A stretch of DNA of 53,110 nucleotides from the NCBI GenBank assembly GCA_016285645.1, contig JAEERC010000014.1, positions 1 to 53,110 of the forward strand, written 5' to 3'. Below the pieces are notes generated by a model. The model was not told the DNA's origin. It saw nothing but the letters and a program-made list of their open reading frames with translations, and did not search any database. The position numbers and the translations under genes were made by a program. The stretch comes from Clostridiaceae bacterium (GTDB taxonomy: Bacteria; Bacillota; Clostridia; Oscillospirales; Acutalibacteraceae). Within the stretch, counting starts at the first letter, position 1. Every line of letters starts with the position of its first letter. This document shows positions 1 through 53,110 of this stretch, one piece after another.

Positions 1-20
1 ACGGCAGCCAAAAAAGAAAA

Positions 21-53
21 TCCGCAAATCCTTGATATACAAGGACTTACGGA
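21..53. repeat. Imperfect inverted repeat at the left edge
   Basis: Two 14-base arms (21-34 and 40-53) surround ATATA. Twelve of 14 positions are complementary, and the inner six (TCCTTG/CAAGGA) are perfect. It lies just beyond the 3' end of tRNA-Ala, where it could be a weak terminator for that minus-strand gene, although no good T-run follows. It could also be part of a recombination site or of an element lying left of the window. Nothing in the window decides between these. Confidence 0.4.
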
Positions 54-64
54 CTATCTGATCC

Positions 65-140
<76 letters not shown>

Positions 141-172
141 GAGAAAGATAAAGCATTTGTGAATGCTTGACT

Positions 173-201
173 ATATTATCACAACTTTTCAAAAAAATCA
201 A
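173..201 (-). promoter_or_regulatory. Sigma-A type promoter for tRNA-Ala
   Basis: On the minus strand TTGATT (201-196) and TAATAT (178-173) are separated by 17 bases. The transcript would start about 30 bases before the tRNA. A small hairpin (AGCATT/AATGCT, 152-167) lies in the precursor leader. Confidence 0.55.
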
Positions 202-237
202 TAGGAATTTTTAATTTACGCAGATTCACAAAAACTA

Positions 238-266
238 TTGATAATTATAATATGTTATGTTATTAT
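238..266 (+). promoter_or_regulatory. Promoter for the YjdF-like gene
   Basis: TTGATA (238-243), a 17-base spacer and TATTAT (261-266) precede the start codon at 302 in a strongly AT-rich stretch. Consensus spacing and position fit a sigma-A promoter. Confidence 0.55.
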
Positions 267-301
267 AAACGGGCACGAATTTTATAAACGGAGTGTGAGA
301 A

Positions 302-1111
302 ATGAACAAATTTGCGACAAGATTTTCAAACATGATGAAAGAAATCAAAAAATCCGAGCTCATCTACTGGTGGATCCTCAGAGGGCTTATGATTTTCGCT
401 TTGATATATACCATAGTTGTCGGTCACGGCCCTATGGGCGAATACAAGGGCAGCAACCCCTGGCAGCAGGTGGCGGCGAATCTCGTGGGTATGTTCGCCT
501 ATGAGATTATTCAGCTTTTCTTCTCGGATAAAAGTCTGTTCCGCAAGCTCAGCCCGAGATTCCAGAATATCACGGCTCTCGGCTTTTTCCTCGGCTCGTT
601 CGGCGGCGCTTTTATGAATCTCTATTACAGCCTGCCGATGTATGACAAAATCCTTCACGCGCTCGGCACCGCCGAAGCGGTTTATATCGGCTATGAGCTT
701 GTGTGCGCCATTCAGCTTAAGCTCAAAAAGACCTGCCCGTTCCAGATAGCCGTTCTGTGCGCCATGGGCATCGGCTTTGTTTTCGCAACCGGCTGGGAAC
801 TTTTCGAGTTCTCCTATGACCAGTTCGCGGGCGGCGACGCGCAGCACTGGAATGTTGTTAACGCTCTCGCCGAGGCGGGAGGGGACTACCGCAGTATTTT
901 CCTTATGTTCCCGGTTAAAGACGAGGCAACATTTATGTCGCGATTCCCACTTATGGATACAATGAGCGACACGGTAATGAACTTTGTCGGCGGCGTGATT
1001 ATGTATATCATCCTGCGCATCAAGCCCTACAGACACTCGGGCAAAAACGACATCAACGCACTCATCGAAAGCGAAAGCACCGCTGAAGTAACTGAACCGA
1101 AAGCGGAATAA
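302..1111 (+). CDS. YjdF/DUF2238-like integral membrane protein
   Basis: This is a 269-residue protein with several hydrophobic segments: about 24-42, 58-74, 96-115, 145-165 and 226-242. Conserved polar positions sit inside or near membrane segments: DKILHALG (about 117-124), GWELFEFS (about 163-170) and DTMSDTVMNFVGG (about 220-232). That spacing of an Asp/His pair, a WE..E motif and D...D..N..GG is what I know from the YjdF/DUF2238 family of membrane proteins, whose function is not established. The C-terminus is a short charged cytoplasmic-looking tail. The start at 302 follows a weak GGAGTGTGAGA site. The gene has its own promoter (238) and terminator (1136), so it looks monocistronic. Family assignment is moderately sure; no function is inferred. 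Confidence 0.65.
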   Translation: MNKFATRFSNMMKEIKKSELIYWWILRGLMIFALIYTIVVGHGPMGEYKGSNPWQQVAANLVGMFAYEIIQLFFSDKSLFRKLSPRFQNITALGFFLGSFGGAFMNLYYSLPMYDKILHALGTAEAVYIGYELVCAIQLKLKKTCPFQIAVLCAMGIGFVFATGWELFEFSYDQFAGGDAQHWNVVNALAEAGGDYRSIFLMFPVKDEATFMSRFPLMDTMSDTVMNFVGGVIMYIILRIKPYRHSGKNDINALIESESTAEVTEPKAE

Positions 1112-1135
1112 TAAGGATAATAAGAATAAAAAATA

Positions 1136-1161
1136 AAGCAGTCCGCAAGGGCTGCTTTTTT
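1136..1161 (+). terminator. Rho-independent terminator
   Basis: AAGCAGTCC (1136-1144) pairs with GGGCTGCTT (1149-1157) around a GCAA loop, with one G-T pair, and runs into a string of T. It ends the YjdF-like transcript. Confidence 0.85.
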
Positions 1162-1170
1162 GATAAACAT

Positions 1171-1370
1171 AATGAAGTCGGGCTGACGCCCTGATGAAGT
1201 CACTCGCTTTGCTCGTTAATGAAGTTTGCGCTTACAGCGCAAATGAAGTTTTCTGCTTCGCAGAAAGTGAAGTTAAGTGTGCCACCCACGCCCGCAGGCA
1301 TTTCACACGCCGTAAGGCGTATTTCACGCCCGAAGGGCATTTCACAAATCCTGAAAGGATTTATTTCGTT
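1171..1370. repeat. Array of small hairpins separated by ATGAAGT / ATTTCAC repeats
   Basis: The left half carries the heptamer ATGAAGT at 1172, 1194, 1219 and 1243 and GTGAAGT at 1267. The right half carries ATTTCAC at 1300, 1321 and 1339 and ATTTCGT at 1363. Between neighbouring heptamers sit short palindromes of unrelated sequence: GGGC/GCCC (1180-1191), TTTGCGC/GCGCAAA (1225-1243), TTTCTGC/GCAGAAA (1250-1266), ACGCC/GGCGT (1307-1320), GCCC/GGGC (1328-1338) and AAATCCT/AGGATTT (1346-1362). The unit at 1201-1217 is only weakly palindromic. ATGAAGT can pair with ATTTCAC with one G-U pair, so the whole block is also one long imperfect inverted repeat. The block lies between two terminators and next to tRNA-Lys, so it appears to be an intergenic element. 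Short open frames cross it on both strands but look like by-products of the repeats. Confidence 0.85.
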
Positions 1371-1371
1371 G

Positions 1372-1403
1372 AAAAAAGGCTTACATTTCTGTAAGCCTTT
1401 TTT
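1372..1403 (-). terminator. Terminator of tRNA-Lys (bidirectional)
   Basis: AAAAAAGGCTTAC (1372-1384) and GTAAGCCTTTTTT (1391-1403) form a 13-base-pair stem around a six-base loop. With A- and T-runs on both sides it can stop transcription in either direction. It begins one base beyond the tRNA-Lys 3' end. Confidence 0.85.
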
Positions 1404-1404
1404 C

Positions 1405-1480
1405 TGGTGATCCACCGGGGACTCGAACCCCGGACACCTTGATTAAAAGTCAAGTGCTCTACCGCCTGAGCTAGTGGATC
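1405..1480 (-). tRNA. tRNA-Lys (TTT anticodon)
   Basis: On the minus strand the gene starts GATCCACTAGCTCAG and has D arm GCTC/GAGC. The anticodon stem CTTGA/TCAAG has loop CTTTTAA, giving anticodon TTT. The T arm contains GGTTCGAGTCC. The acceptor strand GTGGATC is followed by A and an encoded CCA. It is 76 nt. Confidence 0.95.
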
Positions 1481-1498
1481 GTTTTATTGCGCTTGAAT

Positions 1499-1527
1499 AT
1501 AATACAACACAAGGTAATTATTGTCAA
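1499..1527 (-). promoter_or_regulatory. Promoter for tRNA-Lys
   Basis: On the minus strand a perfect TTGACA (1527-1522), a 17-base spacer and TATTAT (1504-1499) lie just upstream of the tRNA. This near-consensus arrangement is expected for a strongly transcribed stable RNA gene. Confidence 0.8.
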
Positions 1528-1617
1528 GAACTTTTTTAAATTTTAAATACTATTGTATATAAAACAGATACCATATAAATATTTTTTCATATTTTGTGGT
1601 TTTTGAAATCAAAAGTC

Positions 1618-1646
1618 TTGAAAAGAAACAATATATAGTATATAAT
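1618..1646 (+). promoter_or_regulatory. iolDE promoter with an internal near-palindrome
   Basis: TTGAAA (1618-1623), a 17-base spacer and TATAAT (1641-1646). The spacer contains ACAATATATAGT (1628-1639), which is one base away from the perfect palindrome ACAATATATTGT found at the same place in the promoter at 48382-48410. A protein bound there would block RNA polymerase, so a repressor operator is a reasonable guess. No regulator gene of the inositol type is seen nearby. Confidence 0.7.
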
Positions 1647-1679
1647 ATCTTCGAATTTTTAATCTTCCGGGAGGTAGTT

Positions 1680-3533
1680 ATGAAGTTAACGATGTCACAG
1701 GCGCTTGTCAGATTCCTTGACAATCAGTATGTCAGTTTTGACGGCGTGGAAACCAAGTTTGTTGACGGCATTTTCGGCATTTTCGGCCACGGCTGCGTAG
1801 TCGGTCTCGGTCAGGCACTCGAGCAGGGCGGTCACAATCTCAAGTTTTATCAGGGTCACAACGAGCAGGGCATGGCTCACGCGGCAATCGGCTTCGCGAA
1901 GCAGAACAACCGCCGCAAAATAATCGCCTGCACCTCTTCAATAGGTCCCGGCGCCCTCAATATGGTAACCGCAGCGGGCACTGCCACGGCAAACAGAATC
2001 CCTCTTCTTGTTCTGCCCGGCGACACCTTCGCCTGCCGCCAGCCGGATCCCGTGCTTCAGCAGATTGAGCAGCCCACGAGCTATTCAATTACCGCCAACG
2101 ATTCGTTCAAAGCGGTCTGCAAATACTGGGACAGAATCGTACGCCCCGAGCAACTTATGACCGCTTGCATAAACGCCTTCCGCGTGCTTACCGACCCCGC
2201 CGAAACGGGCGCGGTGTGCCTTGCAATGCCCCAGGATGTTGAGGGCGAGGCGTTTGATTATCCCGATTATTTCCTTCAGAAAAGAGTATGGTATATAGAC
2301 CGCCGTTCCGCATCCACTCGTGAAATCAACAGGGCGGTAAAACTCATCGCCTCCAGCGAGAGACCCATGCTCATTGTAGGCGGCGGCGTGACTTATTCCG
2401 AGGCGTGGGACACCGCAAAAATCTTTGCCGAAAAGTTCAATATACCCATCGGCGAAACCCAGGCGGGCAAGGGTAATATCCGCTGGGATCATCCGCTCAA
2501 CATGGGCGGCATCGGCGTCACGGGCGGTCCCGCGGCGAACCAGCTTGCCAAACAGGCGGATCTCATCATATCCGTGGGCACAAGACTCACCGACTTTACA
2601 ACCTCCTCAAAATGGCTTTTCCAGAATCCCGATGTAAAAATGATAAATATAAATGTCTGCCCGTTCGACGCCTTCAAGATGGATGCCGTCACGGTGATTT
2701 CGGACGCGAAAACCGCTTTGCTTGATATTATGGGCGGACTTATGGATGAGGAATACTATTCCGACTGGGGCGACGAAGTCGCCGACGCGAAGAGCGCTTA
2801 CAACGCCGAGGTGGACCGCAACTACAGCGTCTATCTTCAGGACGCTCTCTCACAGACCCGCGCTCTCGGTGAGATAAACAAACTCATCGCTCCCGATTCG
2901 GTTGTTGTCGGCTCAGCGGGCAGTCTTCCCGGCTGCCTTCAGAGACTCTGGCGCTCCTCAAGACCGAAAACCTATCACGTTGAATACGGCTTCTCCTGTA
3001 TGGGCTATGAAGTGTGCGCCGCTCTCGGTGTAAAACTTGCCGAGCCCGACAGAGAGGTTTACACAATGGTCGGCGACGGCTCGTTCATTATGCTCCACAG
3101 CGAGCTTTACACCGCGGTTATGGAGCACGCGAAAATCAATGTTATGCTCTTCGACAATTCCGGCTGGGGCTGTATTGAAAACCTCCAGAACAATCAGGGT
3201 ACGGACACCTTCGGCACAAGATTCCTTGAAAGGAATCCCGAAACGGGCATGCTTGACGGCGATATAGTTCCAATAGATTTCGCGAAAATCGCCGAGGGCT
3301 ATGGCTGCAAGGCGTACCGTGTAACAAATATCAAGGAACTGCGCGAGGCGCTTGCCGATTCAAAGAAGCAGGATGTTCCCGTGCTGTTTGATATCAAGGT
3401 AGCCCACGGCAGTATGAGCGACGGCTACGACGCCTGGTGGCGTGTGGGTGTTGCCGAGGTTTCCGAGAGCGAAAGAGTAAGAATCGCATACGAAGAGATG
3501 CAGGAAAATATAGAAAAAGCCAGACTTTATTGA
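1680..3533 (+). CDS. iolD: 3D-(3,5/4)-trihydroxycyclohexane-1,2-dione hydrolase
   Basis: IolD opens the ring of the diketone intermediate of myo-inositol breakdown, giving 5-deoxyglucuronate. It is a thiamine-diphosphate enzyme of the acetolactate synthase fold. The 617-residue length fits the family. The N-terminal pyrimidine-binding domain shows YQGHNEQGMAHAAIGFA with the expected catalytic Glu, followed by SSIGPGALNMVTAAGTA. The C-terminal cofactor site is GDGSF (about 465-469) followed after the usual spacing by FDN. An in-frame ATG exists 84 bases upstream, but ATG 1680 sits directly after GGGAGG and gives the expected N-terminus. The gene is followed 18 bases later by iolE. Other iol genes (iolB, iolC, iolJ) are not in the window, so the pathway must be completed elsewhere or run differently. 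Identification is confident. Confidence 0.93.
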   Translation: MKLTMSQALVRFLDNQYVSFDGVETKFVDGIFGIFGHGCVVGLGQALEQGGHNLKFYQGHNEQGMAHAAIGFAKQNNRRKIIACTSSIGPGALNMVTAAGTATANRIPLLVLPGDTFACRQPDPVLQQIEQPTSYSITANDSFKAVCKYWDRIVRPEQLMTACINAFRVLTDPAETGAVCLAMPQDVEGEAFDYPDYFLQKRVWYIDRRSASTREINRAVKLIASSERPMLIVGGGVTYSEAWDTAKIFAEKFNIPIGETQAGKGNIRWDHPLNMGGIGVTGGPAANQLAKQADLIISVGTRLTDFTTSSKWLFQNPDVKMININVCPFDAFKMDAVTVISDAKTALLDIMGGLMDEEYYSDWGDEVADAKSAYNAEVDRNYSVYLQDALSQTRALGEINKLIAPDSVVVGSAGSLPGCLQRLWRSSRPKTYHVEYGFSCMGYEVCAALGVKLAEPDREVYTMVGDGSFIMLHSELYTAVMEHAKINVMLFDNSGWGCIENLQNNQGTDTFGTRFLERNPETGMLDGDIVPIDFAKIAEGYGCKAYRVTNIKELREALADSKKQDVPVLFDIKVAHGSMSDGYDAWWRVGVAEVSESERVRIAYEEMQENIEKARLY

Positions 3534-3551
3534 TAACAGGAGATTACGACT

Positions 3552-4445
3552 ATGCTTAACAAAGAAAAAGTAAATCTTGCCATAGCCCCCATAGCGTGGA
3601 CTAACGACGACCTTCCCGACCTCGGCGCCGAAAACACCTTTGAGCAGTGCGTAAGCGAAATGGCGCTCAGCGGTTTTACGGGCAGCGAAATCGGCAACAA
3701 ATATCCCAAGGATGTTGAAACTCTCAAGCACAAACTCGATGTGCGCGGAATGCGCATCTGCAACGCTTGGTTTTCGTCCCTTCTTCTCTCCGACGGCTAC
3801 GACGCCACTATCGAAGCGTTTATAAAACACAGGGATTTCCTCTACGCTCTCGGAGCGAGAGTTATCGGCGCTTCCGAACAGGGCAACTCCATTCAGGGCA
3901 AACCCGTAAGCATCTTCGGCGACAAGCCGGTTTACACCGATGAGCAGTGGGCTCTCATAGCAAAGGGTTTCAACGAGATGGGCCGCCTTGCCAAGGAAAA
4001 GGGCATGTATTTTACCGTTCACCACCATATGGGCACGGGCGTGCAGACCTCGGCCGAAATTGACAAACTTATGGAAATAACAGACCCCGGTCTTGTATAT
4101 CTCCTTTTCGATACCGGTCATCTCGCCTTCGCGGGCGAGGACGCCGTTGCCGTGCTTAAAAAATATGTGAACAGAGTTAAACACGTTCATCTCAAGAGCA
4201 TCCGCAAGGATGTAATCGAGCAGGGCAGGGCAAACGGATGGAGCTTCCTTGACTGCGTGCGCGCTGGCGCTTTCACCGTTCCCGGTGACGGCGATTTCGA
4301 TTTCACTCCCGTTTTCGATATCCTCGCCGAAGCGGATTACGAGGGCTGGGTTGTTGTTGAGGCGGAACAGGATCCCGCCAAAGCCAATCCCTACGAGTAC
4401 GCCTGCCTTGCAAGAGCGTATATCAGAGAAAAAACGGGGCTTTGA
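3552..4445 (+). CDS. iolE: 2-keto-myo-inositol (inosose) dehydratase
   Basis: IolE removes water from 2-keto-myo-inositol to make the substrate of IolD, so the two adjacent genes encode consecutive steps. The protein is 297 residues, the usual size, and has the xylose-isomerase-like TIM barrel layout. The N-terminus [13 protein letters not shown] is typical of the family. Candidate metal ligands are visible in VHHHMGTG, in the LFDTGH motif, in HVHLKSI and in the final VVVEAEQDP strand. The start at 3552 follows AGGAGATT at good spacing. It is cotranscribed with iolD (18-base gap) and ends at a strong hairpin. Identification is confident; the cofactor (Mn or Co in known members) is family knowledge only. 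Confidence 0.92.
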
Positions 4446-4459
4446 TTCCGTAAAAAACA

Positions 4460-4490
4460 AAGGCGCAGTCACACTGCGCCTTGTAATTTT
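4460..4490 (+). terminator. Terminator between iolE and the convergent lipoprotein gene
   Basis: AAGGCGCAGT (4460-4469) and ACTGCGCCTT (4473-4482) form a perfect 10-base-pair stem with a CAC loop, followed by TGTAATTTT. The A-rich 5' flank makes it usable in both directions. Confidence 0.85.
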
Positions 4491-4497
4491 CTGCGTT

Positions 4498-5241
4498 TTA
4501 TCTTTCGGGCGAACCGGGAATTCTCTCAACGGCGATTTCCGCCCGGGGTGTCTGATAAATAATCGGTGCTATGCTTCCCGGCTCAAACAGAATAACGAGG
4601 TTTTCCTCGGTGAGATACCAGCTGAACTCTCCGCTGTCCACAGCGTAATCGAGTTCTTCCTTTGAATACTCAATCGGCTCACCGTCGTTTCCCGCGCGGG
4701 CAAACTGAACGCGGCATTCCTCTTTTATCATCTCTTTGAGCACAGTCATATTGCCGGTTATTTCGTCAAGCGCCAGAGTATCGCCCGTTTTAAGCGAGAA
4801 TGTGATTCCCTTTATATCCTCGGTATCGCGTACCGCGCAGGCACCGTGATTGTAGTAATCAAGGCGGAAACTCAGCCGTTCATCGTCCCTGAAGGACTGT
4901 GAAAACGAAATTGAATAGGACGCTCCGCTGAAATAATCAGCCCCCCGCGCAACAAAATCGTTGTACTCTGCAATGTAGTCGAATTCCGGCTCGGTTATTG
5001 TTTTCACAATTTCTCCTATTGCCGCGTTTATCATATCGTAAACGCTTTCCTTGTCGGCGGCTCCCGTCAGTTCGGGGTAGCTTACCGAGCCCGTGTAAAC
5101 CACGGTTCCGTCATCGGCGGTAATCTTTTTTTCTTCGCTTTTCATTGTGATAACCGCGTCGCCGTTTCCGTTTTTTTCGCAGGAACAGAACAGCACGCAC
5201 ACAACAGAGAAAACGGCGATAATACTTATAAATCTTTTCAT
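4498..5241 (-). CDS. Lipoprotein, possible DUF3298/RsiV-like fold
   Basis: The 247-residue protein has a lipoprotein signal peptide: MKRF, a hydrophobic core and the lipobox VLFCSC, so the mature protein would start at Cys 20 and sit on the outer face of the membrane. The mature part contains SVSYPELTG, a helix rich in acidic residues, an aromatic strand (SFRLDYYNHGACAV), TLALDEI and a C-terminal TEENLVILFEPGSIAP. That order of elements resembles the DUF3298 (PdaC/RsiV C-terminal) domain, in which the last strand usually reads F..Y.l.pya.g. The match is by eye and moderate. A GGAGGA site precedes the start. The gene is divergent from the metallophosphoesterase with only 68 bases between them and convergent with iolE. 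No enzymatic role is claimed. Confidence 0.7.
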   Translation of the reverse strand: MKRFISIIAVFSVVCVLFCSCEKNGNGDAVITMKSEEKKITADDGTVVYTGSVSYPELTGAADKESVYDMINAAIGEIVKTITEPEFDYIAEYNDFVARGADYFSGASYSISFSQSFRDDERLSFRLDYYNHGACAVRDTEDIKGITFSLKTGDTLALDEITGNMTVLKEMIKEECRVQFARAGNDGEPIEYSKEELDYAVDSGEFSWYLTEENLVILFEPGSIAPIIYQTPRAEIAVERIPGSPER

Positions 5242-5309
5242 AGGTCATTCCTCCGCAGTTATTTTACCACAAAACGGCGTTTAAAAGCAATATACAGAAA
5301 GGCAGTAAT

Positions 5310-6452
5310 ATGAGAGCAGACAATTCGGTTAAATTCAATCAGGACGGAAAACTTGTGATTATGCAGGTGTCCGACACGCAGGATTTGGTTCATACCCGCC
5401 TCGCCATGCTTCAGATGCTCGACGCGGCTTACGACAAAGTCAAACCGGATCTCGTGCTTTTCACGGGCGACAATGTGCTCGGCAACCATCTTCTGGACGC
5501 GAGAATCGGCACGCGCAAGGTCGCCGAGGGCTGGCAGGAGGAGTTTGACAGAATCAGAAAAACACTCTGTCAGATTATTATTCCGCTTGAGGACCGCAAG
5601 ATTCCGTTCGGTATGATTTACGGCAATCACGACGATATGAACTCGGTAACAAAGGATGAACAGGCGGAGATTTTCAGGCAGTACGAATACTGCCTGCCTA
5701 TGAACACCGACAACCCGGATATTGACTGTGACACATACAGAATTCCCGTTTTTTCACACGACGGCAAAGAACTTGTTTTCAACCTCTGGATGCTCGACAG
5801 CGCCTGGTACGACAAGGAGAAGGACAAGTGCTTCGCGGCGGTGAAAAAAGAGACGGTTGACTGGTATAACAGCGAATATAAAGCGATAAAAAAGAAATAT
5901 AAAAAAGATGTAAAATCCCTTATGTTTCTGCACATTCCTCTGCCTCAGCAGGAGGAACTCATTGAAAAATGCGAAAAACACGATGAGGGTGCCGTGAAAG
6001 TCGGCAAAAACGAATACATCCGCCTGAATCCTCAGAAGGCGGGCGGCGTTCTCGGTGAGCCCGTGAGCGTCTGCGAGGATGAGTTCGGGCTGTTTGAAAG
6101 CGTGAAGCAAAACGGCGATGTGCTTGCCGTGGTTACGGGTCACGACCATTCAAACTGCTTTGACGGCACAACTCAGGGGGTGCGTATGGTTCAGACTCCC
6201 GCCGCCTCATTCCGCTGCTACGGCAGCGATCAGAGGGGAGTGCGGCTGTTTATTCTCGATGAGAACAACCCCGAAGAATTCGAAACATACACGCTCAATT
6301 ATAAGGAACTCTGCGGAAAATCGCCCTACGCAAAATTCCAGTATATCTGGGACGCAGACGACAAGATTCCCGAAAAATGCGCCATGATTGCGGGATTTGC
6401 CGCAGCCGCGTGCGCGGGAATCGCGGCTCTTGTAAAACTAAAGAAAAAATGA
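5310..6452 (+). CDS. Calcineurin-like metallophosphoesterase with a C-terminal membrane anchor
   Basis: The 380-residue protein carries the metallophosphoesterase signature blocks: VSDTQD (about 20-25), LFTGDN (about 50-55), YGNHDD (about 106-111), FLHIPLP (about 208-214) and VTGHDHSN (about 275-282). In the first block the usual D-x-H is D-x-Q, a variation seen in purple-acid-phosphatase-like subfamilies. The last 25 residues are a hydrophobic helix followed by KLKKK, while no signal peptide is present. The catalytic domain should therefore face the cytoplasm, anchored by its tail. The substrate cannot be read from sequence; phosphomonoesters, phosphodiesters or nucleotides are all possible. 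ATG 5310 follows AGAAAGG. The gene is alone, between a divergent lipoprotein gene and a strong terminator. Confidence 0.85.
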   Translation: MRADNSVKFNQDGKLVIMQVSDTQDLVHTRLAMLQMLDAAYDKVKPDLVLFTGDNVLGNHLLDARIGTRKVAEGWQEEFDRIRKTLCQIIIPLEDRKIPFGMIYGNHDDMNSVTKDEQAEIFRQYEYCLPMNTDNPDIDCDTYRIPVFSHDGKELVFNLWMLDSAWYDKEKDKCFAAVKKETVDWYNSEYKAIKKKYKKDVKSLMFLHIPLPQQEELIEKCEKHDEGAVKVGKNEYIRLNPQKAGGVLGEPVSVCEDEFGLFESVKQNGDVLAVVTGHDHSNCFDGTTQGVRMVQTPAASFRCYGSDQRGVRLFILDENNPEEFETYTLNYKELCGKSPYAKFQYIWDADDKIPEKCAMIAGFAAAACAGIAALVKLKKK

Positions 6453-6456
6453 AATC

Positions 6457-6490
6457 AGCCGGGGAACAGAATGTTCTCCGGCTTAAGTTT
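6457..6490 (+). terminator. Terminator between convergent genes
   Basis: A 12-base-pair stem (6457-6468 with 6472-6483, one G-T pair) encloses a GAA loop and is followed by TAAGTTTT. It overlaps the end of the minus-strand PHP gene. Confidence 0.8.
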
Positions 6491-7161
6491 TACTCATCTT
6501 TAAGCGTGTAATCGCATCTTTTCAGAATATCCCTGAGCGCCTTCGCGTCGGTCACTCTTTCGGGCAGATAAACTCCTCCCTGAGGCATATCTCCTTTATC
6601 ACCGTGAAAATCCGAACCCGAAGACCTGCGCAGGTTGTATTTCGTTGCCCATATCAGGGCGATGTCGTTGTTGGAATTGTGACCGGGATGACCGTTGTAA
6701 ACCTCCATTCCGTCAAGCAGGGCGGGGTTCTGTATATCCATATCAAACCTGAACGGATGCGCCTGAAAAACAAGAAGATTATTCTCATCCGCGAAGGGTC
6801 TGAACTCCTCAAGGTCGCGGAAGGCGTCAAGATGGCGTTTATACAAAAAATCCTCGTCTATACCGAATATCAGAAAATCTCCGTTTATATCGGTAAAACT
6901 CAATTCCATTCCGAGCACTACGCTGAACTCCGGCGTTTCGTATTTTTTCGCCTCGCGGTATCCTTTAAGGAAGTATTCCGCCTTCTGCTCAATTGTTTCG
7001 GCGTGTGCCCGCCTCATTTTATAATCGGACATGTGGTCGGTAATTACTATTCCGTCAAAACCCGTCTCCTTGTAGTGTTCAACCACATCTTTTGCAGGCA
7101 CGCTCGCGCAGGAACTTGACTCAGCTGTATGAACATGTAAATCGTAAAGATATTTTCCCAT
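6490..7161 (-). CDS. PHP-domain metal-dependent phosphoesterase
   Basis: The 223-residue protein shows the four PHP metal-binding motifs in order: DLHVHT (8-13), ITDHMSDY (about 40-47), GMELSF with a nearby Glu, HPFRFD in the middle, and SGSDFHGDKG near the end. Members hydrolyse phosphate esters (histidinol phosphate, nucleoside 3',5'-bisphosphate, cyclic phosphates) or serve as polymerase exonucleases. The short stand-alone form here gives no clue to the substrate. The start is preceded by AGAGGTG on the minus strand. The gene is monocistronic by layout: convergent with the metallophosphoesterase and divergent from the sigma-like gene. Fold assignment is confident, substrate unknown. Confidence 0.85.
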   Translation of the reverse strand: MGKYLYDLHVHTAESSSCASVPAKDVVEHYKETGFDGIVITDHMSDYKMRRAHAETIEQKAEYFLKGYREAKKYETPEFSVVLGMELSFTDINGDFLIFGIDEDFLYKRHLDAFRDLEEFRPFADENNLLVFQAHPFRFDMDIQNPALLDGMEVYNGHPGHNSNNDIALIWATKYNLRRSSGSDFHGDKGDMPQGGVYLPERVTDAKALRDILKRCDYTLKDE

Positions 7162-7267
7162 TTCGCACCTCTCTTTTCACTATCGGATTATACTCCTTAA
7201 CAGCGGAAATAATCAAGTGCGAAGTGTTAATTTTTATACAGACCGGCGGAAAGGCGGCAACCCTTAC

Positions 7268-7296
7268 TTGACAATTTTCCTTATATGTTATAAAAT
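7268..7296 (+). promoter_or_regulatory. Promoter for the sigma-like membrane protein
   Basis: Perfect TTGACA (7268-7273), 17-base spacer, TAAAAT (7291-7296). It drives the gene starting at 7362. No second, differently shaped promoter that might indicate autoregulation by an alternative sigma factor was recognised. Confidence 0.7.
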
Positions 7297-7361
7297 CTTA
7301 TAGAATATTTTTATTTAAGGATATTTGTGCAAAGAATAAAAAAGACAGGAAGTGGAACCGA

Positions 7362-9542
7362 ATGGTAAATGAAAACCTTGTTTCGTTCGTCCTTGACGCT
7401 CAGCAGGGCAACGAAGACGCATTTGCAAAACTTTATTCCCGCACACTTAAAAATTCTTATTATCTTTGTCTCAAGCTGACTGCCGACGCGGACCTTGCGC
7501 GTGAGGTCCTCAAAAAGGGCTACGCCGCGGCGTTCTGCAGCATAGGCAAACTCAAGCGCCCCGAGGCGTTCGAATCCTGGCTCAAACAGAAAATGGCGGC
7601 GGCTTACAAGTCAACCCGCAATTTCTATTTCGGCGACGCGGACGCGGACGCTCAGGCGTCCTCGCAGGAATTCCTTCCCGCGTCTGTGCTTGATGACGAT
7701 TCTCTCTGCCGCAGGGTTGAGGATTATGTCGCGTATCTTCCCGATGAACAGAGAACGGTTGCAGTGCTCTATTACTGCGTTGGAATGCCGGTCGAGTTTA
7801 TCGCCAAATTCCTTAATGTTTCCCCGAGCACGGTCGAGTCCCTTCTTGCCGCGGCAAGGCAGGGCATAGTCGAGCCGCTCAATCTCGGCGATGTAACTCT
7901 CTCGGAAGACACAATGCCGGTTCTCACAAAGATTTTTATGCGCTCGGCTGCCGACACCAAAATTGAAAACGACCTTGTAAGGCAGACATTTATTTATGCC
8001 ATTGACTGCTACCACGGCAACGAGAACCCGCTCGATGAAATCACTGTTTCGCCCGAAACGGAAAGCCCGAAGCCCGCTGCTGAAAGCGAACGCGAAGAGG
8101 CGGCTGAAGGTCCTGCCGAAGGCCCTGTTGAAGATACTGTTTTACCCGAAGACGGAATCGAAACGGAAACGGAACCCGAAACAATCGAAATTGATGAAAA
8201 TACAAAGCCCTCACAGGCAGTTACCGGCGCGGATCTTCTCAATGAAATCAACCGCTCCATAAATGAAATTGCAGGTTCCCCGCTTCTCAACAAGGAGCAG
8301 GAAGAGGAGTTCGGCGGCATCTACATCAGCCAGATAAGCGAAGAGGACGACAAGCCCGCGCAGGAGGATATCCCCGTAAGGGAGAAGCCCGAAAAGAAAC
8401 CTTTCGCGGGAATCAAAGATAAGAAAAAACTCTTCATAATCGCCGCAATCGCTCTTGTTCTTCTGGCGGCGATAATCGCAATAGCAGCCGCCGTCAGGAA
8501 CAAAGGCGGAAAAGAAAACGAAGTTATCGCCGTTCCTCAGAATGTTTCAAAAGAATGGGTTGAGGACGCCACTCTCACCAATTACAAAGCAATTCAGTAT
8601 TTCAACGAGAATTACTGCATTTTCCAGGCGGGCGAGGAAGCAAAGTGGGGTCTTATGGATTATCAGGGCAATGTAAGATTACAGCCCACATATTACCTGT
8701 TCAAGCGCTGCTCCTACGGCAGAGATTATAACGAGGACGAAGGCGAGCCCTACCACTATCTTGTTCAGAACCAGGCGGACGGCAAGCAGTTCATTCTCAA
8801 TATGGATACCCTTATGCCGGACAGCAAGCCCCACGAGAACCACAACTCAAGTTCCGAAACCATAGAGAAGAGCAGGATTTACGACGAGCGCGACCGCTTC
8901 CACAACGGCTATGCCGCGGTAAGAGATGAAAAGACCGGTAAATGGGGCTACATCTCAGAGGAGAGCCGCAAACTTGTTATAGACTGCAACTACGAACCGG
9001 TCAACGTTTTCGAAAACGAGGCGGAATACGCGATGTGCGACTACTGCCTTGCCGTTGACGAGGGTCTCGTAGCCGTAAAGAGAAACGGCAAGATGGGCAT
9101 TATCAATCTTAACGGCGAAACAATCGTTGACTTTGAATACGCCCAGATTCTTCAGGGCAAGGACGGCGTGTTTATTGCTCAGAAGGGCAGCAAATGGGGC
9201 TATATCCTTGTAGGCGACAAAGCCATAACCTTTATGAAGGACAAACTCGCGAAGGCGGCTGAAACCACTACCAATCCCGATTCCGGCACCGCTCTCGGCG
9301 ACCTTCAGGCGATCCTCAGCGAATATGACGCGCTCGACAAGACCTATGAGACCAACACCGTAGTCAATGTCAGAGACTCAATAGGCGGAGAAGGTAATCT
9401 GATTGTCGAACTCGAGGAAGGCAAGCAGGTCAAGGCAGTTGCCGAAGGCAGAGACGAAAACGGAAACCGCTGGATATGCGTTGAACTCGATTCCGGCTAC
9501 GGCTGGCTTCGCGCTAAATATGTCGATCTGGTTTACGATTGA
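7362..9542 (+). CDS. ECF-sigma-like domain fused via one TM segment to WG repeats and an SH3 domain
   Basis: This 726-residue protein joins parts that normally occur apart. Residues about 15-95 resemble sigma region 2 (DAFAKLYSRT...LTADADLAREVL...SIGKLKRPEAFESWLKQK). Residues about 120-170 resemble region 4, with LPDEQRTVAVLYYCVGMP followed by the helix-turn-helix EFIAKFLNVSPSTVESLL. Residues about 222-350 are a long acidic, Pro/Glu-rich linker. A Lys-rich stretch and one membrane segment follow (about 356-380). Outside there are four WG-type repeats (KWGLMDYQG about 427, KWGYISEES about 526, KMGIINLNG about 576, KWGYILVGD about 611) and a C-terminal SH3-like domain (about 664-726, VVNVRDSIGG...GYGWLRAKYV). 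Positive charges before the membrane segment predict the sigma-like part inside. In region 2 the usual acidic patch (D..Q/E.F) is weakened to LKKGYAAAF, so it may no longer be a working sigma factor. Start at 7362 follows AGGAAGTGG. No anti-sigma gene is adjacent. Domain calls are mine by eye. Confidence 0.8.
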   Translation: MVNENLVSFVLDAQQGNEDAFAKLYSRTLKNSYYLCLKLTADADLAREVLKKGYAAAFCSIGKLKRPEAFESWLKQKMAAAYKSTRNFYFGDADADAQASSQEFLPASVLDDDSLCRRVEDYVAYLPDEQRTVAVLYYCVGMPVEFIAKFLNVSPSTVESLLAAARQGIVEPLNLGDVTLSEDTMPVLTKIFMRSAADTKIENDLVRQTFIYAIDCYHGNENPLDEITVSPETESPKPAAESEREEAAEGPAEGPVEDTVLPEDGIETETEPETIEIDENTKPSQAVTGADLLNEINRSINEIAGSPLLNKEQEEEFGGIYISQISEEDDKPAQEDIPVREKPEKKPFAGIKDKKKLFIIAAIALVLLAAIIAIAAAVRNKGGKENEVIAVPQNVSKEWVEDATLTNYKAIQYFNENYCIFQAGEEAKWGLMDYQGNVRLQPTYYLFKRCSYGRDYNEDEGEPYHYLVQNQADGKQFILNMDTLMPDSKPHENHNSSSETIEKSRIYDERDRFHNGYAAVRDEKTGKWGYISEESRKLVIDCNYEPVNVFENEAEYAMCDYCLAVDEGLVAVKRNGKMGIINLNGETIVDFEYAQILQGKDGVFIAQKGSKWGYILVGDKAITFMKDKLAKAAETTTNPDSGTALGDLQAILSEYDALDKTYETNTVVNVRDSIGGEGNLIVELEEGKQVKAVAEGRDENGNRWICVELDSGYGWLRAKYVDLVYD

Positions 9543-9569
9543 TAAATAAAACAAAATACAATTTGCTTT

Positions 9570-9757
9570 GAAGAGAAGAGTCTGTAACGTGTTTCACAGA
9601 GAGCGGGCGGTTGCTGAAAGCCCCGCAGACCTCCGTTAAAGACAGCCGTCTCCGAGCATCCGCGCGATGAGCGCGGCGTAACAGGCGTTAACGTTAAAGA
9701 GTGGTGCATTTGCGCAATTTGGGTGGTACCGCGGAGAAATCCGTCCCATTTTAATTG
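9570..9757 (+). promoter_or_regulatory. T-box riboswitch of alaS
   Basis: The leader contains AGAGAGC followed by GGCGGTTGCTGAAAGCC (stem I elements, about 9598-9623) and the conserved T-box GGGTGGTACCGCGG (9721-9734), which pairs with the uncharged tRNA acceptor end. GCGGA (9731-9735) with TCCGT (9740-9744), extended by GGG (9721-9723) with CCC (9745-9747) and followed by ATTTTAATT, is the terminator that competes with the antiterminator. An alanine codon is expected in the specifier loop; GCC at 9645 and GCA at 9656 are candidates, but I could not place the specifier loop with certainty. Uncharged tRNA-Ala should raise expression of alaS and anything cotranscribed. Confidence 0.9.
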
Positions 9758-9804
9758 AGCTTATGCACCTTTTTCTATTTTTCGATTTTTAAGGAGTGAT
9801 TTTT

Positions 9805-12450
9805 ATGGAATGGACGGGACTTAATGAACTGAGAGAAAAATATCTCGAATTTTTTGAGTCAAAGGGTCATCTCAGAATGCCGAGCTTTTCGCTCGTGCCT
9901 CAGGGCGACAAGAGCCTGCTGCTTATAAACGCGGGTATGGCTCCGCTTAAAAAGTATTTCACGGGTGAACTCACACCTCCGCGCAGGCGAGTAACAACCT
10001 GCCAGAAATGCATCAGAACGCCCGATATCGAGAGAGTCGGTATCACCGCGCGCCACGGCACGTATTTTGAGATGCTCGGCAATTTCTCGTTCGGCGATTA
10101 TTTCAAAAAAGAGGCGACTGCGTGGGCGTGGGAATTCTTTACGAAGGTTCTCGAAATGCCCCCGGAAAAACTTTATATAAGCGTCTATCTCGACGACGAC
10201 GAGGCGTATGATATCTGGACGAAGGATATCGGCGTCGCTCCTGATCATATGGTCCGTTTCGGCAAGGAGGACAATTTCTGGGAGCACGGCGCGGGTCCCT
10301 GCGGCCCCTGTTCCGAAATCTATTTCGACCGCGGCGAAAAATTCGGCTGCGGCAAGCCCGACTGCAAGGTCGGCTGCGAGTGCGACCGCTATGTTGAGGT
10401 GTGGAACCTCGTTTTCACTCAGTTTGAAAACGACGGCAACGGCAATTACACAAAACTCAAAAACTGCAATATAGACACGGGTATGGGTCTTGAAAGACTC
10501 GCCTGTGTTATGCAGGGCGTTGACAATCTCTTTGAGGTTGACACCGTCAGAAATATAATGAAGCGCATAATCGATATCGCGGGCGTCGAGTATCACAAGG
10601 ATCCGAAAAGCGATATCTCGCTTCGCGTAATAACCGACCATATCAGAAGCACTACATTTATGATAGGCGACGGCGTAATGCCTTCAAACGAGGGCAGGGG
10701 CTATGTTCTGCGCCGTCTGCTCAGAAGAGCGGCGCGCCACGGAAGACTGCTCGGCATAGACGGAACCTTCCTCTATAAAGTCTGCGAGACGGTAATCGAA
10801 GAGAACAAAAACGCCTATCCCAACCTTGTTGAAAAACACGACCTCATCGTGAAGGTCATCAAGGCGGAAGAGGAAAACTTCAACAGAACAATCGACACGG
10901 GTCTTGTTCAGCTTGAAAACATTATCGCCGACAATAAAACGGGAGTGCTCAGCGGTGCCGATGCCTTTAAACTTCAGGACACCTTCGGCTTCCCGATTGA
11001 CCTTACAAAGGAGATCCTCGCCGAGCGAGGTATAACCGTTGACGAAGAGGAATTCAGACGCATTTCAGCCGAAAGCAGGGCGGCAACCCGCGCCGCAAGA
11101 AAAGACGCCGGAGCTGAAGCGTGGAAAGGCAAATCCGCCCCCGTCTCCGACATAGCCGCAACCGTATTCACCGGCTATGATGAATATGAAACGGAATCCG
11201 AAACAGTCGCGATTCTCTCTGAAGGTGAGCGCGCCGACAGCGCCTTCGCGGGCAGCGAGTTTACCGTTGTTCTCTCCTCCACCCCGTTTTACGGCGAAAG
11301 CGGCGGTCAGGTCGGCGACACGGGAAAAATAACCGTCGGCGACGCTGTGTTTGAGGTTGAGAACACAACCAAAACAACCGGCGGAGTCGTGCTTCATACA
11401 GGCAGACTTGTATCGGGCGATATGCTCAGCGTCGGCGACAAGGTAACGGCTTCAATCGATGTCTGCAAGCGTAAATCAACAGCCCGCAACCATACCGCCG
11501 CCCACCTTCTTCAGGCGGCTCTGCGCGAGGTGCTCGGCACCCACGTTGAGCAGGCGGGTCAGCTTGTAAACTGCGATGAAGTCCGCTTTGACTTTACTCA
11601 TTTCTCCGCCCTCACACCCGAGGAGGTTGAAAAGGTTGAGAGAAGAGTCAACGAGATAATCCTTTCGTCTGTCCCCGTAACGGTAGCCGAAATGCCCATT
11701 GAAGAGGCGAAAAAGGCGGGCGCAATGGCACTGTTCAGTGAAAAATACGGCGATGTCGTAAGAGTTGTAAAAGCAGGTGATTTCTCAACAGAACTCTGCG
11801 GCGGCACCCATGTTTCCTCCACGGGTGAACTCGGACTTTTTAAGATTATTTCCGAGTCAAGTGTCGCGGCGGGCGTGCGCAGAATAACGGGCATAACCGG
11901 TTTCGGTGTGCTTGATTACATAGCTTCCGACACCGCGCTTATAAAGAATGTAGCCGCCTCTCTCAAAACGGCGAACATCTCCGACCTCGAAAACAGGGCT
12001 TCGGCAGTTATGGCGGAACTCAAGGCGAAGGATAAGGAAATAGCCGACCTGAGAGCCGAGATTTCATCAATTAAATCGGGCGATCTTATGAGCGGCGCCG
12101 TCGATGTAAACGGCGTAAAACTCATCACGGCAGAAGTTGAGGGCCTTCGTCCCGACGAACTGCGCTCAATGAGCGACAACTTCAGAAACGACCCGCTCTG
12201 TGTAGCCGTCATCTCCTGCGTAAACGCCGAAAAAACAGGCGCCAACTTCGTGTGCGGCTGCGGCGCCGAAGCGGTGAAGAAGGGCGCGCACGCCGGCAAT
12301 ATTGTCAGAGAAGTCGCGAAACTCGCGGGCGGTTCCGGCGGCGGAAAGCCCGACAGCGCGATGGCGGGCACAAAGGATATTTCAAACATTCAGTCGGCGA
12401 TGGATGCCGTAAAGGACATTGTCGCGAATATGATTAAATTAGGAGAATAA
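9805..12450 (+). CDS. alaS: Alanyl-tRNA synthetase
   Basis: AlaRS charges tRNA-Ala and edits mischarged Ser and Gly. The 881-residue protein has the full bacterial layout. The class II catalytic core is at the N-terminus (GHLRMPSFSLVP, INAGMAPLKKYF, GAGPCGPCSEIYF). The tRNA recognition region follows. The editing domain has its zinc ligands in HTAAHLLQ (about 566-573) and in ELCGGTHVS. A coiled segment and the C-terminal DHH-like/C-Ala domain end in GGSGGGKPDSAMAG. The start is ATG 9805, placed nine bases after AAGGAG (9791-9796); the GTG three codons upstream overlaps that ribosome site and is rejected. It is controlled by the T-box just upstream and followed two bases later by hinT. Confidence 0.97.
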   Translation: MEWTGLNELREKYLEFFESKGHLRMPSFSLVPQGDKSLLLINAGMAPLKKYFTGELTPPRRRVTTCQKCIRTPDIERVGITARHGTYFEMLGNFSFGDYFKKEATAWAWEFFTKVLEMPPEKLYISVYLDDDEAYDIWTKDIGVAPDHMVRFGKEDNFWEHGAGPCGPCSEIYFDRGEKFGCGKPDCKVGCECDRYVEVWNLVFTQFENDGNGNYTKLKNCNIDTGMGLERLACVMQGVDNLFEVDTVRNIMKRIIDIAGVEYHKDPKSDISLRVITDHIRSTTFMIGDGVMPSNEGRGYVLRRLLRRAARHGRLLGIDGTFLYKVCETVIEENKNAYPNLVEKHDLIVKVIKAEEENFNRTIDTGLVQLENIIADNKTGVLSGADAFKLQDTFGFPIDLTKEILAERGITVDEEEFRRISAESRAATRAARKDAGAEAWKGKSAPVSDIAATVFTGYDEYETESETVAILSEGERADSAFAGSEFTVVLSSTPFYGESGGQVGDTGKITVGDAVFEVENTTKTTGGVVLHTGRLVSGDMLSVGDKVTASIDVCKRKSTARNHTAAHLLQAALREVLGTHVEQAGQLVNCDEVRFDFTHFSALTPEEVEKVERRVNEIILSSVPVTVAEMPIEEAKKAGAMALFSEKYGDVVRVVKAGDFSTELCGGTHVSSTGELGLFKIISESSVAAGVRRITGITGFGVLDYIASDTALIKNVAASLKTANISDLENRASAVMAELKAKDKEIADLRAEISSIKSGDLMSGAVDVNGVKLITAEVEGLRPDELRSMSDNFRNDPLCVAVISCVNAEKTGANFVCGCGAEAVKKGAHAGNIVREVAKLAGGSGGGKPDSAMAGTKDISNIQSAMDAVKDIVANMIKLGE

Positions 12451-12452
12451 CC

Positions 12453-12788
12453 ATGGATTGTATTTTCTGCAAAATAGCAAACGGAGAAATCCCTTCAAAC
12501 AAGGTCTATGAGGATGAGAGTGTAGTCGCATTTTATGACCTTGAGCCCCAGGCTCCCGTGCATGTTCTCATAGTTCCCAAGCAGCACATCTCCTCCGCGT
12601 TCGATATTGATGAGAGCAACAGCGCCGTTGTGGCGCACATATTTGAGGTCGCGGCAAAGCTCGCTGTTTCGCTCAATCTCGCCGACGGCTTCCGCGTTGT
12701 TACCAACGCCGGCGAAAACGCGGGTCAGACCGTAAAACACCTCCATTTCCACCTTGTAGGCGGCCGCAAACTCGGCAGAGAAGCGTAA
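12453..12788 (+). CDS. HIT-family nucleotide hydrolase (HinT-like)
   Basis: The 111-residue protein is a complete histidine-triad protein. CIFCKIANGEIPS at the N-terminus and the triad HLHFHLVGG near the C-terminus are diagnostic. Such enzymes cleave purine nucleoside phosphoramidates and aminoacyl-adenylates. The position two bases after alaS is suggestive, since HinT proteins can hydrolyse aminoacyl-AMP released by tRNA synthetases; that link is inference. AGGAG overlaps the alaS stop region and serves as the ribosome site, so translation is probably coupled. Confidence 0.93.
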   Translation: MDCIFCKIANGEIPSNKVYEDESVVAFYDLEPQAPVHVLIVPKQHISSAFDIDESNSAVVAHIFEVAAKLAVSLNLADGFRVVTNAGENAGQTVKHLHFHLVGGRKLGREA

Positions 12789-12800
12789 GGAGGGTAAATA

Positions 12801-13340
12801 ATGGCTGATACATACAGAATCAACATAGCCGGTCTGGAAAGAGACCTCGTTCTCTGCCCGTTAAACGAAAAACTTGATATTGCCGGTTTCATCATTTTCG
12901 GCGATGTCGAACTCACAATCCGCGCGGCGGAAGAACTGCTTAAAAGATGCCCCGACTTTGATTATATCGTAACTCCCGAGGCAAAAAGCATTCCGCTCGC
13001 CTATGAAATGTCAAGGCAGTCCGGCAAAAAGTATTTTGTCGCCCGCAAAAGAGAAAAACTCTATATGAAAAATCCCGTTAAAGTCGAGGTGCGCTCAATC
13101 ACCACCAACGCCGTGCAGACGCTTATTCTCGACGGCTCCGAGGGCGAGCAGATAAGAGGCAAAAAGATTGTTATTGTTGACGATGTCATAAGCACGGGCG
13201 AGTCGTTAAAAGCGGTTGAGGAACTGGTAAGCCGCTTTGACTGCGATGTGGTAGCCAAATGCGCGGTTCTCGCTGAGGGCGACGCCTCAAAGAGAGACGA
13301 TATTGTATTCCTTCAGGAACTTCCTCTTTTCTTCAAATAA
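12801..13340 (+). CDS. Adenine-phosphoribosyltransferase-like protein
   Basis: The 179-residue protein contains the PRPP-binding motif IVIVDDVISTGES (about 125-137) and an upstream flexible-loop region (KKYFVARKREKLY). The TPEAKSIPLAYEMSRQSG stretch is like the corresponding helix in Apt-type enzymes. It therefore probably transfers phosphoribose to a purine base, or is a regulatory relative. It is close in size to adenine phosphoribosyltransferase, but too divergent by eye to name apt. AGGAGGG precedes ATG 12801. The gene lies 12 bases after hinT, within the alaS operon. Confidence 0.8.
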   Translation: MADTYRINIAGLERDLVLCPLNEKLDIAGFIIFGDVELTIRAAEELLKRCPDFDYIVTPEAKSIPLAYEMSRQSGKKYFVARKREKLYMKNPVKVEVRSITTNAVQTLILDGSEGEQIRGKKIVIVDDVISTGESLKAVEELVSRFDCDVVAKCAVLAEGDASKRDDIVFLQELPLFFK

Positions 13341-13358
13341 TTTTCCGGGGTGAAACCT

Positions 13359-15572
13359 ATGCCGCGTCCGTTTGCAGTTGCGGGCTTCACAATGTTTTTT
13401 GTTCTGCTGGTGCTGTGCTGTACCGGTATTGCGGCGTGTCTGCCCGCGGCTCTTGTTATGGTCGCGGCACTGGTTGCGTTCCTGATTATTCCCAAAACGA
13501 GAAGGCAGAAGGTCCTGCCCCTCGCCATGTTCGCGGGCGTGCTTTCCTGCGCGCTGTTCGCGTTCAATTACCATATTTTTTATCAGCCGGCCCTGTCTCT
13601 TGACGGCGGCAGTTACGACATTTCCGCCGTGCTTGAGGACGGCGGCGAAACAGATTACGGCAGATGGTACTATAACGCTGAAATTGACGGCATAAACGGC
13701 ACAAAATGCAGTTACAAAGTGCGCTTTTCATTTCGCGAAAAACTCGATGCCGGGCCATACGACAGGGTTCGGGGAGTGTTCACCGTTTACACAAAACAAA
13801 ACGGCGGTTCCGGCGTGTTCAAAATCAATTCCTCGGAAAACCTTATCGGTGCTTACCCCGCTGAATACACGAACGAATCAATAGCCGTATCGCGCATTCC
13901 CGAAAACCAGAAGCCGCTAATTAATAAGTTCATTGTTCTGCGTGAAAGAGTTGCCGGCAACATCCGTGCGCTCATTCCCGGCGATTACGGTGAGATTGCC
14001 TGCGGACTGCTCTTCGGCAAAGCGGCAAGGTTCCCGTCATCCTTAAAGGCGAAGTTCAACGGCGCGGGCATTTCGCACATAATCTGCGTGTCCGGTCTGC
14101 ACCTTTCAATCTGGGCGCTTTTTATCTTTAAACTTTTCGGGAGAATCGGGCTTGACAAGCGCGTTTCCGCTGTTGTTTCATCGTTGTTCATCGTCGGCTA
14201 TATGGCACTCACGGGCTTTACCTATTCCGTGCTCAGGGCGGGAATAATGATGCTTGTTCTGCTCGCGGGAACGGCTCTTTTCAGAAGGGGAGACAGTGTA
14301 AATTCATTGGGTATAGCGGCAATAATCATACTTGCCGTAAATCCATTTTCCGCCTGCGATGTCGGCTTCCTGCTCTCGTTTCTGTCAACCCTCGGGCTTA
14401 TACTTTTTATGCCCCGTTTGAGCGCTTATATCGATGAAAAACTCGAGGGCAAAAAGAAATTTGTCTCAAAACCCGTAAAATATATTTCAATTATTCTTCT
14501 TACAACGCTCTGCGCCTGCGCGTTCACTCTGCCCGTGAGCATTGTCTGCTTCGGTCAGGTAAATCTTATGTCGTTTCTCGGCAATCTGCTTATCATTCCC
14601 GCCGTTTCGGTGTGTATGATTTCCGCCGGCGCTGCGGCACTGTTCTCGCTCTTTACGCCGCTCGGTCTGCTTAAATATCCGTCGGCTCTGGTGTGCTCGC
14701 TCACATCGAAATACGTCTGTGTCGTTGTTGAAAAACTTTCGAAAATCCGTTTCCTCACTTTTTATCCGCGCGAGAATCTCGCATATATATGGCTCGGCGG
14801 AGCGTTCCTTATAATTTGCGTGGCGCTTTATTTCAGATATCTCGGCTCAAAAACCGTGAGAGTCACATCCGCTCTGCTGCTTGCCACCTTTGTTTCGATG
14901 ATTGTCATATCCTACGCGTTTTACGCCGATATTGCGGAAATAACAGTTATTGACAACGGCAAAGCTCCCGCAGTGCTGATTACTGAAAACGGATACTCCG
15001 CGCTTGTCGGCTGCGGTGAGGAGGATTACAAATCTTCTTCGGTAATCTGCGGCGAACTTGAGGACAGGCATATCGAAAACCTCAATCTTATTGTCATTCC
15101 CCGCAATACAAAAGCCGTTTCGGGCTGCGCCGGGGATATTATCGCGTTTTATCCTCCCGATGTGCTCGCCTGCAGCGGCGCATCAAAATGGGATTATCTT
15201 CTGCCCGAAGAAAGCGATTCCGTAACATTCGGCGAAAAGTTCGTTATGCAGCTCTGCGACGGAATCAAAGTTACCTGCGTAAATTCCGCGGACGGCTGCT
15301 ACGCTCTTTTAAATGTTTACGGAAGAACCGTTCTGACGGATTTCGGCAACCTTCCGCAAGGTGAAAAATCCGATTTTCTTATTACTCAATCCGGCGATGA
15401 TACATATTATTACAATGATTATAATGCGGTGATTTTGTCGGATGACGAAACCGCCGTTTCAATACAGAACGAACTGAACGGTAACGGAGTACTCTGCGTT
15501 GCGACCGCGGGTCAGGGTAATGTCACAATAAGCGTTGCCTCAGACGGAGAATACAAGTTATACAGAGAATAA
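13359..15572 (+). CDS. comEC: ComEC/Rec2-family DNA uptake channel protein with a degenerate C-terminal domain
   Basis: ComEC moves transforming single-stranded DNA through the membrane. The 737-residue protein starts with two or three membrane segments and an OB-like DUF4131 region. The competence domain follows, marked by ISHIICVSGLHLSIWALFIF (about 229-248), a GFTYSVLRAGIMM motif and many further membrane helices to about residue 505. Family members usually end in a metallo-beta-lactamase-like nuclease domain with HxHxDH. Here the corresponding region (about 525-737) has the strand pattern but PRNTKAVSG where the HxxxDH motif should be, so it is likely catalytically dead. ATG 13359 is preferred over GTG 13350 because the GGGG site lies too close to the latter. 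No other competence genes are in the window. Confidence 0.88.
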   Translation: MPRPFAVAGFTMFFVLLVLCCTGIAACLPAALVMVAALVAFLIIPKTRRQKVLPLAMFAGVLSCALFAFNYHIFYQPALSLDGGSYDISAVLEDGGETDYGRWYYNAEIDGINGTKCSYKVRFSFREKLDAGPYDRVRGVFTVYTKQNGGSGVFKINSSENLIGAYPAEYTNESIAVSRIPENQKPLINKFIVLRERVAGNIRALIPGDYGEIACGLLFGKAARFPSSLKAKFNGAGISHIICVSGLHLSIWALFIFKLFGRIGLDKRVSAVVSSLFIVGYMALTGFTYSVLRAGIMMLVLLAGTALFRRGDSVNSLGIAAIIILAVNPFSACDVGFLLSFLSTLGLILFMPRLSAYIDEKLEGKKKFVSKPVKYISIILLTTLCACAFTLPVSIVCFGQVNLMSFLGNLLIIPAVSVCMISAGAAALFSLFTPLGLLKYPSALVCSLTSKYVCVVVEKLSKIRFLTFYPRENLAYIWLGGAFLIICVALYFRYLGSKTVRVTSALLLATFVSMIVISYAFYADIAEITVIDNGKAPAVLITENGYSALVGCGEEDYKSSSVICGELEDRHIENLNLIVIPRNTKAVSGCAGDIIAFYPPDVLACSGASKWDYLLPEESDSVTFGEKFVMQLCDGIKVTCVNSADGCYALLNVYGRTVLTDFGNLPQGEKSDFLITQSGDDTYYYNDYNAVILSDDETAVSIQNELNGNGVLCVATAGQGNVTISVASDGEYKLYRE

Positions 15573-15584
15573 CCGGGTGATTAT

Positions 15585-16622
15585 ATGGCTGTATCAAATG
15601 AAGCGGCACTCAAAGAAAAACTTAAAAAATCTCCTCTCGGCGCATATCTCATCTACGGCACCGAGGACTATCTCAAAAAGGTCTATGTCGATAAGATTGT
15701 CAAAATGACCGTTGATGACAGTTTCGCCGAATTCAACCTTCACAGAATCGACGGCAAGGAATCAACCCTCGGTGAGGTCTATGAGTGCGTCGAGGCGTTC
15801 CCGATGATGAGTGACTCAACCTGCGTTGTGGTTACGGATATGCAGCTTGACGCACTCGACGGCGATGAAATGAAGATGCTTGAGGAAATGGTCGCCGATG
15901 TTCCCGAAACCTGCGCTTTGGTTTTTTATATGCAGACGGTGAATGTCACGCCCTCAAAATGGAAAAACATTATTTCACTGTTTGAGGAGCACGGGCTCGC
16001 CGTTAACCTCACCGAAAAAGAGCCCGCCGATATTGTCAAAACCCTTGAAAACGCCGCGAAAAAGCGCAATGTACCCTTTGATAACGGCGCGGCGAGATAT
16101 CTTATTGAATGTGTCGGCAGCGACCTCAATACTCTCCATAACGAGATAGAAAAACTCTGCGCTTACGCCTCCGGCAGGAGTATAGCGAGGGCGGATATTG
16201 ACGCTGTCTGTTCAAAATCATTGGAGGCGAAGGCGTTCGATATCATGCGGGCGCTGCATTCGGGCAATTTTGAAACGGCTATGAAAAAACTCTCCGCGGT
16301 TATCGAGCAGAGAGAGGACCCGATTATGTTGCTCGGCGCGTTCATATCCTCATATATGGATATTTACCGCGCGAAGGCGGCTGTAATCTCCGGCTTTCAG
16401 GAAACAAAGGTTGCCGAATATTATGACTACAAGAAAAAGGAATTCCGTCTGAGAAACGCTATGCGCGACTCAAAAGGGCTGTCTCTCGCAGCGATTTATA
16501 AATGCCTCGATATCCTCGCCGAAGCGGACGCTCTTTTAAAAGGCAGCGATGTTGACAAGGTTCTCGTGCTCGAACAGACCCTCGCGAAACTTGCCCTGGC
16601 GGAAGGGGAAGGCCGCCGATGA
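15585..16622 (+). CDS. holA: DNA polymerase III delta subunit
   Basis: HolA opens the sliding clamp and is part of the clamp loader. The 345-residue protein has the family N-terminus (GAYLIYGTEDYLKKVYVDKI), the middle segment with SKWKNIISLFEEHG, the D/E-rich KTLENAAKKRNV...YLIECVGSDLNTLHNEIEKL stretch and the C-terminal helical collar ending VLEQTLAKLAL. Length and order match the DnaX-interacting delta family. The gene begins 12 bases after comEC, the same comEC-holA order known from many Firmicutes, and overlaps rnmV by four bases (ATGA). Confidence 0.93.
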   Translation: MAVSNEAALKEKLKKSPLGAYLIYGTEDYLKKVYVDKIVKMTVDDSFAEFNLHRIDGKESTLGEVYECVEAFPMMSDSTCVVVTDMQLDALDGDEMKMLEEMVADVPETCALVFYMQTVNVTPSKWKNIISLFEEHGLAVNLTEKEPADIVKTLENAAKKRNVPFDNGAARYLIECVGSDLNTLHNEIEKLCAYASGRSIARADIDAVCSKSLEAKAFDIMRALHSGNFETAMKKLSAVIEQREDPIMLLGAFISSYMDIYRAKAAVISGFQETKVAEYYDYKKKEFRLRNAMRDSKGLSLAAIYKCLDILAEADALLKGSDVDKVLVLEQTLAKLALAEGEGRR

Positions 16623-17200
16623 TAAAGATTGACAGGGTTATTATTGTTGAAGGCATATACGATAAAAACAAGCTTTCCCGGTTCGTTGACGCGCCGATTA
16701 TAACAACGGACGGCTTCGGAATTTTCAAGGATAAAGAGCGCCGCAAATTGCTCGCGAAACTTGCCGAAACAAAGGGGCTTGTGGTGCTTACGGACAGTGA
16801 TTCCGCGGGCTTTTTAATCCGCAATTTCATCGGTTCCGCCGTGGATAAAAAATACATCGTAAACGCATATGTTCCCGAAATTTCCGGCAAGGAAAAACGC
16901 AAAACAAAGCCCTCAAAGGAGGGTATTCTCGGCGTTGAGGGAATGACCGAGGAAGTAATAACAAAGGCGCTTGCCGATGCCGGTGTGCTCGGCGAAAAAT
17001 GCGAAAACCACGCTGATGATATTAAAAAAATCGACTTATACAGTCTCGGCCTTTCGGGTGGAAAAGACAGCGCCGAAAAGCGCAAAAAACTGCTCGCTTT
17101 TTACGGGCTGCCGTCAAGGATGCCCGTAAATCAAATGGTTGAAATACTCAACTGCATAACAACAAAAAAAGAACTCGAAAACGCAGTTAAATCCTTGTAA
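16619..17200 (+). CDS. rnmV: Ribonuclease M5 (5S rRNA maturation)
   Basis: RnmV trims the 5S rRNA precursor. The 193-residue protein has an N-terminal Toprim domain with VIIVEGIYDKNKLS (8-21), TTDGFGIF and the acidic DSDSAGFLIRN (about 61-71), followed by the small DUF4093-like C-terminal domain containing GLSGGKDSAEKRKKL. Its start overlaps the holA stop (ATGA), so translation is coupled. Confidence 0.93.
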   Translation: MIKIDRVIIVEGIYDKNKLSRFVDAPIITTDGFGIFKDKERRKLLAKLAETKGLVVLTDSDSAGFLIRNFIGSAVDKKYIVNAYVPEISGKEKRKTKPSKEGILGVEGMTEEVITKALADAGVLGEKCENHADDIKKIDLYSLGLSGGKDSAEKRKKLLAFYGLPSRMPVNQMVEILNCITTKKELENAVKSL

Positions 17201-17215
17201 AAAGGGGGAACGCGA

Positions 17216-17689
17216 ATGCGCGTAGGTCACGGATATGATGTTCACCGCCTTGATGAAGGGCGTGAACTTATTCTCGGCGGAGTTAAAATCGAATATGAAA
17301 AGGGGCTTCTCGGCCATTCGGATGCCGATGTGCTTCTGCACGCCGTGTGCGATGCTCTGCTCGGCGCGGCGGCTCTCGGCGATATCGGCCTGCTTTTTCC
17401 CGACTCGGACGAAAAATACAGGGACGCGGACAGTATGGTTCTGCTCGGAAAAACCGTAAATCACCTTAAAACAAACGGTTTTAAGCCGGTCAATATCGAC
17501 TGCACAGTCATCTGTCAGGCGCCGAAACTCAGACCGTTTATTGACACGATGAGGGCGAATATCGCCCGAGTGTGCGGGCTTGATATCTCGCTTGTCAGCG
17601 TCAAGGCGACAACCGAGGAGGGGCTCGGTTTTACCGGTTCGGGTGAGGGAATTGCGGCTCACGCCGTGGTTTTAATTGAAAATACATAA
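17216..17689 (+). CDS. ispF: 2-C-methyl-D-erythritol 2,4-cyclodiphosphate synthase
   Basis: IspF makes the cyclic diphosphate of the MEP isoprenoid pathway. The 157-residue protein shows the metal ligands D8 and H10 in GHGYDVHRL and the third ligand His in [12 protein letters not shown] (about 42). It also has [17 protein letters not shown] and the C-terminal [19 protein letters not shown], the CDP-binding and substrate loop. AAAGGGGG precedes the start. It is the last gene of the alaS run. Its presence shows that this organism uses the MEP route rather than mevalonate. Confidence 0.97.
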
Positions 17690-17697
17690 ATTTTTAA

Positions 17698-17726
17698 TTG
17701 CGCCGTAATATTATTTGTGGTATAAT
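17698..17726 (+). promoter_or_regulatory. Promoter for cdaA
   Basis: TTGCGC (17698-17703), 17-base spacer, perfect TATAAT (17721-17726), beginning nine bases after the ispF stop. It makes cdaA-cdaR a separate unit, though read-through from ispF is possible because no terminator lies between. Confidence 0.7.
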
Positions 17727-17766
17727 AATAATTCAGAACATCAGCAACCTCAAAAGGAAGATTTTT

Positions 17767-18666
17767 ATGAGTCTTATTGAAAATATAATCACGATATTCG
17801 AACAGATGGGTTCGGTAATTTCATCGTTCAGTTTTATTGATCTTATCGATATTCTCTTTGTTTCGTTTATTATTTATCACGCCGTAAAGCTTATCCGTGA
17901 AACAAGGGCTTTTCAGTTGGCGAAGGGTCTCGCGATTGTGGCAGTTGTCTATTTCATAGTCAATGTTACCGATATGCGAGCCTCGTCCTTCCTATTCAGC
18001 CGTCTTCTTTCCGACGTGCTCATACTTCTGATAGTGCTTTTCCAGCCGGAAATCAGAAGCGCCATAGAGCATATGGGCAGGGGAGGTCTGCCGATTTTCA
18101 AGCACGCTCTTGACGAGGAAAAAGGCAGCGAACTCCGTATGGCGATTATCGAAATCGCAAAGGCGTGCCAGCGAATGAGCGACTCAAAAACCGGTTCGAT
18201 AATAATAATGGAAAGAAAGACTCTTCTGGGTGATATCATCGAAACGGGTCACATCACGGACTCCGCAATAACACACGAACTTGTTGGCAATATTTTCTTC
18301 CCGAACGCTCCGCTTCACGACGGGGCTGTAATCGTGCGCGATGCCCGTATTTACGCCGCGGGCTGCGTTCTTCCGCTTACTCACAACAGCGACCTGCCCA
18401 GTGACCTCGGAATGCGCCACAGAGCCGCCATAGGGGTCACCGAGCAGAGCGACGCCGTAGCCGTAATCACCTCGGAAGAGACGGGAACCATTTCAATATG
18501 CAGCAACGGTTCGATTGAACGCGATTTTGACGAGGCATCCCTGAGAACCCGCCTTTTTGATTATTTTGATATCGACAAAGAAGACTCCGATACATCTCCC
18601 GCTCCCGTAAAATATATCAAGAAAGCGAAAAATAAATTCGCCGAAGTCTTCAAGAGGAACAAATGA
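17767..18666 (+). CDS. cdaA: Membrane diadenylate cyclase (c-di-AMP synthase)
   Basis: CdaA joins two ATP into c-di-AMP, the second messenger for potassium, osmolyte and cell-wall balance. The 299-residue protein has three N-terminal membrane segments and then the DAC domain with the catalytic HDGAVIVRD (DGA 185-187) and MRHRAAIGVTEQSD (RHR 217-219). A charged tail ends the protein. An upstream in-frame ATG would start before the -10 box and is rejected; ATG 17767 follows AAAAGGAAG. cdaR overlaps the stop codon. Confidence 0.95.
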   Translation: MSLIENIITIFEQMGSVISSFSFIDLIDILFVSFIIYHAVKLIRETRAFQLAKGLAIVAVVYFIVNVTDMRASSFLFSRLLSDVLILLIVLFQPEIRSAIEHMGRGGLPIFKHALDEEKGSELRMAIIEIAKACQRMSDSKTGSIIIMERKTLLGDIIETGHITDSAITHELVGNIFFPNAPLHDGAVIVRDARIYAAGCVLPLTHNSDLPSDLGMRHRAAIGVTEQSDAVAVITSEETGTISICSNGSIERDFDEASLRTRLFDYFDIDKEDSDTSPAPVKYIKKAKNKFAEVFKRNK

Positions 18667-19913
18667 TGAAAAAGAAGAGTATATTTAACAGAATCTTTTA
18701 CAACAACAAGATTCTCGCCCTGTTTTCCGTGCTTCTCGCGTTTATTATTTGGCTTGCCGTCGCGGTCATTTTCTCGCCCGAGGACGAGCGCGTGGTTGAG
18801 GATATTCCCGTTAAAATAGAGGTATCCGAGGTTATGAAAACCTACGGATTGACTTCGTTTATCGATGAGGACTACACGGTTGACGTGACGGTCAAGGGTA
18901 AAAGATACAATGTATCTCCCAAGGCACTCAAAGCCGAGGATATAAGCGTTGAGGCGAACACAAACAATGTCAGTTCGCCCGGCAACTATACCCTCCAGGT
19001 TGTCGCAACAAACAATTCAAGACTCGATTTTGAAATCATATCGATTTCCCTCAGGACCATTGACGCTTTTTTCGATGTGCCGGTCACTAGGGAATTCCAG
19101 GTTGACGACCAGCTTTACACAAGCACCGAAGTCGTTCCCGACGGGTACTACGCGGGCGACAGAAGGCTTTCCGCATCCACCGTACAGGTGAGCGGCCCCG
19201 AAACCGAAGTGGATAAAATCATAGGCATCACAGCCACGGTCGCTCTCGAGGAACCGATAACCGAAACGGAAACCTTCACCTGTACGCTCGGCACTCTGAG
19301 TTCATCCGAAAACGAGCCGAAGTATATAAGCTATCTTGACAATATCAAAATGACAGTGCCCGTTTACAGAAAAGCGACTCTCACAACCTCTGTAAACTTT
19401 ATAAATTCACCCGCCGATTATATCGCCTCGCCCCTGCAGTTCACCGTATCGCCTTCAAGCGCGCTGTTCGGTGTCTCCGAAAACAGCCAGGCGTTCAAGA
19501 AGGGCGTTATGAATGTGGGAACAATCGATTATTCCGAAATCGCCCCCGGCAAAAACACATTCTCGTTTGTCTTTGAGTCCGATTCATCCGTTCTGATAGA
19601 GGACGGAGTTACTGATTTTACAGTCACTGTTGACGCCGCCAATATGGCTTCAAAAACCATCACCGTGCCTGTATCTTCCGCAGGCGCCGCTTCTGAAGAA
19701 GGCGGGGAGGAAAACAATTTTGCGCAGGACAGCATTACAGTAACCGTTGTAGGTCCTGAAGCGTCCCTCGCTTCAATCGGTGAAAAAGATATTGCCGTTT
19801 CGGCGGATGTCGCGAACACAGACAGAGAAACGACCGAAGTGCCGCTGACAGTTACGGTGCCCGGCTCGGATGACTGCTGGGTTTACGGCACATATACCGT
19901 TAATCTCAAATAA
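18663..19913 (+). CDS. cdaR: YbbR-domain regulator of CdaA
   Basis: CdaR sits on the outside of the membrane and modulates CdaA. The 416-residue protein has one N-terminal membrane segment (about 15-36) and then tandem YbbR domains. Each repeats a pattern of about 80-90 residues with short conserved pieces such as VDVTVKGKRYNVS, ASTVQVSGPETEVDKI and DSITVTVVGPEASLASI. Its ATG overlaps the cdaA stop. In many Firmicutes glmM follows; here a strong terminator follows instead and glmM is not in the window. Confidence 0.9.
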   Translation: MMKKKSIFNRIFYNNKILALFSVLLAFIIWLAVAVIFSPEDERVVEDIPVKIEVSEVMKTYGLTSFIDEDYTVDVTVKGKRYNVSPKALKAEDISVEANTNNVSSPGNYTLQVVATNNSRLDFEIISISLRTIDAFFDVPVTREFQVDDQLYTSTEVVPDGYYAGDRRLSASTVQVSGPETEVDKIIGITATVALEEPITETETFTCTLGTLSSSENEPKYISYLDNIKMTVPVYRKATLTTSVNFINSPADYIASPLQFTVSPSSALFGVSENSQAFKKGVMNVGTIDYSEIAPGKNTFSFVFESDSSVLIEDGVTDFTVTVDAANMASKTITVPVSSAGAASEEGGEENNFAQDSITVTVVGPEASLASIGEKDIAVSADVANTDRETTEVPLTVTVPGSDDCWVYGTYTVNLK

Positions 19914-19936
19914 AACTGACAATCTAATACAATTCA

Positions 19937-19974
19937 AAGCCCGTTGAGCGTTTCGCTCCGCGGGCTTCTTTTTA
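19937..19974 (+). terminator. Terminator of cdaA-cdaR
   Basis: AAGCCCG (19937-19943) pairs with CGGGCTT (19961-19967), with an inner GAGCG/CGCTC stem, followed by CTTTTTAT. Confidence 0.85.
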
Positions 19975-19999
19975 TAATAAATATTTTATATAATATATA

Positions 20000-20028
20000 T
20001 TGAATATTCATATTTTCTGTGATATAAT
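20000..20028 (+). promoter_or_regulatory. Promoter of the lipoprotein/two-component operon
   Basis: TTGAAT (20000-20005), 17-base spacer, TATAAT (20023-20028). The palindrome TGAATATTCA (20001-20010) overlaps the -35 box and could be an operator. Confidence 0.7.
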
Positions 20029-20060
20029 AACACGGATAATAGGGAAAGAAGGTGAATCCG

Positions 20061-21410
20061 TTGAAAAAAGCGATAACAGCTGTTGCGATAATGCTCGTTT
20101 TGTGCTTCGCGCTCTGCTCGTGCAGTTTTACACCCATCAGGTCAATGGATTTGCTTATGCAGCCTCCCGTTTTCTCAAATACGGACGAAAAACTGATTGC
20201 CGCGTTTGAAACCTCCGCGGGCGACAACACTGTGTTCTGCACGCCGATTAACGGTGACTACAAATCCGCGGTTGTTGTCGAGGATGTCGATTCCGACGGC
20301 GAGGAGGAAGCTTTCATTTTCTACAAACTCAAAAACGGTCAGGAAACGGTCAGACTGAACATTCTCAAAAAAATAGGCGGCGAATGGAAAAGCGTCTCCG
20401 ATTTTACCGGGTCGGGAACCTCGGTCGGAAGCATAAGTTTCATTGATCTTGACTCCGACGGCATTCAGGAAGTTTTCGCCGGCTGGCGTGTCGGTACCTC
20501 GTCCGGCAGGATCCTTTCAATCTACCGCCAGAACTCCGACAGACTCAGCTACCACGAAATAATGAACGAGTCCTATTCCCTTATGAGCAGCGCCGACATT
20601 GACGGCGACGGCGAAACGGAAGTTCTGCTCATAAGCCAGATTTCAAATAATACGGGCAACCTCAATTCCGCGGCGCTTTACAAATGCTCGGGTGGCAAAA
20701 TGAATCCCGCGGGCAATGTGACGCTCGACGGCAACATAAGCAGTTATGTCTCGGTTAAAGGCGAAAAGACCTCGGCGGAATCCCCGATGCGTTTTTATGT
20801 TGACGCTCTCAAGGGCGAGCGTATGATGATAACCGAAGTCATATCGTGGGACAATTCAACGGCAAATCTTGTTGACCCGTTTGTGGATCCCGAAACATTT
20901 ACCAACTCCGCCACACTGCGCTACGAGCCGATACCCAGCATGGATATAAACGGCGACGGTCTTATTGATATTCCCACCCAGTCGGTGATAAGCGAAGTCG
21001 AAGCGGGTCCCGAATCGATTGATTCCTATATACCGCTCTATCTTACAGAATGGAAAAACATCTCGGATGACGGCATCGGGCTGGAAACATCCGTCTGCTC
21101 CCTTATTAACACCACCGGCGGATATATCTTTTACCTAACCGAATCCGATCTCGAAAAAGCCGCCGTTACCGCCCAAACCGACAAATGCTGGATTTTCCGC
21201 GCGGATGTCAACGGCGACGGAGTTTACAAGGATATGTTTTCGCTTCTGATTATCGACAACGAAAACTGGAACGAGGAAAACGCCGGCAGTTACACAATAC
21301 TCAGCGAAAACGAGAATTACAGAGTCTGCGCGTTTGTTTCTCCGGACGGTGAGGCAAACGGAATAACAGGCGAATCCGTCAAGGAATATTTTGAGCAGTT
21401 TACATATTGA
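20061..21410 (+). CDS. Lipoprotein with FG-GAP/VCBS-like calcium-loop repeats
   Basis: The 450-residue protein begins MKKAITAVAIML and has a lipobox ending ALCSC, so it should be anchored on the outer face of the membrane. Five D-x-D-x-D-G loops follow in a regular series: DVDSDGEEE, DLDSDGIQE, DIDGDGETE, DINGDGLID and DVNGDGVYK. They resemble the calcium loops of FG-GAP/VCBS beta-propeller repeats. I place the start at TTG 20061, about seven bases after AAGAAGGTG. GTG 20052 would add three residues but falls within that site. It is directly upstream (17 bases) of the response regulator, so a sensing or accessory role for the kinase is plausible but inferred. Confidence 0.8.
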   Translation: MKKAITAVAIMLVLCFALCSCSFTPIRSMDLLMQPPVFSNTDEKLIAAFETSAGDNTVFCTPINGDYKSAVVVEDVDSDGEEEAFIFYKLKNGQETVRLNILKKIGGEWKSVSDFTGSGTSVGSISFIDLDSDGIQEVFAGWRVGTSSGRILSIYRQNSDRLSYHEIMNESYSLMSSADIDGDGETEVLLISQISNNTGNLNSAALYKCSGGKMNPAGNVTLDGNISSYVSVKGEKTSAESPMRFYVDALKGERMMITEVISWDNSTANLVDPFVDPETFTNSATLRYEPIPSMDINGDGLIDIPTQSVISEVEAGPESIDSYIPLYLTEWKNISDDGIGLETSVCSLINTTGGYIFYLTESDLEKAAVTAQTDKCWIFRADVNGDGVYKDMFSLLIIDNENWNEENAGSYTILSENENYRVCAFVSPDGEANGITGESVKEYFEQFTY

Positions 21411-21427
21411 GAAAAGAGTGAATGAGA

Positions 21428-22132
21428 ATGAAAAAAGTACTTGTAGCCGAAGATGAACAGGCCATAAGAGAATTTGTCGTAATCAACCTGCGCAGAAGCG
21501 GATATGATGTTGTCGAGGCGTGCGACGGCGCCCAGGCGCTCGAACTTTACGATTTGAACAACGGCGATTTTGATGTGGCTGTGCTCGATATAATGATGCC
21601 CAATGTTGACGGGCTTGAAGTCTGCAAGCAGCTTCGCGCGAAAAGCAATAATATAGGCATAATCCTTCTCACCGCGAGAACTCAGGAGATGGATAAGGTT
21701 TCGGGTCTCATGATGGGCGCCGACGACTATATTACAAAACCATTTTCTCTCTCCGAATTAGTTGCGAGAGTTGACGCTGTTTACCGCAGGGTGTCAATGC
21801 TTGTGCCCGCGGTCAGCACGGGCGAGTCGGCGAGCATAATCGAACTCGGTGATTTCAAACTGAACCTCCGCAACCGCACCCTTTCAAAACGCGGCAGGTT
21901 TATTGAACTTACTCAGGTTGAGTTCCAGATGATGGAATACTTCTTCACCAATCCCGGCGCCGCGCTGAGCAGAACCGATATTCTCAACTGCGTCTGGGGC
22001 AGCGAATACTTCGGCGAGGAAAAAATCGTCGATGTCAACATAAGGCGTCTGCGCATAAAAATCGAGGACGAACCCTCAAACCCGAAAAACCTCATCACAA
22101 TCTGGGGCATCGGCTACAAGTGGGTAGTGTAA
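21428..22132 (+). CDS. OmpR-family response regulator
   Basis: The 234-residue protein has an N-terminal receiver domain (VLVAEDEQAIREFV, phosphoacceptor Asp 54 in VLDIMMP, Thr in LLTAR, Lys in ITKPF). The C-terminal winged helix contains the typical LTQVEFQMMEYF and VDVNIRRLRIKIEDEP...IWGIGYKWV. Two ATG codons lie six bases apart; 21428 has better spacing to GAGTG. It pairs with the histidine kinase 36 bases downstream. Targets cannot be read from sequence. Confidence 0.95.
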   Translation: MKKVLVAEDEQAIREFVVINLRRSGYDVVEACDGAQALELYDLNNGDFDVAVLDIMMPNVDGLEVCKQLRAKSNNIGIILLTARTQEMDKVSGLMMGADDYITKPFSLSELVARVDAVYRRVSMLVPAVSTGESASIIELGDFKLNLRNRTLSKRGRFIELTQVEFQMMEYFFTNPGAALSRTDILNCVWGSEYFGEEKIVDVNIRRLRIKIEDEPSNPKNLITIWGIGYKWVV

Positions 22133-22133
22133 T

Positions 22134-22150
22134 CTTTTAATCATTAAAAG
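22134..22150. repeat. Perfect short palindrome between regulator and kinase genes
   Basis: CTTTTAAT and ATTAAAAG flank a single C just after the response-regulator stop. It is too weak and AT-rich for a good terminator. It may be a binding site or an mRNA processing or attenuation element, or chance in AT-rich spacer DNA. Confidence 0.4.
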
Positions 22151-22168
22151 CGAAAGGCAGGTGAGCGT

Positions 22169-23611
22169 ATGACAGGCATATCCCGAAAATGGTTTTTTGA
22201 AGTTATTTCCATAATCAGTATTGTTATATTCATTGTCTCCGCTCTCCTTGTCGTAATTATTTCGCGTTCATATTACCGCACTGTCGAAACCACGCTCAAC
22301 ACCAACGCCAGCGACCTGCTCTCATCTTACTTCTCACTTTACGGCAACGACTCGTCCGAAAACTTCGCCCAGGGCGGCAGAGAGTTTATTGAAAATTTCA
22401 CCGGCTCCGACATAATGGAGGCGTGGGTTATAGATTCGGAAGGCAAGGTTATCCTCTCTTCAAGCGGCTTTGAAATTGAGCAGTCCGATATGCCCGATTA
22501 CAACGAGGCGCTCAGGTCCGACAGCGGCAGAGCAATCTGGACGGGGCGCACCTCAACGGGCGAGCGTATTATGTCCGAAACAACTCTTATCTCCTCGGGC
22601 AGCGGAGTAGCCGGAGCGGTCCGCTTTATGATTTCTCTAAAATACATCGATTCCCAGATTATCAGCATTATCATTATTACCGCTGTTGTTTCTCTCGCTT
22701 TCCTCGCGCTGATTATTTTCGTTTCATCGAGGTTCTATGTCAAAACAATCGTCCGCCCCGTGCGCAATGTCTGTTCAATAGCCGAAAGAATAGCGGGCGG
22801 CGACCTCGACGCGAGAGTCGAGCAGTATAACGACGACGACGAAATCGGTATGCTCTGTGAAAAAATAAACGATATGGCAACCGAGCTTGAATCCGCCGAT
22901 AAAATGAAAAATGATTTTATCTCAACCGTCTCACACGAACTGAGAACTCCTCTCACCGCCATCAAGGGCTGGGGTGAAACACTCATTCAGATAGGCGAAA
23001 CGGATCCCGCCACAAGCAAGAGGGGGATGGAGGTCATTCTCGATGAAACGGGACGCCTCAACGAAATGGTCGAGGAGCTCCTCGATTTCTCAAGAATGTC
23101 CAACGGCAGAATGAGCCTGAACATTGAAAAAATAGATGTTCTCGCGGAACTTGACGAAACGGTGTTCGCCTTCCGCGAAAGAGCGGCGAGGGAAGGAATC
23201 GAAATATCCTATAATGTTCCTCCCGTTCCCGTTCCGGCTGACGCCGACGCTTCAAGAATAAAACAGGTGTTTGTCAACATTCTCGACAATGCCATAAAAT
23301 ATACTCATCAGGGCGGCAGAATAACCGTCAAGGCGGAACTCGAACGCCCGAAAACCCTGAGAATTATTTTCACCGACAACGGCAAGGGAATAGCGCCCGA
23401 CGATCTCCCGAAGGTAAAGGAAAAGTTCTTCAAGGCGGATTCGACGGTCAGGGGCTCGGGCATAGGTCTCGCGGTTGTGGATGAAATTATGAAACTCCAC
23501 AAGGGCGACTTTACAATTGACAGTATTCTCGGCGAGGGCACAACGGTTACGCTGACCCTCCCGGTTGATGAAATTCCCGAAGAAGAGGTAGCGATAAGTG
23601 AGCAGCAATAA
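22169..23611 (+). CDS. Sensor histidine kinase
   Basis: The 480-residue kinase has a membrane segment at about 10-32 and an extracytoplasmic sensor of about 135 residues. A second membrane segment follows at about 168-190, then a HAMP domain (about 190-245) and HisKA with phosphoacceptor His 256 in STVSHELRTPLTAIKG. The ATPase domain has its N box (NILDNAIKYT), G1 (DNGKGI) and G2 (GSGIGLAV) boxes. All catalytic elements are present. The sensor region has no recognisable ligand domain. The preceding gene encodes its regulator and the one before that an outer-face lipoprotein. The last 14 bases overlap yqhQ. Confidence 0.95.
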   Translation: MTGISRKWFFEVISIISIVIFIVSALLVVIISRSYYRTVETTLNTNASDLLSSYFSLYGNDSSENFAQGGREFIENFTGSDIMEAWVIDSEGKVILSSSGFEIEQSDMPDYNEALRSDSGRAIWTGRTSTGERIMSETTLISSGSGVAGAVRFMISLKYIDSQIISIIIITAVVSLAFLALIIFVSSRFYVKTIVRPVRNVCSIAERIAGGDLDARVEQYNDDDEIGMLCEKINDMATELESADKMKNDFISTVSHELRTPLTAIKGWGETLIQIGETDPATSKRGMEVILDETGRLNEMVEELLDFSRMSNGRMSLNIEKIDVLAELDETVFAFRERAAREGIEISYNVPPVPVPADADASRIKQVFVNILDNAIKYTHQGGRITVKAELERPKTLRIIFTDNGKGIAPDDLPKVKEKFFKADSTVRGSGIGLAVVDEIMKLHKGDFTIDSILGEGTTVTLTLPVDEIPEEEVAISEQQ

Positions 23612-24689
23612 AGAAGAAAAAAAGAAATATGTCGCCGTAGGCGGTCAGGCGCTTATGGAAGGAATTATGATGCGCGGTCCCGAGGGCACGGCTATGTCCC
23701 TTCGCCTTCCCGACGGCTCAATCGAAACGCAGATGAAGGATTTCGTCTCCGTGCGCAAAAAATACAAATTCCTGAACATCCCGATTGTGCGCGGCGTTGT
23801 GTCGTTTATTGAGTCAATGATTTTCGGTTACGGCTGCCTTATGGAGTCCGCCGAAAAAACGAGTATGGATGATATGACCGCCGGGGAGGGCGACTCCAAA
23901 CTTGACAGGTGGATAAGCGACCACTTCGGCAAAAAGATGATGGCGGCTATCGGAGTTATCTCTCTCGTTCTCAGTTTCGCCCTCGCGTTTCTCCTGTTTA
24001 TGTACGCTCCCGCCAAACTCTTCTCGCTTGTAAATGACAAACTCTTTGACGGCTCGCTTAAAAATTTCCGCGCGCTGTTCGAGGGAGTTATAAGAATAAT
24101 CATTTTCGTTATCTATATGGTTGTCGTGTCGAAGATGAAGGAAATACACAGAGTCTATATGTATCACGGCGCCGAGCACAAATCGATCTTCTGCTTTGAG
24201 GCGGGGCTTGAACTGACGGTTGAAAATGTCAGGAAGCAAAAAAGATTCCATCCCCGCTGCGGCACGAGTTTCATTTTCCTTTCGCTGATAATAAGCATTC
24301 TGATATCCTCCCTTTTCGCAATAGTTTTGCCAAAGGATATAACAGGAGTCACCTGGAAATGGATGCTCATAAAACTTCTCATACTTCCCGTAATTCTCGG
24401 TGTCGGTTTTGAGTTCATTCAGCTCGCGGGCAAATATCCCAACAAGTGCACAAGAATTCTTTCCGCCCCCGGTCTGTGGATGCAGAGAATCACAACAGCC
24501 GAGCCGACAGACGATATCATAGAAGTCGGCATAGCGGCTCTCAAGGCGGCGCTGAACGGTGTTCCCGAAGAAGAGGAGACTCCCGAGGAACAGCCCGGCG
24601 GAGAACCCGAAGAACAATCCGAAGCCGAAGCGGAAACGCAATCTGCGGAAAACCCGGAAGAAGCACCTCAGCCCGATGCGCAGGATTAA
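23598..24689 (+). CDS. yqhQ: YqhQ-like DUF1385 membrane protein
   Basis: The 363-residue protein begins with the family signature GGQALMEGIMMRGP and contains three to four membrane segments (about 115-140, 155-180, 215-245, 250-275). It also has the polar motif YHGAEHKSIFCFEAG and RFHPRCGTSF, conserved in DUF1385 proteins. The biochemical function is not established. The start is GTG 23598, after GAAGAGG and inside the end of the kinase gene. A 60-residue Glu/Pro-rich tail, which I do not regard as part of the family core, ends the protein and its DNA also encodes the beginning of prmC in another frame. Confidence 0.85.
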   Translation: MSSNKEEKKKYVAVGGQALMEGIMMRGPEGTAMSLRLPDGSIETQMKDFVSVRKKYKFLNIPIVRGVVSFIESMIFGYGCLMESAEKTSMDDMTAGEGDSKLDRWISDHFGKKMMAAIGVISLVLSFALAFLLFMYAPAKLFSLVNDKLFDGSLKNFRALFEGVIRIIIFVIYMVVVSKMKEIHRVYMYHGAEHKSIFCFEAGLELTVENVRKQKRFHPRCGTSFIFLSLIISILISSLFAIVLPKDITGVTWKWMLIKLLILPVILGVGFEFIQLAGKYPNKCTRILSAPGLWMQRITTAEPTDDIIEVGIAALKAALNGVPEEEETPEEQPGGEPEEQSEAEAETQSAENPEEAPQPDAQD

Positions 24690-25530
24690 TCAGCTTTTAA
24701 CTCAGGCAGCCGCAGCTCTCGAAAACGCGGGAGTTGAGAACGCGGGCTATGACGCCCGATTGATTTTCGAACACATAAGCGGTATCACAAAAAAGGCGCA
24801 GATAACAGAGCGCATTGAATGTTTAAGTGATGAAACCGCCGGGGAGTTTGAAAAACTCATTTCCGAACGAGCGGGCGGAAGACCTCTTCAGTATATACTC
24901 GGCGAATGGTACTTCTGCGATATTCCTTTTTCGGTAGGTGAGGGCGTGCTCTGCCCGAGACCCGAGACCGAAATGCTTGTTGATGAGGTTAATGAATATA
25001 TCCGCGGTTTAGAAAAACCCGTAATCGCCGACCTCTGCGCAGGAACGGGATGCATAGGCCTTACCCTGGCGCTTCACAACAAAAACGCCGAGGTCATACT
25101 TATAGAAAAATCACCGGAAGCGTTTTCCTATCTTGAAAAGAACGCCGCAAAACTCAATCTTCCGAATGTGCGCCTTGTATGCGGCGGCATAGAACAGGGA
25201 GCCGCTCATTTCGGAATTGACACCCTTGATGTCATTGTTTCAAACCCGCCGTATATAGCGAGCGCCGAAATACCCTTTTTGCAAAAAGAAGTCGGTCGTG
25301 AGCCCGTAACGGCTCTAGACGGCGGAAAAGACGGACTTGAGTTTTACAGAATTATAAATGAAAAATGGCTTTCCTCTCTGTGTATAGGAGGATTAATCGC
25401 CCTCGAATGCGGTGAGGATCAGCCGGATGAAATAAAAAAGATTCTTTCGGGCGCGTGCTCCGATATTATGACTCATAAGGATTTCAACAATCTGCCGCGA
25501 ACGGTCACGGCAGTTTACCGAGGTGATTAA
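24676..25530 (+). CDS. prmC: Release factor glutamine methyltransferase
   Basis: PrmC methylates the GGQ glutamine of release factors RF1 and RF2. The 284-residue protein has the N-terminal helical domain (MRRINQLLTQ...) with RAGGRPLQYILGEWYFCDI, then the methyltransferase core: SAM motif DLCAGTGCIGLTLAL and the catalytic VSNPPYIASAEIP. The open frame continues far upstream inside yqhQ, but the family length and N-terminus support ATG 24676, giving a 14-base overlap with yqhQ. In B. subtilis prmC follows prfA; here it follows yqhQ, and prfA is not seen. Confidence 0.92.
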   Translation: MRRINQLLTQAAAALENAGVENAGYDARLIFEHISGITKKAQITERIECLSDETAGEFEKLISERAGGRPLQYILGEWYFCDIPFSVGEGVLCPRPETEMLVDEVNEYIRGLEKPVIADLCAGTGCIGLTLALHNKNAEVILIEKSPEAFSYLEKNAAKLNLPNVRLVCGGIEQGAAHFGIDTLDVIVSNPPYIASAEIPFLQKEVGREPVTALDGGKDGLEFYRIINEKWLSSLCIGGLIALECGEDQPDEIKKILSGACSDIMTHKDFNNLPRTVTAVYRGD

Positions 25531-26211
25531 ATGTTATTAACCCTGATTCGCAGCGGTGATCCGCTTCAAATTATTACCGGAATACTTACCAGCATATTTA
25601 TTGTCTTTTGTTCTATGCCGATTCACGAATACGCCCATGCGCTTGTCGCCACAAAACTCGGCGATGAAACACCGAGACTGCAGGGCAGGTTGACGCTTAA
25701 TCCTATTGCACATGTGGACTGGCTCGGAGCCGCAATGATATTGCTTGTCGGCTTCGGTTACGCCAAACCCGTGCAGGTAAATCCCAGAAATTTCAAAAAT
25801 CCTAAATCGGGTATGATTCTTACCGCAGCCGCCGGTCCTTTTTCAAATCTCATTATGGCGAATATTTTTATGCTTTTAAGAAATTTTGCTGATGCGGCAT
25901 TTTTTAAATATGCGGAATCTGATGTGCTTCATGCTGCTGCACTGTTTTTCTATTACGCTGCTTACATAAATGTAATTCAGGTTGTGTTTAATCTTTTACC
26001 TATACCGCCTTTGGACGGTTCAAGAATTGCCTCATTTTTTATCCCGAAAAAGTATTATTTCAGCATTATGAAATATGAGCGCTACATAATAATCGGTGTT
26101 TTCGTTTTACTTATGATTGGTGTTTTGGATATACCGCTAAGGTTTTTAAGCGGATTGCTTATGAATGCCATAGACTATGTTTCAAGATTGCCGTTTAAGG
26201 CGGTCGGTTGA
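25531..26211 (+). CDS. M50-family (site-2-protease-like) membrane metalloprotease
   Basis: The 226-residue protein has four or five membrane segments, the zinc-binding HEYAH (about 30-34) in the first, and NLLPIPPLDGSR (about 156-167), whose Asp is the third metal ligand. It also has TAAAGPFSNLIMA, a typical S2P stretch. No PDZ domain is present, so it belongs to the small S2P group, not the RseP type. The start abuts the prmC stop (TAAATG). Its DNA is clearly richer in A+T than its neighbours; for example only about 16 of the 60 bases at 25861-25920 are G or C. The substrate is unknown. A small S2P next to scpAB is a common arrangement in Firmicutes. Confidence 0.9.
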   Translation: MLLTLIRSGDPLQIITGILTSIFIVFCSMPIHEYAHALVATKLGDETPRLQGRLTLNPIAHVDWLGAAMILLVGFGYAKPVQVNPRNFKNPKSGMILTAAAGPFSNLIMANIFMLLRNFADAAFFKYAESDVLHAAALFFYYAAYINVIQVVFNLLPIPPLDGSRIASFFIPKKYYFSIMKYERYIIIGVFVLLMIGVLDIPLRFLSGLLMNAIDYVSRLPFKAVG

Positions 26212-26237
26212 AAACCCAATGTTTCCCGGAGGTTATT

Positions 26238-26969
26238 TTGGAACAGTTATCATACAAAATTGAAGTGTTTGAGGGTCCGATGGAACTTCTGCTGCACCTC
26301 ATCAGCAAAAAGAAGGTCAGCATAAACGATGTTCCCATTCTCGAACTTATTGAACAGTATCTTGATTATGTGCGGCTTATGCAGCAGGAGAATCTCGATA
26401 TTGCCAGCGAGTTCCTTGAAATGGCGGCGCGACTCGTCTATATCAAAACTGTGTCGCTTCTTCCCGTTCATGAGGAGGCGGAACAGCTTGTTGAGGAACT
26501 CAGAGGGGAACTCACCGAATATCAGGACTGCAAGCTGATAGCCGGCAAACTCGCGAAACAGGCAAACGGATTTGATTATTATTACCGTCCGCCCGAGGAA
26601 ATCGAAGCGGATATGACATACACAAGAATTCACGAGCCGGTAAAGATTTACAAGGCGTATCTTGAAGCGGTCGGTAAGGGCAAAAGAAAACTGCCCCCTC
26701 CGATTGAGGCGTTTTCGGGCATAGTCGCCCATAAAATCGTCTCCGTCGCCTCAAGAATAGAAAGCATAGTCGGAAAATTCAAAGGCGGAGCTAAGCAGAA
26801 ATTCCTGTCGTTTTTTGAAAAATCCGAATCGCGCTCCGAAATGGTAGCCACATTCCTCGCCCTTCTCGCCATGGCGAAGGCGAAGAGAATTTATATTGAA
26901 GGCGAAGGCGAAAACGCCCAAATTATTCTTATGAAGGGCAGAGGGGAGGAACTGGAAATTGACGAATAA
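26238..26969 (+). CDS. scpA: Segregation and condensation protein A
   Basis: ScpA is the kleisin that bridges the SMC heads for chromosome organisation. The 243-residue protein has the N-terminal SYKIEVFEGPMELLLHLISKKKVSI...VPILELIEQYLDYV signature, an acidic middle part and the C-terminal winged helix (MVATFLALLAMAKAKRI). The start is TTG 26238 after CCCGGAGG; another TTG at 26208 lacks a ribosome site. It overlaps scpB by 11 bases. Confidence 0.95.
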   Translation: MEQLSYKIEVFEGPMELLLHLISKKKVSINDVPILELIEQYLDYVRLMQQENLDIASEFLEMAARLVYIKTVSLLPVHEEAEQLVEELRGELTEYQDCKLIAGKLAKQANGFDYYYRPPEEIEADMTYTRIHEPVKIYKAYLEAVGKGKRKLPPPIEAFSGIVAHKIVSVASRIESIVGKFKGGAKQKFLSFFEKSESRSEMVATFLALLAMAKAKRIYIEGEGENAQIILMKGRGEELEIDE

Positions 26970-27597
26970 ACAAATGCGCTCTGCGTGTGAGGCAATACTG
27001 TTTGCTTCAGGTGAGCCGGTTGAGGCGGTAAGAATAGCCGAAGCGCTCGACATTGACAACAAGACGGTTTCCTCTCTTCTCAGCGACCTCGCCGACGAAC
27101 TCAACAAGCGCGAGAGCGGAATCTGCCTTTTAAAGCTCGGCAGCCGCTATCAGCTTTGCTCGCGCGTTGAATACGCTTCGCAGGTCAGAGCTGTTCTTGA
27201 AAAGAAAAAGAACACACCTCTTTCAAACGCGGCTTTCGAGGTGCTCGCGGTTGTGGCTTACAACCAGCCCGTTACCAAGGCGTATATCGAGCAGATAAGG
27301 GGCGTTGACTGCACAGGTGTTATATCAACACTCTGCCAGCGCGGTCTGCTTGAGGAGAAGGGCAGACTTGAACTACCCGGCAAACCGCTGCTCTACGGAA
27401 CAACCCCCGACTTTCTCAGGTGCTTCTGCCTTGAATCGTTGTCGGAACTTCCCGAACTTCCCGACAGACCGGAGAACGACGACGGCGAGGAGACCGAAAT
27501 CGATTCAACCAGGGGCGAACAGCTTAAAATAAACATTTCCGAGGACAGCGCCCTCGAAGAGGAGATTCTGTCCGCGGAGAAGGAAGGAGAGGAGTAA
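26959..27597 (+). CDS. scpB: Segregation and condensation protein B
   Basis: ScpB binds ScpA in the condensin complex. The 212-residue protein has two winged-helix domains, with ACEAILFASGEPV near the start, VLAVVAYNQPVTKAYIEQIRG in the middle and LYGTTPDFLRCFCLESL near the end of the second domain. A disordered acidic tail follows. The start is taken as TTG 26959, nine bases after GGGGAGG, inside scpA. ATG 26974 is a shorter alternative. Confidence 0.94.
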   Translation: MTNKQMRSACEAILFASGEPVEAVRIAEALDIDNKTVSSLLSDLADELNKRESGICLLKLGSRYQLCSRVEYASQVRAVLEKKKNTPLSNAAFEVLAVVAYNQPVTKAYIEQIRGVDCTGVISTLCQRGLLEEKGRLELPGKPLLYGTTPDFLRCFCLESLSELPELPDRPENDDGEETEIDSTRGEQLKINISEDSALEEEILSAEKEGEE

Positions 27598-27601
27598 TGC
27601 A

Positions 27602-28276
27602 TTGAAAGTATTGATAATCATCGCGGCGGTAATCGCTTTTATTGTTTTGCTTCTTTCAATAAAGGTTTCGGTTATCGTTCATTCGGAGGACGGTGTAACG
27701 CTGGATTTGCAGTGGCTCTTCATAAAAATCCACCTGATTCCGAAAAAAGAGAAGAAAAAGAAAAAACGCAAAAAGAAGAAAAAGAAACCTAAGGAAGAAA
27801 AGCCGAAGGACGAAACCGTCAAGGAGCCGTCAGGCAAGCCGAATATTCTTGTGCGCTTCTACCGCAACAACGGCATAAGCGGTTTCATAGAACTGCTTGA
27901 CAATCTCGCCGCAGCCCTCAAGGGAATGTTCAGACGGATTCTTATGTCGTTTATAATCGACAATCTGTTCATTTCCGTGTCGGTCAGCGGAGGCGATCCC
28001 GCCGAAACGGCTGTGAAATTCGGCAAAGTATCCGCGGCGATATATCCTTCGCTCGGCTATATCACAACGCATATGAGGGTGAAAAAGCAGAAATGCGAAA
28101 TCTTCCCCGATTATATCAACGGCACAAACAGCGTACGGCTTCATACCAAAATATCCGTTGTTCCCCGCAGATTCATAAACGCGCTTATAATCGTGGGGTT
28201 CCAGTTGTTGTTCAAAGTTGTTATCAAATTGCTCAAGGGCAGTAAAGCCAAAAAGGCAACTGAAACAGAGCAATAA
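27602..28276 (+). CDS. DUF2953 membrane-associated protein (YtfI-like)
   Basis: The 224-residue protein has one N-terminal membrane segment, a DLQWLFIKIHLIP strand and an exceptionally Lys-rich stretch (about 42-75). The second half, around YIEF-like strands and LLDNLAAALKGMFRRI, resembles DUF2953. It lies directly before gerW, as ytfI lies before ytfJ in B. subtilis, which supports the family call. The start is TTG 27602, after GAGAGGAG. The function is not known; a link to sporulation follows only from the neighbour. Confidence 0.75.
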   Translation: MKVLIIIAAVIAFIVLLLSIKVSVIVHSEDGVTLDLQWLFIKIHLIPKKEKKKKKRKKKKKKPKEEKPKDETVKEPSGKPNILVRFYRNNGISGFIELLDNLAAALKGMFRRILMSFIIDNLFISVSVSGGDPAETAVKFGKVSAAIYPSLGYITTHMRVKKQKCEIFPDYINGTNSVRLHTKISVVPRRFINALIIVGFQLLFKVVIKLLKGSKAKKATETEQ

Positions 28277-28308
28277 AAAATAATTCAATTCAGAAAGGTG
28301 AAAACAAA

Positions 28309-28743
28309 ATGAAAGAACAGTCAGCATCAGGCCTTCTCGGCAACTCAATCGAAAAAATCAAGGATCTCGTTGATGTCAGCGCCATAGTAGGCGATCCCAT
28401 CGTTATCAACGACAAACTTCAGGTAATCCCCGTTTCAAAGGTCTCCTACGGCTTCGCCACAGGCGGCTCGGACTTCCCCTCAAAGAAAACCTCCAACGAA
28501 CTTTTCGGCGGCGGCGGCGGAGCCGGCATAACAATCAGCCCCGTAGCATTCCTCGTCATCAATGACGGCAGCGTCACAATCAGATATCTCAACGCCGCTG
28601 AGGGCTCGGTTGAAAGAGCAATCGGCATGATTCCCGATGTTGTTGACAAGGCGAGCGAAGTCATCACAAAGCTCACCCACAAGGACGACGACAGCGAAAC
28701 CGTCATCAACGACGCGGTTGATGAATTCATCGACAAAAACTGA
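28309..28743 (+). CDS. gerW: GerW (YtfJ) family spore protein
   Basis: The 144-residue protein matches the GerW/YtfJ family: DVSAIVGDPIVIND, VIPVSKVSYGFATGGSDF, the Gly-rich FGGGGGAGITISPVAFLVI and a C-terminal acidic helix. In B. subtilis the protein is made in the forespore and is needed for normal germination. Its presence suggests a spore-forming ancestry, although the family also occurs in non-spore-formers. AGAAAGGTG precedes the start. The stop overlaps rluB by one base. Confidence 0.92.
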   Translation: MKEQSASGLLGNSIEKIKDLVDVSAIVGDPIVINDKLQVIPVSKVSYGFATGGSDFPSKKTSNELFGGGGGAGITISPVAFLVINDGSVTIRYLNAAEGSVERAIGMIPDVVDKASEVITKLTHKDDDSETVINDAVDEFIDKN

Positions 28744-29498
28744 TGCCTGTCAACAAGGTCAGATTACAGAAGTTTCTCTCCGAAGCGGGAGTGGCGTCAC
28801 GCCGCAAGGCGGAGGAAATGATTGAAAACGGCGAGGTTAAAGTCAACGGCAGAAAAGCGAAGGTTGGCGACAGTGTCGACCCGGTTCACGACCTTGTCAC
28901 CGTCAAGGGCAAAAAGGTTGTGCGTGAAAAGTCACTGCGCTATATCCTTCTTCACAAGCCGAGGGGCTTCGTCACAACCACGGACGATGAACTCGGGCGC
29001 AAATGCGTCATTGACCTGTTGAAGGACATACCCGAGCGCGTCTATCCCGTTGGCAGGCTTGACCGCAACTCCGAAGGCGCTCTGCTTCTCACAAACGACG
29101 GTGAGTTCGCAAACGCGATGATGCACCCTTCGCGCCGCATTTCAAAAACCTACCGTGTCACCGTTCGCCCGCCCGTTACCGAAAGTATGATTGACGCCTT
29201 TTCAACAGGCATTGAGATTGACGGCAGAATGACCGTGCCCGCCGAAGCGAGAATAGTCACCAAGGAAGAGAACCGTGTGGTTCTTGAGATTGTTCTCTAT
29301 GAGGGCAGAAACCGCGAAATACGCAAAATGTGCGAGTCACTCGGTCTGGAGGTCGCCCGTCTCAAAAGAACGGCAATCGGCTCACTTAAGCTCGGTATGC
29401 TCCCTCAGGGGCAGTGGAGAGATCTGACCGAGCAGGAAATCGACAAGCTTAAAAACCAGGCAGGAATCAAAACCGAAAAACAAGGTGGCAGAAAATGA
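28743..29498 (+). CDS. rluB: 23S rRNA pseudouridine synthase (RluB/RsuA family)
   Basis: The 251-residue enzyme has an N-terminal S4 RNA-binding domain (RLQKFLSEAGVASRRKAEEMI) and the RsuA-type catalytic domain with Asp in VGRLDRNSEGALLLTNDG. The closing VLYEGRNREIRKMCESLG and LKRTAIGSLKLG are family hallmarks. RluB modifies U2605 of 23S rRNA in E. coli; exact position here is inferred. Translation is coupled at both ends, with a one-base overlap before it and an ATGA overlap after it. Confidence 0.92.
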   Translation: MPVNKVRLQKFLSEAGVASRRKAEEMIENGEVKVNGRKAKVGDSVDPVHDLVTVKGKKVVREKSLRYILLHKPRGFVTTTDDELGRKCVIDLLKDIPERVYPVGRLDRNSEGALLLTNDGEFANAMMHPSRRISKTYRVTVRPPVTESMIDAFSTGIEIDGRMTVPAEARIVTKEENRVVLEIVLYEGRNREIRKMCESLGLEVARLKRTAIGSLKLGMLPQGQWRDLTEQEIDKLKNQAGIKTEKQGGRK

Positions 29499-29839
29499 TA
29501 AGATTTGTCCCGGGGGATATAAATAAGGACGGCGAGTTTTCCTACACAGCCGACGGAGAAAACATATCGGCTTCGTGCACCGCGAAACTTCAGGGCGCCC
29601 GGCTCGATATATTGAGCGTTGATTACGCGGGGAACGACGCCTTCATAATTGAGGGACTCATAAGGTCCGTTCTCAATTACGGCGCCAACCGCAGCGCTTT
29701 TACGGCTTACGCGAAGCCGGAAGATTTCGGTGAGCAGGTTATAAGCGTTCTCAGTTTGCTCGGCTTTGAAACCGAAAACGGAGTTCTTGTATGCGATATT
29801 CCCGACGCTCTCACGGGCAGCTGCTGCCACTGCAAATAA
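29495..29839 (+). CDS. Small protein of unknown function ending in a CCxC motif
   Basis: This 114-residue protein is translationally coupled to rluB (ATGA overlap). I do not recognise a family with confidence. It begins MIRFVPGDINKDGEFSYT, and its middle (ARLDILSVDYAGNDAFIIEGLIRSVLNYGANRS) has the strand-helix order of a GNAT acetyltransferase core without a clear acetyl-CoA loop. It ends GSCCHCK, three Cys in a row of four residues that could bind metal or be modified. Proteins of this kind may be truncated or minimal acetyltransferase relatives; that is a guess. Confidence 0.7.
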   Translation: MIRFVPGDINKDGEFSYTADGENISASCTAKLQGARLDILSVDYAGNDAFIIEGLIRSVLNYGANRSAFTAYAKPEDFGEQVISVLSLLGFETENGVLVCDIPDALTGSCCHCK

Positions 29840-29858
29840 TTAAATTGGAGATTTATTG

Positions 29859-30737
29859 ATGATCAGAAGTATGACCGGCTACGGCCGTTCACAGCAGACG
29901 GTTGACGGAATGAACATCACGCTCGAAGTCAAAAGCGTGAACCACCGTTACTTCGAGTTCAGCACGCGCCTTCCCCGCAGTTATTCTTTCCTTGAGGAAA
30001 AACTCAAAACTTTTTTTTCGGGAACGATTTCACGCGGCAAGGTCGAATGCTCCGTTTCAATTGAAACGCTCGAGGAACCCGATACCGTCATAACCCTCAA
30101 TCATCCGCTTCTCAAAAGCTATCTTCAGGCGTATAAGGAACTGACGGATGATTACGCCATACCAAACGACATTTCCGTTTCATCCCTTTCGAGAGTGCCG
30201 GACCTGTTCATTGTCCGCAAGCAGGAAGCGGATGAGGAAAAAATATGGGCTGCGGTCAGCGCGGTTGCCGCCGCGGCGCTCGAAAACTTTACCGCTATGC
30301 GCGAACGCGAAGGCGCAAAACTCAAGGATGACGTGTCACAGCGGCTCGACATCATTCTCGACCGTGTGTCGTTCATTGAGGAACGCTCGCCCGAAACAGT
30401 CAGGGAGTACAACGAAAAACTTGTTGCCCGCCTTAAGGAACTGCTGGGCGACACCTCCATTGATGAGCAGCGCATTTTAACGGAAGCCGCGATATTTGCC
30501 GACAAAATCGCCGTAGCCGAGGAAACAGTAAGACTCAGAAGCCATGTTTCTCAGCTTCGTTCCTTCCTGGACAGCGACGGGCCCATCGGCAAAAAAATGG
30601 ATTTCCTTGTTCAGGAACTCAACCGCGAGGCGAACACCACCGGCTCAAAATGCCAGGATGTCGAAATAGCGCGCAGAGTTGTTGACATCAAGGCGGAAAT
30701 TGAAAAAATCCGCGAACAGATTCAGAACATAGAATAA
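29859..30737 (+). CDS. yicC: YicC-family endoribonuclease
   Basis: The 292-residue protein starts MIRSMTGYGRS, the hallmark of the YicC/YloC family, followed by EVKSVNHRYFEFSTRLPRS. It ends with the conserved FLVQELNREANTTGSK and VDIKAEIEKIREQIQNIE. Family members have been described as hydrolytic endoribonucleases that act on structured RNA. ATG 29859 follows TTGGAG. It opens the long yicC-remA-gmk-rpoZ-priA run that is conserved in order across Firmicutes. Confidence 0.93.
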   Translation: MIRSMTGYGRSQQTVDGMNITLEVKSVNHRYFEFSTRLPRSYSFLEEKLKTFFSGTISRGKVECSVSIETLEEPDTVITLNHPLLKSYLQAYKELTDDYAIPNDISVSSLSRVPDLFIVRKQEADEEKIWAAVSAVAAAALENFTAMREREGAKLKDDVSQRLDIILDRVSFIEERSPETVREYNEKLVARLKELLGDTSIDEQRILTEAAIFADKIAVAEETVRLRSHVSQLRSFLDSDGPIGKKMDFLVQELNREANTTGSKCQDVEIARRVVDIKAEIEKIREQIQNIE

Positions 30738-30750
30738 CCGGAGTGATTGA

Positions 30751-31020
30751 ATGAAACTCATAAACATCGGTTTCGGCAACCTTGTAAACGCTAATCGTGT
30801 TGTTGCCATAGTCAGCCCCGAATCGGCGCCGATCAAGCGCATTATTCAGGACTGCAAGGAGAGGGGCACGCTTATTGACGCCACCCACGGCAGGCGCACA
30901 AGGGCGGTAATCATTACCGACAGCGACCATGTTATTTTAACCTATCTTCAGAGCGAAACGGTTGCAAACCGTCTCAATGAAGAGGAAGATGAAATTGAGG
31001 ACGGTGAAGAAGATGTCTGA
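30751..31020 (+). CDS. remA: RemA-like DNA-binding regulator (DUF370)
   Basis: The 89-residue protein has the signature [27 protein letters not shown] and [16 protein letters not shown]. RemA of B. subtilis activates biofilm matrix and osmoprotection genes by wrapping DNA. The position between yicC and gmk is the conserved one. A short acidic tail overlaps the start of gmk. Confidence 0.95.
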
Positions 31021-31624
31021 CAAAGGTTTGCTTATAGTCCTCTCCGGTCCGTCCGGAGTAGGGAAAGACACGGTGCTTCGCCATGTCGAAAGTGAAAACG
31101 AGGATGTCAACGTCTCCGTTTCATTGACCACAAGAGAAATGCGCGAGGGCGAAATAAACGGCAAATCCTACTATTTCGTCGAACGCGGATATTTTGAGAG
31201 AAAACTCGGGGAGGACGCCTTTCTCGAATACGCCGAATACGGCGGAAATCTCTACGGCACTCCCAAAGCCCCCGTTGACGCGATGCTCGCGAGAGGCGAC
31301 AATGTCATTCTCGAAATCGAGGTGCAGGGCGCCGAAAAAATCAGAAAACTCTATCCCGACTGCGTAAGCATCTTCATTCTCCCGCCCTCCCTTTCGGTTC
31401 TCGAAAGCCGTCTGCGAGGCAGGAGCAGCGACGACGAGGAAACAATCCTTCGCAGGCTTCTAATCGCGAGGGAGGAAATAAAACGCTGTGTCGAATACGA
31501 CTACATAGTTATAAACGACGATGTCCGTAAGGCGGTTGACGAGGTTGTCGGAATAATCCGTGCCGAAGCGCTCAGAACGGACAGAAACAAGCAAAAAATC
31601 AAAGAGGTGTTAAACAATGAATAA
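31013..31624 (+). CDS. gmk: Guanylate kinase
   Basis: Gmk phosphorylates GMP to GDP. The 203-residue protein has the P-loop GPSGVGKDT and the GMP-binding [20 protein letters not shown]. It also has [19 protein letters not shown] and [14 protein letters not shown], all diagnostic. The open frame extends upstream inside remA but ATG 31013 gives the family N-terminus; the two genes overlap by eight bases. Confidence 0.96.
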
Positions 31625-31826
31625 TCCCGATCTCAGAAAAGTGCTTAAAAACCATCTCAGCCGTTACTCCCTTGTTACGGCTACAGCAAAAAGGGCAAAG
31701 GCAATCTCGGAGGAAGCGGAGGAGAATCACGAGATTCTCACCGAAAAACCCGTCAGCATTGCAATCAACGAAATTATCAACGGCGACTATGTTATAGTCG
31801 AACCTGAGGAAATCAGAAACATCTGA
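31617..31826 (+). CDS. rpoZ: RNA polymerase omega subunit
   Basis: Omega helps beta' fold into RNA polymerase. The 69-residue protein has SRYSLVTATAKRAKAISEEA and EKPVSIAINEIINGDYVIV, which match the omega core. It overlaps gmk by eight bases, and its position between gmk and priA is the usual one. Confidence 0.93.
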   Translation: MNNPDLRKVLKNHLSRYSLVTATAKRAKAISEEAEENHEILTEKPVSIAINEIINGDYVIVEPEEIRNI

Positions 31827-31857
31827 CAGACTTACGAAAGGGCGGACGGTGAACCGG

Positions 31858-34296
31858 ATGAAACTCGCGGGCGTAGCGGTGCAGGGCGCCGTATACAGCT
31901 TTGACAAGGCGTTTGATTACATAATCCCCGGCGATATGGAATCGGCGGCTCTTCCGGGCACCCGTGTAACCGTTCCCTTCGGCAGAGGCAACAAAAAGCA
32001 TCTCGGCGTAATCCTCAGCGTCTTTGACGGTGAAAACAGAAAGGGTCTCAAAAAAATAACGGAGGTGCTGGACAAGGAACCTCTGTTAAGCGATGAAATG
32101 CTCGAGCTGGTTTCCCGCCTCAAAGACCACACCTTCTGCACTCTTTTTGAAGCCGCAAAGGCGATTCTTCCCGCGGGAATAAACCACCATATGGTGCTGT
32201 CCTACACGGTGTCGGGCAACAGTGAAGCGGCCGAGAAACTGAATGGTGATGAAAAGCAGGTTTATGATTATATAGAGTCAAAGCCCGGCTATGTCAAACG
32301 CGATGCCGTTCTCAAAGCGCTCTCCCTTTCGCCTGATTGCAGAATTCCCGACGACCTCGTAAAAAAAGGTCTGCTTTTCTGCAATATGGATGCCGTGCGC
32401 AACACTCCCGACGCGAGCGTCAGAATGCTCTCTCTCAACGATGAATTTCCCGAAGGCGTAAAGATAACTTCAAAACAGCAGTCGGTAATCGATCTGCTTA
32501 CCGATGTGGGCAGGGCGAGCATAAAGGAAATCTGCTATTACACGGGCGTTACACCCGCGGTGGCTTCCGCGCTTGTTAAAAACGGTGTCGCACACTTCGT
32601 TGAAACGGAGGTTCTGCGTACCCCAAAACGAATCTCCTCAAAAGAGGACCGTCGCGAAATAGAGCTTACCGAAGAGCAGCAGAAGGCGTACGACGGTATT
32701 TCCGAGCTTATGCGAAGCGGTAAAGCCGCGGTGTCGCTTCTTTACGGCGTTACCGGAAGCGGCAAAACTCTTGTTTATCTGAAAGCCATAGACCGAGCCG
32801 TCGCGGAGAACAAATCCGTGCTTGTAATGGTGCCCGAAATCGCTCTTACTCCCCAGACCCTTGCACGCTTCAACAGCCGCTACGGCAAAACAGTCGCCGT
32901 GTTTCACAGCGCTCTCTCCGCGGGCGAAAAGCTTGACGAGTGGAAACGCGTCAAAAGGGGAGACGCGAAAATTGTTGTGGGAACGAGAAGCGCGGTTTTT
33001 GCCCCTCTTGAAAATATCGGTCTCATAATTATCGATGAGGAGCAGGAACACACCTACAAATCCGAGCAGAATCCGAGATATTCAGCCGTGGATGTCGCTA
33101 AATTCCGTGCCTCAAAACACAACTGTCTGCTTTTGCTCGCATCCGCCACGCCGAGCGTTGAAAGTTTCGCAAACGCGAAGCAGGGCAGGTACTCCCTGCA
33201 GGTTATCAGAAACCGTTACGGCAACGCCGTACTCCCGGAGGTAATAACGGTTGATATGCTGCACGAGCCGATGGCGGAGGGCTCAACTGTTATAAGCAAA
33301 AAACTTTTTGAAGAACTCAGAGCGAATGTTGACAGCTCAATGCAGTCAATCCTTCTCATAAACAGGCGCGGGTACAACACTTTTGTCGCCTGCAATTCCT
33401 GCGGTCATGTCATAAGCTGCCCGTATTGCTCAATATCAATGACTTATCATACCGCGAACAACCGCCTTATGTGCCACTACTGCGGTTATTCCGAGGATTT
33501 TCTCACCGTCTGCCCCGAATGCGGCGAAAAGAGCGTGCGCTACGCGGGCTTCGGCACCCAGAAAATCGAGGATGAACTGCAGCGCCTTCTTCCGGGTGTG
33601 AGGGTTCTCAGAATGGATACCGACACCACCGCGGGCAAGGACTCTCACGAGCGTATGCTCGGAAAATTCGCCGACGGCGAATATGACATTATGGTCGGTA
33701 CACAGATGGTTGCGAAAGGCCTCGATTTCAGCAATGTGACTCTCGCGGGCGTGATTTCGGTTGACCAGCAGCTTTACAACGACGATTTCAGAAGTCTCGA
33801 AAAAACCTTTTCCCTTCTCACCCAGGTTGTCGGAAGGTCCGGCAGGGGCGAAAACAAGGGCAGGGCGGTCATACAGACAATGACTCCCGAAAACGATGTC
33901 ATCCGTCTTGCCGCTTTGCAGGATTACGAAAGTTTTTTCGACACCGAAATAAAAATACGCAAAGCCCTTATTTATCCTCCCTACTGCGATATGTGCGTGC
34001 TGACCTTTATCGGCGAAAATGATATAAAAGTCAGAGCCGCCTCGCAGTATGCGCTCTCGCAAATCCGCGCTCTTACAAGCGGAGAATATAAAAGCGAAAA
34101 AATAATCTGCCTGGGTCCCGGACCGGCAAGAGTTTCCAAAGTAAGCAACAAAATCAGGCACAGACTTATCATCAAGTGCCGCAACACCGGGAAACTGCGT
34201 GAAATGATTTCGAAAATTCTCATAGATTTCGGCTCGAAAACGGAGTTTTCATCTGTTACGATGAACGCCGATATAAATCCGGAATCGATTATATAG
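31858..34296 (+). CDS. priA: Primosomal protein N' (replication restart helicase)
   Basis: PriA reloads the replisome at stalled forks. The protein is about 812 residues. It has an N-terminal DNA-binding domain (FDKAFDYIIPG...PGTRVTVPFGRGNK) and helicase motifs GVTGSGKT, DEEQEHTYK and SATPS. The paired zinc-binding cysteines are CNSCGH, CPYC, CHYCGYS and CPECGE, followed by GTQKIEDEL and TQMVAKGLDF. All expected motifs are intact. GTG 31849, three codons upstream, is an equally possible start; I chose ATG 31858 because GGACGGTG lies eight bases before it. Confidence 0.95.
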   Translation: MKLAGVAVQGAVYSFDKAFDYIIPGDMESAALPGTRVTVPFGRGNKKHLGVILSVFDGENRKGLKKITEVLDKEPLLSDEMLELVSRLKDHTFCTLFEAAKAILPAGINHHMVLSYTVSGNSEAAEKLNGDEKQVYDYIESKPGYVKRDAVLKALSLSPDCRIPDDLVKKGLLFCNMDAVRNTPDASVRMLSLNDEFPEGVKITSKQQSVIDLLTDVGRASIKEICYYTGVTPAVASALVKNGVAHFVETEVLRTPKRISSKEDRREIELTEEQQKAYDGISELMRSGKAAVSLLYGVTGSGKTLVYLKAIDRAVAENKSVLVMVPEIALTPQTLARFNSRYGKTVAVFHSALSAGEKLDEWKRVKRGDAKIVVGTRSAVFAPLENIGLIIIDEEQEHTYKSEQNPRYSAVDVAKFRASKHNCLLLLASATPSVESFANAKQGRYSLQVIRNRYGNAVLPEVITVDMLHEPMAEGSTVISKKLFEELRANVDSSMQSILLINRRGYNTFVACNSCGHVISCPYCSISMTYHTANNRLMCHYCGYSEDFLTVCPECGEKSVRYAGFGTQKIEDELQRLLPGVRVLRMDTDTTAGKDSHERMLGKFADGEYDIMVGTQMVAKGLDFSNVTLAGVISVDQQLYNDDFRSLEKTFSLLTQVVGRSGRGENKGRAVIQTMTPENDVIRLAALQDYESFFDTEIKIRKALIYPPYCDMCVLTFIGENDIKVRAASQYALSQIRALTSGEYKSEKIICLGPGPARVSKVSNKIRHRLIIKCRNTGKLREMISKILIDFGSKTEFSSVTMNADINPESII

Positions 34297-34309
34297 AAAG
34301 GAGCGGCCT

Positions 34310-34771
34310 ATGGCGTTAAGAAACATTGTCAAGGTCGGGGATCCGATACTCACAAAAAAATCAAGAGCGGTCGAAAAGTTTGACGAAAGACTCTGGACTC
34401 TTCTTGACGATATGAAAGAAACGATGTATGCCGCAAACGGCGTGGGTCTTGCCGCAGTTCAGGTCGGCGTGCTCAAAAGGGTTGTGGTTATCGATGTCGG
34501 CGACGGCTATATGGAACTCATCAATCCCGAAATAACCGAAAAAAGCGGCATCCAGACCGAAGAAGAGGGCTGTCTCTCCCTGCCCGGCGAAAGCGGAGTC
34601 ACAATAAGACCCGCCGTTGTCAAAGTAAAGGCGCAGGACAGAAACGGCAAATGGTGCGTCTATAAAGGCGAGGGGCTAAAAGCCCGCTGTTTCTGCCACG
34701 AGACGGATCATCTTGACGGCGTGGTGTTCACCCAGCGGCTCGCTCCCAAAGAACTGCTCAACAAGGAATAA
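34310..34771 (+). CDS. def: Peptide deformylase
   Basis: Def removes the N-formyl group from nascent proteins. The 153-residue enzyme has its three motifs: GVGLAAVQVG, EEGCLSLPG with the metal-binding Cys, and CHETDHLDG with the HExDH metal site. AAAGGAGCGG precedes the start. It is paired with fmt, ten bases downstream; the two act at opposite ends of the formyl-methionine cycle. Confidence 0.96.
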   Translation: MALRNIVKVGDPILTKKSRAVEKFDERLWTLLDDMKETMYAANGVGLAAVQVGVLKRVVVIDVGDGYMELINPEITEKSGIQTEEEGCLSLPGESGVTIRPAVVKVKAQDRNGKWCVYKGEGLKARCFCHETDHLDGVVFTQRLAPKELLNKE

Positions 34772-34780
34772 GGTGGTTAC

Positions 34781-35701
34781 TTGAAAATCATATATATGGG
34801 CACCCCCGATTTCGCCGTGCCCTGCCTTCAGAAACTTTATGACCTCGGTCACGAGATTGCCGGCGTCTTCTGCCGCACGGATAAACCTCAGGGCAGAAAA
34901 ATGATTCTGACCCCTCCGCCGGTTAAGGTAAAAGCGCTTGAACTCGGCATTCCGGTCTATCAGCCGAAATCGTTAAAAACGGATGAGGCGTATGACATTC
35001 TGCTTAAAATCAACCCCGAGCTTGTAGTTGTAGTCGCCTACGGGATGATTCTTCCCAAAAGAATACTCGACCTGCCCCAAAAGGGATGTGTGAATATTCA
35101 CGCCTCGCTTCTCCCGAAACTCCGCGGAGCCGCCCCGATTCAGTGGTCGGTTTTAAACGGCGACACGGAAACTGGCATTACCTCTATGCAGATGGACGAA
35201 GGGCTCGACACGGGCAATATGCTGATAAGCGAGAAAGTCACAATCGGCGAAAACGAAACGAGTGAGGAACTGTGGGACAGACTCTCTCTTCTCGCTCCCG
35301 AAGTTCTTGAAAGAACTCTTAAAGCGATTGAAACGGGAACCCTGAATCCTCAGAAGCAGGATTCGTCCCTCTCAACCTACGCCCCTCAGCTTTCAAAGGA
35401 ACTCAGCCCCGTTGATTTCGGTAAAGACTGCGCGGAGGTTCACAATAAAATAAGAGGTCTTTACTCCTGGCCCTGCGCCGAAACGGTTATTAACGGCAAA
35501 AAAATAAAACTGCTCAAAAGCGTAAAACTCACCGATTTGTCGGGCAGACCGGGCGAGGTGCTCGAAAGCAACGGAAAACTTATTATCGCCTGCAAAACGG
35601 GCGCGGTTGAGATTCTTTCCCTTCAGGCGGAAGGCAAAAAAGCAATGAGCGCCTCCGATTATTTGCGAGGCAATCCCATAGAAAAAGGCATAATCATTTA
35701 A
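34781..35701 (+). CDS. fmt: Methionyl-tRNA formyltransferase
   Basis: Fmt formylates initiator Met-tRNA. The 306-residue protein begins MKIIYMGTPDFAVPCL and has the catalytic HASLLPKLRGAAPIQW and MDEGLDTG. Its C-terminal OB-fold domain contains KIRGLYSWPCAET. The start codon is TTG 34781, after AAGGTGG; no ATG fits the conserved N-terminus. Confidence 0.96.
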   Translation: MKIIYMGTPDFAVPCLQKLYDLGHEIAGVFCRTDKPQGRKMILTPPPVKVKALELGIPVYQPKSLKTDEAYDILLKINPELVVVVAYGMILPKRILDLPQKGCVNIHASLLPKLRGAAPIQWSVLNGDTETGITSMQMDEGLDTGNMLISEKVTIGENETSEELWDRLSLLAPEVLERTLKAIETGTLNPQKQDSSLSTYAPQLSKELSPVDFGKDCAEVHNKIRGLYSWPCAETVINGKKIKLLKSVKLTDLSGRPGEVLESNGKLIIACKTGAVEILSLQAEGKKAMSASDYLRGNPIEKGIII

Positions 35702-35717
35702 TTAAGGAGGTTTTTAG

Positions 35718-36428
35718 ATGAGTTTTTTCGGACTTGATAAGTATTATCTCATTATAGTCGTACCCGCAATCATTTTTGCGCTTATAGCGCAGTTTATGGT
35801 TAAATCCACCTACAAAAAATACAGCAAGGTTCTCAACACAAGGGGAATGACCGGCGCGTCCGCAGCGCAGAGTGTGCTTGCGGAATACGGCATTTATGAT
35901 GTAACGATAAGACCCATTGAGGGCAATCTTACCGATAATTATAATCCGCAGACCAAGGTGCTGAGTCTTTCAAAGGCGAACTTCTACGGCACATCCATAG
36001 CCGCGGTCGGCGTTGCCTGCCACGAGGTAGGTCACGCCATTCAGCACTCGCAGGGCTATACTCCGATTAAAATCAGATCGGCAATAGTTCCCATTTGCAA
36101 CATCGGCTCAAGGCTCGGTTTTCCGCTGATTATCATCGGCTACCTCCTCGGCGCGAGCTTCGGCCTCGGCTACTTCGGTCATCTTCTCATATCCCTCGGT
36201 CTTGTGCTCTATGCCATTGTCGCGATTTTCCAGTTTGTCACTCTGCCCGTTGAGTTCAACGCCAGCAGCAGGGCGATGAAGGCGATTGAAAACCAGGGTC
36301 TGCTCTATGAGGGAGAAATATCAGGCGCACGCAAGGTGCTGACCGCCGCCGCCCTCACTTATGTAGCGTCACTTCTCGTGTCGCTCGCGAACCTTATCAG
36401 ACTTTATATGAGATTCAACAGGAGATAA
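35718..36428 (+). CDS. yugP: YugP-type zinc metallopeptidase of the membrane
   Basis: The 236-residue protein has a membrane segment at each end of a soluble part and two more near the middle, and the zinc-binding VACHEVGHAIQHSQGY (HEVGH about 94-98). It also has NYNPQTKVLSLSKANFYG, typical of the Zn_peptidase_2 (DUF2274/YugP) family. The substrate is unknown. Its place between fmt and rsmB is common in Clostridia. TAAGGAGG precedes ATG 35718. Confidence 0.92.
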   Translation: MSFFGLDKYYLIIVVPAIIFALIAQFMVKSTYKKYSKVLNTRGMTGASAAQSVLAEYGIYDVTIRPIEGNLTDNYNPQTKVLSLSKANFYGTSIAAVGVACHEVGHAIQHSQGYTPIKIRSAIVPICNIGSRLGFPLIIIGYLLGASFGLGYFGHLLISLGLVLYAIVAIFQFVTLPVEFNASSRAMKAIENQGLLYEGEISGARKVLTAAALTYVASLLVSLANLIRLYMRFNRR

Positions 36429-36435
36429 ACTTTTG

Positions 36436-37755
36436 ATGAAATCGGCACGACAGACAGCGTTTGAGATATTGCTCAGGATACACCGTGATTCGGCATATTC
36501 AAATCTGACAATTGACAGCGTTCTTTCTGAAAACACCGGGCTTGACGCGAGAGACAGCGCCTTTGTGAGCGCCCTCGTTTACGGCACGGTGGAGCGCCGC
36601 ATTTCCGTTGACTACAATCTTTCTCTCTATCTTACACAGCCGCTTAAAAAACTGCGCCCCGAGCTTCTTACGATTATGCGGATGGGAGCTTACCAGATTC
36701 TTTTTATGGATAAAGTTCCCGAAAGCGCGGCGGTAAATGAAAGCGTAAAACTCGCCAAGGATAACAAATCGGCTTTTGCCGCGTCGCTTGTAAACGCCGT
36801 GCTCAGAAAAGTCGCCGCTAACGGCTTCGTTCTGCCGGAAGGGGATTCATCCGAAAGGGCGGAGGTTGAGTATTCCTGCCCCGCCTGGATTCTCGAACTC
36901 TGGCGCGATTCATACGGTGCCGAAAACGCCGTGAAACTTGCCCGGAAGGCGCTTGAACCCTCTAAAACGGCTATCAGGGTAAACAACCTTCGTTCAACAG
37001 CCGACGGGCTTGTTCAGATACTTGCCGACGAGGGCGTAACCGCCGTAAAGAGCGATGTTATAGAGGACTGCCTCGTTCTCGAAAAACAGGGTCCGGTTGA
37101 AAAACTCTCAAGCTTTAAAGAGGGACTTTTTCACATTCAGGATTTTTCCTCGCAACTCTGCGTAAAAGCGCTTGACCCTCAGCCGGGCGATACTGTGTTC
37201 GATGTCTGCTCCGCCCCCGGCGGAAAGGCGTTCACCGCCGCCGAAAGAATGAACAATACAGGCACCGTAAACGCCTTCGATATTTATCAGAGCCGTGTAG
37301 AACTTATTAGAAGCGGCGCTGAAAGACTCGGGCTTTCAATCATAAAGCCTTTTTTATCCGACGCCTCCGTGTTCAATGAGAACTACGGCACGGCCGACAG
37401 AATTATATGCGATGTTCCCTGCTCGGGTCTCGGAATTATGGGCAGAAAGCCCGAAATAAGATTCAAGGACAGAGATGAGATAAACGGTCTTCCCGAACTG
37501 CAATACAGAATTCTCTGCAACGCGCGCCGCTACTTAAAAGACGGCGGAAGACTTGTTTATTCAACCTGCACTCTGAACCCCGCGGAAAACGAAGAGGTCT
37601 GCCGCTCATTTTTAAGCGAGTGCCGTGAATTTGAGTCTGTAACCGTTCTCCCTGATGCTGACGGCGTCCGCTCACCTGAGGGCTTCCTTACCCTTATGCC
37701 TCACATAAGCGGCACAGACGGCTTCTTTATAGCGGCTTTCGAAAAGAGGGGCTGA
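36436..37755 (+). CDS. rsmB: 16S rRNA m5C967 methyltransferase
   Basis: RsmB methylates C967 of 16S rRNA. The 439-residue protein has an N-terminal NusB-like RNA-binding domain (ARQTAFEILLRIHRDSAYSN, LMRMGAYQILFMDKVPESAAVNESVKLAK) and the SAM methyltransferase domain with FDVCSAPGGKAFTAAE. The two catalytic Cys are in CDVPCSGLG and YSTCTLNPAENEEV. ATG 36436 is chosen, with GGAG (36421-36424) upstream; the TTG before it is in frame but less likely. Confidence 0.95.
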   Translation: MKSARQTAFEILLRIHRDSAYSNLTIDSVLSENTGLDARDSAFVSALVYGTVERRISVDYNLSLYLTQPLKKLRPELLTIMRMGAYQILFMDKVPESAAVNESVKLAKDNKSAFAASLVNAVLRKVAANGFVLPEGDSSERAEVEYSCPAWILELWRDSYGAENAVKLARKALEPSKTAIRVNNLRSTADGLVQILADEGVTAVKSDVIEDCLVLEKQGPVEKLSSFKEGLFHIQDFSSQLCVKALDPQPGDTVFDVCSAPGGKAFTAAERMNNTGTVNAFDIYQSRVELIRSGAERLGLSIIKPFLSDASVFNENYGTADRIICDVPCSGLGIMGRKPEIRFKDRDEINGLPELQYRILCNARRYLKDGGRLVYSTCTLNPAENEEVCRSFLSECREFESVTVLPDADGVRSPEGFLTLMPHISGTDGFFIAAFEKRG

Positions 37756-37758
37756 CAG

Positions 37759-38796
37759 ATGAGCGATATAAGATCAATGTCCCTTACCGAGCTTGAAGCC
37801 GCGTTAAAAGATATGTCACAGCCCGCGTACAGGGCAAAACAGGTTTTTTCCTGGCTCCATAAACAGAAGATTTTATCCTTTGATGGAATGACAAATATCC
37901 CCAAGGAACTGCGTGCCGGACTTGCCGCCGGTTATCCGCTTTACGGATGCGAAATCAGAAATAAACAGGTTTCAAAACTCGATTCAACCGTAAAATATCT
38001 TTTTGAACTTCACGACGGCGAACTTATCGAAAGCGTCGTTATGAAATACAAATACGGCTACACCGTCTGCGTGTCCACTCAGGCGGGCTGCAAGATGAAC
38101 TGCGCTTTCTGCGCTTCCGCCCTCGGCGGCTTCCACCGCAACTTATCGGCGGGTGAAATACTGGGCGAAATCTATGCCGCCGAAAACGATCTCGGAATCA
38201 CCGTCTCGCACATAGTGCTTATGGGTATGGGCGAGCCGCTTGACAATTACGACAATGTGCTGCGCTTTTTGCGCCTTGTAACAGACGAAAACGGCCACAA
38301 TATCTCAATGCGCAACATTTCGCTTTCAACCTGCGGTATTGTGCCGAAAATATATGATTTGCTAAATGAGTGCCTTCAGCTGACACTTTCGGTGTCTCTT
38401 CACGCTCCGTTTGATGAACTGAGAAGCAAAATAATGCCCGTCAACAGAAAATACGGGATTGATGAACTTCTCAAAGCGTGCAGGGAATACGCCGAAACCA
38501 CCTCGCGCAGAATATCCTTTGAATACGCAATGCTCGGCGGAGTAAACGATTCCGACGAATGCGCAAGGGCTCTCGCGAAAAAACTCAGAGGTATGCTCTG
38601 CCACGTCAATCTTATTCCCGTAAACGAAGTGAAAGAGAGCCCGTTTCATCCCGGCTCTCCCGAACAGTTGAAAAGATTTTCGGATATACTCGAAAAAAAC
38701 GGAATTACAGTGACGGTGCGCAGAAAACTCGGCTCTGATATTGACGCCTCCTGCGGGCAGTTGAGACTTAAACATACAGAAGGAAACAGCGTATGA
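37759..38796 (+). CDS. rlmN: Dual-specificity RNA methyltransferase (23S A2503, tRNA A37)
   Basis: RlmN is a radical-SAM enzyme that makes m2A. The 345-residue protein has the cluster motif CKMNCAFC (about 112-119), GMGEPLDNYDN, VSLHAPFDELRSKIMPVNRKYG and ISFEYAMLGGVNDS. The second catalytic Cys is in DASCGQLR near the end. It starts three bases after rsmB and overlaps prpC by four bases. Confidence 0.96.
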   Translation: MSDIRSMSLTELEAALKDMSQPAYRAKQVFSWLHKQKILSFDGMTNIPKELRAGLAAGYPLYGCEIRNKQVSKLDSTVKYLFELHDGELIESVVMKYKYGYTVCVSTQAGCKMNCAFCASALGGFHRNLSAGEILGEIYAAENDLGITVSHIVLMGMGEPLDNYDNVLRFLRLVTDENGHNISMRNISLSTCGIVPKIYDLLNECLQLTLSVSLHAPFDELRSKIMPVNRKYGIDELLKACREYAETTSRRISFEYAMLGGVNDSDECARALAKKLRGMLCHVNLIPVNEVKESPFHPGSPEQLKRFSDILEKNGITVTVRRKLGSDIDASCGQLRLKHTEGNSV

Positions 38797-39524
38797 AAAT
38801 TTCAGCAAAAACCGACATAGGTTCGGTAAGAAAACAGAATCAGGATTCCTATGCTGCGGGAGAACTGCCCGGCGGTATTTCCTGGGCTGTGCTCTGTGAC
38901 GGTATGGGCGGAGCAGCCGCCGGCGCCGTGGCAAGTACTATGGCGGTGAGAATGATTTCCGAAAAGATTTCGTCGTCCTGCAGCGAGAAGATGACGGAAA
39001 ACTTCATACGCAACATTCTTGTTTCCGTTATTGAATCGGCGAACGCGTATCTCTATGATGTTTCGCGTTCAAATCCCGAATATAAGGGAATGGGCACAAC
39101 AGCCGTTGCACTTATCGCGATGGGCGACAGCGTCTGCATTTCTCATGTGGGCGACAGCAGGGCGTATAAAATCACTCCTTCGGGTGATATAAAGCAGATA
39201 ACCAGAGACCACTCGGTGGTTCAGCAGCTTGTCGAAAGGGGAGACATCACTCCCGAACAGGCAAAAACACATCCCGAGCGCCACATTATAACGAGGGCCG
39301 TCGGGGTCGATGAAAAAGTCAGCGTCGATTTCTGCCGCGAGAGTCTTGATGAGGGGGATATCATTCTTCTCTGCTCGGACGGGCTTTCGGGTTATGTTGA
39401 CGACAAAGATATTGCCGCCGCCACGGCAAACGGCGATTACTGCCAATTTGCCGACAGACTTGTCAATATGGCAATCGAAAACGGCGGCGGAGACAACATC
39501 ACTGTTGTTCTCATTTCAAAATAA
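38793..39524 (+). CDS. prpC: PP2C-type Ser/Thr phosphatase
   Basis: PrpC dephosphorylates PrkC and its targets. The 243-residue enzyme has the metal-binding motifs in order: TDIGSVRKQNQDSY, AVLCDGMGGAAAG, GTTAVALIAMGD, HVGDSRAY, LCSDGLSGYV and GGGDNITVVLI. Its ATG overlaps the rlmN stop. It is followed by the kinase 14 bases later. Confidence 0.95.
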   Translation: MKISAKTDIGSVRKQNQDSYAAGELPGGISWAVLCDGMGGAAAGAVASTMAVRMISEKISSSCSEKMTENFIRNILVSVIESANAYLYDVSRSNPEYKGMGTTAVALIAMGDSVCISHVGDSRAYKITPSGDIKQITRDHSVVQQLVERGDITPEQAKTHPERHIITRAVGVDEKVSVDFCRESLDEGDIILLCSDGLSGYVDDKDIAAATANGDYCQFADRLVNMAIENGGGDNITVVLISK

Positions 39525-39538
39525 GGGGGGCTTGAAGT

Positions 39539-41740
39539 ATGGAAGATTACACCGGCAAACGACTTGACGGAAGATATGAGATTCACGAGATTATCGGCAT
39601 AGGCGGTATGGCGGTAGTCTACAAGGCGTATGACAATATTGACGACCGTACCGTAGCCGTTAAGATTCTCAAGGAGGAATATCTCGCAAGCGAGGAGTTC
39701 AGACGCCGTTTCAAAAACGAGTCGAAAGCAATTGCAGTTCTCTCCCATCCCAATATAGTGAAGGTCTATGATGTCAGCTACGGCGACAAGCTTCAGTATA
39801 TTGTTATGGAATATGTCGAGGGAATCACGCTCAAGGAGTACATTGAGCAGCAGGGCAAGCTTGAGGTGCGTGAGGCGGTACATTTCACCATGCAGATTTT
39901 ACGCGCTCTTCAGCACGCTCACGACAAGGGCGTTGTTCACCGCGACATAAAACCGCAGAATATCCTTCTTCTTTCAAACGGCAATATCAAAGTCACCGAT
40001 TTCGGCATCGCGCGCTTCAGCAACGATCAGCGCACAATGACGGGCAGCGCAATCGGCTCCGTTCATTATATAAGCCCCGAACAGGCAAGGGGAGATATAA
40101 TTGATGACAAAACCGACATTTACGCCGTCGGTGTCGTGCTCTACGAAATGCTTACGGGTAAGGTGCCGTTTGAGTCGGATATGTCCGTATCGGTGGCACT
40201 TATGCAGCTTTCAAAGGATCCCACGCCTCCAAGACAGATTGACCCGAGCATTCCCGCCGGTCTTGAGTATATAGTTCTCAGGGCTATGCAGAAAAACACC
40301 AACGACCGCTACCAGTCCGCGGCGGAAATGCTTCTTGATATTGAGGAATTCAAACGCAATCCCTCCGTAAAATTCCGCGACAACTACTTTGTTGACAAAA
40401 ACCCGACAAAGATGGTCGCCCCCGCGAAGTTACCCGCGGTCAACGCGGTGGATGTTCCGCCTCCGCCGCCTGTACAGAAATATGAACCCGAGCCGGAAGA
40501 GCCGGTCAACAACCTGATACCCGTCTTAAAAGGCGTGGCGATAGGTCTTGTCGCGCTTGCCCTCATAGTTCTCGCGGCGTTCTATTTCTTTACGGATAAG
40601 TTAAACGGCAATAAACTCACGGTTCCGAAATTCGTGGATCTCAATTACGCCATTGATATTGCCGGCAATCCGAAATACAAGCAGTTCAAGTTTGATATAG
40701 AATACGACACAAGCAGCAATCTGTTTGACGGCACTGTCATAAGGCAGGATCCGAGAGTCGGCAAAAAGATTGACAAAAGCAACAACACAATAAAACTTAT
40801 TGTCGCAACATCCGTTGAACTTGTTACCGTTCCCAATGTGGAGGGCAGCAGCTATGTTGAGGCAAAGAAAATACTCGAAAACCGCGGCTTCACCGTAACC
40901 GCCGAACCGATGGCGAGCGTGGATTACGACTTCGGCACGGTAATCAAAACCGAGCCCGAGGCGAATGCCAGCGTTGAAGAGGGCTCAAGCATAATAATTT
41001 ATTACGCGAGCAACTCAAAACTCAACGAGGTTCCCGAACTTGTCGGCTGGGATTATGAAACGGCTAAATCGCTGCTTGAATCCGTCGGTCTGGTTCTTGA
41101 TGAAAACGCTTCAAGATATATTGACAGCACCGAAAAAATGGGCACAATTCTCGACCAGGATGTAGCCCCCGGCGAAAGAGTCGAGGCGGGAACGAAAATC
41201 GTCGTTACAATGAGCAACGGCAATCCTCCCACAACAAAGCCGCAGACAACCACTGCGAATGTCACATTCAACCTTCCGAGCAGTTATGTCATGGGCAATG
41301 TTACAGCCACGCTCAACGGTTCCGACACGGGCTACAGCGAAACGCTCTACCTCGACGGCAGTAGCTGCACCATACCCGTTTCGGGCTCGGGCGATTCCAA
41401 CCTGTTTGTTGCCTATGTCGGCGGCAACAAGCGTTTTTCCTGCATAATCGACTTTACAACCGATCCTCCCACAATCTCAGGCAGGGAGAATCATTACTCC
41501 TCAAGGAACACCATTCCCTCGGTTACGGGAATGAGCGTTGAAAGCGCCGAGAATACACTTGAGGCGCTCGGATTCTACAATTTCTCGGTGAACTATACCG
41601 AAACCACCGATCCTTCACGCGACGGCATTGTATTCGCGCAGAACCCCGAATCAACCTATCTTATTTCCTACGATACCGGCACAAAGATTACTCTTTCTGC
41701 CTACAGATATCCCGGAGGCACAGATGAACCTTCCGAATGA
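39539..41740 (+). CDS. prkC: PASTA-domain Ser/Thr protein kinase
   Basis: PrkC senses peptidoglycan fragments and phosphorylates proteins of cell-wall and germination pathways. The 733-residue protein has a cytoplasmic Hanks kinase domain (VAVKILKEEY, HRDIKPQNILL, VTDFGIARF, ISPEQARGD). A Pro-rich linker and one membrane segment (about 323-346) follow. Outside are PASTA-like repeats at about 360-428, 429-496 and 497-560, then an unusual beta-rich insert of about 90 residues (563-655, preceded by PTTKPQTTT), then a fourth PASTA repeat at about 658-727. The insert is not usual for PrkC. The gene overlaps rsgA by 17 bases. Confidence 0.95.
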   Translation: MEDYTGKRLDGRYEIHEIIGIGGMAVVYKAYDNIDDRTVAVKILKEEYLASEEFRRRFKNESKAIAVLSHPNIVKVYDVSYGDKLQYIVMEYVEGITLKEYIEQQGKLEVREAVHFTMQILRALQHAHDKGVVHRDIKPQNILLLSNGNIKVTDFGIARFSNDQRTMTGSAIGSVHYISPEQARGDIIDDKTDIYAVGVVLYEMLTGKVPFESDMSVSVALMQLSKDPTPPRQIDPSIPAGLEYIVLRAMQKNTNDRYQSAAEMLLDIEEFKRNPSVKFRDNYFVDKNPTKMVAPAKLPAVNAVDVPPPPPVQKYEPEPEEPVNNLIPVLKGVAIGLVALALIVLAAFYFFTDKLNGNKLTVPKFVDLNYAIDIAGNPKYKQFKFDIEYDTSSNLFDGTVIRQDPRVGKKIDKSNNTIKLIVATSVELVTVPNVEGSSYVEAKKILENRGFTVTAEPMASVDYDFGTVIKTEPEANASVEEGSSIIIYYASNSKLNEVPELVGWDYETAKSLLESVGLVLDENASRYIDSTEKMGTILDQDVAPGERVEAGTKIVVTMSNGNPPTTKPQTTTANVTFNLPSSYVMGNVTATLNGSDTGYSETLYLDGSSCTIPVSGSGDSNLFVAYVGGNKRFSCIIDFTTDPPTISGRENHYSSRNTIPSVTGMSVESAENTLEALGFYNFSVNYTETTDPSRDGIVFAQNPESTYLISYDTGTKITLSAYRYPGGTDEPSE

Positions 41741-42620
41741 GCAGAGCGGACTCCTGATTAAAAGCATAGACGGCTTCTTCTATGTTGAAACTCCGCAGGG
41801 CGTGTTTGAATGCCGCGCCAGGGGAGTGTTCCGCAAAAACGGCACTAAGCCCGTGGCGGGCGACAGAGTCAGGGTCCTGCTCGACGAGGCGACCGGCAAT
41901 GTCATAACAGAGGTTGAGGAACGAAAAAATCTGCTTGTAAGACCTCCCGTAGCCAATATTGACAAGCTTTTTGTTGTGTCGTCAATCAAGGATCCCGCTC
42001 CAAATTTTCTGATTATAGACAGACTCACCGCAATCGCCTGCAACAGGGATATCGAATCCGTAGTGGTGTTTTCAAAATGCGACCTTGAAAGCGCGGATGA
42101 ATATGTTGATATTTACAGAAAAGCGGGCATAAAATCCTTTGCAGTGTCCTGCAAAACAGGCGAGGGGCTGGACCTTATAAACGAAGAACTGAAAGGTCAC
42201 ATCAGCGCCTTCGCGGGCAACACCGGCGTGGGCAAATCGTCTATTCTCAACGGAATTCTTCCGGAACTCAATCTCGAAACGGGCGAAATCAGCCGCAAAC
42301 TCGGCAGAGGACGCCACACCACAAGGGAGAGCCAGCTTTACAAAGTGGAGGGCGGCTATGTCGCCGACACTCCAGGTTTCTCATCGCTTGAATTTGAGGG
42401 CGACGACATAATGCTCAAGGAAAATGTCGCTTTCGGGTTTAAGGAGTTTATTCCCTATCTCGGCACCTGCAAATTTTCCACCTGCCGCCATGTAAACGAC
42501 AAGGGCTGCAAAATAGTCGAGGCAGTGGAGAGGGGAGAAATCGCGAAATCCCGCCACGAGAGTTATGTCGCCATGTTAAATCAGGCAATGGAACTCAAAG
42601 AATGGGAGCTTAACAAATAA
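41724..42620 (+). CDS. rsgA: Ribosome small-subunit-dependent GTPase
   Basis: RsgA helps mature the 30S subunit and is a known PrkC-linked gene. The 298-residue protein has an N-terminal OB fold (GVFECRARGVFRKNGTKPVAGD) and the circularly permuted GTPase. G4 (VVVFSKCDL) comes before G1 (GNTGVGKSS) and G3 (DTPGFSS). The C-terminal zinc site is CKFSTCRHVNDKGC. ATG 41724 follows GGAGG at 41714; the open frame extends upstream in prkC but has no ribosome site there. Confidence 0.95.
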   Translation: MNLPNEQSGLLIKSIDGFFYVETPQGVFECRARGVFRKNGTKPVAGDRVRVLLDEATGNVITEVEERKNLLVRPPVANIDKLFVVSSIKDPAPNFLIIDRLTAIACNRDIESVVVFSKCDLESADEYVDIYRKAGIKSFAVSCKTGEGLDLINEELKGHISAFAGNTGVGKSSILNGILPELNLETGEISRKLGRGRHTTRESQLYKVEGGYVADTPGFSSLEFEGDDIMLKENVAFGFKEFIPYLGTCKFSTCRHVNDKGCKIVEAVERGEIAKSRHESYVAMLNQAMELKEWELNK

Positions 42621-42637
42621 AAAAGGGGGCAATGCTT

Positions 42638-45600
42638 ATGAAAAGGCGAATACTGTCTTTACTGCTGAGTATTATAATGCTATCCGGCATTGTTCCCGTT
42701 TACCTCTTTTCCGCGAGCGCAGAAAACGGTTATTCCGTAGGGAAAATCATAGAATACGGCACTTATCCCCAGTCGCTTGTTACGGACGAAGAACTTATTG
42801 ATACGCTCGAAAAAATACCCGCTGACTGGAATTATTACGATTATTATACCGAGTATTATACGGAAGGTGACCGTTATTATCCCCCGGAACGCTTTGAGGG
42901 GATGCAGTACACCGATGTAGTGTATAATCACACAAAATACCGCGGCGTAAAAATTGACGAATACCGTCCGTTTACAGGTCTTACGGTTCAGGATGAACAG
43001 ATTTATACACAGGAGCAGAACGGCTTCAGTGAGGGCTGTACCTACTGGTTCAGATTTGACCCGATTAAATGGCGCGTGCTTGACCTCGATGAGGGCCTTG
43101 TTATGTGCGACTCGCTCATAGACTCCCAGCCATTCACACAGTTCAAGGATTATAACGCGGCGTTTATGGGCACATATACGGGCGAGTACGGCACAAAACT
43201 CGGATTGAGCAATTTCGGCGTGTTCAAAAATATAAACGCCTGGCTCAACAGCGACTTTTTTGACGCCGCGTTCAGCGATTCTCAAAAAGAAAACATAGCC
43301 GAAAGCGAACAGGTCAACGATTACTGGTATATCGGAGGAAACGGCGGCTCGAATAACGGGCAGCACAAATACGACGCTCCCGTCACGAACGACATTATAT
43401 TCCTGCTTTCGTGGGATGAACTTGTAAATGAAGATTACGGTTTTTCCTCATCCTGGAACGCCGCCGATTCCGCAAGAGTTCTCTCCTGCACGGATTACGC
43501 CAAAGCACAGGGCATATACAATGTATCGGGTAACGGTTTCCGCTGGCTTATCCGCACCGTCTGCAAATATTTCAATTCGAGGTTCAGTTGCAGGGTGGAT
43601 TACGACGGCGATGAAATGGCGATTATGACCTATCCCCAATCCGACGACAACGGCGCTTACAACGGCGTATGCCCCGCAATGCGCCTTGTAAATCTTGCGG
43701 ACGACCCGACCGGCGAGGATATGTTCCACACGGGCGACCGCATAAGCTTCGGTATGTATCCGAGAAGCAGGGTAACGGACACAGAAGTCATTGCCGCGCT
43801 CAACGAAACGGTTGAGTTTGTTCCAAAAACGAACCTTGTAAAACAGGAATACAGATGGAGCTTTGACGCGGATTACTACACCGATTACGCCGATATGATT
43901 TACGACGGCAGCCGCTACAGGGCAAAGGTGCTCTATACGGATTTGATAAGGGAATCGGATTCGAATTCAATCAATCAGCCGAAGCCCAAGGAATATACGG
44001 ATTACGATTACCGCTATACCGAGGACGGATTTGAAAAGTATGTCTATTACTATCTTTTTGAACCGATAACCTGGCGCATTTTAAACCCCGAAACGGGGCT
44101 TATGATGTGCGACGAAATAGTTGACTCGGTTGTGTATCAGCATAACCACATAAAGGACGATGAAGACTACTGGGCGGATTACGCCTGGGCGGATGAGGAA
44201 CGCACTCATTATTCCACTGACTACAGCGTAAGTGATTTAAGGCAGTTCCTCACAGGCAGTTTTTATGAAACCGCTTTTACCGATTCTCAGAAATCGAAAA
44301 TAGAAACCGTCACGCTTGACAACAGAAGTTATATGACAATAAACGGTCAGACGGGCTTTGAACAGTATGACTGGGAATCAACAAGCGACAAGGTCTTTCT
44401 GCTCTCCGTCTGCGATGTGCTCAATCCTGATTACGGCTTTGATTCATCGGCAAACGCCAAGGATTCGGCAAGAGTAATTTACGGCAACGATTATTCCGGC
44501 TATCCGCAGGGAAGCACCTACGATAACTGGTGGCCACTCCGCAATACCTATTCACTGGAATCCTATCCGCTGAGGCGACCGGGAGCGTGCACAAACAGCG
44601 GTATGGTCGGCACTACCGCCTCGTGGGCGGACGCGATTCAGCCCGTTGTGCCCGCGATTTGTCTGAGCGACATTGGCAGCGACTATTCAGGCGAAACCGC
44701 CGTTTGTACACAGCACAATCCCGTTACCGCGACACTCACGGCGGCGACCTGCACTCAGGCGGGCACGGGTAAAATAATCTGCGCTGTCTGCGGTGAGGTG
44801 CTGACCGAATCAATAACCATTTCCGCAACGGGTCACACACCCGGAGAGGAAAAGATCGAAAACGAAACGGCATCTCTCTGCACTGAGGGCGGCAGTTATG
44901 AAAAGGCAGTTTACTGCACCGTGTGCGGGGATTTAATAAGCAGACAGACGGTTGAAACAGGTCCTCTCGGTCACGTTATTGTTCATCACGACGGAAAAGC
45001 GTCCACCTGCAAGATAAAGGGTTATAAGCCGTACGACACCTGTTCAAGGTGCGATTACACAACCTACAGCGAACTTCCGCTTGCCGATCACACAGCGGGG
45101 CAACCCGAAATTGTAAACGAAACCTTCTCCACCTGCGAAACCGCGGGGGAATACGATGAGGTAATCCGTTGCTCCGTCTGCGGTGACTTGCTTACAAGCG
45201 AGCATAAAACAAAACCGCTCGCCGATCACACACCCGGTCAAGCCGTAAAGGAAAATGAAAAAGCGTCCACCTGCACCGATGGCGGCAGATATGACAGCGT
45301 TGTGCGCTGCACGGTCTGCGGCGATGTGCTGAGCACCGAAACGGTCACAACCTCTCCCAACGGCCACGATTATAAAGCCGCGGTAACGCCGCCCGACTGC
45401 ACACGCAAGGGCTACACAACCCATATCTGCCACTGCGGCGACAGTTTTGTTGACAGTTATGTAAACGCCCTCGGTCACAGTTTTACCCATTATGTTTACA
45501 ACAATGACGCCACCACTCAGTCGGACGGCACCGAAACGGCAAAATGCGACCGCTGCAGCGAAACCGATACAAGGAACGCTCCGGGTACCAAAATTGTAAT

Positions 45601-45976
45601 TCCCGTAAATCCCACCGCAAACGCAAAAATAAAGGTGGCGAGCGCTGTTACTCTGGATTACAGAACAGTGCTTACAATCAAAGCGACCGCATCGGGGCTC
45701 GGCTCCGATTATTACCTCGTCCTCGTTGTTGACGGCAGGGAAATAAAGGGCAATAACACCTCCGTTTCCTACGAATACGGCGAAATCAAAGGCAATGTCA
45801 ACTACTATGTGAAAATAGTAGATAAGGACAATCACATTCAGAAGGATTCCGACGGAAGGGAACTTAAAAAGGACGGCGGCAGAATAACCTGTGACGCGGG
45901 TTTCTTCAAAAAACTGGTCGCGTTTTTCAAAGGGCTTTTCAAAATCCTTCCGCAAAAAACGGTTGAACCGAAATAA
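42638..45976 (+). CDS. Large secreted DUF6273-like protein with CxxC repeats
   Basis: The 1112-residue protein has a Sec signal peptide (MKRRILSLLLSIIMLSGIV...SASA). Two related modules of about 330 residues follow, beginning IEYGTYPQSLVTDEEL and ISFGMYPRSRVTDTEV. Each contains an ...F.PI.WR(V/I)L... core and an ARVLSCTDYAK/ARVIYGNDYSG motif; this resembles DUF6273. Residues about 690-990 carry roughly six repeats with CxxC pairs (CAVCGE, CTVCGD, CSRCDY, CSVCGD, CTVCGD, CDRCSE) and spacers such as GHTPGEEKIENETAS. A beta domain and an amphipathic tail (FFKKLVAFFKGLFK) end the protein. ATG 42638 is preferred, about nine bases after AAAAGGGGG; ATG 42632 is too close. It follows rsgA by 17 bases, where rpe and thiN lie in other Firmicutes. 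A surface or matrix role is likely; its ligand is unknown. Confidence 0.85.
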   Translation: MKRRILSLLLSIIMLSGIVPVYLFSASAENGYSVGKIIEYGTYPQSLVTDEELIDTLEKIPADWNYYDYYTEYYTEGDRYYPPERFEGMQYTDVVYNHTKYRGVKIDEYRPFTGLTVQDEQIYTQEQNGFSEGCTYWFRFDPIKWRVLDLDEGLVMCDSLIDSQPFTQFKDYNAAFMGTYTGEYGTKLGLSNFGVFKNINAWLNSDFFDAAFSDSQKENIAESEQVNDYWYIGGNGGSNNGQHKYDAPVTNDIIFLLSWDELVNEDYGFSSSWNAADSARVLSCTDYAKAQGIYNVSGNGFRWLIRTVCKYFNSRFSCRVDYDGDEMAIMTYPQSDDNGAYNGVCPAMRLVNLADDPTGEDMFHTGDRISFGMYPRSRVTDTEVIAALNETVEFVPKTNLVKQEYRWSFDADYYTDYADMIYDGSRYRAKVLYTDLIRESDSNSINQPKPKEYTDYDYRYTEDGFEKYVYYYLFEPITWRILNPETGLMMCDEIVDSVVYQHNHIKDDEDYWADYAWADEERTHYSTDYSVSDLRQFLTGSFYETAFTDSQKSKIETVTLDNRSYMTINGQTGFEQYDWESTSDKVFLLSVCDVLNPDYGFDSSANAKDSARVIYGNDYSGYPQGSTYDNWWPLRNTYSLESYPLRRPGACTNSGMVGTTASWADAIQPVVPAICLSDIGSDYSGETAVCTQHNPVTATLTAATCTQAGTGKIICAVCGEVLTESITISATGHTPGEEKIENETASLCTEGGSYEKAVYCTVCGDLISRQTVETGPLGHVIVHHDGKASTCKIKGYKPYDTCSRCDYTTYSELPLADHTAGQPEIVNETFSTCETAGEYDEVIRCSVCGDLLTSEHKTKPLADHTPGQAVKENEKASTCTDGGRYDSVVRCTVCGDVLSTETVTTSPNGHDYKAAVTPPDCTRKGYTTHICHCGDSFVDSYVNALGHSFTHYVYNNDATTQSDGTETAKCDRCSETDTRNAPGTKIVIPVNPTANAKIKVASAVTLDYRTVLTIKATASGLGSDYYLVLVVDGREIKGNNTSVSYEYGEIKGNVNYYVKIVDKDNHIQKDSDGRELKKDGGRITCDAGFFKKLVAFFKGLFKILPQKTVEPK

Positions 45977-45998
45977 TCAGATATTAAAAACAACAAAA

Positions 45999-46033
45999 AT
46001 CCCCGGCAGATAACTGTCGGGGATAATTCTTTT
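45999..46033. terminator. Bidirectional terminator between convergent genes
   Basis: ATCCCCGGCAG (45999-46009) and CTGTCGGGGAT (46014-46024) form an 11-base-pair stem (one G-T pair) around ATAA. T-rich tails exist on both strands, so it can end both the DUF6273 and the GtrA/DivIVA-like transcripts. Confidence 0.9.
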
Positions 46034-46044
46034 ATAATATGTAA

Positions 46045-46707
46045 TTATTCAATTATATCTTTCGCTGTTTCTTCGGCGGCATCCGCGATTTCTTCAACCG
46101 ATTCCTCGGCTTCATCAACAGTCTCTTCAACCGCTTCGTAAGCTTCGGAAACATCCTCAACCGCAGGGGCAACAACCGCGTCCTCTTTCGGCTTGCGGAA
46201 AAGAATCTTGTCAACCGGGAAATAGAGGAAGAACTGAACCGCGGAGCAAATCATTGTTGCGGCGTTCGCGGCGAGCGCGTCTTTCATCCATCCTTTTGAA
46301 ACGAACAGATCCTTGAGCGTGGGGTTGAGCCACGCGGAGAAGCATATAAGAGCGATTGTAAATATAATGTAAATGGGAAGAGTAACCGCTATATTCGCGC
46401 TGGAATTGAATGTCTTTTCTCTGTTGACAAAGAACGCCACAATCTGCGCTACGATGTTCGCCGTGTTGTTTACTATGAAATAACCGAGACCGCCTGCGGC
46501 TGCAGTTACGACAAATATCCAAAGAGTGAAGTCGTCCGGACCATAAAGCGATTTAATAGCGGGAATCAGGGGGAGGAGGTTCAGCAACGCAAACTGAACA
46601 ATCATCGCGATAAGACTTACGAAAATGAACTTGACAAACTGCCATACAGTTTTAACCGCGGAACCCTTTTCGGCAGCCGCTCTGTCAATATCGTTTAATT
46701 TAGCCAT
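46045..46707 (-). CDS. GtrA-like membrane protein with a long acidic tail
   Basis: The 220-residue protein has four membrane segments (about 24-46, 64-88, 104-126 and 143-163) and the GtrA signature ANIVAQIVAFFVNREKTF. GtrA-family proteins are thought to help move lipid-linked sugars across the membrane. After the last segment comes a short basic stretch (KILFRKPKED) and a tail of about 45 residues made almost only of Glu, Ala, Asp and Val in a heptad-like order, which may form a coiled coil. GGAGTAATTT precedes the start. The gene lies 32 bases after the DivIVA-like gene and is probably cotranscribed with it. Confidence 0.85.
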   Translation of the reverse strand: MAKLNDIDRAAAEKGSAVKTVWQFVKFIFVSLIAMIVQFALLNLLPLIPAIKSLYGPDDFTLWIFVVTAAAGGLGYFIVNNTANIVAQIVAFFVNREKTFNSSANIAVTLPIYIIFTIALICFSAWLNPTLKDLFVSKGWMKDALAANAATMICSAVQFFLYFPVDKILFRKPKEDAVVAPAVEDVSEAYEAVEETVDEAEESVEEIADAAEETAKDIIE

Positions 46708-46739
46708 AAATTACTCCTTTTGTTATTTGATATATTGAA

Positions 46740-48191
46740 TTATTCTTCGCTGTCCTCGTCGGAATCCTCGTTGTTTTCCTCTCCGGCTTCGGCTTCATCC
46801 TCGGCGGGCTCTTTGGAATCATCCGCTTCATTTGCCGCTTCGGCTTTAGCCGCTGTCAGGCTGTCTCTCTTTTCGTTGAGTTCATTAATCTGTTCAACGA
46901 ACATATCGATAAGGGCGTCAACCTCGCTTATGCGTGCATCACGCTGCTTGAGCTGTTCCTCAAGGTCGCCCTTGGTAACGGCGAAGTCTTTTTCCATCTG
47001 GCTGATTTTTTCAATGTACTCGGCTTCAAGGGCGTTTTTCGCCTCGCGAAGCTCGTTGATAACAGCGCTCTTTTCGTCCATCTGCGCCTCGAGAGCGTTG
47101 AATTTTTCAAGCATTTCCTCGGACTGTGCCGCCGCGCCGGAGGAGACATTCTCGTTTACCATATCCTCAAGCGACTTTACTCTCTCCTCAAGTTCGGAGG
47201 CATACTGCTTGTGGAACTCCGTCTCGTTCGCGAGAGTGGTTACCATATTGGTCTTTGTCTCAAGCTCGTTGGCAAGCTCGTCTCTCTCTTCCTGAAGTTT
47301 TGAAAGAGTCTCTTCGTAGCTTTGCGCCTCGGTGCGGAGTCTTGAAATCTCCTCGTTGATTTCGGCGTAGTGCTCCGAATCCTCCCTGAGCTGTTCGGTG
47401 GCTTTCTTGAAGTCGTTGTGCTCTTCGCACAGGTCGTTGTATTTCTGAAGTGTTTCTTTGTAATTCTTATCAAGAAGGGCGTTGTCCTTGAGAGCGCTTT
47501 CGTATTCGGCGCTGAGCATGTTGTATTTGTCAATCGCTTCCTGATACTGCTTTTCCATAGCGCTTCTCTTGTCAAGAGTGAGCTGGTAGCTCGCGCTTAA
47601 GGAATTAAATCTGTCAACAAGGGTGTCGTGCTCACGAAGCAGGGCGGCATTGCGCGCGTAGAGGTCGTCATAGAGCTTGGATTTCTCAATGAGGTCTTCC
47701 ATCTCTTTTTCAAGGTCGCGGATTTTGGCGTCCTTGAGATCAACCTGCTTTGTAATATCCTCGAGTTTTTCCTCTTTTATCTGAAGGTCGGCTGAAAGCT
47801 GTGAAACCGTAGCCGTAAGCTCGTTGATTCTGGATTTGAATGTGGCGTCGTCTGTAGCGCTGAAGTTTGTATAGGTAGCCGCGCCCATAACACCGGGGGC
47901 GGACTGCGCTTTTTCAAGAGCGAGCTTTGTTTCGGCAAGTTCCGCTTTGGCATCGTTGAGTTCCTGGCGTATGGGGTCAACCTCCGCCTTCGCCTGCGCA
48001 TACTTCTCGCGTAAGGCGTCGCGCTCGCGGTTGCTTAAAACAAGCTTTTCCTTGAGTTCGTCAACCTTCTGCTCATACATTTTGAGACTGACGCTCTTGG
48101 AGTTATTTAAATCTTTGATATAGGCCTCGACTTCTTCTTTGTCATAGCCCCTCATAACCTGTTTGAAGTTAAAGCTGGACTGGTCAGCCAT
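46740..48191 (-). CDS. DivIVA-like coiled-coil protein
   Basis: The 483-residue protein begins FNFKQVMRGYDKEEVEAYIKDL, which is the membrane-binding DivIVA-type N-terminus (RGYDxxEVd.yi..l). A very long heptad-pattern coiled coil rich in Lys, Glu, Leu and Ala covers about 35-445, and a Glu/Asp-rich tail ends it. DivIVA proteins gather at curved membranes at poles and septa and recruit partners; this one is much longer than B. subtilis DivIVA, so it is better called DivIVA-like. AAAGGA lies 12 bases before the start. It has its own consensus promoter (48316-48344) and shares an operon with the GtrA-like gene. Confidence 0.85.
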   Translation of the reverse strand: MADQSSFNFKQVMRGYDKEEVEAYIKDLNNSKSVSLKMYEQKVDELKEKLVLSNRERDALREKYAQAKAEVDPIRQELNDAKAELAETKLALEKAQSAPGVMGAATYTNFSATDDATFKSRINELTATVSQLSADLQIKEEKLEDITKQVDLKDAKIRDLEKEMEDLIEKSKLYDDLYARNAALLREHDTLVDRFNSLSASYQLTLDKRSAMEKQYQEAIDKYNMLSAEYESALKDNALLDKNYKETLQKYNDLCEEHNDFKKATEQLREDSEHYAEINEEISRLRTEAQSYEETLSKLQEERDELANELETKTNMVTTLANETEFHKQYASELEERVKSLEDMVNENVSSGAAAQSEEMLEKFNALEAQMDEKSAVINELREAKNALEAEYIEKISQMEKDFAVTKGDLEEQLKQRDARISEVDALIDMFVEQINELNEKRDSLTAAKAEAANEADDSKEPAEDEAEAGEENNEDSDEDSEE

Positions 48192-48263
48192 GGAAAAACC
48201 AAATCCTTTCTTTACATAGATTATTAATCCGCATCAACCCTGATTCAGACGGATCTGCAAGTC

Positions 48264-48297
48264 TCAAAGCGTAATTATTCATTTCTGTGCGCTTTGA
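48264..48297. repeat. Inverted repeat in the DivIVA-like leader
   Basis: TCAAAGCG (48264-48271) and CGCTTTGA (48290-48297) are perfect 8-base arms 18 bases apart. They lie in the untranslated leader predicted from the promoter at 48316-48344, so they could form an mRNA hairpin or be a protein-binding dyad. Confidence 0.5.
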
Positions 48298-48315
48298 TCG
48301 ACATTAATATAAAAT

Positions 48316-48344
48316 ATTATCACTCAAAACGGAAATAATGTCAA
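48316..48344 (-). promoter_or_regulatory. Promoter for the DivIVA-like/GtrA operon
   Basis: On the minus strand perfect TTGACA (48344-48339), 17-base spacer and GATAAT (48321-48316). The leader before the start codon would be about 115 bases. Confidence 0.7.
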
Positions 48345-48381
48345 GATTAAATTTATTTTTATTTTAATATTTTATATATTC

Positions 48382-48410
48382 TTGAAAAAAACAATATATT
48401 GTGCTATAGT
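48382..48410 (+). promoter_or_regulatory. Promoter with internal palindrome ACAATATATTGT
   Basis: TTGAAA (48382-48387), 17-base spacer, TATAGT (48405-48410). The spacer holds the perfect 12-base palindrome ACAATATATTGT (48391-48402). The block from CTTGAAAA through this palindrome, and the later TTCCGGGAGG ribosome site, closely match the iolD promoter at 1618-1646. The same regulator probably acts at both. Confidence 0.75.
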
Positions 48411-48440
48411 GATGAGGATTCAGTTCCGGGAGGGATATAT

Positions 48441-49724
48441 ATGGAGAAAAAACCCGTAACAGCGGTAATAGTCGGCGGCGGGCACAGAAGTCTTGTCTAT
48501 GCTCAGCTGGCAGAAATCGAGCCGGAAAATTTCCGCATTGTCGGTGTAGCGGACCCCGATATACAAAGGCGCGAATCGATAGCGAAAAAGTTTGATATTC
48601 CGAAAGAACACTGCTTTGAAAGCGCTCAGGCGCTCGCGAAAGCGGAAAAATTCGCCGATGTCGCAATAAACGGCACAATGGATCAGATTCATGTCGAAAC
48701 AACTATTCCTCTGCTCAGAGTGGGCTATGATGTTCTGCTTGAAAAGCCCTTCGCCGTAAACGAAAAAGAGGCGAGGGAACTTGTGGCGGCGGCGGAAAAA
48801 TACGGGCGAAAGGTTATGGTCTGCTTCGTTCTCAGATACGCGCCGTTCTACAGCGGAATCAAAAAGCGCATTGTCTCGGGCGAAATCGGCGATGTCATAA
48901 ATATTCAGACAAACGAGTTTGTAAGCTATCATCATATGTCAACAAGCCATGTGCGCGGCAAATGGAACAACAGCGAACGCTGCTTCAGTTCAATGCTTCT
49001 CGCAAAATGCTGCCACGACATAGACCTTATGGTCTGGCTTATGGGCGATGTTAAACCCGTTGCCGTCTCCTCGTTTGGCTGCAATATGCAGTTTGTTCCC
49101 GGCAACGCACCCGAAAACGCGGGCACAAAATGCCTTGTTGACTGCCCGCTTGTCGATGAGTGCCTCTACTCCGCAAAACGCATCTATATCGACCACCCGG
49201 ACAGATGGTCGTTCTATGTCTGGGATAAACTCGAAAACATTGAAAACCCGACAATTGAGGATAAAATCAATCTTCTCAAAGGCGACAGCCCCTACGGAAT
49301 CTGTGCCTACAAAAGCGACAACAATGTTGTTGACCACCAGAGCGTAATGGTGAATTTCGAGGGCGGCGCCACGGGTACTCACAACATGGTGGGCGGCGCG
49401 AGCACGGGCAGAAGAACAATTCACATCACCGGCACAAAAGGCGAAATATTCGGTGAGCTTGACAGCGGAAAATACACCGTATCCCTCATCGATCCCTCTC
49501 CCGATTGCGAACACAAAGACACGGTTGTTGACTGCGGAACGGAGGGCGACAGCCACGGCAACGGCGACCTCGGTCTCGCAAGGGATTTCGTAAATTATGT
49601 GAGGGGCGAAAAAACCTCGCTTTCCTGTACTTCAATAGACAGTTCCTTCATCAGCCATCTCATAGTTTTTCTCGCCGACAAATCAATGGAAAACGGCGGC
49701 ACGGTCGAGGCGGTTGAGCTTTGA
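48441..49724 (+). CDS. Gfo/Idh/MocA-family oxidoreductase
   Basis: The 427-residue protein has an N-terminal Rossmann fold (AVIVGGGHRSLVYAQLA, a variant of GxGxxG) and VGVADPDIQRRE for the nucleotide. The catalytic-site Lys is in LLEKPFAVNEKEA, followed by CCHDIDLMVWLMGD, where the conserved D/H pair of the family sits. A Cys-rich insert (CLVDCPLVDECLYSAKRIYID) is found in a subgroup of the family and may bind metal. Family members oxidise or reduce sugars and inositols (IolG among them) with NAD(P). It is longer than typical IolG, so the substrate is open, but its promoter resembles that of iolDE. ATG 48441 follows GGGAGGG. The next gene overlaps its stop. Confidence 0.9.
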   Translation: MEKKPVTAVIVGGGHRSLVYAQLAEIEPENFRIVGVADPDIQRRESIAKKFDIPKEHCFESAQALAKAEKFADVAINGTMDQIHVETTIPLLRVGYDVLLEKPFAVNEKEARELVAAAEKYGRKVMVCFVLRYAPFYSGIKKRIVSGEIGDVINIQTNEFVSYHHMSTSHVRGKWNNSERCFSSMLLAKCCHDIDLMVWLMGDVKPVAVSSFGCNMQFVPGNAPENAGTKCLVDCPLVDECLYSAKRIYIDHPDRWSFYVWDKLENIENPTIEDKINLLKGDSPYGICAYKSDNNVVDHQSVMVNFEGGATGTHNMVGGASTGRRTIHITGTKGEIFGELDSGKYTVSLIDPSPDCEHKDTVVDCGTEGDSHGNGDLGLARDFVNYVRGEKTSLSCTSIDSSFISHLIVFLADKSMENGGTVEAVEL

Positions 49725-50779
49725 TTGAAGGGCTTTTAAAAGAAAAAACCGTCTGGGAAAAACTCGCGTCATCAGACGAACCTGTATTTCTTTACGGTAT
49801 GGGCAACGGCGCCGACGCGGTGCTCGATGAATTTGAAAAACTCGGCATAAAATGCTCCGGAGTTTTCGCGAGCGACGACTTCGTCAGAGGTCAGTATTTC
49901 AGGGGATTCAAGGTGCGGAAACTCTCTGAAATCGAAGAGGAGAACAAACATTTTACAGTCGCTCTCTGCTTTGCCACGGCTCTGCCCGATGTGATTGATA
50001 ATATAATTGAAATATCAAAAAAACACCGTCTTCTCATTCCCAGTGTTCCCGTGGTTGAAGGTGAGATTTTCAACCGTTCATTTGCCGAAAAAAACGCCGA
50101 AAAAATCGACGAAGCATACAATCTTTTATGCGATGATGAATCAAAAAGAATTTACAGCGAATGCGTCGCTTTTATGCTCGGAGGAGAACTGAAATATCTT
50201 CTCTCTTCCGCCAGCGAAAAGAATGAGATTTTCAGCGGATTTTTCTCTCTGACAAACAGCGAAAACTACCTGGATTTGGGTGCTTACCGCGGTGATACCG
50301 TCGATGAATTTCTGCGTTTTTGCGGCGGCAGATATTCGTCAATCACAGCCGTTGAACCCTCGGAAAAATCTTTTCTCAAACTCCTCGAACACTGTAAAAA
50401 TATCGCCTCCTGCGAGTGCGTAAACGCCTGTGTTTCGGATAAAGACGGTACAGCGCTTTTTTCAAAGGACGCGGGCAGACATTCCGCCTTGTCCGAAAAA
50501 GGAAACCCCGTGCCCTGTGTCACCGTTGACTCACTTTCGGCAGCCCGTAAATTCACTTATATCAAAGCCGATATTGAAGGGGAGGAAATGCGGATGCTGG
50601 GCGGCGCCGTCAATACTCTGAAAAGAGATAAGCCGAAGCTTTGCATAGCCGCTTATCACCGCTCGGCGGACATTTTCGAACTGCCTCTGCGGATAAAGGA
50701 AATCAACCCCTATTACACAATTTATCTGCGCAGACAGTTGTGCGTTCCGTGCTGGGATCTGAATTATTACTGTATATAA
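49721..50779 (+). CDS. FkbM-type methyltransferase with an N-terminal Rossmann-like domain
   Basis: The 352-residue protein has two parts. Residues about 15-115 (EPVFLYGMGNGADAVLDEF, RGFKVRKLSEIEEE, FTVALCFATAL) look like the Rossmann-type domain found at the start of some sugar acyltransferases and FkbM proteins. Residues about 175-330 are a SAM-dependent FkbM domain: YLDLGAYRGDTVDEFL, ITAVEPSEKSFLKL, VTVDSL and YIKADIEGEEMRMLGGA. FkbM enzymes O-methylate sugars and polyketides. The start is TTG 49721, overlapping the oxidoreductase stop, so the two are translationally coupled and probably work on the same compound. A strong terminator follows. Confidence 0.85.
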   Translation: MIEGLLKEKTVWEKLASSDEPVFLYGMGNGADAVLDEFEKLGIKCSGVFASDDFVRGQYFRGFKVRKLSEIEEENKHFTVALCFATALPDVIDNIIEISKKHRLLIPSVPVVEGEIFNRSFAEKNAEKIDEAYNLLCDDESKRIYSECVAFMLGGELKYLLSSASEKNEIFSGFFSLTNSENYLDLGAYRGDTVDEFLRFCGGRYSSITAVEPSEKSFLKLLEHCKNIASCECVNACVSDKDGTALFSKDAGRHSALSEKGNPVPCVTVDSLSAARKFTYIKADIEGEEMRMLGGAVNTLKRDKPKLCIAAYHRSADIFELPLRIKEINPYYTIYLRRQLCVPCWDLNYYCI

Positions 50780-50793
50780 AACATTTGTTAAAC

Positions 50794-50848
50794 ATCTACA
50801 ACAATTCACTGCAATCTTTGTGAAATGTGTTGTAGATTTTATTTTATT
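50794..50848 (+). terminator. Terminator after the FkbM gene
   Basis: ATCTACAACA (50794-50803) and TGTTGTAGAT (50828-50837) form a perfect 10-base-pair stem, with an inner TTCAC/GTGAA stem, followed by TTTATTTTATT. Confidence 0.85.
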
Positions 50849-50854
50849 ATTTTC

Positions 50855-50883
50855 TTGATTAAATTGCTATTATATATTATAAT
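50855..50883 (+). promoter_or_regulatory. Promoter of the secreted protein gene
   Basis: TTGATT (50855-50860), 17-base spacer, perfect TATAAT (50878-50883). The leader to ATG 50957 is about 65 bases. Confidence 0.75.
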
Positions 50884-50956
50884 CTCTATAAGGGTTAGTT
50901 TGGCTTATTCTGCAGAAAGCCAAAATGACTCAAATTTACAGAAAGAAGGAATGCTT

Positions 50957-52642
50957 ATGGCTAAGAAGCTTCTGGCTCTGGCGCTCGCTTTTGTGATGCT
51001 CTGCACAGTTGTTCCCTTCGCTGTTTTCGCAGACGATGGTGCAGTTGACGCTGATACAAGAGTAAGTGCATGGGATGCTGACTGCGACCTTCTTCTCGTC
51101 AAACTTCTTGACAACGAACAGTCCGCGCACTGGAAATATGTTGCCGAGAATGATGAAGAGCTTGCAAAGACAATGCTTACTTACACCGTCTTCTCACTTT
51201 ATGATGACGCGTGGAAGAACGGCTTTGACAAGAGCGTTTCAGTAGATAACGCCGAAGCGATTCTCTGCTCGCTTATCGAGAAGATCGACGCCAACATCGG
51301 TGAGTCAAAAATCGCACCCATCATCAAGGTGCTCGAAACAGCTACAAGCTTAAACGACCTTCTTCAGAAAGTTAACGGCTTTATCGAAATCTCTGATGTT
51401 CTCCAGTCCAAAGAGTGGTCCACCGCTTTCCAGTATATCGAGTGGGCAATAAAAGTCGGCAAGCTTTATGAGGAAGAGAGAGACAGAGTCATACTCGCTT
51501 ATGCTCAGATTCTCTCCGTTCAGGCTGCTAACGAGTACTACAAAGAGATGCTTCAGTACATCGTTGATAACTGCTCTTATGATGTTGTAGTTACCGCTGC
51601 ATCCAATCTTATTACAGACATCGACGAAAGTGTTGAAAAACTCATCAAATCCGAAGTCCTCAGTGCAACCGGATTTGCAGCGTCCAAACTCTTCACAACA
51701 GCTGCTGAAATCGCGATGAACACCAACGCGTACACAGCGGTTGCCCTCAAGGTTTACAAAACCGGAACAAGCGTTGCTGACACTCTCTGGAACACGAGCG
51801 ACCAGTACGCACTTATGGATGAACTTTATACCACATTCTTTGCTGAGACTGCGGTTGTTGACTGGGCGGCGGAAGCCACAAACGATGCCGAGAAATACCA
51901 GTTCGCAATCAGCGCTGTTCTCTCGCTCAGAGAAGTCGGCGCACAGGCGCTTTATGATCTTAAAGTTGCTCAGTCCGGCGGTATAATCGGCACAATCAAG
52001 AATCAGATTAACCGCAATGTTACATCTGATATCATTGCCGAATCCACCATCCTTGAAATGATGCGCGAAATTCTCTTCAATTGCGACCTCGCCCTTTACA
52101 ACGAGATCAAATCAATCGCAATTGCTTACACACCCGCTTCAATGTTTGTCGGCGGTATTCCGCTTTACAGCCGTGAAGACGCTTTCTTTGCCGAGAACGG
52201 CTATATGAAGGTCGTTTACAATGATTACAGCGAAGGTTATGTAAAAGTTGCTTTCATCACCACTGATGAGGATGTCAGCTTCCTTTCCGGCTCAGCCGTA
52301 ACCGCGTCCTGCATTATCGACAAACTTGTTTACGGTGAACTTGTTGATTACTCATTCTCCGATGTCGACATCGACGACGGTGTGGTCGTTACAGTTCCCA
52401 CCGCTTTCAACGATGCTCCCGTATATACAATTACTGTTGACGGCGAAACCGAAGAGATCGCTCTCAACGATGATTTCGTATATCCCGAGAAGAACGAAAT
52501 TAACACAGCTGCGGTTATCCACGCTGTAAACGAAGTTGCCAAGAAGAGAACAAACGAATTCCTTAATTCAATTCTCGATCAGTTCAGAGGCATCTTTGAT
52601 TCATTCATCAGCAAGATTCTTGCTTTCTTCAAGATCGGCTGA
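50957..52642 (+). CDS. Secreted helical protein of unknown function
   Basis: I recognise no domain in this 561-residue protein. It has a Sec signal peptide (MAKKLLALALAFVMLCTVV...AVFA, cleavage predicted near residue 27). Most of the mature part is predicted helical by composition. A C-terminal beta-rich part (about 400-510, with YMKVVYNDYSEGYVKVAFIT and VYTITVDGETEEI) precedes the tail DQFRGIFDSFISKILAFFKIG. That hydrophobic/basic tail resembles the end of the DUF6273 protein at 45976. Codon choice (many GCT, GTT and CTT) differs from neighbouring genes and, with a near-consensus promoter, hints at high expression. ATG 50957 is chosen, seven bases after AAGAAGGA; ATG 50951 is too close. It is monocistronic with a terminator. 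Confidence 0.8.
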   Translation: MAKKLLALALAFVMLCTVVPFAVFADDGAVDADTRVSAWDADCDLLLVKLLDNEQSAHWKYVAENDEELAKTMLTYTVFSLYDDAWKNGFDKSVSVDNAEAILCSLIEKIDANIGESKIAPIIKVLETATSLNDLLQKVNGFIEISDVLQSKEWSTAFQYIEWAIKVGKLYEEERDRVILAYAQILSVQAANEYYKEMLQYIVDNCSYDVVVTAASNLITDIDESVEKLIKSEVLSATGFAASKLFTTAAEIAMNTNAYTAVALKVYKTGTSVADTLWNTSDQYALMDELYTTFFAETAVVDWAAEATNDAEKYQFAISAVLSLREVGAQALYDLKVAQSGGIIGTIKNQINRNVTSDIIAESTILEMMREILFNCDLALYNEIKSIAIAYTPASMFVGGIPLYSREDAFFAENGYMKVVYNDYSEGYVKVAFITTDEDVSFLSGSAVTASCIIDKLVYGELVDYSFSDVDIDDGVVVTVPTAFNDAPVYTITVDGETEEIALNDDFVYPEKNEINTAAVIHAVNEVAKKRTNEFLNSILDQFRGIFDSFISKILAFFKIG

Positions 52643-52655
52643 TTGATTTAGTCGT

Positions 52656-52697
52656 AAAATTTCCCCTGTGTGCTTTGCAGCATGCAGGGGATTTTTA
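52656..52697 (+). terminator. Terminator of the secreted protein gene
   Basis: AAATTTCCCCTG pairs with CAGGGGATTTTT (one bulged T) around a GTGC/GCA-containing loop, ending in a T-run. Confidence 0.8.
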
Positions 52698-52712
52698 CAT
52701 TTTCTGAAAATT

Positions 52713-52727
52713 TTGTTCAATGAACAA
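52713..52727. repeat. Perfect 7-base dyad upstream of the rRNA promoter
   Basis: TTGTTCA and TGAACAA flank a single A. It lies about 145 bases before the rRNA -35 box, just past the terminator of the preceding gene. It may be an operator or chance. The stretch from here to 52870 has no gene that I can support. Confidence 0.4.
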
Positions 52728-52836
52728 TAATGTTTCTTTATTTTATATACAATAATATATATTGCCGGTTTCAACCCGTTTTTGCACAACATCTTGAGCG
52801 CCCGGAGCACGGCAAAATCCGAAACACCCGGCGGCG

Positions 52837-52865
52837 TTGACAAAAGCTTTATAAAAAGGCAAAAT
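52837..52865 (+). promoter_or_regulatory. Possible second rRNA promoter
   Basis: A perfect TTGACA (52837-52842) is followed after 17 bases by CAAAAT, a poor -10 box. Tandem promoters are common before rRNA operons, so it may contribute. Confidence 0.35.
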
Positions 52866-52871
52866 TTAGTG

Positions 52872-52900
52872 TTGACAACGTTAAATAATTATGATATATT
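52872..52900 (+). promoter_or_regulatory. rRNA operon promoter
   Basis: TTGACA (52872-52877), 17-base spacer, TATATT (52895-52900). The leader then contains a GCCGCC/GGCGGC hairpin (52907-52927), a TTGAG/CTCAA hairpin (about 52978-52995) and an AGAGC/GCTCT hairpin (about 53030-53045). These are consistent with antitermination or processing structures before 16S rRNA. Confidence 0.85.
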
Positions 52901-53078
52901 AATCGAGCCGCCGAAAAAGAGGGCGGCAGCGCACCTTGAAAATTAAACAACGATTCAAAGAAACCCTTGAGATTAATTTGAGTTTTTGGACTCAACAAAC
53001 AGTAATTTTTGGAAACAAAGATTAGATAAGAGCAGAGACGCTCTGAAAAGAGATAATAAGCGAAAGCATATTATACAA

Positions 53079-53110
53079 TTTTTAGAGAGTTTGATCCTGG
53101 CTCAGGATGA
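53079..53110 (+). rRNA. 16S ribosomal RNA, 5' end only
   Basis: AGAGTTTGATCCTGGCTCAG (53086-53105) is the conserved beginning of bacterial 16S rRNA. The mature 5' end is set by comparison with E. coli, where the same motif starts at base 8. The gene continues beyond the window. Confidence 0.95.

What the first reader, a model, noticed from the sequence alone, without database searches (positions are those of the whole stretch)
7362..9542. A sigma-factor-like protein that spans the membrane, with WG repeats and an SH3 domain outside
Seen: sigma region 2-like and region 4-like segments, a 130-residue acidic linker, one membrane helix, four WG repeats and a C-terminal SH3-like domain, all in one uninterrupted frame with its own promoter. 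Known: ECF sigma factors are normally soluble and held by a separate anti-sigma factor; SH3b domains often bind peptidoglycan. Inference: this could be a one-protein signalling device in which an outside signal (wall fragments, or damage to the wall) changes access of the sigma-like part to RNA polymerase, possibly with release by proteolysis of the long linker. Region 2 lacks part of the usual acidic core-binding patch, so it may instead sequester DNA or polymerase, or be a structural relic. The small site-2 protease at 25531 is a conceivable processing enzyme, but nothing in the sequence ties them.
Basis: partly seen in the sequence, partly recalled or inferred. Interest (0 to 1): 0.82.

Follow-up and report, generated by a model that had tools for sequence, protein, structure and literature searches.

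The report
Membrane receptor with disabled sigma domain
A gut bacterium and nearly all of its close relatives carry a membrane-spanning protein with a sensor-like part outside the cell and, inside, a well-kept copy of a gene-switching "sigma factor" whose working residues have been replaced, which suggests a sigma-shaped decoy or docking module rather than a working switch.

Summary
In detail: one 726-aa frame (7362-9542) joins an ECF-type sigma2/sigma4 region, an acidic tether, one membrane helix, WG repeats and an SH3-like end. It is conserved: 42 of 45 genomes of the genus have it, whole or in part (15 of 15 good ones), before alaS in 19 of 19 testable neighbourhoods; no genome of another genus in the samples searched has it. 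But it is probably not a membrane-held working sigma factor. Of five residues marking core-polymerase, -10 and -35 contacts, 24 of 25 aligned orthologues keep none and one keeps one; 27 of 32 membrane-fused ECF relatives keep all five, none fewer than three. The acidic core-binding helix and basic recognition helix are both neutralised, yet sigma2 is the best conserved domain and under strong purifying selection, so it is no relic. Best reading: a transmembrane receptor whose cytoplasmic output is a pseudo-sigma domain, perhaps a sigma mimic that binds an anti-sigma factor, as PhyR does.

The parts
7268..7296 (+). housekeeping (sigma-A type) promoter-like site, TTGACA-17-TAAAAT
   Evidence: 11 of 12 consensus bases; weak as statistics
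7362..9542 (+). whole gene, 726 aa: transmembrane pseudo-sigma receptor
7362..7646 (+). sigma2-like domain, residues 1-95; most conserved domain of the protein
7512..7517 (+). region 2.2 K51-K52 in place of the core-binding Q-E/D pair of SigW and the membrane-fused ECFs
   Evidence: orthologues K23/S2 and K20/N4/Q1 of 25; membrane-fused ECFs Q 32 of 32 and E/D 30 of 32
7707..7871 (+). sigma4-like HTH, residues 116-170, with recognition-helix K/R positions replaced (E159, L161 here)
   Evidence: Pfam Sigma70_r4_2
7908..8006 (+). conserved segment after sigma4 (residues 183-215; consensus LPVLTRIF...VRxIFxYA); by eye not in the canonical membrane-fused ECFs
   Evidence: consensus; compare
8028..8411 (+). 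acidic, length-variable cytoplasmic tether (residues 223-350)
   Evidence: mean pairwise identity 20%
8430..8486 (+). single membrane helix, residues 357-375, basic residues on the inner (N-terminal) side
   Evidence: hydropathy
8544..9281 (+). ectodomain with WG-type repeats, residues 395-640; invariant C450, H465, C562 and nearly invariant H491, H494
9339..9539 (+). C-terminal SH3-like domain, residues 660-726
   Evidence: SH3_3 in 24 of 25 orthologues; not scored in the window protein itself
9559..9751 (+). T-box leader of the downstream alaS (conserved neighbour, not part of the device)
   Evidence: RF00230 101.9 bits; synteny

Best explanation
A single-pass membrane receptor whose cytoplasmic domain is a pseudo-sigma factor. 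[quoted passage not shown] the positions kept are largely hydrophobic and structural; the marker residues for core RNA polymerase, the -10 element and the -35 element are gone in the orthologues aligned; the domain is under strong purifying selection; it is tied by a variable tether to one membrane helix and a WG/SH3 ectodomain. INFERRED: it does not direct transcription itself. Instead the sigma-shaped domain is a protein-binding module whose access or grip is changed by the ectodomain's ligand (wall glycan or peptide, or a redox or metal signal at the conserved Cys/His set). The most likely partner, by analogy with PhyR, is an anti-sigma factor, so that the receptor would work as a membrane-held anti-anti-sigma that frees one of the cell's real ECF sigma factors. 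Likelihoods: pseudo-sigma with a non-sigma output about 0.75; the anti-sigma partner in particular about 0.35.
For: Five-position score (Q, E/D, region-2.3 N, two recognition-helix K/R): orthologues 0 of 5 in 24 of 25 and 1 of 5 in one; membrane-fused ECFs 5 in 27, 4 in 3, 3 in 2 of 32; SigW 5; the own genome's three soluble ECFs 3 each. Of 43 positions conserved (by residue group) in at least 90% of the membrane-fused ECFs, the orthologues keep 27, lose 9 and are mixed at 7; the lost ones include the Q, the E/D, both recognition-helix K/R and a basic residue past sigma4. Mean net charge: region 2.2 helix -0.1 against -4.0; region 2.3/2.4 +0.2 against +3.7; recognition helix +0.1 against +3.2. 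The orthologues form one group at 100/100 on a stem of 1.65 changes per column. A profile of 15 membrane-fused ECFs built without any orthologue scores the window protein 138 bits and the genome's three soluble ECFs 41-62. Sigma2 omega 0.026-0.119 in 7 of 7 chosen pairs; sigma2 is the most conserved domain (57% mean pairwise identity over 351 pairs). Present in 42 of 45 genus genomes, before alaS in 19 of 19 testable neighbourhoods of 20 fetched. Precedent: PhyR's sigma-like domain has a correct ECF structure with the promoter- and core-binding regions degenerated, and titrates NepR (PMC8103513, passages). Each of the genome's three soluble ECFs lies next to what looks by eye like a single-pass membrane protein, possibly its anti-sigma factor.
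Against: No structure could be predicted, so fold and surface are inferred from alignment. Some polar positions stay: the acidic residue before the lost pair (SigW D47) is E/D in 24 of 25, and two basic positions of sigma4 (R131, R166 here) are kept. Single losses at these places do not prove inactivity: seventeen Hodgkinia strains carry the E407A-type change in their sigma70, and mutation of region 2.2 residues is said there to cause just a weakening of binding (PMC8321222, passages). Two of the genome's three soluble ECFs also lack the Q, and each of the three lacks two of the five marks; two membrane-fused ECFs (L065, L081) have N at the E/D place. No partner is known; no anti-sigma gene was recognised beside this gene. 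An anti-sigma factor might need the same acidic patch that was lost.
Confidence: 0.6

Rival explanations
1. A working ECF sigma factor held at the membrane and released by an outside signal (regulated proteolysis of the tether or membrane helix), with an unusual core and promoter interface.
For: ECF homology over sigma2 and sigma4; long tether; an M50 protease is encoded in the window. Membrane-fused ECFs activated by proteolysis are known or proposed: IutY shown; ECF52, ECF48, ECF53 and some ECF36 predicted (PMC8999054, section 16 read).
Against: Core-binding Q-E/D pair replaced in 25 of 25; both recognition-helix basic residues lost in 25 of 25; region 2.3 N lost in 24 of 25. All sigmas of a cell share one core enzyme, so a matching change in the polymerase is unlikely (inference). 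Nothing found ties the protease to this gene.
Confidence: 0.15
2. A membrane-bound DNA-binding regulator that uses the sigma4 helix-turn-helix alone, without polymerase, in the manner of CadC/ToxR-type proteins (comparison recalled).
For: The HTH is still recognised by Pfam Sigma70_r4_2 in 25 of 25 orthologues at E up to 0.1.
Against: The recognition helix is neutralised (mean net charge +0.1 against +3.2) and its K/R positions are N/E/D and L/V/F/I.
Confidence: 0.06
3. A decayed relic: the outside part is what matters and the sigma part is left over.
For: A paralogue with a WG-SH3 ectodomain, a membrane helix and no sigma part exists (G000:C27, 418 aa), so the ectodomain can live without it. 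In G031 the orthologue is split over two frames, by frameshift or assembly error.
Against: Sigma2 is the best conserved domain and has omega 0.026-0.119 in 7 of 7 pairs (the ectodomain is similarly constrained, 0.027-0.242). The gene is found in 42 of 45 genomes at one place in the 19 neighbourhoods that could be checked.
Confidence: 0.04
4. A sigma-shaped inhibitor: the domain binds the genome's real membrane-fused ECFs, or blocks polymerase by a different contact, rather than an anti-sigma factor.
For: Nearest to the membrane-fused ECFs by profile score; the 15 of these aligned share, with variation, a cytoplasmic segment after sigma4 that could be a common docking site (inference).
Against: No data on contacts; the lost acidic patch makes a competitive polymerase contact unlikely.
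Confidence: 0.15

Closest known systems
PhyR sigma-like domain (sigma-factor mimicry, alphaproteobacterial general stress response)
   Same: ECF-type sigma domain with degenerate core- and promoter-binding regions, linked to a sensory module (PMC8103513 passages).
   Different: PhyR is a response regulator with a receiver domain, generally encoded with nepR and ecfG; this protein is transmembrane with a WG/SH3 ectodomain, shows no receiver and lies beside alaS. Anti-sigma binding is not tested here.
ECF52 (SCO4117), ECF48, ECF53: membrane-fused ECF sigma factors of Actinobacteria
   Same: sigma - membrane helix - outside part in one chain (passages; section).
   Different: Those are described with a zinc-finger (anti-sigma type) domain and taken to be working sigmas; here no such domain was found and the sigma marks are lost. 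The ectodomain is WG+SH3, not a carbohydrate-binding module as in ECF52.
ECF262 (listed for Ruminococcus albus, with a regulatory extension)
   Same: Possibly the classified home of membrane-fused ECFs in these Clostridia; named in PMC8999054 Table 2.
   Different: No model or sequence of ECF262 was at hand; whether the canonical paralogues (C19, C24, C41) belong there was not tested.
Canonical membrane-fused ECFs of the same genome and order (T group here)
   Same: Same order of parts; nearest sigma relatives among those of this genome; one with a WG repeat outside occurs in another family of the order (L054).
   Different: They keep 3-5 of 5 marker positions; the window family keeps 0-1. By eye they have an Ala/Gly-rich tether and a conserved segment after sigma4 that the orthologue consensus lacks.
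IutY (ECF243)
   Same: Sigma fused to a membrane-bound regulatory part in one protein (PMC8999054, section 16).
   Different: Released by Prc/RseP proteolysis to become an active sigma; no such activity is expected here.

Membership tests
ECF (Group 4) sigma factor, as a working sigma | sigma2 and sigma4 homology | tested here: met
   TIGR02937 over cut-off; SigW E 1.7e-11 with the orthologue profile
ECF (Group 4) sigma factor, as a working sigma | region 2.2 core-binding Q-E/D pair | tested here: not met
   0 of 25 orthologues have Q, 0 of 25 have E/D; 32 of 32 and 30 of 32 membrane-fused ECFs do. The Q alone is not universal: 2 of 3 soluble ECFs of this genome lack it
ECF (Group 4) sigma factor, as a working sigma | -10/melting Asn in region 2.3 and basic residues of the -35 recognition helix | tested here: not met
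   N in 1 of 25; recognition-helix K/R in 0 of 25 at both positions; membrane-fused ECFs 28, 31 and 32 of 32
ECF (Group 4) sigma factor, as a working sigma | binds core RNA polymerase and directs transcription | not testable with these tools
   needs biochemistry
ECF52-type membrane-fused sigma | membrane helix and outside domain C-terminal to sigma | tested here: met
ECF52-type membrane-fused sigma | zinc-finger anti-sigma domain between sigma and membrane helix | tested here: not met
   none among the 10 Pfam hits of the window protein at E up to 1 nor among the 25 of 37 families shown for 25 orthologues; tether 20% identical between orthologues
ECF262 | match to the group's own model | not tested
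   no ECF262 model available; known here only from a table entry
PhyR | sigma-like domain with degenerate core/promoter determinants | tested here: met
PhyR | receiver domain | tested here: not met
   none among the 10 Pfam hits at E up to 1
PhyR | genes for the anti-sigma factor and its ECF sigma nearby | tested here: not met
   neighbours: PHP and phosphoesterase genes upstream (Pfam), alaS and a HIT-like gene (named by eye), then phosphoribosyltransferase, comEC-like and holA-like genes (Pfam)
PhyR | binding of an anti-sigma factor | not testable with these tools
   needs interaction assays

The most novel reading that the evidence does not exclude
A first transmembrane pseudo-sigma receptor: a genus turned a membrane-fused ECF sigma factor into a dead but strongly conserved sigma mimic that senses outside the cell and frees or captures other sigma-pathway proteins at the membrane, a one-protein partner switch without phosphorylation and without its own transcriptional activity.
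Probability: 0.4. Interest if true: 0.8.

Novelty: new variant of a known kind. Interest (0 to 1): 0.6.

Why it matters
Sigma mimicry is best known (recalled, and PMC8103513 passages) from PhyR, a response regulator. A sigma domain stripped of its polymerase and DNA marks but kept by selection on a transmembrane receptor would be a second use of the principle and would link outside sensing to sigma control without a kinase. The same genome holds three membrane-fused ECF proteins with intact sigma residues, so live and dead versions of one architecture can be compared directly. The survey also points to a class of one-protein transmembrane sigma factors in Clostridia with varied ectodomains (LRR, CAP, Ig-like, WG) for which my text searches found only a table entry (ECF262) that may or may not be the same class.

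Tried and rejected
Considered and rejected or downgraded: (1) chance ORF or mis-assembled fusion: rejected, 42 of 45 genomes of the genus carry it whole or in part. (2) Relic: rejected by selection. (3) Fused anti-sigma domain in the tether: none found; the tether is variable. (4) Processing by the M50 protease at 25531: real protease, no link found. (5) Orthologues outside the genus: none found in samples of 295 order, 250 family and 398 phylum genomes; those calls scored only the best 2-4 candidates per genome, so weak or odd relatives could be missed. (6) Viral contigs: no relative confirmed. (7) genome contigs: two loci: L035, a full orthologue whose contig length and score equal those of G030, so counted once; and L036, a weak 48-residue match, not followed.

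Rows dropped: one search gave orthologue-type frames in 31 loci (L001 and L006-L035). 27 full-length frames were aligned; L028 (split over two frames), L032 and L033 (frames open at an end of the fetched stretch) and L035 (copy of L006) were left out. Of the 27, 25 went into A1/A2 and the residue counts; L014 and L021 were left out there as near copies but are in the 27-row counts. So residue counts cover 25 of the 42 genomes with the gene. In one search the gene is in pieces in some genomes: G031 two frames, G006 two contigs, G005 only the sigma end (232-aa frame), G009 and G029 cut short. The 32 membrane-fused ECFs were chosen, not drawn at random: 3 of the own genome, 20 picked by hand from the listing for frames of 456 aa or more (some are near copies, e.g. 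L071, L074-L076), and 9 loci returned; for two (L079, L080) one search listed no membrane helix, because it listed only helices after the end of the sigma match, which there ran far downstream. The seven pairs were chosen by hand; some dS values exceed 1 or were saturated.

Print: text searches of an open-access library on this question (listings seen) showed no paper on a sigma factor with WG repeats or on this family. The main classification paper (gkaa1229) is not held, nor two others, so its groups are known here only through a review. Papers seen: PMC8999054 (passages and sections 16 and 25), PMC5826349, PMC8103513, PMC4598750, PMC12148442 and PMC8321222 (passages only). The matching of the region 2.2 pair to sigma70 Q406/E407 and of the recognition-helix positions to E. 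coli sigmaE contacts is recalled, as are the R(173)/R(176) column labels.

Full report
WHAT IS THERE. The frame 7362-9542 encodes 726 residues without a stop. Residues 1-170 are ECF-sigma-like: TIGR02937 exceeds its curated cut-off (45.7 vs 42.9 bits; 49.3 bits), Sigma70_r4_2 hits residues 118-167, and a profile of 25 orthologues aligns at positions 6-169 with SigW at E 1.7e-11. Pfam's region 2 model misses the window protein and hits 4 of 25 orthologues, the first sign that region 2 is altered. A segment at 183-215 is conserved among orthologues, then an acidic tether, one membrane helix at 357-375 with basic residues before it (a like stretch in each of 27 orthologues), a WG ectodomain (25 of 25 by Pfam at E up to 0.1) and an SH3-like end (24 of 25; not scored in the window protein itself).

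HOW WIDE. Of 45 genomes of the genus 42 have the protein, whole or in pieces; the three without it are 63-86% complete, and 15 of 15 genomes at least 90% complete and at most 5% contaminated have it. One (G031) is split over two frames. Among 250 genomes drawn from the family only the 4 of this genus match at E 1e-35; none of the other 246 does. In 295 of the order, 22 others match in part only (sigma part, or in one case the WG part), and in 398 of the phylum only the own genome matches at E 1e-28. These three calls scored only 2-4 candidates per genome. In 20 fetched neighbourhoods, of 20 hand-picked genomes, it lies just upstream of alaS, a HIT-like gene and a phosphoribosyltransferase gene in 19; in the 20th the contig ends there. 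The T-box leader of alaS follows at 9559-9751.

THE SIGMA PART IS STRIPPED BUT KEPT. I aligned 25 orthologues with 32 membrane-fused ECFs (3 of this genome, 20 of the genus, 9 of the order), the genome's three soluble ECFs and SigW. At the region 2.2 pair the orthologues have K23/S2 and K20/N4/Q1; the membrane-fused ECFs have Q 32 and E/D 30 (N 2). At the region 2.3 Asn the orthologues keep 1 of 25, the others 28 of 32. At two recognition-helix positions the orthologues have N22/E2/D1 and L16/V6/F2/I1; the others K 31 of 32 and R 32 of 32. The alignment places a four-column gap in region 2.4 in 25 of 25. Counting five positions, 24 orthologues score 0 and one scores 1; the membrane-fused ECFs score 5 (27), 4 (3) or 3 (2); SigW 5; the three soluble ECFs 3 each. 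So single marks vary among ordinary ECFs of this genome, and only the combination separates the families. Of 43 positions conserved by residue group in at least 90% of the membrane-fused ECFs, the orthologues keep 27, lose 9, and are mixed at 7. Of the 27 kept, 19 are aliphatic or aromatic; three charged places (E48, R131, R166) are kept too. The lost ones include the four contact marks just named other than the Asn, which fell under the 90% line. Mean charge follows: region 2.2 helix -0.1 against -4.0, region 2.3/2.4 +0.2 against +3.7, recognition helix +0.1 against +3.2.

IT IS NOT A RELIC. Over 351 pairs of 27 orthologues sigma2 is the most conserved part (57% mean identity; ectodomain 51, sigma4 48, tether 20). 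In 7 of 7 hand-chosen pairs sigma2 omega is 0.026-0.119 and sigma4 0.036-0.255; the ectodomain 0.027-0.242; the tether 0.11-0.29 in the 5 pairs that could be computed (some dS values exceed 1 and are rough).

ORIGIN. The orthologues form one group at 100/100 on a stem of 1.65 changes per column; the deep branches among the membrane-fused ECFs are unresolved. A profile of 15 membrane-fused ECFs, without any orthologue, scores the window protein 138 bits and the genome's three soluble ECFs 41-62 (one of them in two pieces). A proline is shared (25 of 25 orthologues; 30 of 32 membrane-fused ECFs) that the soluble ones and SigW lack (0 of 4). So a membrane-fused ECF probably lost its sigma marks on one stem and was then held constant (inference).

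THE OUTSIDE PART. C450, H465 and C562 are invariant in 27 of 27; H491 and H494 are kept in 25 of 27 and lost together in one related pair (L017, L019). A disulfide or metal site is possible; this is inference. A paralogue (G000:C27, 418 aa) has a WG-SH3 ectodomain with a membrane helix and only a short inner tail; 34 of 37 genus genomes, own included, show a separate ectodomain-only match of this kind in the listing, of which only the own copy was read.

MECHANISM. Best reading: ectodomain ligand -> change at the membrane -> change in exposure or grip of a sigma-shaped binding module. PhyR shows that such a domain can titrate an anti-sigma factor (PMC8103513 passages), and each of this genome's three soluble ECFs lies beside what looks like a single-pass membrane protein that could be its anti-sigma (by eye). 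The partner is a guess. Against: the region 2.2 changes alone need not abolish binding (PMC8321222 passages), and no structure was obtained.

COMPARISON. One-chain sigma-membrane-outside proteins are known in Actinobacteria (ECF52 and others), and a Ruminococcus albus group with an extension, ECF262, is listed. Those with a described mechanism are taken as working sigmas. What appears new here is the disabled yet conserved sigma part on a transmembrane receptor; hence 'new variant of a known kind'.

Noticed in passing
G000:C19 (L038), C24 (L039), C41 (L042): Three further ECF-membrane-ectodomain proteins with intact sigma residues in the same genome; ectodomains: Thr-rich stalk (by eye), CAP domain, BspA-type LRR.
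   Followed up: partly
L054, L061, L062 and alignment A5: Membrane-fused ECFs occur in several families of the order with varied ectodomains (WG, LRR_5, Big_2) and share, with variation, a cytoplasmic segment just after sigma4 that might be a built-in inhibitor.
   Followed up: partly
G000:C27:6439-7020 (L005), 418 aa: Paralogue with membrane helix, WG repeats and SH3 but no sigma part; ectodomain-only matches of this kind in 34 of 37 genus genomes in the listing.
   Followed up: partly
L040, L041, L043: Each of the genome's three soluble ECF genes is followed by what looks by eye like a single-pass membrane protein, possibly its anti-sigma factor.
   Followed up: partly
window 9559-9751: T-box leader before alaS.
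   Followed up: no
window 1295-1371 (-): Gut-1 RNA close to a tRNA gene at 1408-1480 (-).
   Followed up: no
window 25531-26211: Small M50 (site-2 type) protease, 226 aa; no link to the sigma-like gene found.
   Followed up: no
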